Assembly: GCA_026874595.1 (NCBI GenBank)
Contig: CM049310.1
Coordinates: forward strand, 46,351,058-46,415,057
Length of the DNA stretch: 64,000 nt
Origin: Sipunculus nudus
Taxonomy: Eukaryota; Annelida; Sipuncula; Golfingiida; Sipunculidae
Reading direction: 5' to 3'
Under the pieces are notes generated by a model that was given only the letters and a program-made list of their open reading frames with translations, did not search any database and was not told the DNA's origin. Below are positions 1 through 64,000 of this stretch, piece after piece. The first letter of the stretch is position 1. Every line of letters starts with the position of its first letter. A program made the translations under genes and the position numbers.

Positions 1-57
1 GGACTAGTATCATTCAGTTTATGACAGTTAAGTACCATCACACACATCAATACAAAA

Positions 58-770
58 GTCCAGCATCACACATATGTAGAGTGTTGATCAACATCACACG
101 CATGTAGACAGTGGCCCCGCAACACACACATATAGAGACAAAGGACAACCATCACACATGACGCCAGCGGACCACCATTACACACATATAGACAATGGAC
201 CATTATCACACACATGCAGACACCAAAAAAAAAACACGATCACACATGTAGTCACTGGACCGTCACACACCCACATGGAGAATTTAGACCATCAACACAC
301 ACAAGTGGAAAGTGGACCAGCATCACCACATGTAGACGGTGGACCACCATCACACATATGTTAACAGCGGACCAGCATCACCCCCAAGTAGACAATGGAC
401 CACCATGACACACATGTAGACAGTGGACCACTATCACTCACATATAGATAGTAGACCACAATCACACACATGTAGACAGTGGACCACCATCACACATATT
501 TAGACAGTGGACCACCATCATACAGATATAGACAGTGGACCAGTATCTCAAACATGTAGACAGTGGATCACCATCATATAGATGTAGTCAGTTGAAAGGC
601 ATCTTAAAATGTAGACTTTGGATTAGTATCACTGTAGACAGTGGACCAGCATCACACACATGTAGACAGTGGACGTGCATCACACACATGTAGACAGTGG
701 ACCACCATCACACATGTAGACAGTGGACCAGCATCACACACATGAAGATTACACACAGGGAGAGAGTGCA
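58..770. repeat. Degenerate minisatellite, ~28-31 bp unit
   Basis: About two dozen imperfect head-to-tail units share the core tagacagtggaccaccatca followed by an ACACAT-rich spacer. Units are best preserved between about 410 and 740 and decay toward both ends. Open frames across it simply reflect the repeat period and are not genes. No transposon ends or coding potential are visible. Confidence 0.9.
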
Positions 771-840
771 TCACAAAGATAGACAGGATACCTGTATCAC
801 TTAATTATAGTAAATGGGCAAGCACCAGAAACATGCAGAC

Positions 841-2850
841 AGTGGGAAACTTTCACACGTAGGCTTTCGTATGCTTCGAATTTCAAGATAACCATTATGT
901 CAGCTAACGAGGATTTTTTTACTATCGTTTTCTGCCCCTGTCGCCTCAAACATTAATGCTACCAAGGAAAAGCGGAGTATAAAAAGAAGAAAATATGCTA
1001 ATCCGTCATTCTGGAGAAACCACAGTCTCGTTCCAGTGAAAGGAGTCGACTGGCTGACATATAATTGTAAAGGACAAGCAACAACCAAGGTTACATGCCA
1101 AACGGCTACTGCGCCTTAGTTTCTCAAGGGATGAGTTTGTCGGAGTCAAACATCAGGTTTGATTTGGTAAAACGTCAATGCTAGCCTAAAAAGGTAAGAA
1201 CTACATTATTTCACATAACAAAGAAATAAGACACACAAGTGATAAATAATGATATAAACAAAAAAAGGACATATATGAAGAACATAGATATGTGATTAGG
1301 AATATACACAGAGAAAGGTATAAGAATGAGCCTAGACAGCGGCGTACCTAGGCTCATTGCCGCCCGGGGCGGTCTTAGATATTTCCGCATCTCTAATAAA
1401 ATATAACAACACTAGACAAAGAAGAAATCCGATCACGTCAAATTTCCTTGTTCTAGGCTTTTAGTTGACAACAACACAATAATATGGATGAATTCATTGG
1501 CAGGGAATTCCGTCGTCACACATTAAAAAGCAGTCATCCGTCTGCTAATGTAAATCAAATGACCCTCCTAACTTCAAACAAGTATATTTCATTATGAAGT
1601 GCACAGAAAAGAATAAATTGTTACTAGAAAAAAAATTACACTGCAGGATACACATATGATGTAGTAACTTAATTATATGTAGACACGATTTATGATTATC
1701 TAAAAATGAGCATGGAAAAAAACTCATTGGACAAGTTTTATTCAATTCTCAACGCATATAAATACCATGTCACTTCATATTCACACTGCTTGTTGTCTCA
1801 TATGAAAGCAGCTACACCTAATGGTACGCTGTGACTTGCATGATACTGCAGCAAGCAATTAGGCACTTATACTTTATTCTTCACACAAAACGCGTCATTT
1901 CATGAGTTATATGTTGACATGGTATGTGTTTTATTTGTTTGGATAAACTGTGACTTTTTTGTTGAATTAAAATATCTTCAAAGTTAAAAGCATGCTTAAA
2001 TTCCAGGCTAGATCGATTTCATTTTAGAATTAGGGATTATGATTCTGCACTCAGCGAGGTTTTATCTATGAATTCAATAATGTTATTCAATAAAGTATTT
2101 GAATAAATTTCAAGTAATTATATCATTGATATATATTTTATGTATCAACTTGAAATGATTTTTCACAGCAAACAACAATTGTCTGTAGGTTGTGGATCAT
2201 TGAACGGTTAATAACAGTAAAGGCAAATATATTTTTATTTCAAGTTTGAACTCAAAAATTTAAAACTGATACTTGATATACATATACGGATCGTGTGACA
2301 TAGCGGCCAAGGAGATTAATCCTGCCGGACATTTAATATAGATTTATATTTGAAACGCAATCTTTAAGACTAAATAACTCGTACATAGGTCTTGATGAGA
2401 GATTATTAATAATAATATCATAAAAGATTATGCAGGTCATATATCCATTAAATTCTATAACCAGTGTTAAATTAAAGACATAGAAATTTAGACAGTACTC
2501 AATATATTCACGATAGTGTAAACGTTTGTATTTTAACGAAAACGTTGTAAGAGTATGGGGTATCAAGGAAGAGGACATTTCAGGTTTTTTCAGCCTGTTC
2601 AAATTTCATGGAATGTTGGGAATTCAAAAGTGGAAATTCTTTATATATTCCAAGGTAAGAGCAACAGAATTCCTTATAATATTTTCCGCACAATGTGTAA
2701 AATAGACACCCCACCCCATCACCAGGGGCCACTGGTCTTCTGGCAGGGATATTCCCTTAGACAGTTAAATAAGAATTTTTAGAAGAAAATGATATAGACA
2801 TGCTATTGATATTGTTATGGGGTGCATATAAAAGCTGAGTCAACTGTCTC
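841..2850. other. Gene-free AT-rich stretch
   Basis: No exon with splice sites, no long open frame and no RNA gene could be supported. Near 1335-1375 a short GC-rich piece (gcggcgtacctagg and cgcccggggcgg) resembles the end of a dispersed DNA element, but no partner end is visible. The rest is ordinary intergenic sequence. Confidence 0.5.
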
Positions 2851-2935
2851 GCTGGTGGAGCTTGCTTTTTCCGGTTGGAACGTTATTTGCACCACCGACA
2901 TAGGTTCGAAACCCGGAGAGGGCAAACATATTTTT
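2850..2935 (+). repeat. Possible tRNA-derived SINE head (degenerate)
   Basis: A B-box-like ggttcgaaacc lies at about 2903-2914, preceded by a weak A-box-like tggtggagcttg near 2853. The spacing is tRNA-like, but the cloverleaf is poor, so this is more likely an old SINE head than a tRNA gene. A MITE-like repeat follows about 60 bp downstream. Confidence 0.3.
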
Positions 2936-2992
2936 TCCTGCGCAAACTGTTTACATAACATTCCTTTCGTCGGGTTCCATTTCATATGTGTG

Positions 2993-3262
2993 TCCGTCGG
3001 GAGAGTGTGCGTTCATTACGTTCGTGTGTGTGTTTTTGGGTGGTTGTGTGTGTAAACAATTAGGTATGATTGTTCACAACATAACTCGCGCAATCATGAA
3101 TGGAAACTCATGCCATTTTCTTGGGCATTTCGGGAATGGGCCGATGAAGATTCGATGAGAATTTTGTGTGGATCCGGCACATGATCATCAAGGGATATTC
3201 ACAAACGTTCAGTCACTCATGCACAAAAGAACCTGGGAATATAGGCCGATTAAGTGAAGGCA
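2993..3262 (+). mobile_element. Dispersed MITE-like repeat, family A, copy 1
   Basis: One of six copies in the window. Shared landmarks in order are a GT-rich start, a 'gttcacaacataact' block, 'gggcatttcgggaatgggcc', a 'cacatgatc' block, 'tcaagg.atattcacaaa', 'gtcactcatgcac' and 'gaacctgggaatat'. Better copies start near CTCCGCCAG and end near GGCGGAGG, suggesting short terminal inverted repeats. No coding sequence. Confidence 0.7.
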
Positions 3263-4376
3263 TGAGCATAGGAAAGGTGAAAGCTGCGAAGGGTTTATCT
3301 TTTGTGCCTGGTATTTAAGTAAAGCTAGACAAACAAAGACACGAGCTAATATTTGGTTGGGGAGGGGATAGGTAATATGATATCAGGCTTCCATACAATA
3401 ACACCAAACTATTCTCTAATAATTCGCGGTTACCAAAAATTATTTTAAAAAACTATTCTCTAATCCAAACTCTCACGCAGGATAGTGGATCCTAACACCC
3501 TTGTCATTCTTAACAAAACGACATCCAAAGTAACCTTAAGTTCATGGATACTTCTATTGCGTAGGCATGTAATTACCGAGGTGAATCGGGCGCGGATAAT
3601 TACACTCTGTCCGGTAAATTAGTATGGCTTTACGAGCTGACATCAAATACCCATAATGCAACTGCAAATAAAGGTTTTGTTTCTACTCTTTTTACTAAAT
3701 TTATCAATTTATCAATTTACTGACAATAACCAAATTTTTCATAAGAAACATATATAATAAATATTTGTAAATAGACAAACAATCTTTTAAACATTGGAAG
3801 AAAATAGTTTTTCTGTATTCAGTGTGATTATGTGTAAAGTGATAAAATATCTGACGTATTACAAAAGTGCTGAATCAAAAAATTTATTTGGTATGTCACC
3901 CCATTGAAAGCCTACACGACTATTTTGTATTGAGCCTTCTGTGACATAATTGCCTTGCTTTGACAAAAACCCAACACAGAATATTTTACTGCAGTGCCCA
4001 TGAACCAGACTTGAGAAATTTAACAAATTAGAACATATGCCAACTCTTATCTTGAACACTTATTGAATCTTCACACAGGGAAATATCACATTATTACAGC
4101 TAAATGCATTTCCGGGTTCTGAAAATTAAATATGTCTAATCCACCTGTCGTGCCCAGATATAACCGAAAAAGTTCTCCATGGGGGTGTTCGATAGATGGG
4201 TGAGCCTTTGACCTACAAACATCTAATTAAATATTAGGGAAGATCTTTAAATGTTTGGGCGAATCCGGACTTGGTTTGGAGTGCACTCTTAAGTTAAGTA
4301 TTGTAGAGTGAAAGTGTACTTGATTTGTCATGAAATTGTTTCTACTAGCCTGCAGTTTTCTTATCGATAGGTAATA
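3263..4376. other. Gene-free stretch
   Basis: AT-rich intergenic sequence. No supported exon, RNA gene or paired repeat ends were found between family A copy 1 and the short palindromic element at 4377. Confidence 0.4.
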
Positions 4377-4469
4377 CCTAGACTGGTACCCCGCTCTATT
4401 ATGGCACCGCTGCTCTAGGCCAATCTATGCTTGGCTGAGGGCAATAATAGAGCAGGGTACCAGTCTAGG
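4377..4469. mobile_element. 93-bp near-palindromic MITE
   Basis: The left end CCTAGACTGGTACCCCGCTC is matched by its reverse complement at the right end, giving terminal inverted repeats of about 26 bp with one mismatch around a short loop. It is flanked on both sides by TAATA (4372-4376 and 4470-4474), which fits a target-site duplication. It has no coding capacity and would fold into a long hairpin. Confidence 0.75.
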
Positions 4470-4589
4470 TAATACCCTCATTTATACAAGAAGTGACCTA
4501 TCAGACCAATCTATTTATTCAGTACAGAATCAAACATTGATGGACATGACTAATGAAGGTCTGTTTAACTGAATGATAAACATCTTAGG

Positions 4590-4866
4590 CCAAAAAAAAA
4601 GAAGGTGTGGCTCTCAGGAACCGCCCGCGTCAATTTCAAACCCCTGCATAAAAATTTTTATTTTGATTTTCATCTTACAAGAAGATAAAAAATACTTTTT
4701 GATCAAGTTTTCCTTTGTTATGTAGTTCTTTTGCCTGTTAAAAAAAAAATAATATCTTGCTTTTCCCTGATCATATAACGTTTTTATCGAAACATACAAA
4801 AAAGGATAAAAATCGTCCGCCCGCACTGATTTCTAAAAAAGAGTGACTGAGAACCATACCTTTTAT
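4590..4866 (+). mobile_element. MITE-like repeat, family B, copy 1
   Basis: About 280 bp that begins with an A-run followed by ctctcagg and cgcccgc, and ends with gcccgca, a gap, gtgactgagaaccat and an AAGG/CCTT-type terminus. The two ends are imperfect inverted repeats. Two related copies lie near 8.1 and 8.5 kb, the former inverted. Confidence 0.7.
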
Positions 4867-5235
4867 GGGCCATACTTGTACCACAAACATAACGACTGGG
4901 CCGTCTCCACTTTGCATTCACACTTCGTTGCAGTTTTGAAGAATTGGTTACTTTATTTTTTTTCCCTGAATGATGAAAGTGGCATAAATGTGTTGTGCAA
5001 TTCAAAACAAATTACCTGACTAAAGAGCTCGACGATGGCTGCTAAAATGATTTGCCAGAAAGTGTCGAGATTTTATACGGCACCAGAAGCCAGTTTTGTT
5101 ATCCAATAAAAATGTTGAACTCTGCACAAGAAGGGAAAGCATTAGGAATACCATGACAATCCAAATGATCATTACTGAGAGACCATACCTTTATAATATA
5201 ATATTTATATATGTGTTGAGACGCCGGGTCATAGC

Positions 5236-6106
5236 TAGTGGTGGGCTGATCATCGAGTTTTATCGAAAGTCTCGGTTTGCTGCCACTTTCAAGGGCTCGA
5301 TTACCAAAGGCAACTATCGATTACATCATAATAATGATTGTATTCTTTCCAGAATGCCTTTATGTTAGGCAAAATTTATTCTTCAATTTTTACCACATTC
5401 CGCGCTTCATATAATGAGTCTGTGTTCCCAAATAACTTCCGTATGTAACTGAGTATGACACGGTATAGAGATGCGAGAACGAAGGACTTATTAAACTTAG
5501 TATTTGTGAACTCGCAGGGAGCTGCAGAATTAGCGGAGAGTTTTCTAACGAGATGTACATTGCAAAATATGGACGGGTAGGCGTTAAAATACTCTATAAA
5601 TTCTCCAGGTCTATGCCAATTTTGCGAGATTCTCTTAGAAATAATCTATTCAACCGATGCCAGGTGCCGCTGTTTAGGCCGTCCTTAAAAAAATCTTTGT
5701 TGGGGCTAACCCGGCCGGTCGAGTATTTGGATTTCAGCTGGAATTTTTTTTGACTAGTCTGCAAATTTTTGTTTGGTATGATCTGCCCCAAGCGCACCTG
5801 GGCCCGTAAAATCTGCCTTCATGTGCTAGAAAAACAGCCCCTCTATTTAATTTCCAAAATGAAAGATATTACCCGTCGTTAAATTTGATCCTTAAATTAG
5901 TCTGATTGTCTTCATACGTGGAGGGATAGTTATACTCGTGCGCGAGAGGAGAATACCTGCCGGGGAAACGCAGGTACAGTTTCACAGATAATTGCATATT
6001 TCTTTGATAATTGCATATATTTGTCTGAACCGATTAATAATCGATCATCAGTCGGTTTGCTCAAACCGATGATCGATTATGAAAAAGAAACCGATTCCCA
6101 TCACTA
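5236..6106. mobile_element. Non-autonomous hAT-like transposon, copy 1 (871 bp)
   Basis: The left end is TAGTGGTGGG and the right end CCCATCACTA, inverted repeats with one mismatch. The flanks carry a perfect 8-bp duplication, GTCATAGC, at 5228-5235 and 6107-6114. An 8-bp duplication and TAGTGG-type ends are characteristic of the hAT superfamily. The interior has no transposase frame. It is rich in ATCGA/TCGAT motifs near both termini, which may be subterminal binding sites. A close relative sits at 25761-26560. Confidence 0.88.
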
Positions 6107-6114
6107 GTCATAGC

Positions 6115-7144
6115 AAGGTCTGGTGAAAATAAACGCCCAGGCGTCTGATCAAGGGAATACGGTACCTGGAATGGAAGGATACTGAAAATATTTTACTAAC
6201 CTTTTTTTGTATAGACTTGAAAATTGCCATTTTGACCAGGATACATGAAGGAATCAAGAAAATTTCTTTCCTAAGATAACTGGTACATAAACTCCTAATA
6301 ATAAGTGTACCATTATTGCTGTATTCTTTGGCCTCAAGAATGAAAATATAATTACCAAAATAGGTAGTTAATTAAAGGGTTCACATAAATCCTGTACTCC
6401 GCTGATTTGAAATTCAAGGTCAAGGACACTAGGTGTTGAACGTGTCCGAGTATTTTTGTTGGAAAAATGGTGTATCAAATTTGAGATAAAATACATGCAG
6501 GGGTTCCTCGGTTGTATGACCTAGCAATGGGGACGATTACGCAGGTGTAGCAGTCACCGGGCCTTGTTGACGCCAGGATATAAAATGAGAGGAAGCGTGT
6601 GATACCGCCCTGTCACGTAGTCCGAAACCGGAATGAAATTCTTCAGATGTACATATACGTAGCTAAGTTAGCATTTCAAAAATGGAGGCTGTTACAAAAA
6701 ATATAAAAAAGGAAGAGCTGGGGTATAAAACACCGGTAAAATAAAGAACTCTTGTACTGTAGTGATTTTTATATAGTTCCAACGCCATATTATGTTTATA
6801 TTGTGTTTATATATCTCGACTTACACCGATCATGTAAATACAATTTCTGCCATTATTTAAATAAAGTAATACATATCTATTGTTTTCAGAATCCTACGAT
6901 ACAGCTTGATATTTATTATGGAATGTACCACTACCTCATCACCAAAAACTGAATGTCACGGTAGTCAAAGGCATTTTTGGTCAAGTTTACACTTTTTCAG
7001 GTTTGACGGTCACGGTTTGATTTTTGTAATATTTTCTTTCACACTTTTCTCCTGTTATAAATAGATTTTCCACAAAACATCGGGATATAAGTAGGGAGAG
7101 GGCAGACACAAAGTATAATTGATACATTGTTTCTCTTTCTACAG
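6115..7144. other. Gene-free stretch upstream of candidate GPCR exon
   Basis: No open frame with exon-like borders was found. The stretch ends in a good 3' splice site (a C/T-rich tract then ctacag, AG at 7143-7144) that leads into the small exon containing the ATG at 7178. It could therefore include an intron of the GPCR gene's 5' UTR. Confidence 0.35.
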
Positions 7145-7177
7145 AAGGATTTTTATGGTGCATAAAAACCAACGGAC

Positions 7178-7309
7178 ATGGCATCATCCTCGGTGCAGCC
7201 AGAGTCAAATTCATCAAAAGAACAGTATCAAACATACTCATCATATGTCGCCACTAGCACTGTGCTGTCCGATGCGATCAGGCGGGGGTCGACAGATTTT
7301 GAATATGAG
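7178..7309 (+). CDS. Candidate N-terminal exon of the GPCR gene
   Basis: A 44-codon frame starts at the ATG at 7178 and ends in phase 0 at a plausible donor (GAG|GTATCC). A good acceptor at 7144 precedes it, as expected for an exon with an upstream UTR exon. The peptide (MASSSVQPESNSSKEQ...) is Ser-rich with an NSS glycosylation sequon, like many extracellular GPCR N-termini. Joining it to the acceptor at 9816 keeps the frame and adds five codons (NGFHR) before the methionine at 9832, predicting a 375-residue receptor. The donor is not strong and no homology is recognisable. Without splicing the frame stops after 53 codons, so this is an inference from splice sites and phase. Confidence 0.45.
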
Positions 7310-7376
7310 GTATCCGTGTATTTCCTTATGATTTGAGTCCATTTTCTAAGGGATAAAGAATGTGTTTTACTGGTTG

Positions 7377-7668
7377 TCTCCGCCAGGTGTGTGTGGTCAC
7401 TCCGTGCGTGTATGTTATGGTGTGTGTGCGGGTTCGTTCACAACATACCTCACTCTATACTGAACGGAATCTCATGAAATTTTTTAGGGTATTTCAGGAA
7501 TGGGCTAATGAAGAATCAATTTTGGTGTGGAGACGGCACATGATTCGGATACAGGACTGCCATCAATGAATATTCACAAATATAAGTCGCTCATGCACGA
7601 ATGAACCTGCGATTGTTAGCCGAATGAGAGAAAATCCCACAAAAGGGACTCTCACATAGCGGAGGTTT
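7377..7668 (+). mobile_element. Dispersed MITE-like repeat, family A, copy 2
   Basis: It begins tctccgccaggtgtgtgtgg and ends agcggaggtttgcattcc, showing the short CCTCCGCC-type inverted ends. The internal landmarks (attcggat, gaatattcacaaat, cgctcatgcacgaa, gaacctg) match the other copies. It lies in the proposed first coding intron of the GPCR gene. Confidence 0.7.
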
Positions 7669-8131
7669 GCATTCCTTTAAATGCAGATTTCTATTTCTTT
7701 CTATTTTCATCGAGAAGTATTGACACCGTTACTCTGACCTACATGTAGCGGCAGAAAGGTACAATGTACCTACACAATTTAAAACTTGCCGACGCATTTC
7801 CTTTATTTTCTGGTTAGATTTGTCTCATGAGACTGTGTGTGGTGAACTTTGTTTTTAGTTCAACGAACTGCCTTCAGAGGGCAGCGAAGTCAGTCACAGA
7901 TGTTTCAAAATACATTTTATCCAGATCAAAATAAACAATATTCTTGCCAAGTTGAGAAGCGGATCGATTTATTACTGGACAGTGTTGACATGTTCCTCAA
8001 CTTAGAAATCATTAACTTTTCCTTTCTTTTTTTTTTTTTTTTGTTTCTTTGTGTATAACGATTTTAAAGGTACATCTATGATTGCCTGCGTTATACCCGG
8101 CAGGTGTTCTCTATTTAAATATAATCGTAGG

Positions 8132-8456
8132 GCAAAAAAAAAAAAGGTTGAGTTCTCAGGCACTTGTTTCTGAAATTGGTGCGCGAGGACGATTTTTTTC
8201 TATTACTTTTTTTGTATGTTTCGATAAAAATGAGATATGATCAAGGAAATCCATGATAATAACATAATTGTTTTCTTAAACAGGTAAATGCACTAAATAA
8301 CAATGGAAATGTTACAAAATATTTATTATTTTATCTTCTTGAAAGAAATGACTGGAGCTGAAAATAGGTAAGTATCTATTGAAAATCAAAATCAAAATTT
8401 TTTTATGCGGGTGTTAAATTGACGCGCGCGGTGCCTGAGAACCCAACTCTTTTTGG
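8132..8456 (-). mobile_element. MITE-like repeat, family B, copy 2 (inverted)
   Basis: Read on the minus strand it matches copies 1 and 3. The plus-strand left end (ggc plus A-run, ggttgagttctcaggcac) corresponds to the reverse complement of the right end of copy 3, and tatgtttcgataaaa lies at the equivalent inside position. Only about 85 bp separate it from copy 3, so the two form a local inverted pair. Confidence 0.65.
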
Positions 8457-8540
8457 CAAATAACTTAAAAATAGCTTGGTTTATTGTTAATGTCCTAATA
8501 TTTGCCCATAATCTTTTAGTCTGTGTTTATTCTTTATATA

Positions 8541-8872
8541 AGGCAAAAAAAATAAAAGGTATGATTCTCAGGCACCGCCCGCATCAATTTAAAACCCCCT
8601 CATCGACAATTTTTATTTTGATTTTCAATAGAAACTTTCCAATTTTGAGCTGTAGTCGTTCCGACATTTCTTTCAAGAAGATTAAACCATACAATTTCCT
8701 TTGTTATGTAGTGCTTTTACTTGTTTAGCAAAATAAATCTGTTATTATCATGCTTTTCCCTTATCATTTGACATTTTATCGAAACATACCAAACAAATAA
8801 AAATAAAAAAGGCGCCCGCCCGCATTGATTTATGAAAAAAGTGCCTGAGGACCATAACCTTTTTTTGGTTTT
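8541..8872 (+). mobile_element. MITE-like repeat, family B, copy 3
   Basis: The left end is ggcaaaaaaaataaaaggt then ctcaggcaccgcccgcatcaa. The right end is gcccgcattgatttatg then gtgcctgaggaccataacc and a T-run. The termini are imperfect inverted repeats of about 45 bp. No coding capacity. Confidence 0.7.
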
Positions 8873-8923
8873 TTTTTTTTTTCCTAAATTCTTCATCTAT
8901 TCATAAATTTAATCATTAATCGC

Positions 8924-9180
8924 CAGGAGGGTAGGGTCATTCCCGTTCGTGTATATGTGTGTTTGTGTATTTGTTAACAACATAAGTCACGCAATCATGA
9001 ATCTAATGAAATTAAGCGCATTTCGGGGGTAGGCCAATGAAGAATCGATTAGAATTTGGTGTGAATCCAGCACATGATCCGGATCCAGCAACGTCCTCAA
9101 GGAATATTCACAAATGTACAGTCACTTATGCATGAAAAAAAACCCCATGAGAATATGGCTGAAAAAGTAAATGGCGGATA
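8924..9180 (+). mobile_element. Dispersed MITE-like repeat, family A, copy 3
   Basis: It starts near cgccaggagggtaggg and contains the family blocks (gcatttcgggggtaggcc, cacatgatccggatcc, ggaatattcacaaatgtac, gtcacttatgcatg), then fades near atggcggatat. A long hydrophobic frame from 9074 begins inside this repeat and runs into a T-rich tract; I do not regard that frame as a gene. Confidence 0.65.
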
Positions 9181-9816
9181 TATAATGCAGATTTCTGATT
9201 TGTCTATGTTCTTCCTTTGTATATGTCCTTTACTCGTTTATATTATTAATGTCTTGTGTATGTTCTATCGTTGTATACTTTCTTTCTTGCATTATATTAT
9301 TTTTTATGTGTTCTTTCTTTTTATACGCTCTTTTTTGTCATGCGTTTTCTGTAAACATATGCGGAATATATTGTCTATAATTGTATGTGTTATTTCTGTA
9401 AATTCTTTATTTTCTTCTATGCTCTTACTTTCTTCATATTCTTTCATATTCTTTCTTTTAATATATCCTTTCTATGTATATGGTCTCAATAATTTTATCA
9501 AAGTTCTAGCTTTGTCTGTAATAAGAATCAGTATTGTCCTTTTATTGTTATCATTATTTTTATCCTCTAACATTATATCTTCGCGTATATGGCTGACCAT
9601 ATGTACTTTATTTCCGGTATATATCCGCTCCAGGAAAGCATATTAATGTATACATTGCCTGTAGGTATATACCAACCGGCACATCCAAAGAAAACCCAAG
9701 AAAATTAACGGAATGAGGATATACCATTATATTATTTTCACAATTATGAGTTATTTTTTGTTCCTACTTGTTATCTTTCATGTCCTGTATCTTTTTTTTT
9801 TTTCTTATCTTTTCAG
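9181..9816. other. T-rich intron-like stretch before the GPCR exon
   Basis: A strong T/TTCTT bias on the plus strand produces a spurious hydrophobic frame. The stretch ends with a long T tract, then cttatcttttcag with AG at 9815-9816, a strong 3' splice site immediately upstream of the receptor exon. Confidence 0.5.
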
Positions 9817-10812
9817 AATGGTTTTCACAGGATGACTTTCTCTGCAATTGTGACAGATAATTCATCCTCCGCCCTAACAACAGAGGGCGCCACTAATCAG
9901 ACGCCCGTTTCCTCCAGAATGGGCAGTATCGACCTAGCAACAGCAAATGTATTCTTCGGAATCGAATGCGTTATATGTGTACTAATATTACTCAACAACA
10001 TTGTTACTATTACCGTGTTGAAGAAATACCCAGTTTTACGGCATGACTTGAGCGTTTTTATCATCAATTTGTGTTGTGCTGACCTCAGTGTGGGCGTTTC
10101 CATGGTATTTTGTGCCGCCATAGATTATTTCCCACCCCAGTTGAGCTTCACGGGTGAAGCCGTGTCATGTTATTTATGTCTGTTTGTGCAGACCTCCGGG
10201 ATCCATGGATCCGCTTTCGGTTTACTCTTGGCTGCAACTGAGCGGTTTGTGGCAATTGTCCATCCGTTACGCTACCAGGCACTTTTGAATCAGTCACGAG
10301 TTAAAAAGTTAATATTGCTCACGTGGGGTTGGATCGGCTTCTTCAATCTAGCTCCACTTTTCTTTGTGCATTTTACTGAAGGCGATCCGTGTTTCGGTGG
10401 AGCCTTGCTGCCACCTCTTGTGTCGGATCTGACTTACGTGTTTAACTCCGCGCTGCCGCTATGTGTCACTTCTATCATGTATCTCCATATTGCTGTGGTG
10501 GCCCGCAGGCAGAAGAGAAGAATTATGGCACAAGAGGCGGCCGTTGGGATCCAAGAATTAAAGGCTGACTACAAACTTATGAAAATGATGTCATTGGTCC
10601 TGGGCGTCTACGTTCTCTGCTGGCTACCTGGACTATGTTTTGCAATTTACTTGACACATAGCGACGCATCCGTTCACCCAAAATGGCTCCTCGTAGGTTT
10701 CAAAGCGTCCCTGACCCTTGTACTTGCCAACTCATTCCTGAACCCTCTGATCTACGTGTGGAAGAGTAACGCTTTTCGGGAATCCTTCAAACGTTTGTTT
10801 GGTTATTTTTAA
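9817..10812 (+). CDS. Class A (rhodopsin-like) G-protein-coupled receptor
   Basis: Seven-helix plasma-membrane receptor; ligand unknown. Counting from the ATG at 9832 (326 aa), TM1 is about 37-63 with NN at 55-56, TM2 has N79-L-C-C-A-D84, Cys113 opens TM3, ERF replaces DRY at 137-139, Cys187 is in loop 2, TM6 has CWLP at 263-266 and TM7 has NPLIY at 304-308. A short tail (RESFKRLFGYF) follows. The N-terminus has NSS and NQT sequons. The codons 9817-9831 are open and in frame from the splice acceptor, so the protein may extend into the exon at 7178-7309. If 9832 is the true start, an upstream ATG at 9818 makes a five-codon uORF whose TGA overlaps the start (ATGA). A possible ATTAAA poly(A) signal lies at 11180-11185. 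The subfamily could not be fixed from sequence alone. Confidence 0.93.
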   Translation, partial: NGFHRMTFSAIVTDNSSSALTTEGATNQTPVSSRMGSIDLATANVFFGIECVICVLILLNNIVTITVLKKYPVLRHDLSVFIINLCCADLSVGVSMVFCAAIDYFPPQLSFTGEAVSCYLCLFVQTSGIHGSAFGLLLAATERFVAIVHPLRYQALLNQSRVKKLILLTWGWIGFFNLAPLFFVHFTEGDPCFGGALLPPLVSDLTYVFNSALPLCVTSIMYLHIAVVARRQKRRIMAQEAAVGIQELKADYKLMKMMSLVLGVYVLCWLPGLCFAIYLTHSDASVHPKWLLVGFKASLTLVLANSFLNPLIYVWKSNAFRESFKRLFGYF

Positions 10813-11424
10813 AATGTCCAAAGCCAAAGCCATTTTGTACGTTTTGTCACTCGATATAACAGATAAGAGATATATATCGAGTTATAATAATATCAATTGA
10901 CATGATTTTTTTGGCATCTTTGCAGTTATTATTTTAATCATTATGTAAGATTTCTTGTTTAGTTCCTTTGTATACATTTTTGCTGTATAGATTGTATATA
11001 TATTCATATGAAAATATAAATCGTGCGATATTTTTCTTAAAATATTACATGTAATCCTTTTCATGTATATGTGACCTACATAATTATTTATTTTCCGCCT
11101 ATTTGTGTAACAGGATTACTGTTTAAGTTTAACTGTTATACGTTTAGCAATGTATATTTTATAACTTAGGTCTGGCCAAATTAAATAACTACTTTTGATA
11201 GGTGTCATTTAATTCGGTGGAATCAAGGGTTTACAATGTATATAATCATATGTGTTAAGAACGCTGTTAATTCTGTAGTTATATTATTGTTTGTAACATC
11301 TGTCGTAACATTGTTGTCATGACAAAACCAGTACGTCTATAAATGAAACGTAACAAGCAAGATGACAAGTATCTAGGCACACAGGACTGTCTGAACTGAT
11401 GGTCCTGTGGCTGACACCCGGATG
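10813..11424. other. 3' flank of the GPCR gene
   Basis: AT-rich sequence that probably contains the receptor's 3' UTR. No canonical AATAAA was seen; ATTAAA at 11180-11185 is the best candidate poly(A) signal. No other gene is supported. Confidence 0.4.
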
Positions 11425-11625
11425 TGCAGAAGAGGATCCAGGAGGAGAAGGGGGATCAGGACTTTTTTCAGCCGCCGCAACTTTTTTTAAGGGTTTTTGC
11501 GGCCTATCCCCCCCCCCCCCCACCCATCCCCCACCTTCCCGGCCTGGGGAACTTTTTTTTTATTGTCATAAGTTCTCCTGGGTATGACCCCCCTTTTCCT
11601 AAATCCTGGATCCGCCCCTGTTATG
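11425..11625 (-). mobile_element. G/C-run dispersed repeat, family C, copy 1
   Basis: About 200 bp bounded by gaggatccagg and aaatcctggatccgcccctg, with a long C-run (11508-11522) and a ttgcgg-type core. Three other copies lie at about 21.7, 45.1 and 47.6 kb. The GGATCCAGGATTT-type ends are imperfect inverted repeats, suggesting a MITE. Frames through it are shadows of the repeat. Confidence 0.55.
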
Positions 11626-11904
11626 CGTACTGATAAGGATTTTCATTTCATTTTTGTTTACAATACCATTTTATGTGACGTGGCATGTCAACAGTGGTTC
11701 CTAGTGCCAATGCTGTGATTCACAAATGTGCATTCCCAAGAGACTGTAGAATACAAATATACAAACAACTGATAGTTTTTTTTGTCAAATGTGAGTTGTG
11801 TTCGTCAGATTATCTGCGGCTGACTTTTGTCATCTACTCGTATATGATGGTGATTTTGTGTTTTATTGGCTCGCCTGGCAACTTGATTTCATGAGCATTA
11901 TTGC

Positions 11905-11925
11905 CTCCGCCAGAAGGGTATGCGT

Positions 11926-11987
<62 letters not shown>

Positions 11988-12245
11988 TTGTGTGTGTGTA
12001 AGGAATGGGTTGAGTGTATGTGTTTATGTGTGTGTTCATGTGTTTGTTCACGGCATAGCTCACGCAATCAGGAACGGAATCTCATGACATTTTCAGGGTA
12101 TTTAGGGAATGGCAAATGAAAATGCGTTCAGATTTTGGAGTGGATCTGGAACTTGATCCGGATTCAGAAGCGTCATCAAGGAATATTCACCAATGTACAG
12201 TCACTTATGCACGAATGTACCTGGGAATATTGGCCGAATATTGAA
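11905..12245 (+). mobile_element. Dispersed MITE-like repeat, family A, copy 4
   Basis: It begins cctccgccagaagggtatgcg, then expands through a (TG)n(AG)n microsatellite and continues with cacggcatagctcacgcaatc, gaatattcaccaatgtac, gtcacttatgcacgaa and gaatattggccgaat. The microsatellite has evidently grown from the GT-rich start seen in other copies. Confidence 0.7.
11929..11987. repeat. (TG)n(AG)n compound microsatellite
   Basis: About 17 TG units are followed directly by about 12 AG units. The tract lies inside family A copy 4. Confidence 0.95.
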
Positions 12246-12289
12246 TACACACACGGGTTTGGGAGCATCCAAGAATAGGTAACCCCCCC

Positions 12290-13308
12290 CCCTTTCATAG
12301 AATACAGATTTCTAGTTTGGTATATTTTAAATAACGCCGTATCAAATACATCTTCACATTTATTATGAACTGGAAAATGGGGACCCGTTGGGTCCCGTTG
12401 CAGAGGAAGGGTATATTGCCGCGTAGTGTTTCCCCATATCCGTAAGGTAGCGAAATCCCCAGACCCGTAAGGTAGCGACATCTGGTGGTCGATACGGAAC
12501 CAATTATTTATGTCTTTGTGGTTATGGGACATGGTGATGGTCAGCAATGGCGAAGTTCGACAGCGGTGTGATGCTGTGCGACAGACGTGTGATGTTGCCG
12601 TAATTTCAAATGTGTGCAAGTTGGAGGGCCAAATTGGCATGCATTTTGTAAATTAGGGCATCTGACGCTGATAGCAAAACTGGCCCACTGTCATATAATA
12701 TGTCGCATATTTTCATCTTAGGTTTCCGGCAAGGATTTTTTTCCCATGCGGTTCACTGTATGATATAAAGGTAACTTGTGCTAGAATTCTCCAGAAAACC
12801 CTCCTCCCCTATTAAAAGTCAGCAAAGAATGGCAAAAAGTGTCATTCAACAGATCACCCAAAGAAATACGTTTTTCAAAAAGACGTGAGGCACATATAGG
12901 GTCTATGAATTATGAATGAGATTTTTTTATGATAAACAACATGAGTATGACATCATAATTACTGGAGTGATGAAAATACTATATATATGAAGATTGCATA
13001 TAGAAGCCACCTACTGTGAAAATAATTTGAAGAAATGATAGTTGTCGACAGTCGGTTGAGGGTAATCTTAGGCAGGATTACAGAAACATGTATGTCGGTG
13101 AAGGCTCATGCTTGCGAAAATATAGCTGCCAAAGTGAAATAATAGGCTCAGGTGAAAAGATTCCAACAGGATTAAATATTTGCCCTGATCTTTCATGATT
13201 GACCTGGAATAAGCAGGTCTGGTCAAAAACTGAAAACGCTCCAAGATAAAAGCAGGTTCACATCTTCCGGTTGTAGTCATTTGCAAAGAAATAAATTTGC
13301 TCTGTCTC
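12290..13308. other. Gene-free stretch
   Basis: A minus-strand frame of 154 codons (12176-12640) lacks recognisable domains and starts outside a repeat border, so I do not call it. Near 12440-12480 the 14-mer ccgtaaggtagcga occurs twice, 32 bp apart. Otherwise nothing could be supported. Confidence 0.4.
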
Positions 13309-13311
13309 TAA

Positions 13312-13810
13312 TGCTACGGTCACAAATCACTAAATGCCGCCTGCCGGCGTGGTAACTGCCAGTTTTCACTAAAATTCGTCAGGTGGCAGCTCGGTGGCAG
13401 GCACAATCGGCAGGCGGCAGTCGGCATTTTAGGCGCCGCTAGGACGCCGCTGAAATTTTAAAAAAAGTTAAAATTCTGTCTGCCACCGGCCGATTTTTTC
13501 CAATTATGCCAGTCGTCAGGTCGCCGGCCGGGCGCATTTCGAAGTCGCGCGGGGGCTATTAAGCGGCAGGCCGGCAGCAGAGCGATTTTTTTTCGGGCGT
13601 GGGGCTCGAGGTCCTTCAAACTTCGGCCGGCGATCGGTATGATCTAACTGACACTCTCTAGCATCCGACCTGCTGCCGTTATGCTACCGACATGCCACCG
13701 TACGATTTCAAAATATCTGCCGGCGGCAGGGCGGAGATTGAAAGGCAGCTGGGAGGCGGCTGTCGGTGTAAGTGGGTGGCAGGACGGCGATCTGCCGAGT
13801 GCAGACTCCC
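13312..13810. repeat. Left terminal and subterminal region of the Harbinger element
   Basis: After the terminal repeat, the 500 bp before the transposase carry many copies of GCCGCCTGCCGG / CGGCAGGCGGC-type motifs in both orientations (for example near 13336, 13390, 13410, 13570 and 13725). The right end (18395-18735) has the same motif class. Such subterminal clusters are known binding sites for Harbinger transposase or Myb-like proteins; that role here is inferred. Confidence 0.7.
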
Positions 13811-13859
13811 GGACCCCTGAATATTAATCCGAGGCCATCCACCATACAACATACTCGTC

Positions 13860-15179
13860 ATGGCCATTCTAATAGCACCAGAGCGACTCAGAGACTTGCA
13901 TATCGCAGAATTGAGATGGCGGCTGAGAAAGATTGACAGAAGACAGTTGCTGGTGACTTCCCTGCTGCTTGAAGAAGACCAGCGTGCTCAACAGAAGCGA
14001 AGAAGACGGACTTGTTGGGTGCGGCCATGGTTGCAGCGAAGAGTGCTACTCGGCCAGTACGACACCCTTATGGACGAGCTGCGGATGGAAGACCGTGGGG
14101 GCTTTAAATCCTTCCTACGGATGGATTTCGACATCTTCCTTCATATACTGGGGAGAGTGGCGCCCCGCATCACGAAGTGTCAGAAGAACCGAGCGCCACT
14201 AAGCCCGGGTATCAAACTTGCCATCACCCTGAGATTCCTGGCAACAGGAATCTCATACCGAGCGCTGGGGTTCAACTTTCGGGTGGCACACAACACCATA
14301 TCGCTGTTTGTGCCGGAGGTGTGCCAGGCCATAACTGAAGAGTTCAGAGAAGAACAGTGGACCACCCCCAGCACCGAAGAAGAATGGGAGGAAGTTGCCG
14401 AGAAGTTCAGCACCAGATGGAACTTCCACCATGCCTGCGGGGCTTTGGACGGGAAACACATCCGCATCCAGAAGCCAAGGAAGTCGGGCAGTCTCTATTA
14501 CAACTACAAGGGATTCTTTTCGATCGTGCTGCTGGGCCTTGTTGAAGCCGAGTACAAGTTCCTCTGGGTCAGCGTGGGGTTCCCTGGATCGTACTCAGAC
14601 TGTGGTGTCTTCAATAGGTCTCTATTAGAGCCTGGACTTCGACTGGACACCCTCGCCTTCCCCAGGCCGAGCCCCCTGCCCCACGACGACAGAGACATCC
14701 CCTATTTCCTCGTCGGTGACGACGCATTCCCCCTTCGGACGTTTATGATGAAGCCATATCCGGACAGATTACTGGATCACGACCAACGCATCTTCAACTA
14801 CCGGTGTTCACGGGCCAGACGCGTGGTTGAAAACGCTTTCGGCATTCTGGCTGCCCGGTTTAGATGTCTTCACTCATGCCTGTGGGTTGAACCACAAGTC
14901 GCTGCGTGGATGACAAAGGCCTGTGTGACCCTCCATAATGTGATGCGTGACCTGTGCCCTGCCATCGCTGCAAACGAAGTGGACGTTGAGCTGGAAAACG
15001 GGGACATAATACCAGGGGCATGGAGAGATGCTGGAGTTTTGGAGGAGATTCGTACAGAGGGACGTGGGCCACGACAGACTGTACAGGGAAAAGAACTGCG
15101 CGCATACCTCAAGGCCTATTACAACAGTGACGTTGGCAATGTGCCATGGCAGGAGGCAGCCATCGCACCACGTGAATGA
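13860..15179 (+). CDS. Harbinger-type DDE transposase (intact, 439 aa)
   Basis: This is the DDE endonuclease/transposase that would excise and insert the surrounding element in the nucleus. The frame is uninterrupted from ATG 13860 to TGA. Features: a basic N-terminal stretch (QQKRRRR, 45-50), a helical helix-turn-helix-like region at about 115-155 (LSPGIKLAITLRFLATGISYR), and a DDE_Tnp_4 core with ALDGKH (D197), NYKGFFS (215-221), GSYSDCGVF (D247), GDDAFPL (287-292) and VENAFG (E324). The length is normal for the family. The triad is probably D197, an Asp in D247 or D287/D288, and E324. No frameshift or stop is present. The codon use is GC-richer than the host genes here. Mobility would normally need the MADF partner encoded opposite. 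Confidence 0.95.
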   Translation: MAILIAPERLRDLHIAELRWRLRKIDRRQLLVTSLLLEEDQRAQQKRRRRTCWVRPWLQRRVLLGQYDTLMDELRMEDRGGFKSFLRMDFDIFLHILGRVAPRITKCQKNRAPLSPGIKLAITLRFLATGISYRALGFNFRVAHNTISLFVPEVCQAITEEFREEQWTTPSTEEEWEEVAEKFSTRWNFHHACGALDGKHIRIQKPRKSGSLYYNYKGFFSIVLLGLVEAEYKFLWVSVGFPGSYSDCGVFNRSLLEPGLRLDTLAFPRPSPLPHDDRDIPYFLVGDDAFPLRTFMMKPYPDRLLDHDQRIFNYRCSRARRVVENAFGILAARFRCLHSCLWVEPQVAAWMTKACVTLHNVMRDLCPAIAANEVDVELENGDIIPGAWRDAGVLEEIRTEGRGPRQTVQGKELRAYLKAYYNSDVGNVPWQEAAIAPRE

Positions 15180-15649
15180 CAATTGGTTTTAGTGTTTTAT
15201 TGACTCTATCATTTGTATCCATACCTTATTTTAACATCTATCTATAATGCTGCTATTGTTGTGTGAGTAATAGTAAAATTTGTCGACATATCTTGTAACA
15301 TTGTAAAAAAGATAAAGGAATTATTATGGTAAATCTATTGCTAAAAAATAACAGATTGAACACCGACGACCATATGTAACCGCCGTTTTAAATATAATGA
15401 AAGAAACAATACAGAAATATTCTCGGACCAGATCATGTTTATTATTGGCCACAAACATAGCAGGCAATGCAATAAAACATATTAAAACTATAAACTTTTA
15501 ACAGTTCAGCACAGTTCCAACACAGTTCCAGCACTGTTCAATCACAAACCCACACATAAGTTACACATAAAACTCTACAGTCTCGTACAATAATCCTAAG
15601 GCACACATAATAATCCAAAGACACACATTATACATTATACTCCAGGGTC

Positions 15650-15937
15650 CTAGTTGTTGCTATCTAACAGTTCCAAGCTGGAATCCTGCTTCCCAGAGGA
15701 TAAGCCGAGGGAAATGCTGAGCGACGAGCCAGGATCTGCGGACTGCTGCGATGACTGTGACTGGGCCGATGACGACTGTGACGAAGGCTGGTACTGTGAT
15801 GTCAGTACCGGGCTGAGCGTGCTGGCGGTCGGTCCCATAGTTGCATTGAAGGCCTGTTGCATGACGTTGGATGACGGCGGGGCGGACTTGGGCCTGAAGT
15901 TACCAGATGAGGTGCCCATCTCACCTAAGGTAAAAGT
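15650..15937 (-). pseudogene. Harbinger MADF-partner gene, exon 4
   Basis: Terminal exon of the four-exon minus-strand gene: 96 codons including stop, entered in phase 0 after a clear acceptor (tattttccag at 15938-15947). The encoded tail is Ser/Gln-rich (SSQSSSAQSQSSQQS), which is typical of low-complexity C-termini in these partner proteins. This exon itself has no lesion. Confidence 0.75.
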
Positions 15938-15971
15938 CTGGAAAATACAGATGTTAAATGGTTAAACATAG

Positions 15972-16177
15972 ATGAGGGCTCGGTAGTCGCGGAGTTATAG
16001 TATCAGACTCTCAATCCCAAGGCTGCTCTGCGCTGGGGTTCGAATCCCGTCACTCCCCAAGTGACGGTGTTTGGATTTCTCGGGAGGGAAAGCTGCCAGC
16101 TGGCTTGCCGCTGCTCGGTGGTTCTACTTGGGTTCTAACTGTGACAGACATCTCTGGGAAAAACAATATGTCTCCCC
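15972..16177 (+). mobile_element. tRNA-derived SINE, plus orientation
   Basis: The tRNA-like head has an A-box-like tagtcgcggag near 15984 and a strong B box, ggttcgaatcccg, at about 16038-16050. The intervening arm is long, as in Leu/Ser-type tRNAs. A non-tRNA body follows. It sits in intron 3 of the MADF gene and abuts an oppositely oriented SINE. Confidence 0.65.
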
Positions 16178-16402
16178 AGTTTAAATGAAATGAAATGGTG
16201 GTTAACGTCCTATCAGCACGATTTTGGCCATATCAGGACATCCCCCGCCGCCCTTGATAAATGAAGGATAATGTTGGGAGAGATATACACCCGAAAAGCT
16301 CGAACAAATTGGGTTCAAACTAATACCGGGAGTGATCTCCAGCTTTGTAGTAAGGCTCGCTAACCACTCGCCACGGCAGGGTCCTCCCCATTTTAACAAT
16401 TG
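16178..16402 (-). mobile_element. tRNA-derived SINE, minus orientation
   Basis: Read on the minus strand, a tRNA-like head begins near 16390 with ccgtggcgagtggttagcga (A box) and has a degenerate B box, gtttgaaccc, near 16320. It ends with a body containing gataggacgttaacc and a short ATTTC repeat tail (ATTTCATTTCATTT) near 16180. Pentamer tails of this kind are typical of tRNA/LINE-tailed SINEs. Confidence 0.65.
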
Positions 16403-16461
16403 GGGAGACATAGTTATGTCGAAGTATCATATGACAGTAAAATCAGCAAATAGATACTTAC

Positions 16462-16761
16462 AGGATAGCCCTGTACGTCCTGGGTGGGTGTGTACGACCG
16501 GGGAAGCTGCAGATGCTGCTGCTGCGGCGGCTGGGCTGACACTGCCCAGGCCACTGGTTGCTAGGTCTGGGGCGGCAGGGGCTGGCACATTGACTGTTGC
16601 TGGGGCTGCTGCTGGGAAGACTGCTGGAGGTATCGCATGGACACTGTAAATGTCTCGTGCTGAAACTCCCTGAACCGCTCTTGAGGGACGTCCTGGCAAA
16701 CAGAGGCAAACCACGCAGCCCAAGCCTGCCTGGCATCTGGCGTCTTCCCCAAGTTTTGCAC
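16462..16761 (-). pseudogene. Harbinger MADF-partner gene, exon 3 (premature stop)
   Basis: Exactly 100 codons between a good acceptor (tttacag) and donor (CCT|GTAAGT), both phase 0. The frame is continuous (Q-rich) except for one TAG at 16561-16563. That TAG sits in a Gln/Pro-rich run, so a CAG-to-TAG transition is the simplest origin. The frame resumes immediately and joins exon 4 in phase, showing that the stop is a point lesion rather than the gene's end. Confidence 0.75.
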
Positions 16762-17189
16762 CTGTAAACAACAATGTATGTGAAGTTGGTAGATAGAGAA
16801 GTAAGAGCAGTAATTAATGCCATTACTGCTTTACTGCTTACTTCACATGGGCAGTAGATAAAGATGTTAAGTTACCAGGAACGACATCAGAGCAGTAAAA
16901 CAGTACAACGGTGTGTTTTAAAAATAATGAAAAAAATGTAGGAAACTTGATTAACTGGTCTGGGCGAATAACGTAGAAATGATGTCAATGTTATTTATCC
17001 CAGGAAAATTTATTTATATGGCTTTAAAATCATCGAAATAATATTGGATTTAAAGTGAAGACTGGTATGAAATAACCAACAATAAGATCGCACTTGTATA
17101 ACAGCATAAACGTTAAGAATGTCAAAGTGAACATTGAGTAAACTCTGAATCCACAATAAATCCGTCACCAGACAAACAATGGAACTCAC

Positions 17190-17398
17190 CGTTTTTCTCA
17201 GGTCGTCCTCCTGAGCTCTGTCAGCTAGCAAAACCTCCTTCCACACCGATACAAGGTCCGACGACCCCTTGGGTTTCTTTCCTTGCTGCTTCCGCATGTT
17301 AAACGGACGGCCTTTGTTGAGGTAGAGGGTGTCACTAGGGTGTCGTCTGGGTTGGGAATGTCGTCGTCGACCTCGTCGTCGTCCGGTTGTGTAGGCAT
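17190..17398 (-). pseudogene. Harbinger MADF-partner gene, exon 2 (one-base deletion)
   Basis: The exon lies between a good acceptor (gtttccag) and a consensus donor (ACG|GTGAGT). It is 209 nt, one short of 70 codons. The first part is in frame with exon 1 and is Asp-rich; the last ~40 codons are sensible only in the next frame (…KKPKGSSDLVSVWKEV…). The switch occurs at the aacaaaggcc stretch, so a single base has been lost there. With the TAG in exon 3 this makes the gene non-functional as it stands. Confidence 0.75.
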
Positions 17399-17794
17399 CT
17401 GGAAACACAAGCACAAAATTTGTTATCAGTGTTTAACGGCCTACCAATAACTAGGTCATATAAGTAAAATAGGTAAACAATACCAAAACCGGCAAGACAG
17501 TGCCAAACTGGCGCAAAATGCAAAAGAAGAAAGTATTCAAGGCAAAAAATGAAACGGTCTCACAAAGGCCGAGCACCGCCCCTCGCTTGCATCTCTCCCA
17601 TGCAAGCTAAGCAAATGATCCAGCGGTATGTGGCATCCCTTGCAGGCAAGAGAGAATGACGAACCCCACTTCCCACTGCTAGAAGAAAGAAAACATCATC
17701 TGCCCAACACCTGTCACCTTGGTAACAGGTTTTATCAATGTGAAGAATTTAACTCCAGTAATTAATTTGCAAACTTGTCCTGGCTAATCCTTAC

Positions 17795-18298
17795 CCGTCC
17801 AAGCTCTGTGTCTTGGTTGCTGCAGGCTCCGTTGCGGCTGTACGGCTCGAGGAACTGGAAGGCCCTCAGCTTCCACTGTTGTTTCTGCGTCAATTTCTTG
17901 GCCCCAGATCCGCTTTTCCCTTTCTTGAGTTGAGCTTTAATCTTGCCGTAATCGGTCCGCAAGCTTTTGAACCTATTCCATATCTTGTCTCCCGTCCAGC
18001 CTTGGCCAAGCGTCGAAGCAAATTCGGCCAGGGTGTTGTCCCTCCTCTTTTTGTCTTTATAGGACTCGTGCGTCAGGTCATAGTAGAAACTGTTCTGTTC
18101 GAAGAACTCACATATCTTCTCGTCGATATGTTGGGCTCCCTTGGTTTCCTCTTCAGAATCCTCCTTCACATCGTGAGTAGGCACGGGCTCACTCTCGTCG
18201 TCGCTGCTGCTGCTGCTGGGTTCTCGCTGGGGCTGGGGCTCTGGTCTCTTGCGCTTTGGGGCTGGCGCCTTGTCCTTTCCCTTGCCTTTAGGGGGCAT
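17795..18298 (-). pseudogene. Harbinger MADF-partner gene, exon 1 (MADF domain)
   Basis: Starts at ATG 18298 and ends after 168 codons at donor CGG|GTAAGG. The N-terminus is basic and Lys/Pro-rich (PPKGKGKDKAPAPKRKRPEP), then a Ser/Asp/Glu stretch. From about residue 60 to 150 there is a MADF/Myb-like DNA-binding domain (ICEFF..N..YYDL…YKDKKRRDNTLAEFA…GWTGDKIWNRFKSLRTDYGK). In Harbinger elements this partner binds element ends and helps import or recruit the transposase. This exon is intact; the lesions are in exons 2 and 3. Intact, the protein would be about 433 aa. Confidence 0.8.
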
Positions 18299-18369
18299 CT
18301 TGCTGGAAGGAAATGGTCGATAATAATGGTTGATGGTACACTTTGTAGTGATACGAGAGCAATCTAGGT

Positions 18370-18752
18370 TTATATATCCAACCGGTAACCAGACTGCCGC
18401 TGTCAGATTATCGGGCGGGCGCCGGCCGGTGGCAGTTAGAACGCCCGATTGTTGGCCGGTGGCAGGTGTAAATGGCCGGTGTCCGCCAGGTCACCGGGAG
18501 TTGGCAGGTAAAATCTGACGGCTGCCGGCCTGTCGCCTTACTGCCACCGGCCAACACCCTGATGACGTCACACACCCCCTCGAACTTAGACACTGCCTTG
18601 GGCCGCCCGGAGCCCGTCAGGCGGCCTTTTACTGGCAGTTATTTATGACCACTCGCACCGATTTGCAAAAAATCGGCCGGCGGCATGTAACTTTAAGAAT
18701 CCGCCGATGTCTAAAAATCGGCAGGCGGTAGTTTCACATTGTGACCGTAGCA
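18370..18752. repeat. Right terminal and subterminal region of the Harbinger element
   Basis: Clustered CCGGCCGGTGGCAG / GGCCGGTGTCCGCC-type motifs run into the inverted end, which reads outward ...GTGACCGTAGCA and then TAA. The motif class matches the left end. Confidence 0.7.
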
Positions 18753-18755
18753 TAA

Positions 18756-19590
18756 GCAAATTGACACAAAAAGTTATGTGCGTATTTTGCTGAAAATGTG
18801 TAGAGGGTTAGGGTAAAGCAGCATGAACAATCCATTAAATTATGGAGGTAATCAGAAACCCCATAATATGTATTTCGTGATACCATTGTGACAAAGGGCG
18901 ACTTCTTTGTCCCCGTGTAGAAGCAGCTAGCCTATATTCGTATGTATTTGTTCTGCTACTCGCCAGGTGAAACCAGTTACTGAAACGTGCCAGGGTTTAT
19001 ACATGAAGGAGTACACGTGAGCACATGACTGATAAGAAGATTCTGGCAAAGGTTTGTAGGCTCTGACTGCAGAATCTGCTTCTAAATGGAATGCCTATCA
19101 GATGTATTGGTAATATCTCTTTAGCGTCCCTGGAGATTGCGCATCCTTAAAGAAAATATGTGTGCCCCCCCCCCGAACAGTCGTTCAGTTGTTGGACTTT
19201 CTTTTGAACACCCTTTTTTTCCAAACAACCCATAAATCTTCCGAGCTAATGAGACCATGGTTATCATGAAACCAAATACTTATTAATGCATAGATAATAA
19301 CAGTGAACTCGAAATAAAGAAAAATAAACGTGACATGCGTAGAGGACCTTAAAGCATAAAAGAAATAGGGGCACCTGTTGGGGTAATATTAAAATTATTA
19401 ATTATTCAACTTAATAGAAAATAATGCCGCAAAAGAAAACACTTGTCCGAGAAGAGGACACCGGCGATACGTGTGGCGAATTTGGAAAGTCAAATCAGAG
19501 CTGAAACAGGTAAACCATTGTCTAGAAAAAAAACCACTGCGTATTACTTATATAGATAGTGCTGAAACTTGGACTCTTTTTATTATTTCA
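18756..19590. other. Gene-free stretch
   Basis: No exon, RNA gene or paired repeat was identified. A short C-run occurs near 19167. The stretch leads into a TA microsatellite. Confidence 0.4.
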
Positions 19591-19597
19591 GTATATA

Positions 19598-19655
<58 letters not shown>
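19591..19655. repeat. (TA)n microsatellite
   Basis: About 30 TA units with one interruption near 19603. Tyr/Ile-repeat frames across it are artefacts. Confidence 0.95.
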
Positions 19656-19656
<1 letters not shown>

Positions 19657-20209
19657 GCATGTGTAGCATTTCCCAAGCAGCAATATCTGCAACCGACTCC
19701 ATTCTCCCGCTTTATCTCTCCCCCCCCCCCCTCTGCCCCGCTTCCGTTAATCCTTGCTACGCCCCTGAAATAATTCAGCTATATCAGCTCAGTAAATGTT
19801 GTTCCGCCTCGGTAAATGTAAATACTAACACCACAGAGATGAAGTATTTTTGTAATAAATGTCGTTTTGTGCTTAGTTGACTATATATAGTTGATCGAGT
19901 TGTAATATTTTATATCGTGATATTTCATTTTTAAATTCCATTTTACACGCATTTAATTCGATCAATGAATAGGTTAATCAATTGATTGTTCGGGTCAATA
20001 ATCAGTTGATAGTATAATTAAATAAATAACATTAATTTTTACGTTTAAAGAATAGTTCTACAGAATGATGTATAACTGATGTAACATGTGTGCGTGTTGG
20101 TTGAATACCAAAAATTTGTGGCGTGCCTTGGGGGCGTCAGTTTAGATAGTTATTAGATGTTTTAATTCTCCATGACACGCCCCTATGTTATTAAATATAA
20201 TACCTCAGT

Positions 20210-20696
20210 TTGGAGAGCCTACATCCTATTCCAGAGACGACAAAGTTTACGTTCGTTGTACAGCAGACGGGGTGCCACCGTTCATATTGTACCTGTCCGC
20301 AATAGTAAACAATATATTCTATGCTGCCGAAATATCCCTTTCAAAGCCGCGGCCTTTTCCCTATAGAATTACCGAATAAGCGGACTTAATATTGATCACA
20401 ACTGCCACGCACCGTGTCACCGGTGTTACCCGCTACTCAAAACAAATCCACGTAGAATAATTTCTAATACACCGCGCGACCATGACACGGCTTGTATATG
20501 TAAATTAAGACTGCCTTGTATACAACGTTTACTAGATCAAGGAGCTAGAAGAATTGTAATTGCGGATTTCTGCACGCATCAAAAGCCGGGTCAATGCCTG
20601 AATTACGCTACGCCTTATCAAGGAGAACTATTAACTCTCTCAGAAAAGAAGTATTCGAATTTTCAAACGGCTACAGTTATTTTCCTAGGCGGATAA
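20210..20696 (+). pseudogene. Possible degenerate coding segment, Cys-rich, unidentified
   Basis: Two long open stretches without a convincing start sit next to AG acceptors. The first follows acctcag at about 20209 and reads FGEPTSYSRDDKVYVRCTAD..., ending at 20379. The second runs from just after ctatag (about 20366) to the TAA ending near 20696, about 110 codons in another frame, with eight cysteines including CHAPCHRC, CICK and a GARRIVIADFCTH stretch. I do not recognise either. They could be exons of an unknown gene, a decayed gene, or chance. The change of frame between them argues against a simple single exon. Confidence 0.2.
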
Positions 20697-20699
20697 CAG

Positions 20700-21600
20700 T
20701 GGCGTCAATTTGTCTGCAACTCTTTTCAAATACACACACGCACACACACACATATATATATATAATTATCTGTGTGACTCATTTCAAATATATAACATAT
20801 TACAAATTATAGGTTGAGATATATAATATTTCATATTAAATTCAGAAATTGTAACTAAAGTCTATATATAATTCTCATTATTTATATATTTTATTTCCAT
20901 AAATAAATATTATTATCTAAATATCAGGAGGGGGTGATTACATTGACCATCCCCCCTTGCTGAAAAGTGTGTGTGGGGGGGGGCCAATTTTATTTCTTCA
21001 AGTTCTTTAATTTTAAAACCGTTTTAGGTCCTGAAGAAAACCAAGATCGCCATCGTTTCGGATGTTCTGGAGCCGCGCTGGAACGTGCGTCTTGGATACT
21101 AAAGCCTATGGCTTGGAGTGGCATCTACACAGATTATAGCATTCGGCTATCTCGGCCCTATCTATTCATAATTTCTACTCTAAACAAATCCTCTTCATAC
21201 AAAATTAGATTGAAAAACCCATAGCTATCCACTTTAACCTTGCTGAGGGAGCTGGCCGAGCCCCCCGTTCCGGTCGCGTCAACAGTTCAGCTCGTGCACC
21301 GTCATCCCCTGTTTTTAGCTTAACCTTAAACCGTTTTCAAATAACAATATGTGACACCACCCATTATATCGTGACAAGTACAGTAAGCTCCTTTCTATAT
21401 TTATATCATGTATAGGGTTGGAAAGGTATTGTCGTTAATACCGTAATTATACAGATCAGTTTACCTCGCCATGTTACATATTTGCCAGGTGAGAGGGTGT
21501 GGTACTGCTCGTGGATTATTGTACAAGGATAAATGGATATGGCACCAAAGTCCGTATTAGACAAGTTATTCCTCCATGAAAGGGCCAAACCCCCTATACA
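20700..21600. other. Gene-free AT-rich stretch
   Basis: Short CA/TA simple repeats at 20730-20765 and a G-run near 20974-20982. No supported gene. Confidence 0.4.
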
Positions 21601-21613
21601 AAAATGGCCGATT

Positions 21614-21616
<3 letters not shown>

Positions 21617-21660
<44 letters not shown>
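21617..21660. repeat. (GA)n microsatellite
   Basis: About 22 uninterrupted GA units. Confidence 0.95.
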
Positions 21661-21664
<4 letters not shown>

Positions 21665-21727
21665 GTAAACATTGGCAAAACTTTATAACAATGCCTTTCC
21701 CTTTACGGTTGATCATAGCATTGATTT

Positions 21728-21890
21728 CAGGAGCGGAGGGGTCCAGCCCAGGAGGACTAGTGACAAAACCTAGGTCACCAGGTCTGGAAAAGCAGTGGGG
21801 GGTTCCAGGCCGCAAAAATGGTTTTAAACCCTTAAAACGGTTGCGGCGGTTCAAAAAAAGGGGGGGAGGGACAAAAAGAGGAACAGCAAA
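21728..21890 (+). mobile_element. G/C-run dispersed repeat, family C, copy 2
   Basis: It contains ggaggggtccagcccagg, then aaaagcagtggggggttccaggccgcaaaaatgg, gttgcggcggttcaaaaa and a G-run. This is the same order of blocks as the copy at 47.6 kb. Confidence 0.5.
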
Positions 21891-21927
21891 CATGGGCGTA
21901 ATTATAGAACAGATATGGACAGTGACC

Positions 21928-22072
21928 AACTACAGTGAAATTTCGAAAATGGTCGCATTTTCGAGGTGGTCATCCAAGCGGATCTGATATAAAGAGGAAA
22001 ACAGAATTGGGACCTTGAAATAGTGGTCGTTATTTTGAGTTGGTCGCTAAATTGAGATGGTCGTTAGCCATT
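21928..22072. mobile_element. Possible pogo/Tigger-like MITE remnant
   Basis: It begins tacagtgaaatttcgaaaatggtcgc and contains three or four direct 'tggtcg(c/t)' repeats. The CAGTGAAA start within TA resembles pogo-class ends, compare the clearer element at 60934-61117. No matching right end was found. Confidence 0.3.
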
Positions 22073-22689
22073 CTTTTACTCTATATATTTCATTATAGAC
22101 TGTCAATTTGATATCCAAGTTTACTGAAAATGACCAAGACCCAACACTGGCGGTGAAATCTAGTTCTCAATTAATGTCTCTGGCCCATGGAAGACCCTTG
22201 CACTTAAAGCAATACAAAGTGGAAGTGACTTTCCCAGTCTTTTTATCGTTGTGGTTATAACAATGACGTATGTATTTTCTGCAATTTCATATATTTTGTG
22301 GAGGAAAACCTGTATCCTCTTATAACACTATTATTCATATTTAAATAACAATTAATTATTTGCGCTATTTGGACGTACGTATATAAAGTTGTAAAAAGTG
22401 CTTTACAAAGGGGTTGCGAATTTGCGTACGGTCACTTCTTCAGCTTAAAATATTGCGTAAAAAATTAGGTGTCATGAAAAAGTCTAAATGTCAACTGACA
22501 TTGTCAAATATGTCATGTTAAATAAGTAAGTACAGGTCAAATTATCAAAATTGGAGTATTTAACGGGGGGGCATGATATGGCTTTACTTTGTAAAATGAA
22601 AATTACTTAACAAAATCCTGTAACTTTTTGTTGCTTTCCTTAAAGTGGTTTATTCTTGCACTGTTTACCATATAGCTTCTTCGTTCTAA

Positions 22690-22735
22690 AGTGAGAGAGA
22701 GAGAGAGAGAGGGGTGGGGGGTGGGGTGGGGGGTT
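22690..22735 (+). repeat. (GA)n tract fused to a G-quadruplex-type motif
   Basis: A GA microsatellite (22692-22710) runs directly into four G-runs separated by single T's (GGGG-T-GGGGGG-T-GGGG-T-GGGGGG, 22711-22733). That pattern fits a very stable intramolecular quadruplex on the plus strand. It lies about 1 kb beyond the innexin 1 stop codon. Confidence 0.8.
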
Positions 22736-22739
22736 TGGT

Positions 22740-23754
22740 ACACTCATTTAATAACATATAATACAATCCACGTTTCAAAGGTAACTATATTTATTTTCAG
22801 TATAAAATATAAACATATTTTATGACGCACATCTTTAAACAAGCATCGTAAACACATGAGAACATGCTGACATGCTCATAATAAACAGACAAACAGCAGC
22901 AATGTTTCAAAACATTCACTTTTCACAATTTTCTCTCTTTTGTGATACTTTGCTAACGTATCACATTCCCCATACTGACTAGGTGAAACGAAATAAATTA
23001 ACCGGGCTGGCAATCGGAAATTGTCCACATGAATTATCATCCAGATTGATAATCGGTAATCGGTACGACAACCATATTCTTACAGACAGGTTAAGGAAAT
23101 ATTAAAAGAACCGTGGAAAGGGTTCATCTGGATAAATAAGCAATAAATATGTTGATTTACAAGAATATTGAAATCATGGTTTGTTCCAGCTAATTGTCCA
23201 GCATGTGATGAGCATGTGGTTAAATTACCTCAACTCTTATATTCTCCTAAATAACGCCACAGTTGTCCATGAAACACACTTGCCATGAAATATACATTAA
23301 TTTACTTTAAAAAGGCAGTCTGAGGTAGCAGTTCATGCAAATGCACCTATATTTGATATCGTAGCCTGCCAGAGCCATCGAGAATTTTACATGAAAATCT
23401 TGATTCGATATATCGATGAATTGTGCCAGTGTCATATTATAAACTCTGCTCTAGAAGGAGTAGGCAGCGTCATGCTTGAAATCTTCTCAAAAGTACCGAG
23501 TCCATTTGCGAAGTAATGAAAATTCCAAAAAGGCGAAAACTTTCTGATGAACAACACAGCAACACATTTTAACTATGGCGACAATTAGTTTCTCTGTCTC
23601 TTGACTAACAGAACACTGACACATACAAATCAAGTCCAAGTTCGAAAATGTATGTCCAGACTTTATGGTTCAGTTGAGTACACTGACTACGTATGTGCGA
23701 TGCCTTTTGGACACAGCTATATATGAATGGTCTGTTTTTTAGCTCAAGCAAAGT
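22740..23754 (-). other. 3' UTR / 3' flank of innexin 1
   Basis: This sequence is partly duplicated downstream of innexin 2: 23480-23754 is closely matched at 36110-36351 (acatacaaatcaagtccaag, gtatgtccagacttt, ctatatatgaatggtct). This suggests transcribed 3' UTR carried along in the duplication. A minus-strand AATAAA occurs near 22790. Confidence 0.5.
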
Positions 23755-24747
23755 TTAGGGTAAATCTTCTTCGTTAGTGTCTTTACTTTCAAGGAGAGGT
23801 TTTGGGGTTGAAAAGTTGTCCCATAATTTTGACACAAGCTCCGCTACAACAATTTCATTCGAATTCAGAGCAACAAGCCGGAGAAGCAGGACGCCATCTT
23901 GTCGTAAATATTCGTGGACAAATTCCTTGCATTTCTTTATGTCTTGTGCCTCTCCCTTTTTCATTCTGTCTTTGGCGCGCAAATGCCGTCTGACGTATTG
24001 TAACTGGTAAGCCCGAAGAGCACACATAAGGGTCCACTTAAAGACGCTGTACAGGGAAGCGATTGCCACTAATACAAGCCAGAACCATACGAAAATATAG
24101 ATTTTCTCATTAAAAAGATTGATCGGGAGTACACATTGGACGTTGTATTCATGATTATTTCCAAGAACTCTGACTTCGAATTTACACATGGTCACACGCG
24201 GGAACATTGAGGAGGCGACAAAATTTTCACCATTGAGAAGCGCGCGTAACACCTGAATACCGTACATATGGTAATCATTTCCAAGGAAGGCATTTAAGGC
24301 AAAAAGTTGAACCACAACGTTGATAAGGTAGAATAATTTAGTTAGAATATAAAGAAACACCAAATAGTTACCATAACGACGCCCACAAACTAAACAATTA
24401 CGCCGAGATAAATACTGTTTCAGCCCAACTAGACAGCCCTGTCGAAAATCCCGTTGTGCCACCAGGTAGCGCTCCATTTGCGCTGCCATAAAACTAACGG
24501 TTTTATCCATGGTTTCCGTGTATGCAGTGTGCTGAACTGTCATGGCGGACTCCACAATGTTGTTAACGTCAATGCCCAATCGGTTATTCATGAAACGCCA
24601 AACCATACAAGGGAAATAGAAGAACAGAGCTTGAACTAACAGTATCATAGGAACCCACTGGTAATACGTGATGTACTGTTCACGTTCAACTGTGTCCGGT
24701 AACTTCTCACGCAGAGGCACGTAATACGTGTTTGACACCCAACAGAC
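23755..24747 (-). CDS. Innexin 1, coding exon 2
   Basis: Gap-junction/hemichannel subunit of the plasma membrane. The exon opens after cag at an acceptor (24748-24749) with VCWVSNTYY and has 331 codons including stop; joined to exon 1 it gives 400 aa, a normal innexin length. In the joined protein: loop 1 Cys54, Cys56 and Cys72; the family signature YYQWVP at 98-103; TM2 about 101-122; cytoplasmic loop; TM3 about 197-220; loop 2 Cys258 and Cys275 in FPRVTMCKFEVRVLGNNHEYNVQC; TM4 about 284-306 after LPINLFNEKIYIF; a cytoplasmic tail of ~95 aa ending DTNEEDLP. Splice phase is 0. The methionine-initiated frame from 24762 reads into the intron and is not the true start. No lesions. Confidence 0.96.
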   Translation of the reverse strand, partial: VCWVSNTYYVPLREKLPDTVEREQYITYYQWVPMILLVQALFFYFPCMVWRFMNNRLGIDVNNIVESAMTVQHTAYTETMDKTVSFMAAQMERYLVAQRDFRQGCLVGLKQYLSRRNCLVCGRRYGNYLVFLYILTKLFYLINVVVQLFALNAFLGNDYHMYGIQVLRALLNGENFVASSMFPRVTMCKFEVRVLGNNHEYNVQCVLPINLFNEKIYIFVWFWLVLVAIASLYSVFKWTLMCALRAYQLQYVRRHLRAKDRMKKGEAQDIKKCKEFVHEYLRQDGVLLLRLVALNSNEIVVAELVSKLWDNFSTPKPLLESKDTNEEDLP

Positions 24748-25303
24748 CTGAAAACAAAACAAAAAATACCCGTGAACACATAAATCAGTTCAATTAACCT
24801 GACCATTGCACAAAATACCAACAGAGTTTGTCATAAGATTTAACATAAACTGATAGCTTGCATCTAAGTATTGATTTTGCGAATGGTGCCAGAACGACAA
24901 AGAAAAATATTTAAACTGAATCCTGATAAAGGACAACAGTAACATCACATAAACGAACAACCTATTAAAAGGTCATTATATTTCTCTATAGACGGAATGA
25001 TCTTACGGTGATAACTGCCACATGATCCGATTTTATTTTATTTTTTAGACCAATGGCTTGTGTTCTTTTTTTATAGCCCCGACCTGGTCATAGACCAAGA
25101 AACAGTTTCAATATGCGATTGATTTGTTACAATACTTACGGACGGATTTAGAATTTTAATATAAAATGAAATATCTGCATATACAGTCTTGAAATTTAAT
25201 TTCACGGTCAAATTAAATTAGAAAAATTAACAAAGTGCTCGTTGATTTTTATGTTCCTAACATGTATTACTTAATGGTCAGAACTGTAACATAGTAAATT
25301 TAC

Positions 25304-25513
25304 CTTATTAGCATAATCCTCCCAGTTATCATTAAACTGCGCGGGACACCAGCAGTTGATGGGTTCCCCGGCGTACTGTTTAGTCGACACGACAATCGCA
25401 AACACCACGAGGACAAGCGTCGTGTATCGGTGGTTCAGACGGTCTACGAAATCGTCGTCCGACCGAACCTGCGTCTGTCCCACTTGGGTGGCTATGCCAA
25501 GGAGCTTGTCCAT
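25304..25513 (-). CDS. Innexin 1, coding exon 1
   Basis: Seventy codons from ATG 25513 to donor AAG|GTAAAT. It encodes the cytoplasmic N-terminus (MDKLLGIATQVG...), TM1 (TTLVLVVFAIVVSTKQYAG, about 31-49) and the start of loop 1 (EPINCWCPAQF). The intron to exon 2 is 556 bp. Just upstream, a 3' splice site (AG at 25547-25548) marks a 5' UTR intron, so the untranslated leader begins in another exon near 26.8-26.9 kb. Confidence 0.94.
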
Positions 25514-25670
25514 GACTTCCGGTCCCGGCTGATGTTATTCTCGTTTCTGAAAAGAAAAGAAGGAAAGATGTTGTGTAGTTTCTCAGTATGCTTAATTCAA
25601 ATCACAAATTAAATGTCTAAGCACTTCAGTTTCTTAATTAAATATTCTACTCTGTGCAAACATTCTTTAT

Positions 25671-25760
25671 ATAATAATAATAATTATAATAATAATAATT
25701 ATAATAATAATAATAGAAATAGAAATAATAATAATATTTTTTATTATTATTATTATTATT
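25671..25760. repeat. (TAA)n / (TTA)n imperfect palindromic microsatellite
   Basis: TAA-type triplets change to TTA-type triplets near 25737, giving a self-complementary tract. The hAT-like element at 25761 is inserted in it, and the TTA run resumes at 26561. Innexins 2 and 3 have AAT runs at the equivalent place (38310-38340, 45925-45970). Confidence 0.9.
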
Positions 25761-26560
25761 TAGTGGTGGGCCGATCATCGAGTTTTATCGAAAGTCAGTC
25801 GGTTTGCTGTCACTTTCAAGCGCTCGATTACCAAAGGCAACTATCGATTACATCATAATAATGATTTCAGAATACCTTTATGTTATAGGCAAATATTATT
25901 CTTCCATTTTTACCACATTCCGTGCTTCATATAATGAGTGAGTGTTCCCAAATAACTTCCGTATGTAGCTGAGTATGACTCGTTAGATGCGAGAACGGTG
26001 GACTTATTAAACTTATTAGCTGTGAACTCGCAGGGAGTTGCAGAATAAGCGGAGATTTTTCGCACGAGATGTACATTGCAAAATATGGGCGGGATGGCGT
26101 TAAAATACCCCATATATTCTCCAGGTCTATGCCAATTTTGCGAGATTCTCTTAGAGATAAGCGATGCCAGGTGCCGCTGTTTAGGCCGTCCTTTAAAAAT
26201 TTTTGTTTGGGCTTACCCGGCCCATAAAATCTGCATTCATGTGCTAGAAAAACAGCCCCTCTAAAGGCCTATTATTCTTAGATGCTCTTAATTCCCATGA
26301 TGAAAGGTTTTACCCGACTTTACCGATCGTTTAATTTGATCCTTAATATTAGTGTGATTGTGTCTATATACGTGGAAGGGACGGTACATTCGTGTGCGAG
26401 AGGAGAATACCTGCCGGGGAAAGGCAGGTACAGTTTCACAGATAGTTCCATATTTCTTTGATAACTGCATATATTTGTCTGAACCGATTAATTATCGAAC
26501 ATCGATCGTTTTTCTCAAACCGATGATCGATTATGAAAAAGGAACCGACTCCCACCACTA
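25761..26560. mobile_element. Non-autonomous hAT-like transposon, copy 2 (800 bp)
   Basis: Ends TAGTGGTGGG and CCCACCACTA are a perfect 10-bp inverted repeat, flanked by TTATTATT on both sides (25753-25760 and 26561-26568). It shares most of its sequence with the 871-bp copy at 5236-6106, for example cgagttttatcgaaagt, aaaggcaactatcgattaca, gcgatgccaggtgccgctgt and gagaggagaatacctgccgggg. It has no transposase. It lies within the 5' UTR intron of innexin 1 and is absent from the matching introns of innexins 2 and 3. Confidence 0.9.
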
Positions 26561-26780
26561 TTATTATTATTATTATTATTATTATCATTATTATATTAGA
26601 TTGTCAGACATTATACGGTGTCAGACATATTCATTTTGAATATACAGAATATTATAAATATTTATTATGGATATTTAATAAATATTTATAAATTTCTTCA
26701 TATCCTAGGTTTATAAAATTAAATGTATTCACACATATATCATTTATTGATTTGATTTTATTGGTATGTCAAAGTCTTAC

Positions 26781-26900
26781 CTCTTAATGATTAAGTAAAG
26801 ATGCTCAAAGAAGCAATGTTCTGATTCCTTTCTTCTGATGTTAATCCTGTTCTTCCGCTGCTGTGTACAGAAACTTTTCACTGCAGTATCTTGAAGTTGT
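26781..26900 (-). promoter_or_regulatory. Innexin 1 5' UTR exon and TATA-like promoter
   Basis: The exon ends at donor GAG|GTAAGA (GT at 26779-26780). A TATA-like TTTATATATGC on the minus strand at 26926-26935 places initiation near 26900, so the leader exon is about 120 nt. Innexins 2 and 3 have the same arrangement at the same spacing. Confidence 0.6.
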
Positions 26901-26925
26901 TTGGTGATTATGGGAGATACAGGGG

Positions 26926-27165
26926 CATATATAAACACCCTAGTAGCCTAGTAGCTATAGAGATAATGAGCTAACAACACAGGCTTGTGGGGATGAAAAG
27001 TTATAACTTGTATTCATGATCAGATCATTAGTCCACTGTTCACCCCTAATTATAATGAGGGGTGTGGAAACGTGTAACGCGTGCCGTGGCCTGTCCCCTG
27101 ATCCTTTGCCTGAAGTGGCTTAATTAAAGATGGGATTTGATTGCGACACTTCCGGATTGTTAACG
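26926..27165 (-). promoter_or_regulatory. Conserved innexin 1 promoter block
   Basis: From the TATA-like box upstream, about 240 bp is conserved in innexins 2 and 3. Landmarks (plus strand): ctaacaacac, ttataa.ttgt, gtcattag-like, cacccctaatt, then ggcctg.cc..tgatcctt, tggcttaattaaa, atttgatt and gacacttccgg (27088-27165). Retention of these words in divergent flanks suggests regulatory function, although shared ancestry alone could also explain it. Confidence 0.5.
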
Positions 27166-27169
27166 GGGC

Positions 27170-29690
27170 ATATTTTGAAAACGAGCATGCACTGTATATA
27201 TTTTATTCAGAATTCAATAATCTCCTAATTTATGCCAATATTATGATCGTTGCATATTTGGTTATTGTGAATCCGTTGAAGCTTCCAGCTAATATAATCG
27301 AAGCATTTATATATCACGTGGTCGACTTTATATAGTTTTTTTACATGTGTTTTTATACAGTTGTGAATTCTGACTGAAAAATACTGCTTGTGATTAAGAG
27401 TATAATCTTAATCTATCATTTACACAGTGTCAAGGAGCTAATTTGACACTTCTCACATCACGTGTCTCTGACTTATATTGTGGGTGAATCTGCACCTAAA
27501 ACGGTAATTTTCTGTAAATAATTATATATTATTTAACTGAACAAGACGTATTATCATACAACCAAACAAGTTTTATCATTATACAAATGAACAAGAGACT
27601 TACGTCAAAATGTAGTTGTACATGCATGCCTTAAAGACAAAAACTAGATGTTTCTCATCTCTGAGATATTACAGAGATATATAGAGTCACATGGTACGGT
27701 TCTTGCACATGTAAAATGCGCAATTAAAGTATCTGAAGGAGAAAAAACTATTATCCATTAAGCCGAAAAATAAAAAAAAGTTGAAAGTGACCCGACCGGT
27801 TTCCGTTAAATTGTCACGGGTATGATTTTTTTAACCTTTTTAGCAACAACCAATCTATATATGACCTCTGTTATATCGGTATAAATGTGTTATGAACAGC
27901 GTCATAATGTCGGGTTCCGCGTCGGAATTCAAGGTGCACAGTTATATAAATATTATATTGGTGTTTTCGTACTCTTCTTTTGCACAAACGGGATGGGTGA
28001 CTGTGATGAGATTACCAGGCGAGGGACGGCCCGGAAATATCAGCGGGTGTTGAAAATTCAGGACGCACTGGAAATACATTACGTACCGAAATTACAGGAC
28101 GTACTGTTAAATGAGGACAAGTGCTGATATTTTCGCCAAATGATATCATGGACGTTCTCTGGCGACACGGATTGCAAAAATGTTCTTGAGAAGAACACTC
28201 TCGCAAAGTTTTATGTAAACCTTCAAAGAGAACAAATCCACTGCGAAAAGGAATATTTTTTTCCATCGTAGTAGTTTCTGTCATTTATCCATCAAGTTTC
28301 CCAAAGGAATGAAACGTTCTTCTTACATGTTTAACTGATCAACCCTTTCAAATTTGAATGGCCTTCTCTTGTATGCTCTCATCAACCGAAAATAGGATAG
28401 TTCAAACAAATAGTTCCGCTAATGCGGAGAACATTGATCAGGCAAAACTAAGTTTAAAGTGTCTGTATAGGGTTAGCCGTATGAAGGTTATAGGTTTCAT
28501 ATATTTTAGATTCACATTGTTTTCTCAAGTCAAACTAGGCTGCAAAGAGTTGGTTTACTTTCTCTTAAGGCTAGCTAAAACATGTCTTATCTGTTTTTGT
28601 TTTGTGATTTCCGACATACTCTGCGTATATCTAAATGAATTGTAAATATTCCCTGCTAAGAAAGGTATAATACCTTTGTGACGGATCAGATCAAAGGTCT
28701 TGAACGACACACTTCATCCCCTACATTAAGAGTTCAGTTTTTTTACCTTCAGGTAAACGCTTAGATGTAATATTCTGCAGAACTACTCGTTTTAATAAAT
28801 CTCTTGTGCCATCGGTATTAAACTTTTAAACTCACAACCCTCTGGATATTTAATGTTTTAAATTATGTGTTTTACCTGGAGAATTATCTGTTTTATCATT
28901 TTTACATGCTTATTTTTACCTGCATTGCCAAATACGTTCTGTGTTATTGTTATGTATTTATTTACTTTTTATGTAATGAATTGCAAGTCAACAACGAATT
29001 CCTTGAATAGACGGTAGGGAAGGCTTATAAATATTAACTTATCTTACATTATCTTATGAATTGGTTTATCTACAAGCGGTTAGTAAACAAGATATGTCCA
29101 TGGTGACATACATAAGAACTTTAAACTGAAGGGGGGAGGGGATATTGCATATGCGAGGAGGTTTAAAGGTCACTAGCTGAAAAAAATAGCACAACTCTGG
29201 AACGTATGACTTGAAGCAATATGTCCTTGTTGAATGTATATGGATTATTTGGTGGGGCTTCCACATGTAATAAACATGTCGGGGCGAGCTAAAACGTCTA
29301 TTATACTCCAGGCTAATTTTATATATTGCATTCCATGTGCTTATTATACTCTTTGTGAAAATTGGGAAATTGAATCGGTGAACGTATGTATCATTTACCA
29401 ATAAAAAAAACCCAAGGGCCAAAGTTTAAAGCATCCATGTATTTTTAACAGTAAATATCAAAACAATAACAGAATTAAGAGCGTCCGATATGGGGGTGCA
29501 AACCCTGCGCGGATGACAGGCCTAGTGTTCCAAGTTGGTTCCATGAAAAGTTAATTAAACCTATTATTCCTTTTAATTTTTTTTTAATTAAAAACAATTG
29601 AAAAAAAAACCACCCTGGCCATCATGGTATTGCTTTCCTTGATTTTAAACATAGCTAACTAAAAAAAACAAATGCCCCCCCCCCCATTTG
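27170..29690. other. Duplicated intergenic spacer upstream of innexin 1
   Basis: No gene is supported. Two blocks are recognisably repeated upstream of the other copies. 27800-28000 (gcaacaaccaatc, agcgtcataatgtcggg, caaggtgcaca) matches 40020-40240 and more weakly 47390-47560. 28330-28450 (tatgctctcatcaa.cg, agttccgctaatgcggagaa) matches 40990-41130. 29290-29430 matches about 41590-41710. This defines the duplicated unit. Confidence 0.6.
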
Positions 29691-29697
29691 ATGCACG

Positions 29698-29985
29698 TTG
29701 CAGAGAAATAAATCTACAATAGTTGGGAAACAAATACATGACTCAATTAAAGGTGGCCCAAGAACTGTAGACATATTTGTAAACGCAGTCAGTAATGACG
29801 TTCAGGATGATGAACTGAAAAAATATATTGTTAATAAAGGAGTAAATGTATTGAAAATTGAAAAAGTCTCTCATGATGAATCTATGATGAAGTCATACAA
29901 GGTGCAAATAAGGGTAAATGATATAGATATGGTAATGGATGCAGATTTTTGGCCAGAGGGTATTGGTTGTAGAAATTTTTTTTAA
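29698..29985 (+). pseudogene. LINE remnant 2, ORF1 C-terminal fragment
   Basis: A 95-codon frame contains an RRM-like segment of LINE ORF1 proteins (TVDIFVNAVSND..DDELKKYI...) that ends in ADFWPEGIGCRNFF, matching the FWPxGVxVR-type terminus common in such ORF1 proteins. It has no real start codon and is the 5' edge of a truncated element that continues into the endonuclease frame at 30036. Confidence 0.55.
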
Positions 29986-30035
29986 CAAGAAGGCGTGACA
30001 ATAGCAATAGTGGTAAATCATAATCTGCATTGATC

Positions 30036-30763
30036 ATGGCGGCACTGACAACTCCTACAAACCTCAGTTGTATATCATATAACCTAACGGGTGATAACAA
30101 TGATACAAAAAGGTCATATATAGGAAACCTTATTGAAACAAACCATGTCGATTTTATATTTTTTCAAGAGACCTGGTTGCTTAGTGAACGAGAGCCATTA
30201 CTAGCCACTATTCATAAGAATTATATGTTTAATGCTCAGACAGGTATGGACAGCTCAAAGGATATAATGTGTGGTCGCCCATTGGGTGGAGTGGCCATTC
30301 TATGGCACCAGTCGCTCTCAGGCCGTGTTCATCCTGTAAATGTAAAGTCAAATCGTCTGTGTGCTATATCTTTACAACTGTCAGATGTTTTTAATGTCAT
30401 ATTAATTTGTATATATTTGCCGTGTGACAATCGATCACAAACAGATGCTGATCAGGAATTTATTGATACTTTGAGTGAGCTTCAGCATATTTTAGAAACA
30501 CGTGATGCAATTGCTGTTATCATTGGTTGAGATTGTATTGATGATCTAAATAGATATAATGCCCACACAAAGTACTTAAACAGTTTTTGCAGCACCCATC
30601 AACTATACTTTGCTTGGGACAGTCCAGATGATGTGCCAGATCATACTTATATGAATTGTGAGGGAGTGGGTGTATCTACTATTGATCACTTTATATGTTC
30701 CGGTAATATTTACAAATCTATCTCACATGTTAGAATTGTAGATGATCCATTGAACGCTTCCAG
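30036..30763 (+). pseudogene. LINE remnant 2, ORF2 endonuclease (5' part)
   Basis: Apurinic-type endonuclease of a non-LTR retrotransposon. Visible motifs: LSCISYNLTG near the start, FFQETWL (catalytic Glu), GGVAILWH, and ICIYLPCDN. A TGA at 30528-30530 falls where the family has G-G/D-D-F/C-N. The frame ends at 30763, where an LTR element is inserted. Joining across the insertion and removing the 4-bp duplication restores NASSHSPVFFKF, the SDHxP-type last endonuclease motif (here S-S-H-S-P), which confirms both the identity and the insertion point. Confidence 0.75.
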
Positions 30764-31494
30764 TGTTACGGTCCCTTTTCACACCAAACAACTCAGGCCG
30801 AACCGTAACACATATGCTCAGACACGTTCTCTTCAAATGAATACGTAACCAAAATATGGGTGCAAAAACAGTACTATATTACTAGATTACAATATTTACA
30901 TTCATACACAAATAATATAATATTCAATACATAACGTAAATTATAACCAAGTCTCTGACGAAAACTGAGTCTCTAAATAACGAACTGTAACGAAATACTT
31001 AACTGAATCCGGTATACGAGAAACTGAAGTCCATCATCAACACATAATTCGGGCACACACAAAACTGAAGTCCTGTATTAATCCATGTGGCACCAAACAA
31101 ACAAAGTCTCTCCTCTTCTTAAATAATAAAGTTCATGGCGTGGTTCATGGCATTCCGTGGGCTTGGGGACCAAGAGCCCACGGTCACGGTCTCCGGGGAT
31201 AACAGCAATGTGGCGTATCAAAGTCAATAGTCCCGCCTCGTCCTGCAGGCGAGTTCGTTTTATAGGTTTTCAACAATGGGTGAAAACCGCAGAAGTTTGT
31301 GGTTTTGCTTGAGAGAAACGATAGCGCCGGCAGAACTGCAGAACCAGTACTGAATGGTCCAAGAATAGTTTTTATGTTTCTAAAAGCGCGTCAGTAGTCA
31401 CTGATAGCGGGGTGGATCCATAAGCGTGGAAACGGGGGCGGCCACACCACTTCGTGGCGCCATCCTCCGATGTCCGGGTGACGTCCATGCAACA
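30764..31494 (-). repeat. 3' LTR of the deleted LTR element
   Basis: 731 bp with TG...CA-type ends (TGTTGC / TAACA on the minus strand). Compared with the other LTR it differs at three single bases: one in acgtaaatta, and two near ggtctccgggg and tgtggcgtatc. This implies a recent insertion. Confidence 0.9.
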
Positions 31495-31686
31495 CCCCCA
31501 CCCTTAAAAGAAAGAAGGTAAGGAGAGCAAAGCATTAGCACTGTATGACGAGTGTATAAGTAGTTTGATATCTTAAGAATTAGTTTATGCTTCTCAAAAC
31601 TAATTAATTATCATCATCACAAATAGTATAATCAGCAATATCTTAATACATGTAATATATGTAATACAACTCTTCCAAAGGACAGA

Positions 31687-31785
31687 AAATTCCATTGGAA
31701 TAAAAACTGTCAAAATGCTTTTGAAAGAGCCAAAGCTATATTACAAAGTGCACCTGTGTTACAGGCTCCAAATTTTGATAAACGT
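31687..31785 (+). pseudogene. Inverted Ty3/gypsy pol fragment (RT-RNase H junction)
   Basis: Thirty-three plus-strand codons read KFHWNKNCQNAFERAKAI followed by LQSAPVLQAPNFDK. This is the conserved segment between reverse transcriptase and RNase H in Ty3/gypsy polyproteins (F-x-W-x-x-x-C-x-x-A-F ... L...APVL..P.F). It is antisense to the enclosing element as judged by its primer site and purine tract. Confidence 0.75.
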
Positions 31786-31799
31786 CGCGGTCGCCATTA

Positions 31800-32530
31800 T
31801 GTTACGGTCCCTTTTCACACCAAACAACTCAGGCCGAACCGTAACACATATGCTCAGACACGTTCTCTTCAAATGAATACGTAACCAAAATATGGGTGCA
31901 AAAACAGTACTATATTACTAGATTACAATATTTACATTCATACACAAATAATATAATATTCAATACATAACGTAATTTATAACCAAGTCTCTGACGAAAA
32001 CTGAGTCTCTAAATAACGAACTGTAACGAAATACTTAACTGAATCCGGTATACGAGAAACTGAAGTCCATCATCAACACATAATTCGGGCACACACAAAA
32101 CTGAAGTCCTGTATTAATCCATGTGGCACCAAACAAACAAAGTCTCTCCTCTTCTTAAATAATAAAGTTCATGGCGTGGTTCATGGCATTCCGTGGGCTT
32201 GGGGACCAAGAGCCCACGGTCACGGTCCCCGGGGATAACAGCAATGTGGAGTATCAAAGTCAATAGTCCCGCCTCGTCCTGCAGGCGAGTTCGTTTTATA
32301 GGTTTTCAACAATGGGTGAAAACCGCAGAAGTTTGTGGTTTTGCTTGAGAGAAACGATAGCGCCGGCAGAACTGCAGAACCAGTACTGAATGGTCCAAGA
32401 ATAGTTTTTATGTTTCTAAAAGCGCGTCAGTAGTCACTGATAGCGGGGTGGATCCATAAGCGTGGAAACGGGGGCGGCCACACCACTTCGTGGCGCCATC
32501 CTCCGATGTCCGGGTGACGTCCATGCAACA
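31800..32530 (-). repeat. 5' LTR of the deleted LTR element
   Basis: 731 bp, the same length as its partner. It is followed (minus strand) by TAA and then the putative primer-binding site. The CCAG duplication lies immediately outside at 32531-32534. Confidence 0.9.
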
Positions 32531-33268
32531 CCAGTCATAGTCCTGTATTTTTTAAATTTAATATTGATGCAGGTCAGTATTACATGGTGAATAATGTGAT
32601 GACTTTCAAGAAAACACAAATTGATTGGGTTAACTCAACTGAGAACGGGATCATAGAATATAAGAATGCTTTAGATATGTACCTTAAGGACATTTGCATA
32701 GCTAGTAATCATTTGACATGTATGGATAACGCGTGCTCATTATCTGAGCATAAGAAAAGTATTGATGTTTTATATACCGATATTGTGAATAGCTGTGTCA
32801 GTGCAAGTAATCATTGTCTACCCTTTAAGAAAACACCTAGGTGTAAACTTAACCAAATACCATACTGGTCGGAGCACGTTAAGCCCTTTAAAGAATAAGC
32901 ACTTTTCTGGCATTTGCCGTGGAACCAAAATGATCGTCCAACAATTAGACATGTAGCCACTACAAGACGCAGAACGCGAGCCCACTATCATCAGGCAGTG
33001 AAGCAGTGTAAACGAAATGAGGATATTTTTTGCTTTATAACAGTTGTGATCGAGACCTGTGGGCGGAGATTTGGAAAATTAGATCAGGTGTTCCTGTGCA
33101 GACTAAGGTTGTTGACAATAAATGTTTATGTACTGAGATTGCCAATCATTTTAGGAAAAAATACGAGGATTTGTATAATAGTCTCCATGACAATGCAGAT
33201 GATCATAGTGCATTAGAAGATGTGACAATGCGAAGGATACATGTGAATGATAAATTAGTATTAAAGTA
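32531..33268 (+). pseudogene. LINE remnant 2, ORF2 continuation after the LTR insertion
   Basis: The reading resumes with the end of the endonuclease and the linker toward reverse transcriptase. Recognisable pieces are QIPYWSEHVKPFKE, a TAA at 32896-32898, then ALFWHLPWNQNDRP...TRRRTRAHYHQAVKQCKRNED, typical of LINE ORF2 linkers. After a frameshift comes DLWAEIWKIRSG...IANHFRKKYEDLYNS. No reverse-transcriptase motifs follow, so the element is 3' truncated or internally deleted. Confidence 0.65.
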
Positions 33269-33489
33269 ATAAAGTATTGTTCATTGTCTTGCAGGGTCTT
33301 TTTCCCTCATAAATATATTCATTGCACGCTTTAACACATTTTTATGCACTATGTATACTGTTGAAAATAATGTTGCACGGTTCTCAGCTAAAAGAGTTAA
33401 GTATACATCTGTCGGTGTACTTGGAAACAATCTAAGATATCTTGAAAGTGAGATTGATAAATATCGAATGTGGGGCGACACTGGTAATC

Positions 33490-33942
33490 TTAAAGGGGCC
33501 TTTTGAAAAAGAATTTATGTGATTTCTGGCATCCTCTGTGTATATATCAATGATCTAAGGGTAATTTTGGTTGTAAAAACTTCTTATAAGGCCTTTGTGA
33601 AGGATGTATAAACTTGTTTATCTACAACATGTTTGTAAACACAGTATTGTTGACAAGCGAGAAAAACAAGTAACCTAAGGTAATAGGTTGCATAAATGCG
33701 GAGGTAGAAAGGTCTCTTGTTGCAAAACGCCATTAGCCAAGGTTATCTGACTTGCTGCCAGATGCTCTTGTTGAATTTGTTTTGATTATTTTGGCGGGCC
33801 CCACATATTATAAACACATTGATATAAACGAAACAAGCAGCCTGTGTGTGGTGATATCCATGTTTTCTGGCATACTTTTGTAAAAGCTCCAAGGGATTAC
33901 CTATAGTTTATAAAGGTCAGATTGGTAATTGGGCCCCTTTAA
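33490..33942. mobile_element. Possible MITE with TTAAAGGGGCC ends
   Basis: TTAAAGGGGCC at 33490-33500 is matched by GGCCCCTTTAA at 33932-33942, an 11-bp perfect inverted repeat about 450 bp apart. TTAA at the borders would fit a piggyBac-type target. The interior resembles 29040-29300 (cttgttgaat, ttgg(t/c)gggc, ccacat.t.ataaacat), indicating a second, older copy without clear ends. Confidence 0.45.
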
Positions 33943-33949
33943 AGAGTCA

Positions 33950-36351
33950 CTATCGAAAGGTACCAAGGTCTGTTAACGTAGAATTAATATCGGAGTAATT
34001 AAGACGGATTAAGTACGTGACACTTAACAACTGAGGAAGTGAACGTGCTGGTTAATGTGTTGTCTACTATTGAGGTGATGTCTTTGGACTGAATTGTCCT
34101 ATATCTGTATTTTGATTTGCACTTTTTTGTTTGTTTGTTTGTTTGTTTTTATTGTATACAATCAGTGTACTCTTTTTGGGTACGTATAAAGATACATATA
34201 TAAAACGGAAAGATGGCCATATCGCAACATGCAGGTCGAGTCCTGGTTTAAGTATAATGTTTAATAAGATCCCATAAAACACTCATTCCGGGTTTATTTA
34301 CGCTTGGATTGACACCAAAATTGAATTTTGAAAACACTTCACAATACCAACCTAAATGATAAATTTCGATAACATACGTTATACCGTCTCCAGATATCGA
34401 GCGGACATACATACACAAACACAAACGGAATCGAGTGAAAACAATAACCCTCGCTTAATTAAATATTGTATATACTAATACAGACGACAAGAGTTTAGCA
34501 GGAACTGTTTAAAAGTATTGCATAATCGGGCAAAGAATTTTTGTCGCACCCAATATTCATGTGAAGTATGGAATTTTACTTTTGGCAGAGTTTATACCTC
34601 TGATATTGTAGAGAGACGCCTGTAATTTTATTTTTTTATAAGCGTATGCGTGTAATTTCTTGCTATGAGCGTAAGCGATATACGGGGAGATCCCGGGTCA
34701 AAGGTCATCGATCGGAGAGGAATGCAAAACGAGGGGACGAAGTTAAGTTACTGTAAGGCTGTTTGTCCCTTATTGACGGGAATTATATGTTACTTAAGTT
34801 AATAAACGTTGTCTCAGTCATGGAGCTGTCACTTATAAATATCATCGACCCTGTGCGCCAGTAATCATGACAATATAAAGATTGAAATTTGAAGGTATCA
34901 ATTGTGATTTAATAAACATAAAAATCTGTTTTTCACCTGGACAGAACAGAGAACGTTGAATTACCAATTCCAGGTGTTTCATTTTCATAATTTTATGGTA
35001 GCACCATGCAGGAAATTCAGAACAGTTCGGTTTATTTATACAATTTTGTTTAACTATAATAGTTCCTGAGGTATAAACATGGTTGAACCAATTAGATGTT
35101 ATGAAAAACTGTCAAATTGTCTGCTGCTAATGTCACCTAAGCCAGTCAAATTATTGAATTTAGCTTAAATTATTACAATTTTGATAATTGACGTCGATAC
35201 TTACTGGTATTGTTAGTAATCAGGGATAACAGCATAGTTAAGATGAAATTTACGTATAAATATGTGACATTTTGGTTGTTTTAATGGGGTTTATTTTATT
35301 ATGGAGTGTTTTCTTCAATATAGGAGAGACAGTACAGACAGACAGAGAAATAAAGAAAATATCAAATTATAACATAAAACACAAGTTCATTTTTCAAAAT
35401 CAACTGTATATATATATGTATATTTCATAAAAGAAACATTTGTTTCTAACATACACATAACAACAAGCAATTCAAACAAGTTAGGATACAGAGTTACGAT
35501 CATTATCGTAAAACAATAAAAAAATGAATCTGCAACGTTTCGAGATATTCACGTTTTCACATTTCTCTTTTGTGCAACGTAATGCACATATCACTTATCC
35601 TTCATTGACTAGGCAATAAATATAAAATAAACTAAGGGTCTGGTATCGGGGGAAAAAGAATTTTCGTTAGGTTGGCCATCGACAATCGGTCCAATATTAA
35701 TATTCTTACAGCAAGAACGTTCAGAAAATTTCAAATTAACCATGATGGCATTTCTCGTAAACGGCGATAATAAAGTTAATTTCAAAAATATATAAAAAAT
35801 ACGGAGCTTGTTTCAGCGTAATTATTCATCTTTTTGTGAGCATGTGGCCATGATACCTCAAGGTTTGTTTAAATTCCACAATTATGTCAAATGTGAAAAT
35901 GAAGTGCACTTGACATGATATAGAATTCAAAGGTAATTTGAAAAAGGAAATTTTAAGGTAGCTGTTCAATGAAATTATACCTATATTGTGCTTTTGATAC
36001 CTTTCAGAGAAATAAAAAATCCTAATAGGAAAATTAGGAAAATCTTTAATTATTATATAGGTATATTGTGCCAGCCTATCATACCATGTACAAGCAGGCA
36101 GCTCCATGCTTGCTTGAAATCTTCTCGATAATACCCACTTTCTGTTGAACATCACAGCAACACATTGTAACTATGGCGACGATTAGTTTCTCTGTCTCTT
36201 GACTATCAGAACACTGACACATACAAATCAAGTCCAAGTTCAAAAATGTATGTCCAGACTTTGTGGTTCACTTGAGAACACTGACTACATATGTGCGATG
36301 CCTTTGGACACAGCTATATATGAATGGTCTATTTTTTAGCTCAAGCAAAGT
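33950..36351. other. Spacer and 3' flank of innexin 2
   Basis: No gene is supported. 34530-35300 is related to 42130-42910 (gtcgcacc, gaattttacttttgg, aattttatggtagcaccatgcag, aatggggtttattttatt), the equivalent flank of innexin 3. The minus-strand AATAAA at 35290-35295 lies in a conserved block and could be a distal poly(A) signal. 36110-36351 is nearly the same as the 3' flank of innexin 1. Confidence 0.5.
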
Positions 36352-37344
36352 TTAGGGTAAATCTTCTTCGTTAGTGTCTTTACTTTCAAGGAGAGGTTTT
36401 TGGATTGAAAAGTTGTCCCATAATTTTGACACAAGCTCCGCTACAATAATTTCATTCGAATTCAGAGCAACAAGCCGGAGAAGCAGGACGCCATCTTGTC
36501 GTAAATATTCGTAGACGAATTTCTTACATTTCTTCATGTCTTGTGTCTCGCTCTTTTTCATTCTGTCTTTGGCGCGCAAATGTCGTCTGACGTATTGTAA
36601 CTGGTTAGCCCGAAGAGCACACATAAGGGTCCACTTAAAGACGCTGTACAGGGAAGCGATTGCCACTAATACAAGCCAGAACCATACGAAAATATAGATT
36701 TTCTCATTAAAAAGATTGATTGGGAGAACACATTGGACGTTGTATTCATGATTATTTCCAAGAACTCTGAATTCGAATTTACACATGGTCACACGCGGGA
36801 ACATTGAGGAAGCGACAAAATTTTCACCGTTGAGAAGCGCGCGCAATACCTGAATACCGTACATATGGTAATCATTTCCAAGAAAGGCATTTAAGGCAAA
36901 AAGTTGAACCACAACGTTGATAAGGTAGAATAATTTAGTTAGAATATAAAGAAACACCAAATAGTTACCATAACGACGCCCACAAACTAAACAATTACGC
37001 CGAGATAAATACTGTTTCAGCCCAACTAGACAGCCCTGTCGAAAATCCCGTTGTGCCACCAGGTAGCGCTCCAGTTGCGCTGCCATAAAACGGACGGTTT
37101 TATCCATGGTTTCCGTGTATGCAGTGTGCTGAACTGTCATGGCGGACTCTACAATGTTGTTAACGTCAATGCCTAATCGGTTGTTCATGAAACGCCAAAC
37201 CATACAAGGGAAATAGAAGAACAGAGCTTGAACTAACAGTATCATAGGAACCCACTGGTAATACGTGATGTACTGTTCACGTTCAACTGTGTCCGGTAAC
37301 TTCTCACGCAGAGGCACGTAATACGTGTTTGACACCCAACAGAC
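36352..37344 (-). CDS. Innexin 2, coding exon 2
   Basis: Near twin of innexin 1: with exon 1 the two 400-aa proteins differ at about 15 positions by my alignment. Nine of these fall in residues 317-385, the cytoplasmic tail (for example KKSETQDMKKCKKFVYEY against KKGEAQDIKKCKEFVHEY). The signature, the loop cysteines and the DTNEEDLP end are all conserved. One change lies inside loop 2 (KFEFRVLG instead of KFEVRVLG). The acceptor is cag at 37345-37347 and the 548-bp intron closely resembles that of innexin 1. No lesion. Confidence 0.96.
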   Translation of the reverse strand, partial: VCWVSNTYYVPLREKLPDTVEREQYITYYQWVPMILLVQALFFYFPCMVWRFMNNRLGIDVNNIVESAMTVQHTAYTETMDKTVRFMAAQLERYLVAQRDFRQGCLVGLKQYLSRRNCLVCGRRYGNYLVFLYILTKLFYLINVVVQLFALNAFLGNDYHMYGIQVLRALLNGENFVASSMFPRVTMCKFEFRVLGNNHEYNVQCVLPINLFNEKIYIFVWFWLVLVAIASLYSVFKWTLMCALRANQLQYVRRHLRAKDRMKKSETQDMKKCKKFVYEYLRQDGVLLLRLVALNSNEIIVAELVSKLWDNFSIQKPLLESKDTNEEDLP

Positions 37345-37892
37345 CTGAAAAAAATACCCGTGAACACATAAATCAGTTCAATTAATCTGACCATTGCACA
37401 AAATATCAACAGAGTTTGTCATAAGATTTAACATAAACATATAGCTTGCATCTAAGTATTGATTTTGCGAATGGTGCCATAACGAAAAAGAAAAATATCT
37501 AAACTGAATCCTGATATAGGACAACAGTAACGTCACATAAACGAACAATCTATTAAAAGGTAATTATATTTCTCTATAGATGGAATGATCTTACGGTGAT
37601 AACTGCCACATGATCCGATTTTATTTTATTTTTTAGACCAATGGCTTGTGTTCTTTTTTTATAGCCTGGACCTGGTCATAGACCAAGAAACAGTTTCAAT
37701 ATGCGATTGATTTGTTACAATACTTACGGACGGATTTAGAATTTTAATATAAAATGAAATATCTGCATATACAGTCTTGAAATTTAGTTTCACGGTCAAA
37801 TTACATTAGAAAAATTAACACAGTGCTCGTTGATTTTTTATGTTCCTAACATATATTACTTAATGGTCAAAACTGTAACATAGTAAATTTAC

Positions 37893-38102
37893 CTTATTAG
37901 CATAATCCTCCCAGTTTTCATTAAACTGCGCTGGACACCAGCAAGTGATGGGTTCCCCGGCGTACTGTTTAGTCGACACGACAATCGCAAACACCACGAG
38001 GACAAGCGTCGTGTATCGGTGGTTCAGACGGTCTACGAAATCGTCGTCCGACCGAACCTGCGTCTGTCCCACCTGGGTGACTATGCCAAGGAGCTTGTCC
38101 AT
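37893..38102 (-). CDS. Innexin 2, coding exon 1
   Basis: Seventy codons, ATG 38102 to donor AAG|GTAAAT. Three differences from innexin 1 (A8V, N53T beside the loop-1 cysteines, D62E). A T-rich acceptor (ttttttttttag) lies ~40 nt upstream of the ATG, showing the same 5' UTR intron. Confidence 0.94.
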
Positions 38103-38309
38103 GACTTCCGGTTCCGGTGGATAGGATTAACTTCGCTGTCGTTTTCTAAAAAAAAAATGAAAGATTTTGTTTAATATTGTATGTAAATTTTTAAGTATCT
38201 TTAATTTAAACTCATAGTTTGTATTTATAAGTACTTCAGTTGCTTTATTATAAGTTCTACTAATATAAGTGCAAACCCTTGGAATAGTAAAGATGAATGG
38301 TATATATAA

Positions 38310-38342
<33 letters not shown>

Positions 38343-38555
38343 TTTAGTACAATATGCTCATAACACACAGCAGCGCCCTCTTTAGACACACACGTGTTGA
38401 ATATAGAGAAAATTATGATTATACATAATGACCATGTAAATGTTTATTGCTATCAATAAATTGGATACGTCCCGTTGTATTCTTCCCATCCTATGCTCAT
38501 ACACGTTTCAAATATAATTTTTCGTTAAAATAAAATGTTTATGTTATATTCTTAC

Positions 38556-38920
38556 CTCCTAATGATTAGGTGGAAATGTTCAAAAAAGAGTTGCAGTGAT
38601 TCCTTTCTGCTGTTGTTACTCCTGTAAATTCCGGTTGTGTATACAGAAGCTTGTATCTTAAGATGTTTGGAGATGGTGGGAGGTACAGGGGTATATATTA
38701 TCATCTTGTAGTTATAGAGATAAAGGGCTAACAACACGGCCTTGGGGGTGATTAGTTATAGCTTGTTTTAATGATAAGGTCATTAGGCAAGGACTCACCC
38801 CTAATTGTAATGCGGTCAGTTTAAACGTGTTACGCATGCCGGGGCCTGCCCCGTGATCCTTAGCGTGACGTGGCTTAATTAAAGTTGTTATTTGATTGCG
38901 ACACTTCCGGGTTATTCATG
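38556..38920 (-). promoter_or_regulatory. Innexin 2 5' UTR exon, TATA-like box and conserved block
   Basis: The leader exon ends at donor GAG|GTAAGA (GT at 38554-38555). The TATA-like TAATATATAC is at 38691-38700. The conserved upstream words (cacccctaattgtaatg, ggggcctgcc, tgatcctt, tggcttaattaaag, atttgattgcgacacttccgg) lie at 38805-38910, the same distance from the TATA box as in innexins 1 and 3. Confidence 0.55.
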
Positions 38921-41900
38921 GCGCATATTTTTGAAAACGCGCATGTACAGTTTATATTTTATTAAAAAAATAAATAATATCCCAATATTATCATCGTTGA
39001 GTATATTTGATAATTGTGAATCATACATTCTTCTAACTAATAAATTGGACGCATTTTATAAATCAGGTGGTCATCTTTATATGCATGGCGGTTTTTAAAA
39101 CGTTATATTATTTAGTTATATTTTCGTGTGATTAACTGATACTCAGACATTTATACAGGTTACATATATTGCCAGAAACAGCCAAATCATAGCTGTAGGT
39201 TTAATTTAAACCTATCATTGAGACAGTGTCAAGTCGCTAATATCAGATTTCTCACATCATTTGACTCTAGTTTATATTGTTGTGGAAACTCCATATGAAA
39301 CAAAAGGTTTTTTTTTCTGTATGATGAATAATAAATATTTATTAACAAGATTTATTATCATTTATAGAACAAGATATATTGTTATACAAATGAACAAGAA
39401 ATCACCGAGACCAAATCTCCTTCTGATTCTGAGACACTGAGGTACACTCACACAGAACACTTAATGCACATGTAAGGTTAAGTAAACATATTCCACATGC
39501 GTTTGTTGTGTGAACGGAGATTTAGAATCCAGACTTTGCCCTGATTTGATTGGCTGGTACACATGTGACATCATGGACTGAATTTTATCAATAACTCAGA
39601 TCTAGTAATGCATGTGGGGGTTTTTTCTCTCCTGTAAATTTGGGACTGACAATGGCAGAAATATTGTGCTTTTACTGAGATCTAGTATTATGAGTCACGG
39701 GGGATTTCCCAATGTGTGACGTCACTGCCGAGTTGAAAGTGCTCATAGATGTGTCGATATGTTTTTTAACAAATCACACAACCTCATTTTTTTGTGTGAA
39801 AAAAAAGATAGGAAAAATGTTTTCCTCTAGGAATTGGGCTCATTTTTTGTAAAATCTATATTAATATATTCAAAGGCAATTATGATATATGATAGTACAA
39901 TGAGATTTTGAATACGTTTGCTTAACCTGTAAGATACACGTTTAAAATACCTGAAGTAGAATTAATTTTATCTTCTTAGTGGTGAAATAATCAGATAATC
40001 ACTTTCTTTGAGAAGTGACCCGGCCAGACCCTATAATTTGGTCACAGGTATGATTTTATAATTTGTAGCAACAACCAATCATTGTAAATGTGTTATATTG
40101 TTACACACGGTTATGAGCAGCTTTATAAACAGTGTCATAACGTCGGGGTTAGCGACAGAACTCAAGGTGCACAAGTTTAGTTATGTAAATATTATAGGGG
40201 TGTTTGCGTATTGTTCTATATATATTACAAACGGGATCGGTGGCTGTTATGGCTTTAGGGGAAAGGTAAAACCATTTTGTGTTTTCACAAAAAAAAAACT
40301 ATACTGTTGGATCCATAAATGGTAGAAGGCAACCAGTTAATCATTTTGATGTCATCAATACTTACTCCAAATCTGGCATTTAAATGACCGCTGAAGTTTT
40401 GTAAACAGGGTGACAATTCAGTGGTAGTGATATTCGACGAAATATTCTGCGAAATACTGTGATTGGCATCATATTCGTGATTTGCACTTTTTTTCGTGAT
40501 TTTTTATTTTCACTGTTTCGCGAGGGTTCAATTTTCGCGATTGTCTAATGTATGAATTGTCTAATGTGCTGATGGAAACATTTAAACAATGAGGACCAAT
40601 GGCTGTATCGAACGAATGTAAATAACTTATTATTGACATTATTGACAAATATATCAAAGATCTGATAATATTCGTAATACCAATCTCTGATTTTGCTATG
40701 GCTAACCTACATGATACGTAATCCATTGAGGCTGATAAGTTAACGACTCTTCACCTGTGCGGATAGCACGGACATGTTATTATTTAAATTAATTTTTAAA
40801 ATAGCGGGGATGTTACTCGAGGAAGTTTGAGCGGTATTTGGGGCAACAGGGATTAATTGCGTCAATGATTTCCAGGATGCTATCATAATGTTTTATGTTA
40901 TCCGCCACAGAAAATAAATCCACTGAGAAGCGGAAACATTTTTGCCATCATAGATGTTTCCATAATTTATCCATCAAAGTTCTCAGTGGAATGTCTTTCT
41001 TAACAGTTTAATTGGTCAATCCTTCCAAATTTAAATGCCCCTTTTGGGTATGCTCTCATCAATCGGAAACAGGACAGTTCAACCGAATAGTTCCGCTGAT
41101 GCGGAGAATATTAATCAGGCATAACTAATGTAACAGCGTGTGTATAGGGTTACATTATGAGTTTTTTTAATTAAATGTCACTACCTTGTTCGACTTGAAC
41201 CTATCCCGGTTGGCGGCGCCGGGCTCTGTATACCGGGTTTAGTAATGAAGGCAGGGATGATTAGTGTTCAGAGTGTCAGCACCAGGGGCCGATTAGAGGG
41301 GGTCAGGGGTACCTCTTTCTTAGGCTAAAGGATATAGGAGTTGAAATAATATACGGTAATACGCTTAATACAGAAATACAGCGCCGAATTGTATGTTTCC
41401 AACCTTTAACTTTTCTATACTTCTGCATACGACATAATGTCTGAATCCTTCAGCAATCCCGACCCACATGTTTACCTGTTCCAGGGTGTTGAGGCCCCCC
41501 CCCCATCTTTTCTGAGATTCAGTATGGGCTTCCGAGTATATTCCATTGTATGGACACCCTAGAAACAGACTATGGTATTTCTTCATTCACACTCTAGGCT
41601 CAACTATGTATTTTATATACTGCATACCATTATTAATGTATGGGGGGAAAATCAGTGAACGAATGTTACGTTCAGCAATAAAAGGTCTCAGGGCCTTTAT
41701 GATAATCGACATAAAGCACCAAATCACATGAAAATGTCATATACATAATAGCACTGTAATTTTATACTTAGTTTACATATCGAACGAATAAATTAATTAT
41801 TGAGTATATTATGATAACCAAGGGAAGAAGCTGTAATCGTATTGCTTCGTTAATTGTTACTAAAAGTTTCATATCGGGCGACACAGCCTAGCGTGCGATA

Positions 41901-43868
41901 TCAAGAATATTTCTCATACCATGTTTTTCATTACATCTGTTAATGGTTCAAGTAGTTTAAAATTTTGAGTTATGGTTAATTAATTTCAAATCCTAAGTGG
42001 AGTGAGGAATGAATTATGCACCCTTGTGAACCTTCATATAAGTCTTTATAAATGTCATGAACCAATCATTTCCAAACGATCACACTAATTTTGCCAACAC
42101 CTGTGACGCAATTTTTTTTTAAATATTGCTTATCAACAGAATTTATGTCGCACCGCATTTCCGTTTGAAGTGTGAAATTTTACTTTTGCCAAAGCATCTC
42201 CCTCTTATATAATGATTTAAAATTGTATGTATCAATTGTGATTTATTATACATGAACCCTGCTTTTACTGTGATAGAATAAAGAATGTTGAGAACAATAA
42301 ATTTCAGGCGTGTAAATAAAAACAAACTTGATTCACGGGCTCGGTTTATTTTGTAAGAGGTGGATGGAAAGGAACAGATGCTTCTAGGCAACTAACCAGA
42401 AATAATTATTTTCATATTTTTTATGCCTAACGCCTCATTAACGATTCAGCTGCATAGTGCTATTTTATTTAGTGACAGAAAGCAGGTTACACTCATAATC
42501 TGTCATCATTGTGCAATACATTTATATAGATTTATTTACTTTGACAAGTTACTGCTAAGTTTATACAAGAACTGGCATCTTTAGTCAATATCAAAGAATT
42601 GTAAGAGTAGAACATTTTCATGAGGACTTTTGTCCTCAATTTTATGGTAGCACCATGCAGTACAGTAAGTGCGGATAATCCATCCAATTTTGTTTAACTA
42701 TTATAGTTCGTCAGGTACAAAAATGGTCTAACCAATCAGATGTCAGGAAAAACCGTCAGGTGTGGACGTCATTATAGTCAGTTAAATTTTAGCTTAAATT
42801 ATCAAAATTGCGGTAGCTGACGTGGGTTATTATTGGTATCGTCATTCAATCAGTGATAAATGCAGAGATTAGGAGTAATTTACGTAATAAACCTGTGACA
42901 TCTTGATTTTTAATGGGATTTATTATGCAGTGTACCATACGTCTTCTTCGATTAAGGAGAGAGAGAGTGTGTGAATGTATGTATGTAAGGAGAGAAATCA
43001 GGGCAAATTCCAAATATAACATGAAACACAAATCGATACATTCAAAATAAACTTTTCATCGATGTTTAATTCATAAATCAACACCTGTTTTCACACATAC
43101 ACAAAAAACAAGCACCCCAAACATGTTAGAATATGTAGACACGATTATTATATAGAGTAAAACAATACAAACAATGAAACGATTTGAAAGTTAAAGTTAA
43201 AGTGAGATAACTATTTCCTGTAAAGTTTCGAGAAAAAAATCACTTTTTTTCACAGTTCTCTTTGGTGCAACTCAATGTAAATACACGTATCACGTAATTT
43301 ACGTTCACTAGGCAATAAACAAAGTAAAATTTATGGTCCGGCTATCGGATAAAATGACCATATGGATAATCAACCATATGAATATCGATACCTTTCAGAG
43401 AGATCGATAATCCTAATAGGAAAATTAGGAAAATCTTTAATTGATATAAAGATATACTGTGCCAGCCAATCAAACCATGTACCATGTTGAGTAGGCAGCT
43501 TCATGCTTGAAATCATCTAGAAAATACAGTCCTCTGGCGAAATTATGAAGATTACAAACAGAGAAACAGTGTGTTAAACAATACAGCATCACAGTATCAA
43601 TGTGGAAATGATAAGGTTCTTTATCTGCTTCGTAGCAACTGTTAAAGAAACATTAAGATTGAAGGTATGACTTACGTAACCCATACATAAACAAGTCAAG
43701 TTAGTACTTTTGAAAATGCATGTCCAGACTTTGTAGTTCACGTGGGCACACATATTGCGAACGCGATGCATTTTGGGCACAGCTATGTATAGGTGAGCCC
43801 AATAATGGTATACTGTTAACCTCTAGTCAAGCTTTTCATACTACTCTTTACATCAGATTGCAAACAGT
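38921..43868. other. Duplicated spacer between innexins 2 and 3
   Basis: No gene is supported. 40020-40240, 40990-41130 and 41590-41710 match the spacer upstream of innexin 1. 42130-42910 matches the flank below innexin 2. A ttcgcgagggttcaattttcgcga segment near 40517 is the kind of sequence found in dispersed invertebrate repeats, but no second copy occurs here. The junction between duplicated units lies at about 41.7-42.1 kb. Confidence 0.5.
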
Positions 43869-44861
43869 TTAGGGTAAGTCTTCTTCGTTCGTGTCTTTAC
43901 TTTCAAGAAGAGGTTCTTTGGTAGAGTAATTATCCCATAATTTTGACACAAGCTCCGCTACTACAATTTCATTTGAATTCAGAGCAACAAGCCGAAGAAG
44001 TAAGACGCCATCTTGTCGTAAATATTCGTGGACGAATTTCTTGCATTTCTTTATGTCTTGTGCCTCTCCCTTTTTCATTCTGTCTTTGGCGCGCAAATGT
44101 CGTCTGACGTATTGTAATTGGTCAGCCCGAAGAGCGGACATAAGGGTCCACTTGAAGACGCTGTACAGCGAAGCGATTGCCACTAATACAAGCCAGAACC
44201 ATACGAAAATATAGATTTTCTCATTAAAAAGATTGATTGGTAGTACACATTGGACGTTGTGTTCATGATTATTTCCAAGAACTCTGACTTCGAATTTACA
44301 CATGGTCACCCGAGGGAACATCGAGGAAGCAACGAAGTCTTCACCGTTCAGAAGCGCGCGCAACACCTGAATACCGTACATATGGTAATTATTTCCAAGG
44401 AAGGCATTCAAGGCAAAAAGCTGAGTCACAACATTGATAAGGTAGAATAATTTAGTTAGAATATACAGAGACACCAAATAGTTACCGTAACGACGCCCAC
44501 AAACTATACAATTACGTTGAGATAAATACTGTCTCAGCCCGGCGAGGCAGCCCTGTCGAAAATCTCGCTGCGCCACGAGGTAGCGGTCCAGTTGCGCTGC
44601 CATAAAACGGACGGTTTTATCCATGGTTTCTGTGTATCCCGTGTGCTGAACTGTCATGGCGGACTCTACAATGTTGTTTACGTCAATGCCCAATTGGTTG
44701 TTCATTAAACGCCAAATCATACAAGGGAGGAAGAAGAACATAGCTTGAACTAACAGTATCATAGGAACCCACTGGTAATACGTGATGAACTGTTCACGTT
44801 CAACTGTGTCCGGTAACTTCTCACGGATAGGCACGTAATACGTGTTTGACACCCAACAGAC
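43869..44861 (-). CDS. Innexin 3, coding exon 2
   Basis: 331 codons including stop, starting VCWVSNTYYVPIREK after acceptor cag (44862-44864). It is more diverged from innexins 1 and 2 than they are from each other, including TM2 (ILLVQAMFFFLPCMIWRLM), the cytoplasmic loop (FRQGCLAGLRQYLSQRNC) and loop 2 (NNHEHNVQC). All signature residues and the acidic C-terminal end are kept and no lesion is present. Its 648-bp intron contains insertions of repeat families A and C (44938-45297) that are missing from the introns of innexins 1 and 2. Confidence 0.95.
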   Translation of the reverse strand, partial: VCWVSNTYYVPIREKLPDTVEREQFITYYQWVPMILLVQAMFFFLPCMIWRLMNNQLGIDVNNIVESAMTVQHTGYTETMDKTVRFMAAQLDRYLVAQRDFRQGCLAGLRQYLSQRNCIVCGRRYGNYLVSLYILTKLFYLINVVTQLFALNAFLGNNYHMYGIQVLRALLNGEDFVASSMFPRVTMCKFEVRVLGNNHEHNVQCVLPINLFNEKIYIFVWFWLVLVAIASLYSVFKWTLMSALRADQLQYVRRHLRAKDRMKKGEAQDIKKCKKFVHEYLRQDGVLLLRLVALNSNEIVVAELVSKLWDNYSTKEPLLESKDTNEEDLP

Positions 44862-44937
44862 CTGAAAACAAAACAGAAAATACCCGTGAACACATACATC
44901 AGTTCAATTAACCTGAACCATTGCACAAAATACCAGC

Positions 44938-45070
44938 ATCCTCTTGTAGGATGCTCCCGGAGCCGTGTTTGCATTCCTTTAATCGGCTCATATTCCCAGG
45001 TTTATTCGTGCATAAGTCACTATACATTTATGCATACTCCTTGATGAATCCAGAACATGTTCCGGATAAA
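44938..45070 (-). mobile_element. Dispersed MITE-like repeat, family A, copy 6 (inverted fragment)
   Basis: On the minus strand it reads in family order: ccggaacatgttctgg, tcatcaaggagtatgcat, gtgacttatgcacgaat, aacctgggaatatgagccgat, tgcaaacacgg, with a short end near gggagcatcc. It lies in the innexin 3 intron. Confidence 0.6.
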
Positions 45071-45114
45071 ACACAAAAATCTAATCAATTCAACATTTGC
45101 CCATTCCCAAAATG

Positions 45115-45297
45115 CCCAAGGGAGGGTCCAGGATTTGGGAAATGGGAGGGTCACGCCCAGGAAAACTGAAAGAAAACCTAAAAAAGGTACCCTTTCCGGG
45201 AAGGAAGGGGTCAAGTTCGCAAAATTTGGTTTGAAACCCTAAAACAGGTTGTTTCGGATCAACCCCCCCCCCCCCCCACCTCCGGATCCGCCAATGT
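45115..45297 (+). mobile_element. G/C-run dispersed repeat, family C, copy 3
   Basis: It begins ggagggtccaggatttggg, has a core aaaatttggtttgaaaccc, and ends in a 17-base C-run followed by acctccggatccgcc. It lies in the innexin 3 intron next to family A copy 6, suggesting nested or neighbouring insertions. Confidence 0.55.
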
Positions 45298-45509
45298 GCG
45301 AGATACTGTTCATGATAGCGTGAGTTATGTTGTGAAAAAATACACAGAAACACAAGAACGGTGATTATAACACATACCGTCCCGACAGAGATAAAGAGTG
45401 TTAAGCTGCCGGGGTAGTTTAACGTCTTCATATAAAAACGAAACATCTATTATACAATTAGAGGTATATAATAGTCAGAAAATCAGAGAGTGTAAAATTG
45501 TACATTTAC

Positions 45510-45719
45510 CTTATTGGTATAATCTTTCCAGTTATCCGTAAACTGCGCGGGACACCAGCAGTTGATGGGTTCCCCGGCATACTGTTTGGTCGAAACGACA
45601 ATCGCAAACACCACGAGGACGAACGTCGTGTATCGGTGGTTCAGACGGTCTACGAAATCGTCGTCCGACCGGGACTGCCCCTGTCCAACCTGGGAGGCTA
45701 TTCCTAAGAGTTTGTCCAT
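45510..45719 (-). CDS. Innexin 3, coding exon 1
   Basis: Seventy codons, ATG 45719 to donor AAG|GTAAAT. MDKLLGIASQVGQGQSRSDDDF at the N-terminus, TM1 TTFVLVVFAIVVSTKQYAG, then EPINCWCPAQF with both loop-1 cysteines. A good acceptor (ttttctttcttcag) precedes the ATG by about 45 nt, as in the other copies. Confidence 0.94.
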
Positions 45720-46210
45720 GACTTCCGCTTCAGGTGGATATTATTCTCTTTGCTTTCGTCCCTGAAGAAAGAAAATAGGTTTAAATTTAGCTTTAATTTG
45801 TAAATTTCTTAAGAATTTTTCACTTTAACTTGATATTGATTTTTTTAACACTTCTCTCTAACACTTCTTGTAACATTTCATTTGCTTTAATATGCCTTCT
45901 TTGTAGTGCAAACATCCTTTGAATAATAATAATAATAATAAAAATAATAATAATAATAATAAAAATAATAAATATTTATTACACATAGAATTGCCTTGAG
46001 TATTATATACTATGAGTGATATATTTTGAAAAAAAAAACAGAAAATTATTATTATTTTTATGTCCATTTAAATGTAAATTTTATATTCATAAATAATATA
46101 CGGCATGTAAACGTCACCTTTAATATATTATTATAAAAGATTCTTCCTAATGAATTCAGTATTCTGACTAAGCTAAGATCTTTTGAAATAACAAAATGTG
46201 AAATGCTTAC

Positions 46211-46580
46211 CTTAACACAAAGTTGTCCGAAAAAAATTGTTGCAGTGGTTTCTTTTAGTTGATGGTACTCCTGTAAATTCAGCTGGTGCATACAGCAGCT
46301 GTATATACTAATGCATCTGAAGGTTGAGTGTTTGGTGATGGTGGGAGGTACAGGGGTGTATATATCAACACTTGTAGCTATAGAGATGATGGATTAACAA
46401 CTGGACCTTGAGAGGTGAATGGTTATAATTTGTATTTATGATTAGGTCATAAGGCCCGCACTCACAGTTAATTATGATGTGAGCAGAATAAACGTATTAC
46501 ACGTGCCGGGGCCTGTCCCATGATCCTTTGCGTGAAGTGACTTAATTAAAGCTGGGATTTGATTATGACACTTCCGGGGC
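46211..46580 (-). promoter_or_regulatory. Innexin 3 5' UTR exon, TATA-like box and conserved block
   Basis: The leader exon ends at a donor with GT at 46209-46210 (AAG|GTAAGC). The TATA-like box (gatatatac on the minus strand) is at 46358-46366. The conserved words (ggggcctgtcc, tgatcctttgcgtgaag, tgacttaattaaagctggg, atttgatt, gacacttccgg) lie at 46505-46577. Confidence 0.55.
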
Positions 46581-46584
46581 TGTT

Positions 46585-49290
46585 ACCGGACACAACCTTT
46601 TTAAAAACATTTCATTATATATATTATATCTTTGTTTTTTTTTTTTTTTTCATTTTTGGATGAACCAAAGTGTATCAATCAATCAATCATTATTTGCATT
46701 ACTTTTTTGCTAAAAACGCTTTAAGTAATACTTATCTTAATATCAACAGGTTTTTACACAGAAGCCTTTTAGACCACAAAGGTGGACTCAGGTTTTATAC
46801 AAAATAGAGCATATATTATTACTTTCACATTCAATTTTACTGTGTAATTATTCTTAGCTTAAATACAACAAACATATCACTTCTGTAATGCCATTGATTT
46901 TATTATACATTTTACTGAACTTGTTGTTTGTACATAAATTGTATATTATTGTTCAGTACATGGTTTATATTCTGTCAACACCACAACACATTCCTATATT
47001 TATATTTTCTTAATGGACTCATCAATCGGATTTAAATCTTAGCTGGTATGAACTTATCTTAAAACCATCATCTCGGCCACTCTATAACTTTTCGTCTAAG
47101 CAATGGTATCGTAACTTTATAAAGTTAAATGTAAATCACACAATTGAACATGGTTGGTTTTCCTACAGTTTTTTTACCATTTAGAGCAGAAAGATTTTAC
47201 ATAAAAAATTCAGAATACCATAAAAGTACCTTAAAAGACTCAGTCTCAGTGTTTAACAGGAGACATTCAGTAATTGATTCGTTATGACTATTGCAAATTC
47301 TGCACAAGTAAAATACATATAAACAGTCTTGGGAGGAAAAATAATATTATCCATTCAGGAGGCAAGATTCAAAATACCTGATCGGAAACCCTCTAAAGAG
47401 TCACGGCCATGATTAATACCGTTTTAGTAAAAGCTCCGTTATAAACATATTAATAATACTGTTATAAACAGCAGTGAAAACGGGTCATGAATGCCAGGCC
47501 AGGTCAATGCAAGAACTCGAGGTGCCCCGTTATTTAAATTTGACAGGATTGTTTCTCTATCGTGTAAATGTAGTCATGAGGGCACATATTATACATATAA
47601 AATATAATCGAGCTGGAGGGATCCAGGATTTAGGAAAAGCAGGGGTCCGATCAATGAGGAAAAGGTCGCCCGGCACAGAAAAGGGGGGTTGGGGGTCCAG
47701 GCCCCAAAAATTGGTCTGAAACATTTGCGGAGGCTGAAAAATTTGGGAGGGGGTCCGGACCATTGGACCCCTTCCCTGGATGCACTTATGTCGAGTGGGA
47801 GCACCGGTTTTGTTGATATCACACTTGAACGCCCAAGAGCTACAGGTCGCAAGTGGTTCTGCCACGATGTTTCCCCAGCAAATTTACATATTATGTATAG
47901 CCATATTGCCGTTTCTGTCGGAATAATAGTACTTGCGCCACCTGCCGGCGATGAATGATACTGAGTGTTCGGGTCTGTTATATTTATAAAAAAAGATCAT
48001 GTTTTTGTCCTATTTGAAACACAAAATGTAAAATCTACTTTAAACATCGAGCCACCTGTCTCAACCTCTAGCTAATATTAAATTTCATTTGACACAGCTA
48101 GAAATGCTGACTAATAGAACCCGAACACTGCACAAGAACTTTAAGCGCAAAGCACATACTCGTGTATGTATGTTTTGTAACAAATCTATACATTTTCTTT
48201 TTTTATTCATAAGTAGAGATTTAAATGATACAACCGAAAGTACATACGGAGATTAGATTTAAAGGGACATAATCAGGAACAATATTATGTCCTTTTTTCT
48301 CACTATCAGCTTATTTTTGCTTAATACAAAAGTTTCCCAGCAAAACCATCCCAGTACACAGTCTCAGTACCTTGCATACAGCTGTTTAACATCTTGTCAT
48401 GGCTCTGCGTGTTGGTAAACACAGTCCACATGTGTCTGTTTACCATAACAAGGCCGCGTGACCGGAGGTCCGATTGTTAGCCGCAACAGTACTTAAGCCA
48501 GCAGGAACTTGCATTACATTTTTGGGCCAAGTCAGTTAGGTTTCTCCTGAGTGACATGTGTTGTGGCTCCGCGATGCACGCGGTCCCACGCGCTGTGTTT
48601 ATGTTGACACCTGCGATCGCGCCCATGCAGTCCACTGTTTTTAACACTCGTTCACAGGAGTAAGGAAACGGTTTCAAGGCAATATTTTGGCAGGTACAAA
48701 TTTATTTTAAAGGGAATAAGCTATTTTTCGTGTTAATTCAACATGCTTTATGGGTGATAGGGCACTTTTAACAGAGATAATTAATAAGACATTTAACAAA
48801 CATACTTTCGTTAGATCAGGCTTCAGGTAGCAGTAATGAGTGCTTTGCTATACGACATTTGCTTTTGTCTCTTTCAGAACAGATACAAGCTCGTTTAGTT
48901 AATTGATTAATTACCATATGGCGTTTTGCTGATTAGTTCTCCTTATGACGTCATCAGGGCCTGGTTGTGCGATGCATAAAGAGAAAATAACAGTGTTACA
49001 GCGTGCAAATCTACCCTGAGATATCGTAACTTTAATTTTTGCACACCACTAGGCTCAATTTTTATATTTTTATATTTTATAAACTGCCTCTGTTCGTTAA
49101 TTTTAGTGTAAAATTAAATAAAAAGATAAGCCAGAATTAAAACTAATCAATAATTGTCCTATTCAGAAATTTGGCCTCAAGGCCAAATTTTATCATTATA
49201 TGCAAATTTAATTTGTCAAAAAGGGTCAAACTTTAATGAATAATCGCGCACACAACACACACATGTTATAATACTCTTGTTATGTTATTA
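46585..49290. other. Gene-free spacer upstream of innexin 3
   Basis: 47390-47560 is a weak third copy of the spacer block seen at 27.8-28.0 and 40.0-40.2 kb. Repeat family C copy 4 is at 47615-47775. No exon or RNA gene could be supported. Conservation with the other two spacers ends near 47.57 kb, which may be the edge of the duplicated unit. Confidence 0.45.
47615..47775 (+). mobile_element. G/C-run dispersed repeat, family C, copy 4
   Basis: It begins gggatccaggatttaggaaaag and continues gcaggggtcc, ggtcgcccggcacag, gggggttgggggtccagg, aaaaattggtctgaaacat, ttgcggaggctgaaaaattt and ggagggggtccgg. This is the best-preserved copy of the family here. Confidence 0.55.
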
Positions 49291-49485
49291 TTTATTATAT
49301 TATATTATATTATATTATATTATATTATATTATATTATATTATATTATATTATATTATATTATATTATATTATTGTTATATTATGTGACATTATGATTAT
49401 AATGTTTTATATGATGATGACTTTATTATTATAATTATAATTATAATTATAATTATAATTATTATTATTATTATTATTATTATTG
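49286..49485. repeat. (TATAT)n / (AATTAT)n / (TTA)n microsatellite cluster
   Basis: An ATATT pentamer array covers 49294-49380, an AATTAT-type array 49432-49462 and a TTA array 49463-49485. The cluster marks a zone of simple repeats about 500 bp upstream of the large LINE. Confidence 0.9.
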
Positions 49486-49955
49486 AATTTGATAGATAAA
49501 GAGTGCAACCTCTGTTTTAAGTTTAAAATTTTAAAATTATTTAAAATTAATGATTTAAAATTAATGAGATTAATGAAAACCCCATGTCAATCGGTACCAA
49601 GCACCGGATCACTTACGCATGTCATACATACGCATAATGATTCACTTTTCTATTGAATTCATTCAAAATGGAATGTATGTTGATCATATATAGAAGCAGA
49701 CATGAGCACGTTTTATGTAAGGCTACAGCGTGCGATGTACTTGGATATTACTGCCGTCCAAGATACAAATCAGTTTCAAGATTTCGCAGGTATTTACTCT
49801 TGAACATTTATTATAACTGGAAAGGCAACATAAATCCATAGACCAACTTTCAAGATATCATTTGTAAGATTCTTCATAAAACTCTGGCCTGACCAAAAGA
49901 GAACTCTCTCCCTGTTACTCCTGGCAACCCGCTCCGACCACAACCTCGGGCCTAA

Positions 49956-51876
49956 TCCTCATTTCAACCGCCGGCCTCGCCAACTTTATTGTTACTTTAC
50001 AATAGGTACCTGCAAGCCGGTCGTATCATACAATCCACAACGACGGAGGCCCAGCTGGCCGAAGCGAATACCGCAAGAGCTCAACTCAGTGAAACCCAGT
50101 CACTCAGACTACAGAAACACAAATCTGACTTTGAAACTGCACTGAAAGCAGAAATCACCCTGTTAACTCGTTCACAGCTGACATGCTTTTCCAAAAATGC
50201 ATTTTACGATGAACTAATCAACTATTTGAAAGCAAACCATCAAGATATACCCGAAGTGTTCATTCGGGTTGAATGTTGGTTTCTGTGCAATGGGATCAAC
50301 AATATAATTCAAGATAAATGCAAAAACTTCAGGGTTAAACAATCAATGTCTCAGGCTGCTCTGTTCACTAAACTGCTATCTTCATTACCCAGTCTTGATC
50401 AATGTACCCTCCCTGAACCCTCATCTGCGGAACTTTCATCAAGTCAATTAGAAGGTACTGATGACACCATTCTTAATCTGACATCGCAAATATCTTCCCA
50501 GCCGTGCGATATGCTACTGTCTATCTCGAATACTGTTTCACAGAAATCCATCCCCAATGTCAACCCCACCATCAACAACGAAAATACTTGGTGTACCCCT
50601 GACTGTACACTGAGCGGCTCAGATAAAGAAAATATGCTTCGCTGTTGTCTTTGCATGTCGTGTTTCCACGAACATTGCATGGGCATTACAAATGACCGGG
50701 ATATACCCACCGTATGGAACTGTACTTCCTGTCGAGAACTTCCAAACACTGTCACGCGGTTGTACGCTCGTATAACAAAATTTGAGGACCTCCTCGTGAA
50801 ACAATCTAACACAGCTACTGAGATGAGCAAAGCAATTCAAATACTCACTAAGACAAACATGGATTTGGTTGAGGAGTAAAGAAATAAAACTCTGGACTTG
50901 CAAGCAGCGGCTGATGAAATAAAAGAACTAAAGTCTCAAATAACCACCGGCCACAAAACATCACCAGCTGAGGCTGCACCTTCCCACTTCCCTGACCTGA
51001 GTGAAACCACCAGCACTCCAGCAACTCGAAATCTCTTGATGGGCGATTCCCTCTTAAGGGACGTGGTGGCAACTACACCCTCAATGACCATTAACTCAAA
51101 AAGTGGCGCTAGTCTGCAAGACGCCCTTGACAGACTGACACAAATGAAATCGAATTCCTTTAAAACTGTTAGTCTGTTGGTGGGTAAAATGACTGTTCGA
51201 GTGACTCTCCTGACGAAATACTGGAGAAATATAAACTGGTAATCAAAGAAGCCACCCGCATTGCGGAATCTGATGTTAAAGTATGCAGCATTACTCCTAG
51301 ACTCGACTCAAAAAGTGCAGGGGACAGTGTAAAATCACTGAAGTCATTAGCTACGGAAGTCCCCTGTTGTTTTGTAGATAATGATTCTAACTTTCTTCTC
51401 AGGGACGGGTCAGTTGACGATTCGCTCCTTCTTCGCGATGGTCTCCATCTATCTCGACGTGGAACAGAACGATTATTGAAGAATCTTGATCTGCACTCCC
51501 TTACACGTTATCAGCAACGTACTGTAGCCCCAAGGTTCACGCTATCTTACTCTGATGTAACAAAGTCGCATGTCACTCGATCCCCGCCAGCTCATCTTAA
51601 CCACAGACGGGTACCTCGTCAATCCATTGACTCCTTGCTACGACCAAACTTCGCTTGGTACCGGGACCGCAGACCACCAGCCTCTCGTATATCAACTCAA
51701 ACCAGAAGCAACGAGCTCCTTTAATTCCTGCAGATAGACGTCGCTGCAGGTTTTGTGGCGAGAAAGGACATTCTGAAACCTTTTGTGGACACGGTGCGCC
51801 GATTATATGTTACAAATGTGGCCAGGCTGGTCATAAATCTAAAAACTGTCCACATAATCTTAGTTCATTCTTTTAG
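49956..51876 (+). pseudogene. CR1/L2-like LINE, ORF1 (PHD finger, SGNH esterase, CCHC knuckles)
   Basis: ORF1 proteins bind the element RNA. The frame opens after TAA 49953-49955 with no ATG near its start, so the 5' end is probably truncated. Order: a helical segment; a PHD-type C4HC3 finger (WCTPDC...CCLCMSCFHEHC...WNCTSCREL, 50590-50745); a coiled-coil-like part; an SGNH esterase with LLMGDSLLRD (block I), VGKND (block III) and RDGLHLSRRG (block V); then two zinc knuckles (CRFCGEKGHSETFC, CYKCGQAGHKSKNC, 51745-51850). Lesions: TAA at 50877-50879, a one-base loss in the A-run near 51190 just before ND of the esterase, and another frameshift at about 51640-51720. The presence of an esterase and PHD finger points to CR1/L2-type elements. 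Confidence 0.85.
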
Positions 51877-51942
51877 GAATTTGGCACAGTATCTACGGTT
51901 AATGTCAATAACGTAGATTCCGCCAGTTGCACTGCTCATTAT

Positions 51943-54900
51943 ATGTCAACCACTTGCACTGATGTGATAGTTAATCTTGTTCCTGACGATATTCTTTCCC
52001 TAGTAAAGCCGATTCGGTCTAAAGTTACAGCCAACTCTAAACTAGAGTCAAAAGTGACACAATCGGAAATATCAAGCACGAACTTGTCTCCTACATTAAA
52101 TGGAGCTTTCAACGATGACCATAATTTGAATGTCTCATCCCCATGCAGTGAAGTTAAGCTGCCTCCTCCGCGATCTCTTTCTCAGTTAAATGTATTAAGC
52201 TCACAAAATTCTAAGTTATCACAAGACTCACCCATATATACAACACATTCGAAGTCAAATATCCTTGTTTTTCATTTGAATGTACGTAGCCTACTCCCAA
52301 AATTTGAACAGATCGAAGATCTGTTACATAAAAAGCGTATTGACGTACTATGCCACAGTGAAACCTGGTTAGACGACACAGTATGTGATAACGAGTTATC
52401 AATCTCAGGTTTCAATATGTTTAAAAGACATCGTAACTGGCACGGAGGGGGTTTAATAGTGTATACAAGGGACCACCTCACCTCAACATTTGTGCCCGAT
52501 TTACATATGGATGATATCGAAAACCTATGGATTAATATTAAATGTCCCCGCAAGGGCTCCTTTCTTATAGGCGCTTTTTACCGCCCTCCCTCCGCTCCAA
52601 CCAGCTTCTTCGAATCTTTGTCAATAGACATTGAACATTCCGCTATGCCTAAACATTATTTTAATCGGAGATTTTAACACTGACTACATGAACGATAATC
52701 ACCACAACCCACTAAAGTCCCTATGTAACCTCTTTGATTTAGAGCAGCTAATTGATGAACCTACTCGTGTGACTCAAACCTCTTCAAGTACTATCGATTT
52801 AATTATAACATCCAACCCACAAAATCATAAATTCTTTGGAGTGTATAAAACCTCCCTCAGTGATCAATATGCAATATTTACTAACCTTCAATTTGAATCT
52901 TTGCATACAAAAGATGGGTTACATCACACATACCTTCGACGATCATACAGGAAATTTAATGAAATAGCCTTCCTTGATAACTTAAATAGGATAAAACATT
53001 TACTCATCCGCATCATACTCACTGCATCTGATGTAAATGATGCATGGACTCTCTGGAAAGAAGCCTTTCTCTACGCTTGTAATAAGCATGCACCAATCAG
53101 ACAAGTCAGAGTAAAATCTCAAAAACCTTGTTTTATTGACAACGAAACTCGAGAAATTATGAGGCAACGTGACTTCATGCATAAAAAATGGCTCAAAAAC
53201 AACATTGAGACGGATTTAGTTATTTATAAACAACTTCGAAATTTAGCTAATATTAAAATCAAACAACATAAACGTAGATTTTATATGACTAAGATAGGCA
53301 AAACTGGTATGAACCAGAAAAAGATATGGAACGCTGTAAACAGCATCTTAAAGAAAGCTCAGAATAGCAATGATCTCCGGCACATTAATATTGAAGAAAC
53401 GGCCAAACACTTTGCTGATGTTGGCCTTCTACTTTCTGATAAATTTCCTTCATCATGCGCGCACAGCTTTGACATCCAAACATCGTCCAGTAACTTTGAA
53501 TTTAATCTCATAACCTCCTCTCTAGTACAGCGGTTTCTAACAAGCCTTTCTTTCGAAAGTAAAATCGATGCCAACGGCATAGATTCCAAACTGGTGAGAA
53601 TAGCCTCACATATATTTTGCGTCAGCTTAGCCACCTTATTTAATCGGTGTATTAGTGAAGCTACCTTCCCCACTGAATGGAAATCCGCAAGCATCACTCC
53701 AATATACAAAGGTAAAGGATCCAAGGAAGATATTAATAATTATCGGCCTATTTCTGTTCTTCCCCATTTAGCATGCGTATTTGAAAAGGTTCTACATGCT
53801 CAAATTCTATACCACTTAAATCAACATGACATAATAACACATAATCAACCTGCTCTCTTGAAAAAACATTCGACTCAAAAAAGTTTACATAAAGTTGTGG
53901 ACAACTGGCTCCATGCAATTGATACTAAACGTTTCACAGGGGCTTGCTTCTTCGATCTCAAGAAATGTTTCGACACCATCAGTCATGACATTCTCTTAGA
54001 AAAAATAAAACAATACGGTTTCCATGGTAAATCACATGAACTGATTAAGAACTATCTCTCCGATAGATCTCATGCTGTAAAAAAAGATAACGCAGTATCT
54101 TCACAGCATCCTGTGAAAATTGGAATACCCCAAGGTTCTGTATTAGGACCCATATTATTTTTAATTTATGTAAATGATCTTACTGGAAACACTGGCAATT
54201 GTCAATGTAATCTTTTTGCAGATGACACCATTATTTACTATACAAGTAATGATCCTAACAAAATTAGACAGGAACTTCAACACGGCGTCACTACTTTATC
54301 TAAATGGATTTATAATAATAAGCTCTCAATCAATATAGAAAAAACATCAACCATCCTCTTCAGATCCCGTTCTATGGAGACTTTAGACCTTAATATCACA
54401 GCATTTGACCAGCCCATCAAACGATCTAACAGTATCACTTACTTGGGGTTAGTACTTAATGAAAACCTAACATGGTCGGATCACTCTGAACAAGTATGCA
54501 AAAAGCTCTCGTCTAAAGTAGGTGCCCTCTTCAAGTGCAGTCGATACATACCTCAAGACACCGCATTGAAAATTTACACTGGCCTCAATCAGCTACATAT
54601 TGACTACGGCCTCACAATCTGGGGAAATGCGCCTTCTTCATGTTTTACTCCCATTCAAAGTCTTCAAAATCGAGCCGCACGTATTATAAGTCGCAATTTT
54701 AATCCTGAATGTAGCTTAACAGCTATCCGTCAGTCCCTTTGCATTAAATCAGTTGAACAACGACATGAATATTTGACTCGCATCCTTATGTTTAAAAGTC
54801 TGAATAACCTAAGTCCATCCTATATGACCGACCAGTTCACGTTTGTTCGCCAAGTCCACCAACATGATACACGTAATAGCTATTCCAATAAATTATATGT

Positions 54901-55156
54901 ACCAAACCTCGGACAGACTATTCTTAAAGAAATCATTTTTATGCCGAGGTCCTATTTTGTGGGACACATTAAATCAATCTCAAAGAAACTGCTCCTCCTT
55001 ACAGGTCTTCAAAAAAAAGTATCATGTAATAAACCTCTGTTCTTTATATGTCATATATTGCATGCTATTTCAAACTCTGTTATATTTCATATTTATGTCA
55101 CACTCATGATTGCCTTGTATATAACATACATGTCAGAGTTTTATATTCATGTTTAA
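51943..55156 (+). pseudogene. CR1/L2-like LINE, ORF2 (endonuclease and reverse transcriptase)
   Basis: ORF2 nicks the target and reverse-transcribes the RNA. Endonuclease motifs: HLNVRSLLPKFEQI, LCHSETWL, GGLIVYTR, GAFYRPPS and IGDFN. A frameshift near 52645-52665 separates the frame at 51943-52677 from the frame at 52631-55156. The final endonuclease motif reads SDQYAIF, with Gln for the catalytic His. Reverse transcriptase follows: NNYRPISVLPHLACVFEKVL, FFDLKKCFDTISHDIL (motif A), IPQGSVLGPILFLIYVNDL (motif B) and FADDTIIY (motif C, about 54214-54237), then the thumb and C-terminal region. The finger motif NQPALLKKHSTQ departs from the usual GFR form. The combination suggests an old, inactive copy. 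Confidence 0.9.
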
Positions 55157-55380
55157 TATCACATCTTGCTGTATATTACGTTAAATGTTATAGTTTTATA
55201 CTTTCATGTTAAATATCCCATCTTGCTGCATAATTTTATCTTTAGCCACTTTTATTAATTCTTATTGCATTTTACATGTTTTATACATTGAATAAACTTT
55301 ATATCTAAACAGAGCCCTGTGAACGGGCTACCCTGTATAAAGATGTTTTAATAAATAATAATAAATAAATAAATTTCGAG
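55157..55380 (+). repeat. 3' UTR and tail of the LINE
   Basis: Contains AATAAA at 55291-55296, a small hairpin (gagccctgtgaacgggct, about 55312-55330) and an AAATAATA/AAATA-type repeated tail to about 55375. A stem-loop followed by a short-unit tail is typical of LINE 3' ends recognised by their own reverse transcriptase. Confidence 0.6.
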
Positions 55381-56135
55381 ACTTTAATTTGTCATGTATA
55401 CACCATGTTTAACATTATCTTACTTACGACTAATTCTCCAAAATCCAAGCTGAAAAAGCCTTTTAATTTAAATGGACCAAGGTATGAAAAACGGTACACC
55501 CGTATATAGGTTTATATAGGTTTATAAAAATATCTCAACCCAAGAAGCAAATTATGTTGCCCAGCAACGGTGACGCACTTTGCTTTTGTTTTAAGATATA
55601 TTGCATCGTAATGACGCATGAAAGGTCACCTGAAACCACACAATTATTATATTACCAAAATGGTCAACTACAATCACAAGTACCGTTGGAAACGATCATT
55701 AAAATTTTGACAAGAACGAATCATAGGACTTTTATCTGACACTGAGTTTATTAGAATAAAAAAATCCAAATCATCGTACGTTTTATAAAATCACTTTCTC
55801 ACCTCAGACAATACTATAGTATCTTTGTCATTCTATAGGTCCCATCATTTCCCCGTGTAACTGCATGTCCTTTTCCTGAGGGCTCCATCCAGAAAGTAAC
55901 CTAGCGAACTGCTCTTTGGATACATGATTAGACAATCTAAATCTCCGTCTTCAAAACATTCCTTTAATATATTATGATAATTTATTCTTCGCTTTTGTTT
56001 TTAATTAAAAGGACGGATCTAATACATCCAAGACGTCCTCATTTATTCCATCTATTCACCACATTACTTTAAGTGTAAGATTTGGAGGCCAGGGAGATCG
56101 CCGTCATCTTGGTCCGTCAGAATCCTTTTAATTAA

Positions 56136-56190
<55 letters not shown>

Positions 56191-57970
56191 TGTGTGTGTT
56201 TATTTATTAATCTATTGTTTATTTGTTTTTTATCTGTACAGCTGTCGTCGTCGTTGCTGGGTGAATGGATGAATGACATTTATACTCAGCTAAATAAAAA
56301 AAAAATCACAACTGAGAATAAAATAGGTGTAAAACTGAGGACTCGTGTGTCTACAATACTCAACAACTTTGAAATTTCCTTATACCTATATGGCAGTGCG
56401 ACATTGTACTATAATAACACGTTGGGTATTTGATTTTTTTTCTCAAGGTATTATACATCCGGTAAGTCATCAGAGTTATAGAAACTCTATCCATTCAAAA
56501 TGAAAACTCGCAAAAGACACTTAATGAGGAAACGAAGAACATGGACGGCCCTTCCTTTATAGAGGATGGTTACTTCTAAATATGTGAACAACTCCGTCTC
56601 TTATGGGCATAACATTAAGCAAAAATGGCCTTGCTATTTTGCCAATTTGAAAGATACTTATAGATTTATTACATTTAATCGAGAACCGTGCTGAAGCTGT
56701 CCAAGCTAGACAAAATTAGTCCTAATCAATAAACTAGTGGCCATAGGCCATAACCATCAGCTGACCAAATATTATTAGATACCACAGCACACAAACATAC
56801 GTCAGTGACGTAATCGAAGGTTTAAAGAAAAGTTTACTTCAATCAGTTTGCATATAAAGTCTGGTCTTCCCATGTTCAATGCTTGGAATTCACGCCGTGT
56901 TATACAAAAATATGATCCAGACTTTTTGAGTTCTGAAGTACTAACAACTGTGTCTTTGCACCAACACTGTTCAGGTATTAAAATATAATCCATGTAAATA
57001 GAAACAATTGAAGGAACAACACTATAAACCGTCGAGATGGAAGAAGTAATAAGCAAATCAAAATGCACATGCAGGTAAACAAAGTTAAAGAGATAAAATC
57101 TGTTACAAATGTAAATGAGAGAGAGACAGGCAGACAGACTGGATGAATGAGAGAGAGAAAGAGGCCGCTAGAGAGGCAGGCGGACCAGGTCATCGGTGTT
57201 TTTGTACAAATAATCACCAAACAGTTTGTATCATTTTAAATTTATTATGAATACATTCAACGTGATATACAAATACTGAAGCAGAAAAAAAATAACAGTA
57301 CAACATACAGCTGTTAATATTACTCAGAAAACCGAGTAAAAAACAATTAACGTAAATATCATAATAGCAAATCACCATGACAACGTAAAACATGCAAATC
57401 AGACATGACATTGCAACACAGCAATAGCAAATGAAGTATATATGTTTTCTGTTTCATGCTCGCTCATGTTATGTGTGTGATCTGGGCAGCTAACACACAT
57501 ATATGATTGGCACAAAAAAATGAATAAGATTTACATTAACTCCTGGTAAGCGCATGACTTTCATAAGCACTATGTAGGCTTTTATAACTATAGCGCAAAA
57601 GAACAAATAATCCCGGAGGCTGATACACATATCACCTCTGCTCTGTTTTGATTACCATTGTGACGTCACCAGGATGCGCACGTTGGATATTTATTACCTA
57701 CAAAGCTAGGGGTATCAAATATTTGCATGCACTGGTGTCTGTTTGTGTCTGGGATACACGTGCCTATTTTGACAATCATTTGAACTGTAACAGCAAAGTT
57801 GTTTATATCAGACAATTCATGCGTAAAATTAGACACATATGATTAAAAGCAAACAATAAATTATAGTGCTGCTTATAATGTTCAATGCTTTCGGATATTC
57901 CGTCTTTCTGTAGGCCTACTGTAGGTTCGTGTTGTTTCTTTGTACGTTATTTTAGGTGATTTCCGTTTAT
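55381..57970. other. Gene-free stretch with a TA microsatellite
   Basis: A (TA)n tract lies at 56141-56186. No exon, RNA gene or paired repeat could be supported elsewhere. Confidence 0.4.
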
Positions 57971-57974
57971 TGCC

Positions 57975-58292
57975 CCATGAAGGAGGGTATGCATTAATCC
58001 CCGTTTGTGTGTGTGCTTGTTCACAACATAACTAACGCAAAATGAACAGAATCTCCTGATTTCTTTCAGGGCATTTCGAGAATGGGCCAAAAAAGAAGAG
58101 AGTATATTTTGGTGCGGATCCGGAACATGATCCGGATTCAGGGACGTCATCAAATAATATTCACAAATGCAAGTCACTAATGCACGAAAGAACCTGGGAA
58201 TATGTGCCGAATAAGTGAATGCAAACACGGTTGGGGAACATCCCACAAAAGGGACCCCCCCCCCCCCCCTCACACACGCATGGCGGAGGCTG
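57975..58292 (+). mobile_element. Dispersed MITE-like repeat, family A, copy 5
   Basis: One of the most complete copies: aggagggtatgc near the start, then gttcacaacataactaacgc, gggcatttcgagaatgggcc, cggaacatgatccggattca, gtcatcaaataatattcacaaatgc, agtcactaatgcacgaaagaacctgggaatat, a C-run, and atggcggaggctggcatttcc at the end. Confidence 0.7.
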
Positions 58293-60568
58293 GCATTTCC
58301 TAGAATTTCTTAGATTTCTAGTTATTACTCAATAAGCGTCCTTCATAGAATAACACAAATATTCTTCCTTATACTCTTGCAAAAATGGTAGTAATTTTTT
58401 TTATATACCCCCATAATAAAGTATTTATTATTACATCTGAACTTTGAACTAATCACGTCTGTTTATACTGTGTATAAGATTTGTTTCATTAACCTTTTAG
58501 CTGAAGCCTTGTATACAAAATATCTTCATATCCTACTCTATGCTATGAAATAACATAACATTTTAATGCTCCAAAGAAATCCGATTCTCATGACCTTTTC
58601 AGATTAAAAATGTAAATTTGCAGATTACAGCCCACTCTTGTCATGGCAACAAGAATTAAAAATCCATTTTAAAGATTTTAACCTTTTTGTTATATGCAAA
58701 GGAATGTCACAGGAAATATGTTATGATTCTACAACATACACATCACATAACTATAAATATAAACCTATCACAATGCATTACTTCAGGAAAAAAAATAGAA
58801 ACCTATCACATGCACTGACTATGAAAATGCTGACTGACACTATATATTGGCACAAATTGGAAATTAAGCTATAATATATTAACTTTCTTTCGTTGGCACA
58901 CAGGAAATGGAAAAATAAATTACTCTTGAAGGAATCCTTATCCTTTCGAAGCAACGACAAAATGATAATTTACTGAAATAAGTCTGACAAACAAAACATT
59001 GCCTAAGACTATATAATCGTTGAACAGATAAAAAGAAATAAACCAATTTTACGGCTTTGGGGCCATTACAATGGTACAGTAACAAAATTTGTATGATAAA
59101 TATATAAATACATCGCCCTTTATGGATGACATACATTATAATCAATTTTTTATAAAACATTTTTTGTCATCAGTTTTTCGCCAAGCGTTTTCAAAATTAT
59201 GGTATAACAAAATACAAAATAATAATAGTAACAATATTATATAATGATAAGTTCTGAATCGAACAACGTTTTTCTTCTTGGCTCCCAGGAATATGGTCTT
59301 AGTAGATAAGCATAAGACCGGTGCATGTTTAAGTGCTGAAATATAAATCATATGCTTATTATTCATTATAAATACACATAATCATGGGCCCTGTTGGGGG
59401 GCACTTTTAAGGGTGGGGGCAAGGTACCCTTTTTCACCAATACTTTTTAGTCAAATCAAATAATTTTAAATTGTCAGATATTACCATCGACCAGTATACA
59501 GTTCCATGTTTTCAAAATAATCTTTTAATTATACATCTTCATAATGAGGCAAGAATATTGCATGCATGTATCAATAGCCTCAGTGAGTTGTCATAAATGT
59601 TAGCTTATGTTTAATTCAAATGTAAATTATGAATAATATAGTGGTGAAAATTGAGCAAAAATTATTTTTGTATATAATGAAAATATATATTTGAAAAGAT
59701 GTGGGGGGGGGGGGGTGAAGAAAATTATGACATTCTTGGGAGGGATTTTGTCCTGTTTGTCAAAAGACGGGGTGTTGTCTGGAGATTTCAAGCGGGTATC
59801 CTTATTTCTGGGGGGGGGGGGGGGGGTTGAGGGTTGGCGGCGCTTTACGGTCGCCCTTACATTTACTCAGCAAACAAGGTCCATTCATTGAATACATCCG
59901 AGCAGTAAGAAAATGAGAAATTTATATTAGAACGCTTTAGTATAATAACGGCTCTGTGTGCCACAATTCTTATACTAACAATCATGGCAACGTGTTTGGG
60001 CACGCGGACACTGACAATGGGAGGTCGCCACTTGTTAAATACATACAGCCAGGCACCGTCCTGGGCTCAACTATTAGTCTCCGGTGACATATAGCTCTAA
60101 GCAGTTTTCACCTGTAAACATGCACGTCTGCAATGTATATAAAGCACAAATACACGTTAACACGGATATTATGCTGTCACAAATATCATTTCGAAATTGA
60201 TTAATAATAAAAGATATTAAAAGCCTATCTTAGTTTTCAGCACCTGTTATCACAATATATTATGGGTATATATGTTTTATAATATGCGTGGTACTTTATA
60301 TATCTATTTCTATCAATTAGTATATCTTTGACGTATATGTGTACCAAAGCTCTGCAGATGACATGAGTATATAAAGTGTAATAACTGCTGTATATTTAAT
60401 AACAATTATATATATAATATAATATAATATAATATAATTATATATAATTATGAATAATAATTTATACATGTATATAATTAACACCTGACGAAAAAGCCTG
60501 TGCGCTTCGAAAGCTCGTGTGTTAATAAACAAGTTAGTCTGTCTATCAGGCGTCACTCTTTCTCTTTA

Positions 60569-60570
<2 letters not shown>
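58293..60570. other. Gene-free stretch with homopolymer G runs
   Basis: Two long G-runs lie at about 59703-59715 and 59811-59826. At 60482-60530 a segment cctgacgaaaaagcctgtgc followed by gcttcgaaagctcgtgtg and aataaac resembles the conserved stem-loop tails of retroelements, but no reading frame accompanies it. No host gene is supported. Confidence 0.4.
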
Positions 60571-60617
<47 letters not shown>

Positions 60618-60634
60618 CTATATATACATATATA
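60571..60634. repeat. (TA)n microsatellite left of the ribozyme element
   Basis: TA tract with small interruptions (ctatatatacatatatata) that runs up to the left arm of the inverted-repeat element at 60635. Confidence 0.9.
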
Positions 60635-60821
60635 TAGCTAAATTTAAGGCACGTTGGAGCATCGAGTTATCACTACCAAACTGTGCAAAAAGAGAATAGC
60701 AGCAACAATTGGGTCCCCCACAAGCGTCAGTTATCTGATGAGCGCCCGGGTGCAAGGCCGACTACGGCGTGAAAACTCGGGAGTAATAACTCGATGCTCC
60801 AACGTGCTTAAAATTTAGCTA
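60635..60821. mobile_element. 187-bp inverted-repeat element carrying a hammerhead-like motif
   Basis: The left arm 60635-60670 and right arm 60786-60821 are 36-nt inverted repeats with two mismatches (tagctaaattt...gcatcgagttat). The interior of ~115 bp contains the ribozyme motif adjoining the right arm. TA-rich sequence lies on both sides. There is no coding capacity. It could be a MITE, or part of a ribozyme-bearing retroelement (retrozyme or Penelope-like terminal structure); the sequence alone does not decide. Confidence 0.7.
60726..60795 (+). ncRNA. Candidate type I hammerhead ribozyme
   Basis: Self-cleaving RNA motif. Order on the plus strand: stem I strand GUUAU (60730-60734); core CUGAUGA (60735-60741); stem II GCGCC (60742-60746) pairing with GGCGU (60766-60770), closing pair G-U, with an optional inner CGG/CCG; core GAAA (60771-60774); stem III ACUC/GAGU (60775-60778 and 60781-60784) with a GG loop; U then A (60784-60785) as the cleavage dinucleotide; stem I strand AUAAC (60786-60790). 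Outside stem I an internal loop and a further GCGU/AUGC helix are possible, as in natural type I hammerheads with tertiary contacts. Oddity: stem III as drawn uses 60775 in addition to GAAA, one A more than the usual core, which could be a bulge or a weakening mutation. Cleavage is predicted between 60785 and 60786. Confidence 0.65.
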
Positions 60822-60878
60822 ACCTGTTCTACCTCAGCTGTATAAAGCACTATGCTGCAAGCACTGAAACCTACTAAG

Positions 60879-60883
<5 letters not shown>

Positions 60884-60933
<50 letters not shown>
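60884..60933. repeat. (TA)n microsatellite
   Basis: About 24 TA units directly before the pogo-like MITE at 60934. Confidence 0.95.
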
Positions 60934-60937
<4 letters not shown>

Positions 60938-61117
60938 GAAACCTCGTTGTGTCGAACCTGCTTAAGTCGAATACCCCGCTTATGTCGAAGTTTCAGACTT
61001 GACGTTCCGGACAATTTTAATTAAATTATTACCAATTACAACCCGCTTGTATCGAACCTCGGATGTGTCGAAGTTTTCTAAGGGTCCCTTCGACTTCGAC
61101 ACAACGAGGTTTCACTG
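60934..61117. mobile_element. pogo/Tigger-like MITE (184 bp)
   Basis: The right end, reading inward, is CAGTGAAACCTCGTTGTGTCGAA. The left end is the same with one mismatch at the first base (AAGTGAAACC...). TA flanks both sides, the target of Tc1/mariner-pogo transposons. The interior has direct repeats of (t/a)gtcgaa. No transposase. It is inserted in a TA microsatellite. Confidence 0.85.
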
Positions 61118-61134
61118 TATATATATATATATAT

Positions 61135-61180
<46 letters not shown>
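61116..61180. repeat. (TA)n microsatellite
   Basis: Two TA tracts split by acaatata near 61136. Confidence 0.9.
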
Positions 61181-61184
<4 letters not shown>

Positions 61185-61485
61185 ACGGAGTTTTGTGCCA
61201 CGTTAGAGTATGCACGTAATTACAGTTATTATCATAGTATATATTACACTTTGTGTAACATTTAAACAAAAATCATGTGTACTTTGCGGTTAAACAAAAT
61301 CAATGAAACAAGAACCACATATTCAGAACGGATGCAAGGCTGACAACATTTGGAACAATATATACCATAAACTTTGTATACAATACAAAAACATTGTAAT
61401 ATATATCGCCACATATAACTCAACGGTTGAAATGAGCGCTGTATAAGTACTTCAGTAGCACTATACATGATTGGAAGTAGTTCGG

Positions 61486-62478
61486 TCAAGGCAAATCGTC
61501 TTCATTCGCGATATTTCGATGCAAGAGAGGTTTCTGGGTAGAATAATTGTCCCACAACTTTGAGATAAGTTCAGCTACCACGATTTCATTAGAGTTCAAA
61601 GCAACAAGTCTTAAAACAAGGACGCCATCTTGTCGTAAATATTCATTCACAAAACGCGCGCATTTCTTCTTGTCCTGAGCCTGTCCTTTTCTCATTTTGT
61701 CCTTGGCGCGCAAATGTCGTCTGACGTAACGTATTTGGTCAGCGCGGAGTGCGCAGTGGAGGATCCATTTAATGATGCCGTAAAGTGACGCGATGGCTAC
61801 AAACACAAACCAAAACCAGATAAAAATATAGATTTTCTCGTTAAAAAGATTAATTGGGAGTACACATTGAACGGTGTGTTGATGATTATTGCCAAGAACC
61901 CGAACTTCAAAATTACACATAGTCACCCTGGGGAACCGTGCGGAAGCAGCGAAATCCTCTCCCTTCAGAAGCGCACGCAGCACCTGAATACCGTAAAGAT
62001 GGTACCCAGTTCCAAGAAATGCGTCTAACACAAATAACTGAGACACCACATTGGCAAAGAAGAGACATTTCGTCATTATGTAAAGACATACTAAATAGTT
62101 GCCATAGCGACGCCCACAAACTAAGCAATAGTGTCGGGATAAATAGTGTTTACATCCAACACAACAGCCGTGACGGTAATCCCGCTGGGCCGCCAGGTAG
62201 CGCTCCATATGCGTTGCCATAAAGCGGATCGTTTTATCCATAGTTTCGGTGTATGCTGTATGTTGAACTGTCATGGCAGACTCCACAATATTGTTTACGT
62301 CAATTCCTGACCGGTTGTTCATGAAACGCCAAACCATACACGGGATATAGAAAAACAGCGCCTGTGTCAGCAGCAACATGGGGACCCACTGGTAATACGT
62401 GATGTAGCTCTCGCGTTCAACGTGGTCAGGTAACTTCTCACGTATGGGCACGTAATACGTGTTTGACACCCAACAAAC
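61486..62478 (-). CDS. Innexin 4, coding exon 2 (gene partial in window)
   Basis: 331 codons including stop, starting VCWVSNTYYVPIREK after acceptor tttag (62479-62483). It is the most divergent of the four but has the same exon length, the YYQWVP signature, loop 2 with Cys in VTMCNFEVRVLGNNHQHTVQC, and the LPINLFNEKIYIF stretch. Distinctive changes include extra cysteines in the cytoplasmic loop and TM3 (YRHGCCVGCKHYLSRHYC; VCLYIMTKCLFF) and a C-terminal HRNIANEDDLP. No first exon with the MDKLLG start is present up to 64000, so that exon, and the promoter, presumably lie beyond the edge. No lesion. Confidence 0.95.
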   Translation of the reverse strand, partial: VCWVSNTYYVPIREKLPDHVERESYITYYQWVPMLLLTQALFFYIPCMVWRFMNNRSGIDVNNIVESAMTVQHTAYTETMDKTIRFMATHMERYLAAQRDYRHGCCVGCKHYLSRHYCLVCGRRYGNYLVCLYIMTKCLFFANVVSQLFVLDAFLGTGYHLYGIQVLRALLKGEDFAASARFPRVTMCNFEVRVLGNNHQHTVQCVLPINLFNEKIYIFIWFWFVFVAIASLYGIIKWILHCALRADQIRYVRRHLRAKDKMRKGQAQDKKKCARFVNEYLRQDGVLVLRLVALNSNEIVVAELISKLWDNYSTQKPLLHRNIANEDDLP

Positions 62479-62483
62479 CTAAA

Positions 62484-63102
62484 ATGGACAAAACATGATG
62501 TATTAAACATGATTCTTTCAAAATTCGACACCACTAAGCTTCAAAATTTACCTTTATTTTTTAAGGCTGAAGCTGTCCGTTTAACCTGTGGTACTTGTGT
62601 GTAACGTACCAATTTTTAATGTCTTTATAATTACATCTTTAAGGCAACAAATCGACGGTTTATCAGCGCCATCAGGGGTCAAAGGAGAGCAAGAATCCAT
62701 GATGGAGACGTTCATTTTATATCTTGATAAAAGGAGCACCACAGTGCAATTTCTAGTTTTGGCATGATGTGTTAGGCCAGTCAATACTTTCATTACCTTT
62801 TAACTGAACTTTTCAATTATTTAACAATTTTGCCTAAAAGCAATTTTAAGATGATAAAATCTAAAGACAAATTAACCAGAATGAAATAAAGCACTTATCT
62901 TGTAAAATAAGCTTTTAATATAATTAGGTTGAAATTGGATAAAGATACTTCATAATTTTTAATAGCCTTCTACCTGTTTTATCTAAAAACTCTCCACATT
63001 CCTCATTTGATTTTTTTTTTTGCAATCTGATCTAACCCCATTATTCAAAATATAAAAATAGGTGTATGTGATAAGAAAATATTTTATATCACGTCTTTGC
63101 TG
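62484..63102. other. Probable first part of the innexin 4 intron
   Basis: AT-rich and without exon-like features. If innexin 4 has the same structure as the other copies, this is intronic, and the intron (over 1.5 kb) is much longer than the 0.55-0.65 kb of copies 1-3. Confidence 0.4.
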
Positions 63103-63980
63103 TGTAACAGGTGCCCTTTTTATTGTGTGCAAAAGTCTTACAGATGTCTTTTTTTGTTGTTGTGTGACACGGGCGTAATTCGTGTTGTGGCTGCCTGGCC
63201 TGGCCGGGTGTTGCACTCTCAGTTTAATCCGTACTGGTTGAACTCTCGTTGTCATGCTAGCTTGGGGCTTTCTCGCCTGGCCGAGCCGGGGCGAGCTCGC
63301 GTGTGAACCCTGACGTGGCGTTTTCTGTTCTAGTATGTTCTTTGAGCGTGTGTACTGTGTATTATGTTAGATTCTTTAGACTGTTCGAGAAGTGGAAAAT
63401 TCTCGGCTTGGGGCGAGAAGTTGTAAAAAGGGGGCTGTGTTTTAGAGCCGGGAGAGAGGTGAGAGAATATTCAAGGGGACACAGACGTGTGTATGTCAGT
63501 TTGTGGGACCTATCCGATTATCCAGTAATTTCAGGGATTCTACTGTTACTAACTCTGTATAATTTAATGCTGCCTGCCTCAAGTTTACTTTCTGGATTGT
63601 TACAAGATATTTGCATTGGACTGTTATTCTCCGAGAGAATTTGTGTGAACTTTTCATCCGGCTTATACATTTTAAAGGATTTATCGCTGTGACAGTGGTA
63701 TCCAGGTACTGTACAATTTGTTTATTCTACTGTGTGATTGTATTGATTTGTTGTTATACTATTATTATACGGTGTAATTGTATTGATTTAGTGTATTGTA
63801 ATGTTAAGGTTGTTTAAGAATAAATTATAGTTATTTGTTAACAAAAAAACACTGACTTTCTTTATTCATTCCCCTAGACATTTCACGCTGCCTGGTGTTG
63901 CAGAATCTGATTTTTTATCGCCTTGACAGACTTTGTGTTCATCACGCATACGTGATCTGTTGATATTAGATTCCGTAACA
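63103..63980 (+). repeat. Possible LTR (solo or edge of an element)
   Basis: It begins TGTAACAGG and ends TTCCGTAACA. A GC-rich first third is followed by an AT-rich part with AATAAA at about 63820-63825 and a T-rich run resembling R-U5. Flanks are gctg / gcta, a 3-of-4 match. Without a second copy, a primer-binding site or coding sequence in the window this remains tentative; it would lie in the innexin 4 intron. Confidence 0.3.
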
Positions 63981-64000
63981 GCTAAATATACAAGGTTCCA

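Follow-up and report, generated by a model that had tools for sequence, protein, structure and literature searches.

Features of the locus

The window, that is, the whole 64-kb stretch of Sipunculus nudus DNA that was analysed, contains at 60723-60798 on its plus strand a hammerhead layout in full, with all parts in order. An inverted repeat is found at the same locus, 60635-60677 aligning with 60779-60821 at 39 of 43 identical positions. The features are as follows, with the basis of each in brackets.

60635-60670, minus strand: inverted piece of the element's 3' end, a copy of 60786-60821, forming the left 'terminal inverted repeat' (alignment, 9 of 40 copies)
60672-60699, plus strand: last codons and stop codon TAG (60697-60699) of the element ORF, the sole ORF remnant here (most of 40 copies match from 60672; frame by eye against L181 and others)
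60723-60728 with 60793-60798, plus strand: outer stem I, AGCGTC/GATGCT (folds)
60729-60734, plus strand: AGTTAT, 5' strand of stem I (descriptor, fold)
60735-60741, plus strand: CTGATGA, catalytic core (descriptor, alignment of copies)
60742-60770, plus strand: stem II hairpin with a 19-nt loop (aligned copies)
60742-60746 and 60766-60770, plus strand: GCGCC/GGCGT, strands of stem II (window sequence)
60771-60774, plus strand: GAAA core, with one extra A ahead of helix III giving GAAAA at 60771-60775 (majority GAAACT)
60775-60784, plus strand: helix III, ACT/AGT with a CGGG loop, ACTC GG GAGT (descriptor, fold, aligned copies)
60785-60786, plus strand: predicted cleavage between A60785 and A60786 (placed from the hammerhead layout)
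60786-60791, plus strand: ATAACT, 3' strand of stem I, followed by a bulge (descriptor, fold)
60799-60881, plus strand: 3' end of the element and optional tail (from about 60822), then (TA)n (40 copies)

All the parts named for this site in the initial annotation are present on the plus strand, apart from its 2-nt stem III loop; because a loop of two nucleotides cannot close, helix III is read here as three base pairs with a CGGG loop. The additional outer helix that it had considered possible in stem I is matched by the pairing of AGCGTC with GATGCT. Read by eye in the window copy, CTGATGA starts 35 nt past the stop codon of the ORF. Comparison with the aligned copies described below reveals a G.U at the base of stem II in the window copy as against U.U in the family majority, and a stem II loop one base below the majority length.

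Several other features are found in the same window. A second small inverted-repeat element adjoins the locus at 60931-61120, its arms (GTGAAACCTCGTTGTGTCGAA) matching at 25 of 26 aligned bases; its ends look to us like those of pogo/Tigger-type transposons, and a similar end lies beside another copy of the family studied here, L142. Four long innexin-like open frames, all on the minus strand (23755-24789, 36352-37377, 43869-44903 and 61486-62478), likely form a gene cluster, and both of the two submitted to Pfam matched Innexin, a family that points to an invertebrate source. Pfam also identified a DDE_Tnp_4 transposase frame (13821-15179, plus strand) and a MADF DNA-binding frame (17762-18490, minus strand), a pair that we presume to represent a PIF/Harbinger transposon, as well as a LINE-like pair of frames at 51877-55156 on the plus strand with a weak endonuclease match and RVT_1.

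The likelihood of such a motif arising by chance was estimated with a descriptor composed after the candidate had been seen, which demands at least five base pairs in stem I, at least five in stem II and at least three in stem III, with at most one extra A. Its sole match on either strand of the window is the candidate, whereas order-1 random sequence is expected to give 1.9e-4 per window (38 matches in 25,472 Mb; an earlier random run gave three in 2,207 Mb), a figure that rises to 0.016 when the stem I requirement is dropped. A covariance model, R1, built from 14 hammerheads of viral contigs likewise placed its top score in the window on the candidate, at 19.3 bits (rough E 0.011) compared with 12.8 for the runner-up. 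As R1 matches at E <= 10 in 40 loci, including 30 picked for a hammerhead pattern, score between 11.8 and 71.5 bits (the matches not individually verified), the candidate lies in the low part of this range. Some of the viral contigs contain several hammerhead motifs according to the descriptor, namely eight in L071, seven in L121 and four in L018.

The Rfam models, proposed in the initial annotation as a check, did not bear out the call. No hammerhead was reported in the window at the gathering level, nor in the 90 nt around the candidate at E <= 10, and at E <= 1 none of RF00163, RF00008 and RF02275 matched the window copy or the 19 other family members given, out of 40. Three sub-threshold hammerhead matches on the motif were obtained from 18 loci of more divergent relatives (L222 and L237 with RF00008, L226 with RF02275). 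The viral control motifs, too, mostly fall below the Rfam curated score, at which a single hammerhead was reported in 14 loci picked for a hammerhead pattern; relaxing the threshold to E <= 1 gave hammerhead matches in four of five such loci. Because most pattern-picked controls are missed at the curated score, this silence was not taken as a refutation.

Copies and divergent relatives in the genome

A search of the genome (1.43 Gb in 153 contigs) yielded 325 candidate copies, of which the best 40 were scored and aligned; apart from the window site itself, these are 39 copies with identities of 79-90%, and five partial matches were found in addition. A 27-mer of the motif occurs at 281 genome sites within three mismatches and its reversed pattern at none. 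As regards the conservation that the initial annotation had expected of a genuine ribozyme, CTGATGA and GAAA are both kept in 34 of the best 40 copies, the window copy counted. The family majority reads CTGATGA-TCGCC...GGCGT-GAAACTCGGAGTA; in this sequence the core lacks the extra A, helix III comprises 3 bp capped by a CGG loop, and stem II has a basal U.U. The extra A, regarded from the outset as the main weakness of the candidate, is therefore real in the window copy and absent from the family, GAAAA being found elsewhere among the 40 only in L147, where it arose by substitution.

The core columns are kept at 98%, the rest of the motif at 93.5%, the upstream sequence at 85.5% and the downstream sequence at 88%, and the two subfamilies differ at three of 75 motif columns (each in a loop or in the bulge), nine of 60 upstream and two of 25 downstream, both sets of figures including L161 as a misassigned copy. 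Across the 40 copies, the inner five pairs of stem I are paired in 93.4% of cells and the outer stem I in 92.7%. A strict three-stem test is passed by 13 copies; R1 at E <= 1 matched 23 at the motif, together with L162 at a second site, and the highest R1 score of the 40 belongs to the window copy. One pair of motifs on the same strand, 5.1 kb apart, was considered as a tandem element and rejected; because the intervening stretch does not match the element protein, it was taken to represent two insertions.

The better copies are open upstream of the motif and encode the end of a protein, which in L181 reads YIGLASGQFKTLYNNH...CNLCMEKK...LLNRRSELISKCRH. Searching the genome with this 109-aa protein end gave 2,647 candidates, of which the best 150 were scored, all at E <= 1.8e-20; some of these 150 have 44-56% amino-acid identity and open frames of up to 528 aa. 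The sequence 3' of the ORF was read in 26 relatives at this level of identity (six longer loci and 20 short stretches), which belong to a few types (L219-like, L215-like and L235) and are not independent events. The L219 type has GTCAC-CTGACGA-GCC.....GGC-GAAACCGACGGTC-GTGAC at 34 nt past the stop codon, the L215 type CACAT-CTGATGA-TTGCGGCAGCAT-GAAAACACGTGTTA-ATGTG at 54 nt past it, and L235 GTCAC-CTGATGA-GTGC..GCAC-GAAACCTGCGGGTA-GTGAC, also 3' of the ORF. The core is thus the same as in the window family, and the stems, assessed both by eye and with the descriptor, change in sequence yet still pair.

A strict hammerhead test was passed by 14 of the 26 relatives, compared with none of their 26 reverse strands and none of 52,000 order-1 random versions. 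Among the 12 failures, L231 and L233 pass once the test is loosened, L225, L227, L228, L230, L236, L237 and L240 have motifs that are broken by eye, and parts of the motif remain in L223 and L234; in L216, no motif was found in the 330 nt 3' of the ORF. R1 at E <= 1 found the motif in L219 and L220, and not in L215-L218. As a separate observation, the type comprising L215, L217, L218, L229, L231-L233, L238 and L239 shares the basal U.U of stem II with the window family, and the helix III loop of its members is mostly the palindrome ACGT or ACAT.

Taken alone, the window site is ambiguous, Rfam being silent, an extra A interrupting the motif and a rival fold being predicted as better; it is the other sites in this genome that, as far as sequence comparison goes, decide in favour of a hammerhead.

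The carrier element

Both of the longest frames fetched, those of L215 and L216, contain YRDDG and, near the C-terminus, a YIG...FK.RY..H..SF stretch, which we take to be a GIY-YIG-like endonuclease end. Matches to RVT_1 (E 0.0011 in L216 and 0.03 in L215) fall below the Pfam cut-off and concern the relatives only, the window copy having no reverse transcriptase. No GIY-YIG match was returned by Pfam for the ORFs of the family or its relatives, and nothing useful came from sequence searches of PDB and NCBIfam. The L185 protein had no matches in the plasmid collection and no confirmed ones among viral contigs in public collections. On account of the weak reverse-transcriptase match and the GIY-YIG-like end, the elements were read as Penelope-like, and most likely this is what they are. 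The hint at such elements in the initial annotation fits, and the tail and the TA-rich sites are in keeping with it: a longer tail is present in 12 of the 40 copies, and a TA run follows the element in 33.

An inverted piece of the 3' end lies upstream in nine of the 40 copies, the window copy included. Because these pieces vary in length and junction from copy to copy, the apparent terminal inverted repeats were attributed to the mode of insertion of a retroelement. Inverted terminal pieces are a trait of Penelope elements. Hence the repeats that had been described as bounding a small inverted-repeat element are genuine, and what lies between them is not an element of its own; the alignments identify it as a truncated retroelement copy that begins with part of its own 3' end in inverted orientation. 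A 17-mer from the repeat was found in one viral and nine prokaryotic contigs of public collections, which share little beyond the word, and in no phages, and is absent from the literature text searched; a second 17-mer was found in one viral contig, sharing that word alone. Judged by titles and the opening of abstracts, and by passages of PMC8490949, none of the papers found on the subject reports a hammerhead in a terminal-inverted-repeat element.

Taken together, these results favour, with a probability of roughly 0.87, the view that the site is the truncated and decayed 3' end of a retroelement, most likely Penelope-like, whose ORF is directly followed by a type I hammerhead. Cervera and de la Pena reportedly described the hammerhead motifs of Penelope-like elements in 2014. 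Their presence in the repeats of these elements is documented in PMC7761336, PMC6431247 and PMC11167929, as far as the available text of each extends. The partnership is therefore known from other animals, and the window holds a decayed hammerhead in a retroelement of known kind. Closest in the portion of the literature available is Poseidon of Anolis carolinensis (PMC11167929), where a type I hammerhead is similarly tied to a terminal repeat and an ORF, the latter encoding a reverse transcriptase, as it probably does here; a 3' tail that is optional and a preference for AT-rich targets are also shared. In Anolis, however, the motif overlaps the start of the ORF, whereas here it was placed relative to the stop codon only, 35 nt beyond it. 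Furthermore, the Penelope-like motifs described in the accessible part of PMC7761336 are minimal, without helix III or loop contacts, while those found here have a 3-bp helix III.

Predicted folds and competing interpretations

Structure prediction does not by itself select the hammerhead. The best predicted fold at the candidate is a different hairpin, 11.6 kcal/mol below the hammerhead, and a transcript with both inverted repeats is predicted to form one long hairpin, to which the hammerhead is inferior by 28 kcal/mol. For comparison, the hammerhead lies within 1 kcal/mol of the best structure in 106 of 117 distinct viral motifs, a figure that is biased because the pattern used to pick these motifs called for a strong stem II. 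Elsewhere the gap between hammerhead and best fold is predicted to be 5.2 and 9.6 kcal/mol in two further copies of the window family, 1.9 in L219, 0.7 in L235 and 5.0 in L215. Pair changes within the family show no excess over shuffles among the 40 copies, and are uninformative on covariation.

It is conceivable, if rather unlikely, that in the window family the rival hairpin is the conserved RNA, for instance as a protein-binding or priming signal, with the ribozyme an ancestral relic there. This would be consistent with the greater predicted stability of the hairpin in all 40 copies (median gap 10.6 kcal/mol), with the equal retention of the two structures (91.9% of cells paired for the hammerhead, 91.6% for the hairpin), with the basal U.U of stem II and, in what is available of PMC11167929, with the in vitro insertion of Anolis elements whose hammerhead had been mutated. 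Against it, no columns are kept better than those of CTGATGA and GAAA, which surpass the rest of the motif, and the changes between subfamilies land in the loops of the hammerhead. An improbable alternative turns the same hairpin into a regulator: the hammerheads behind the ORF would form a class in which helix III is a genuine 3-bp stem, and in the window family the stable, conserved hairpin would block the ribozyme until the element protein or a dimer copy refolds it, such that the motif would be protein-gated and under selection rather than a relic.

Very little can be said for a non-LTR retrozyme, a mussel-like tandem array of short non-coding repeats that contain type I hammerheads. Such repeats occur in molluscs and many other invertebrates according to the available text of PMC7229834, which describes metazoan forms resembling the motifs studied here in their type I layout and short helix III, and, in axolotl HHR_Amex2, in the basal U.U of helix II, which also occurs in two of the element types found here. 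Nevertheless, everything that TRF detected at 59500-62500 is A/T-rich with a period of 2 to 30, tandem non-coding units being absent, and the motif sits after an ORF. Least credible is the reading initially suggested by the inverted repeats around the candidate, a small DNA transposon of the non-autonomous MITE kind, bounded by terminal inverted repeats of 43 bp and TA target sites, with an imperfect palindrome that only by chance has the hammerhead layout: the similarity of the repeats (39/43), the TA on both sides, the more stable rival hairpin and the silence of Rfam would fit, but the left repeat is missing from most other copies, which extend upstream into the ORF, the variable inverted pieces of nine copies do not amount to the same two terminal repeats across copies, and the core is kept in relatives whose stems differ.

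Under the preferred interpretation of a decayed Penelope-like 3' end, the plus-strand RNA of intact members would fold stems I and II and the 3-bp helix III around the core, with cleavage predicted after UA, or UC in some relatives. The cut may serve to trim transcripts of the element at its terminal repeat, perhaps assisted by the element protein, a proposal made because the Poseidon hammerhead, in the text available from PMC11167929, cut only when protein was added and its mutation did not block insertion in vitro. The window copy, with its extra A and altered loops, probably no longer cuts; the extra A need not be fatal by itself, since one hammerhead variant can tolerate an insertion in the GAAA region (PMC3088659, in the part available).

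This locus represents a case in which a ribozyme call missed by the Rfam models was settled through genomic copies and divergent relatives. A 2020 review, in its available text, calls the role of hammerheads in Penelope-like elements unknown (PMC7761336), and the four natural stem variants found here with one type of ORF in a single genome provide a ready set with which that role may be probed.
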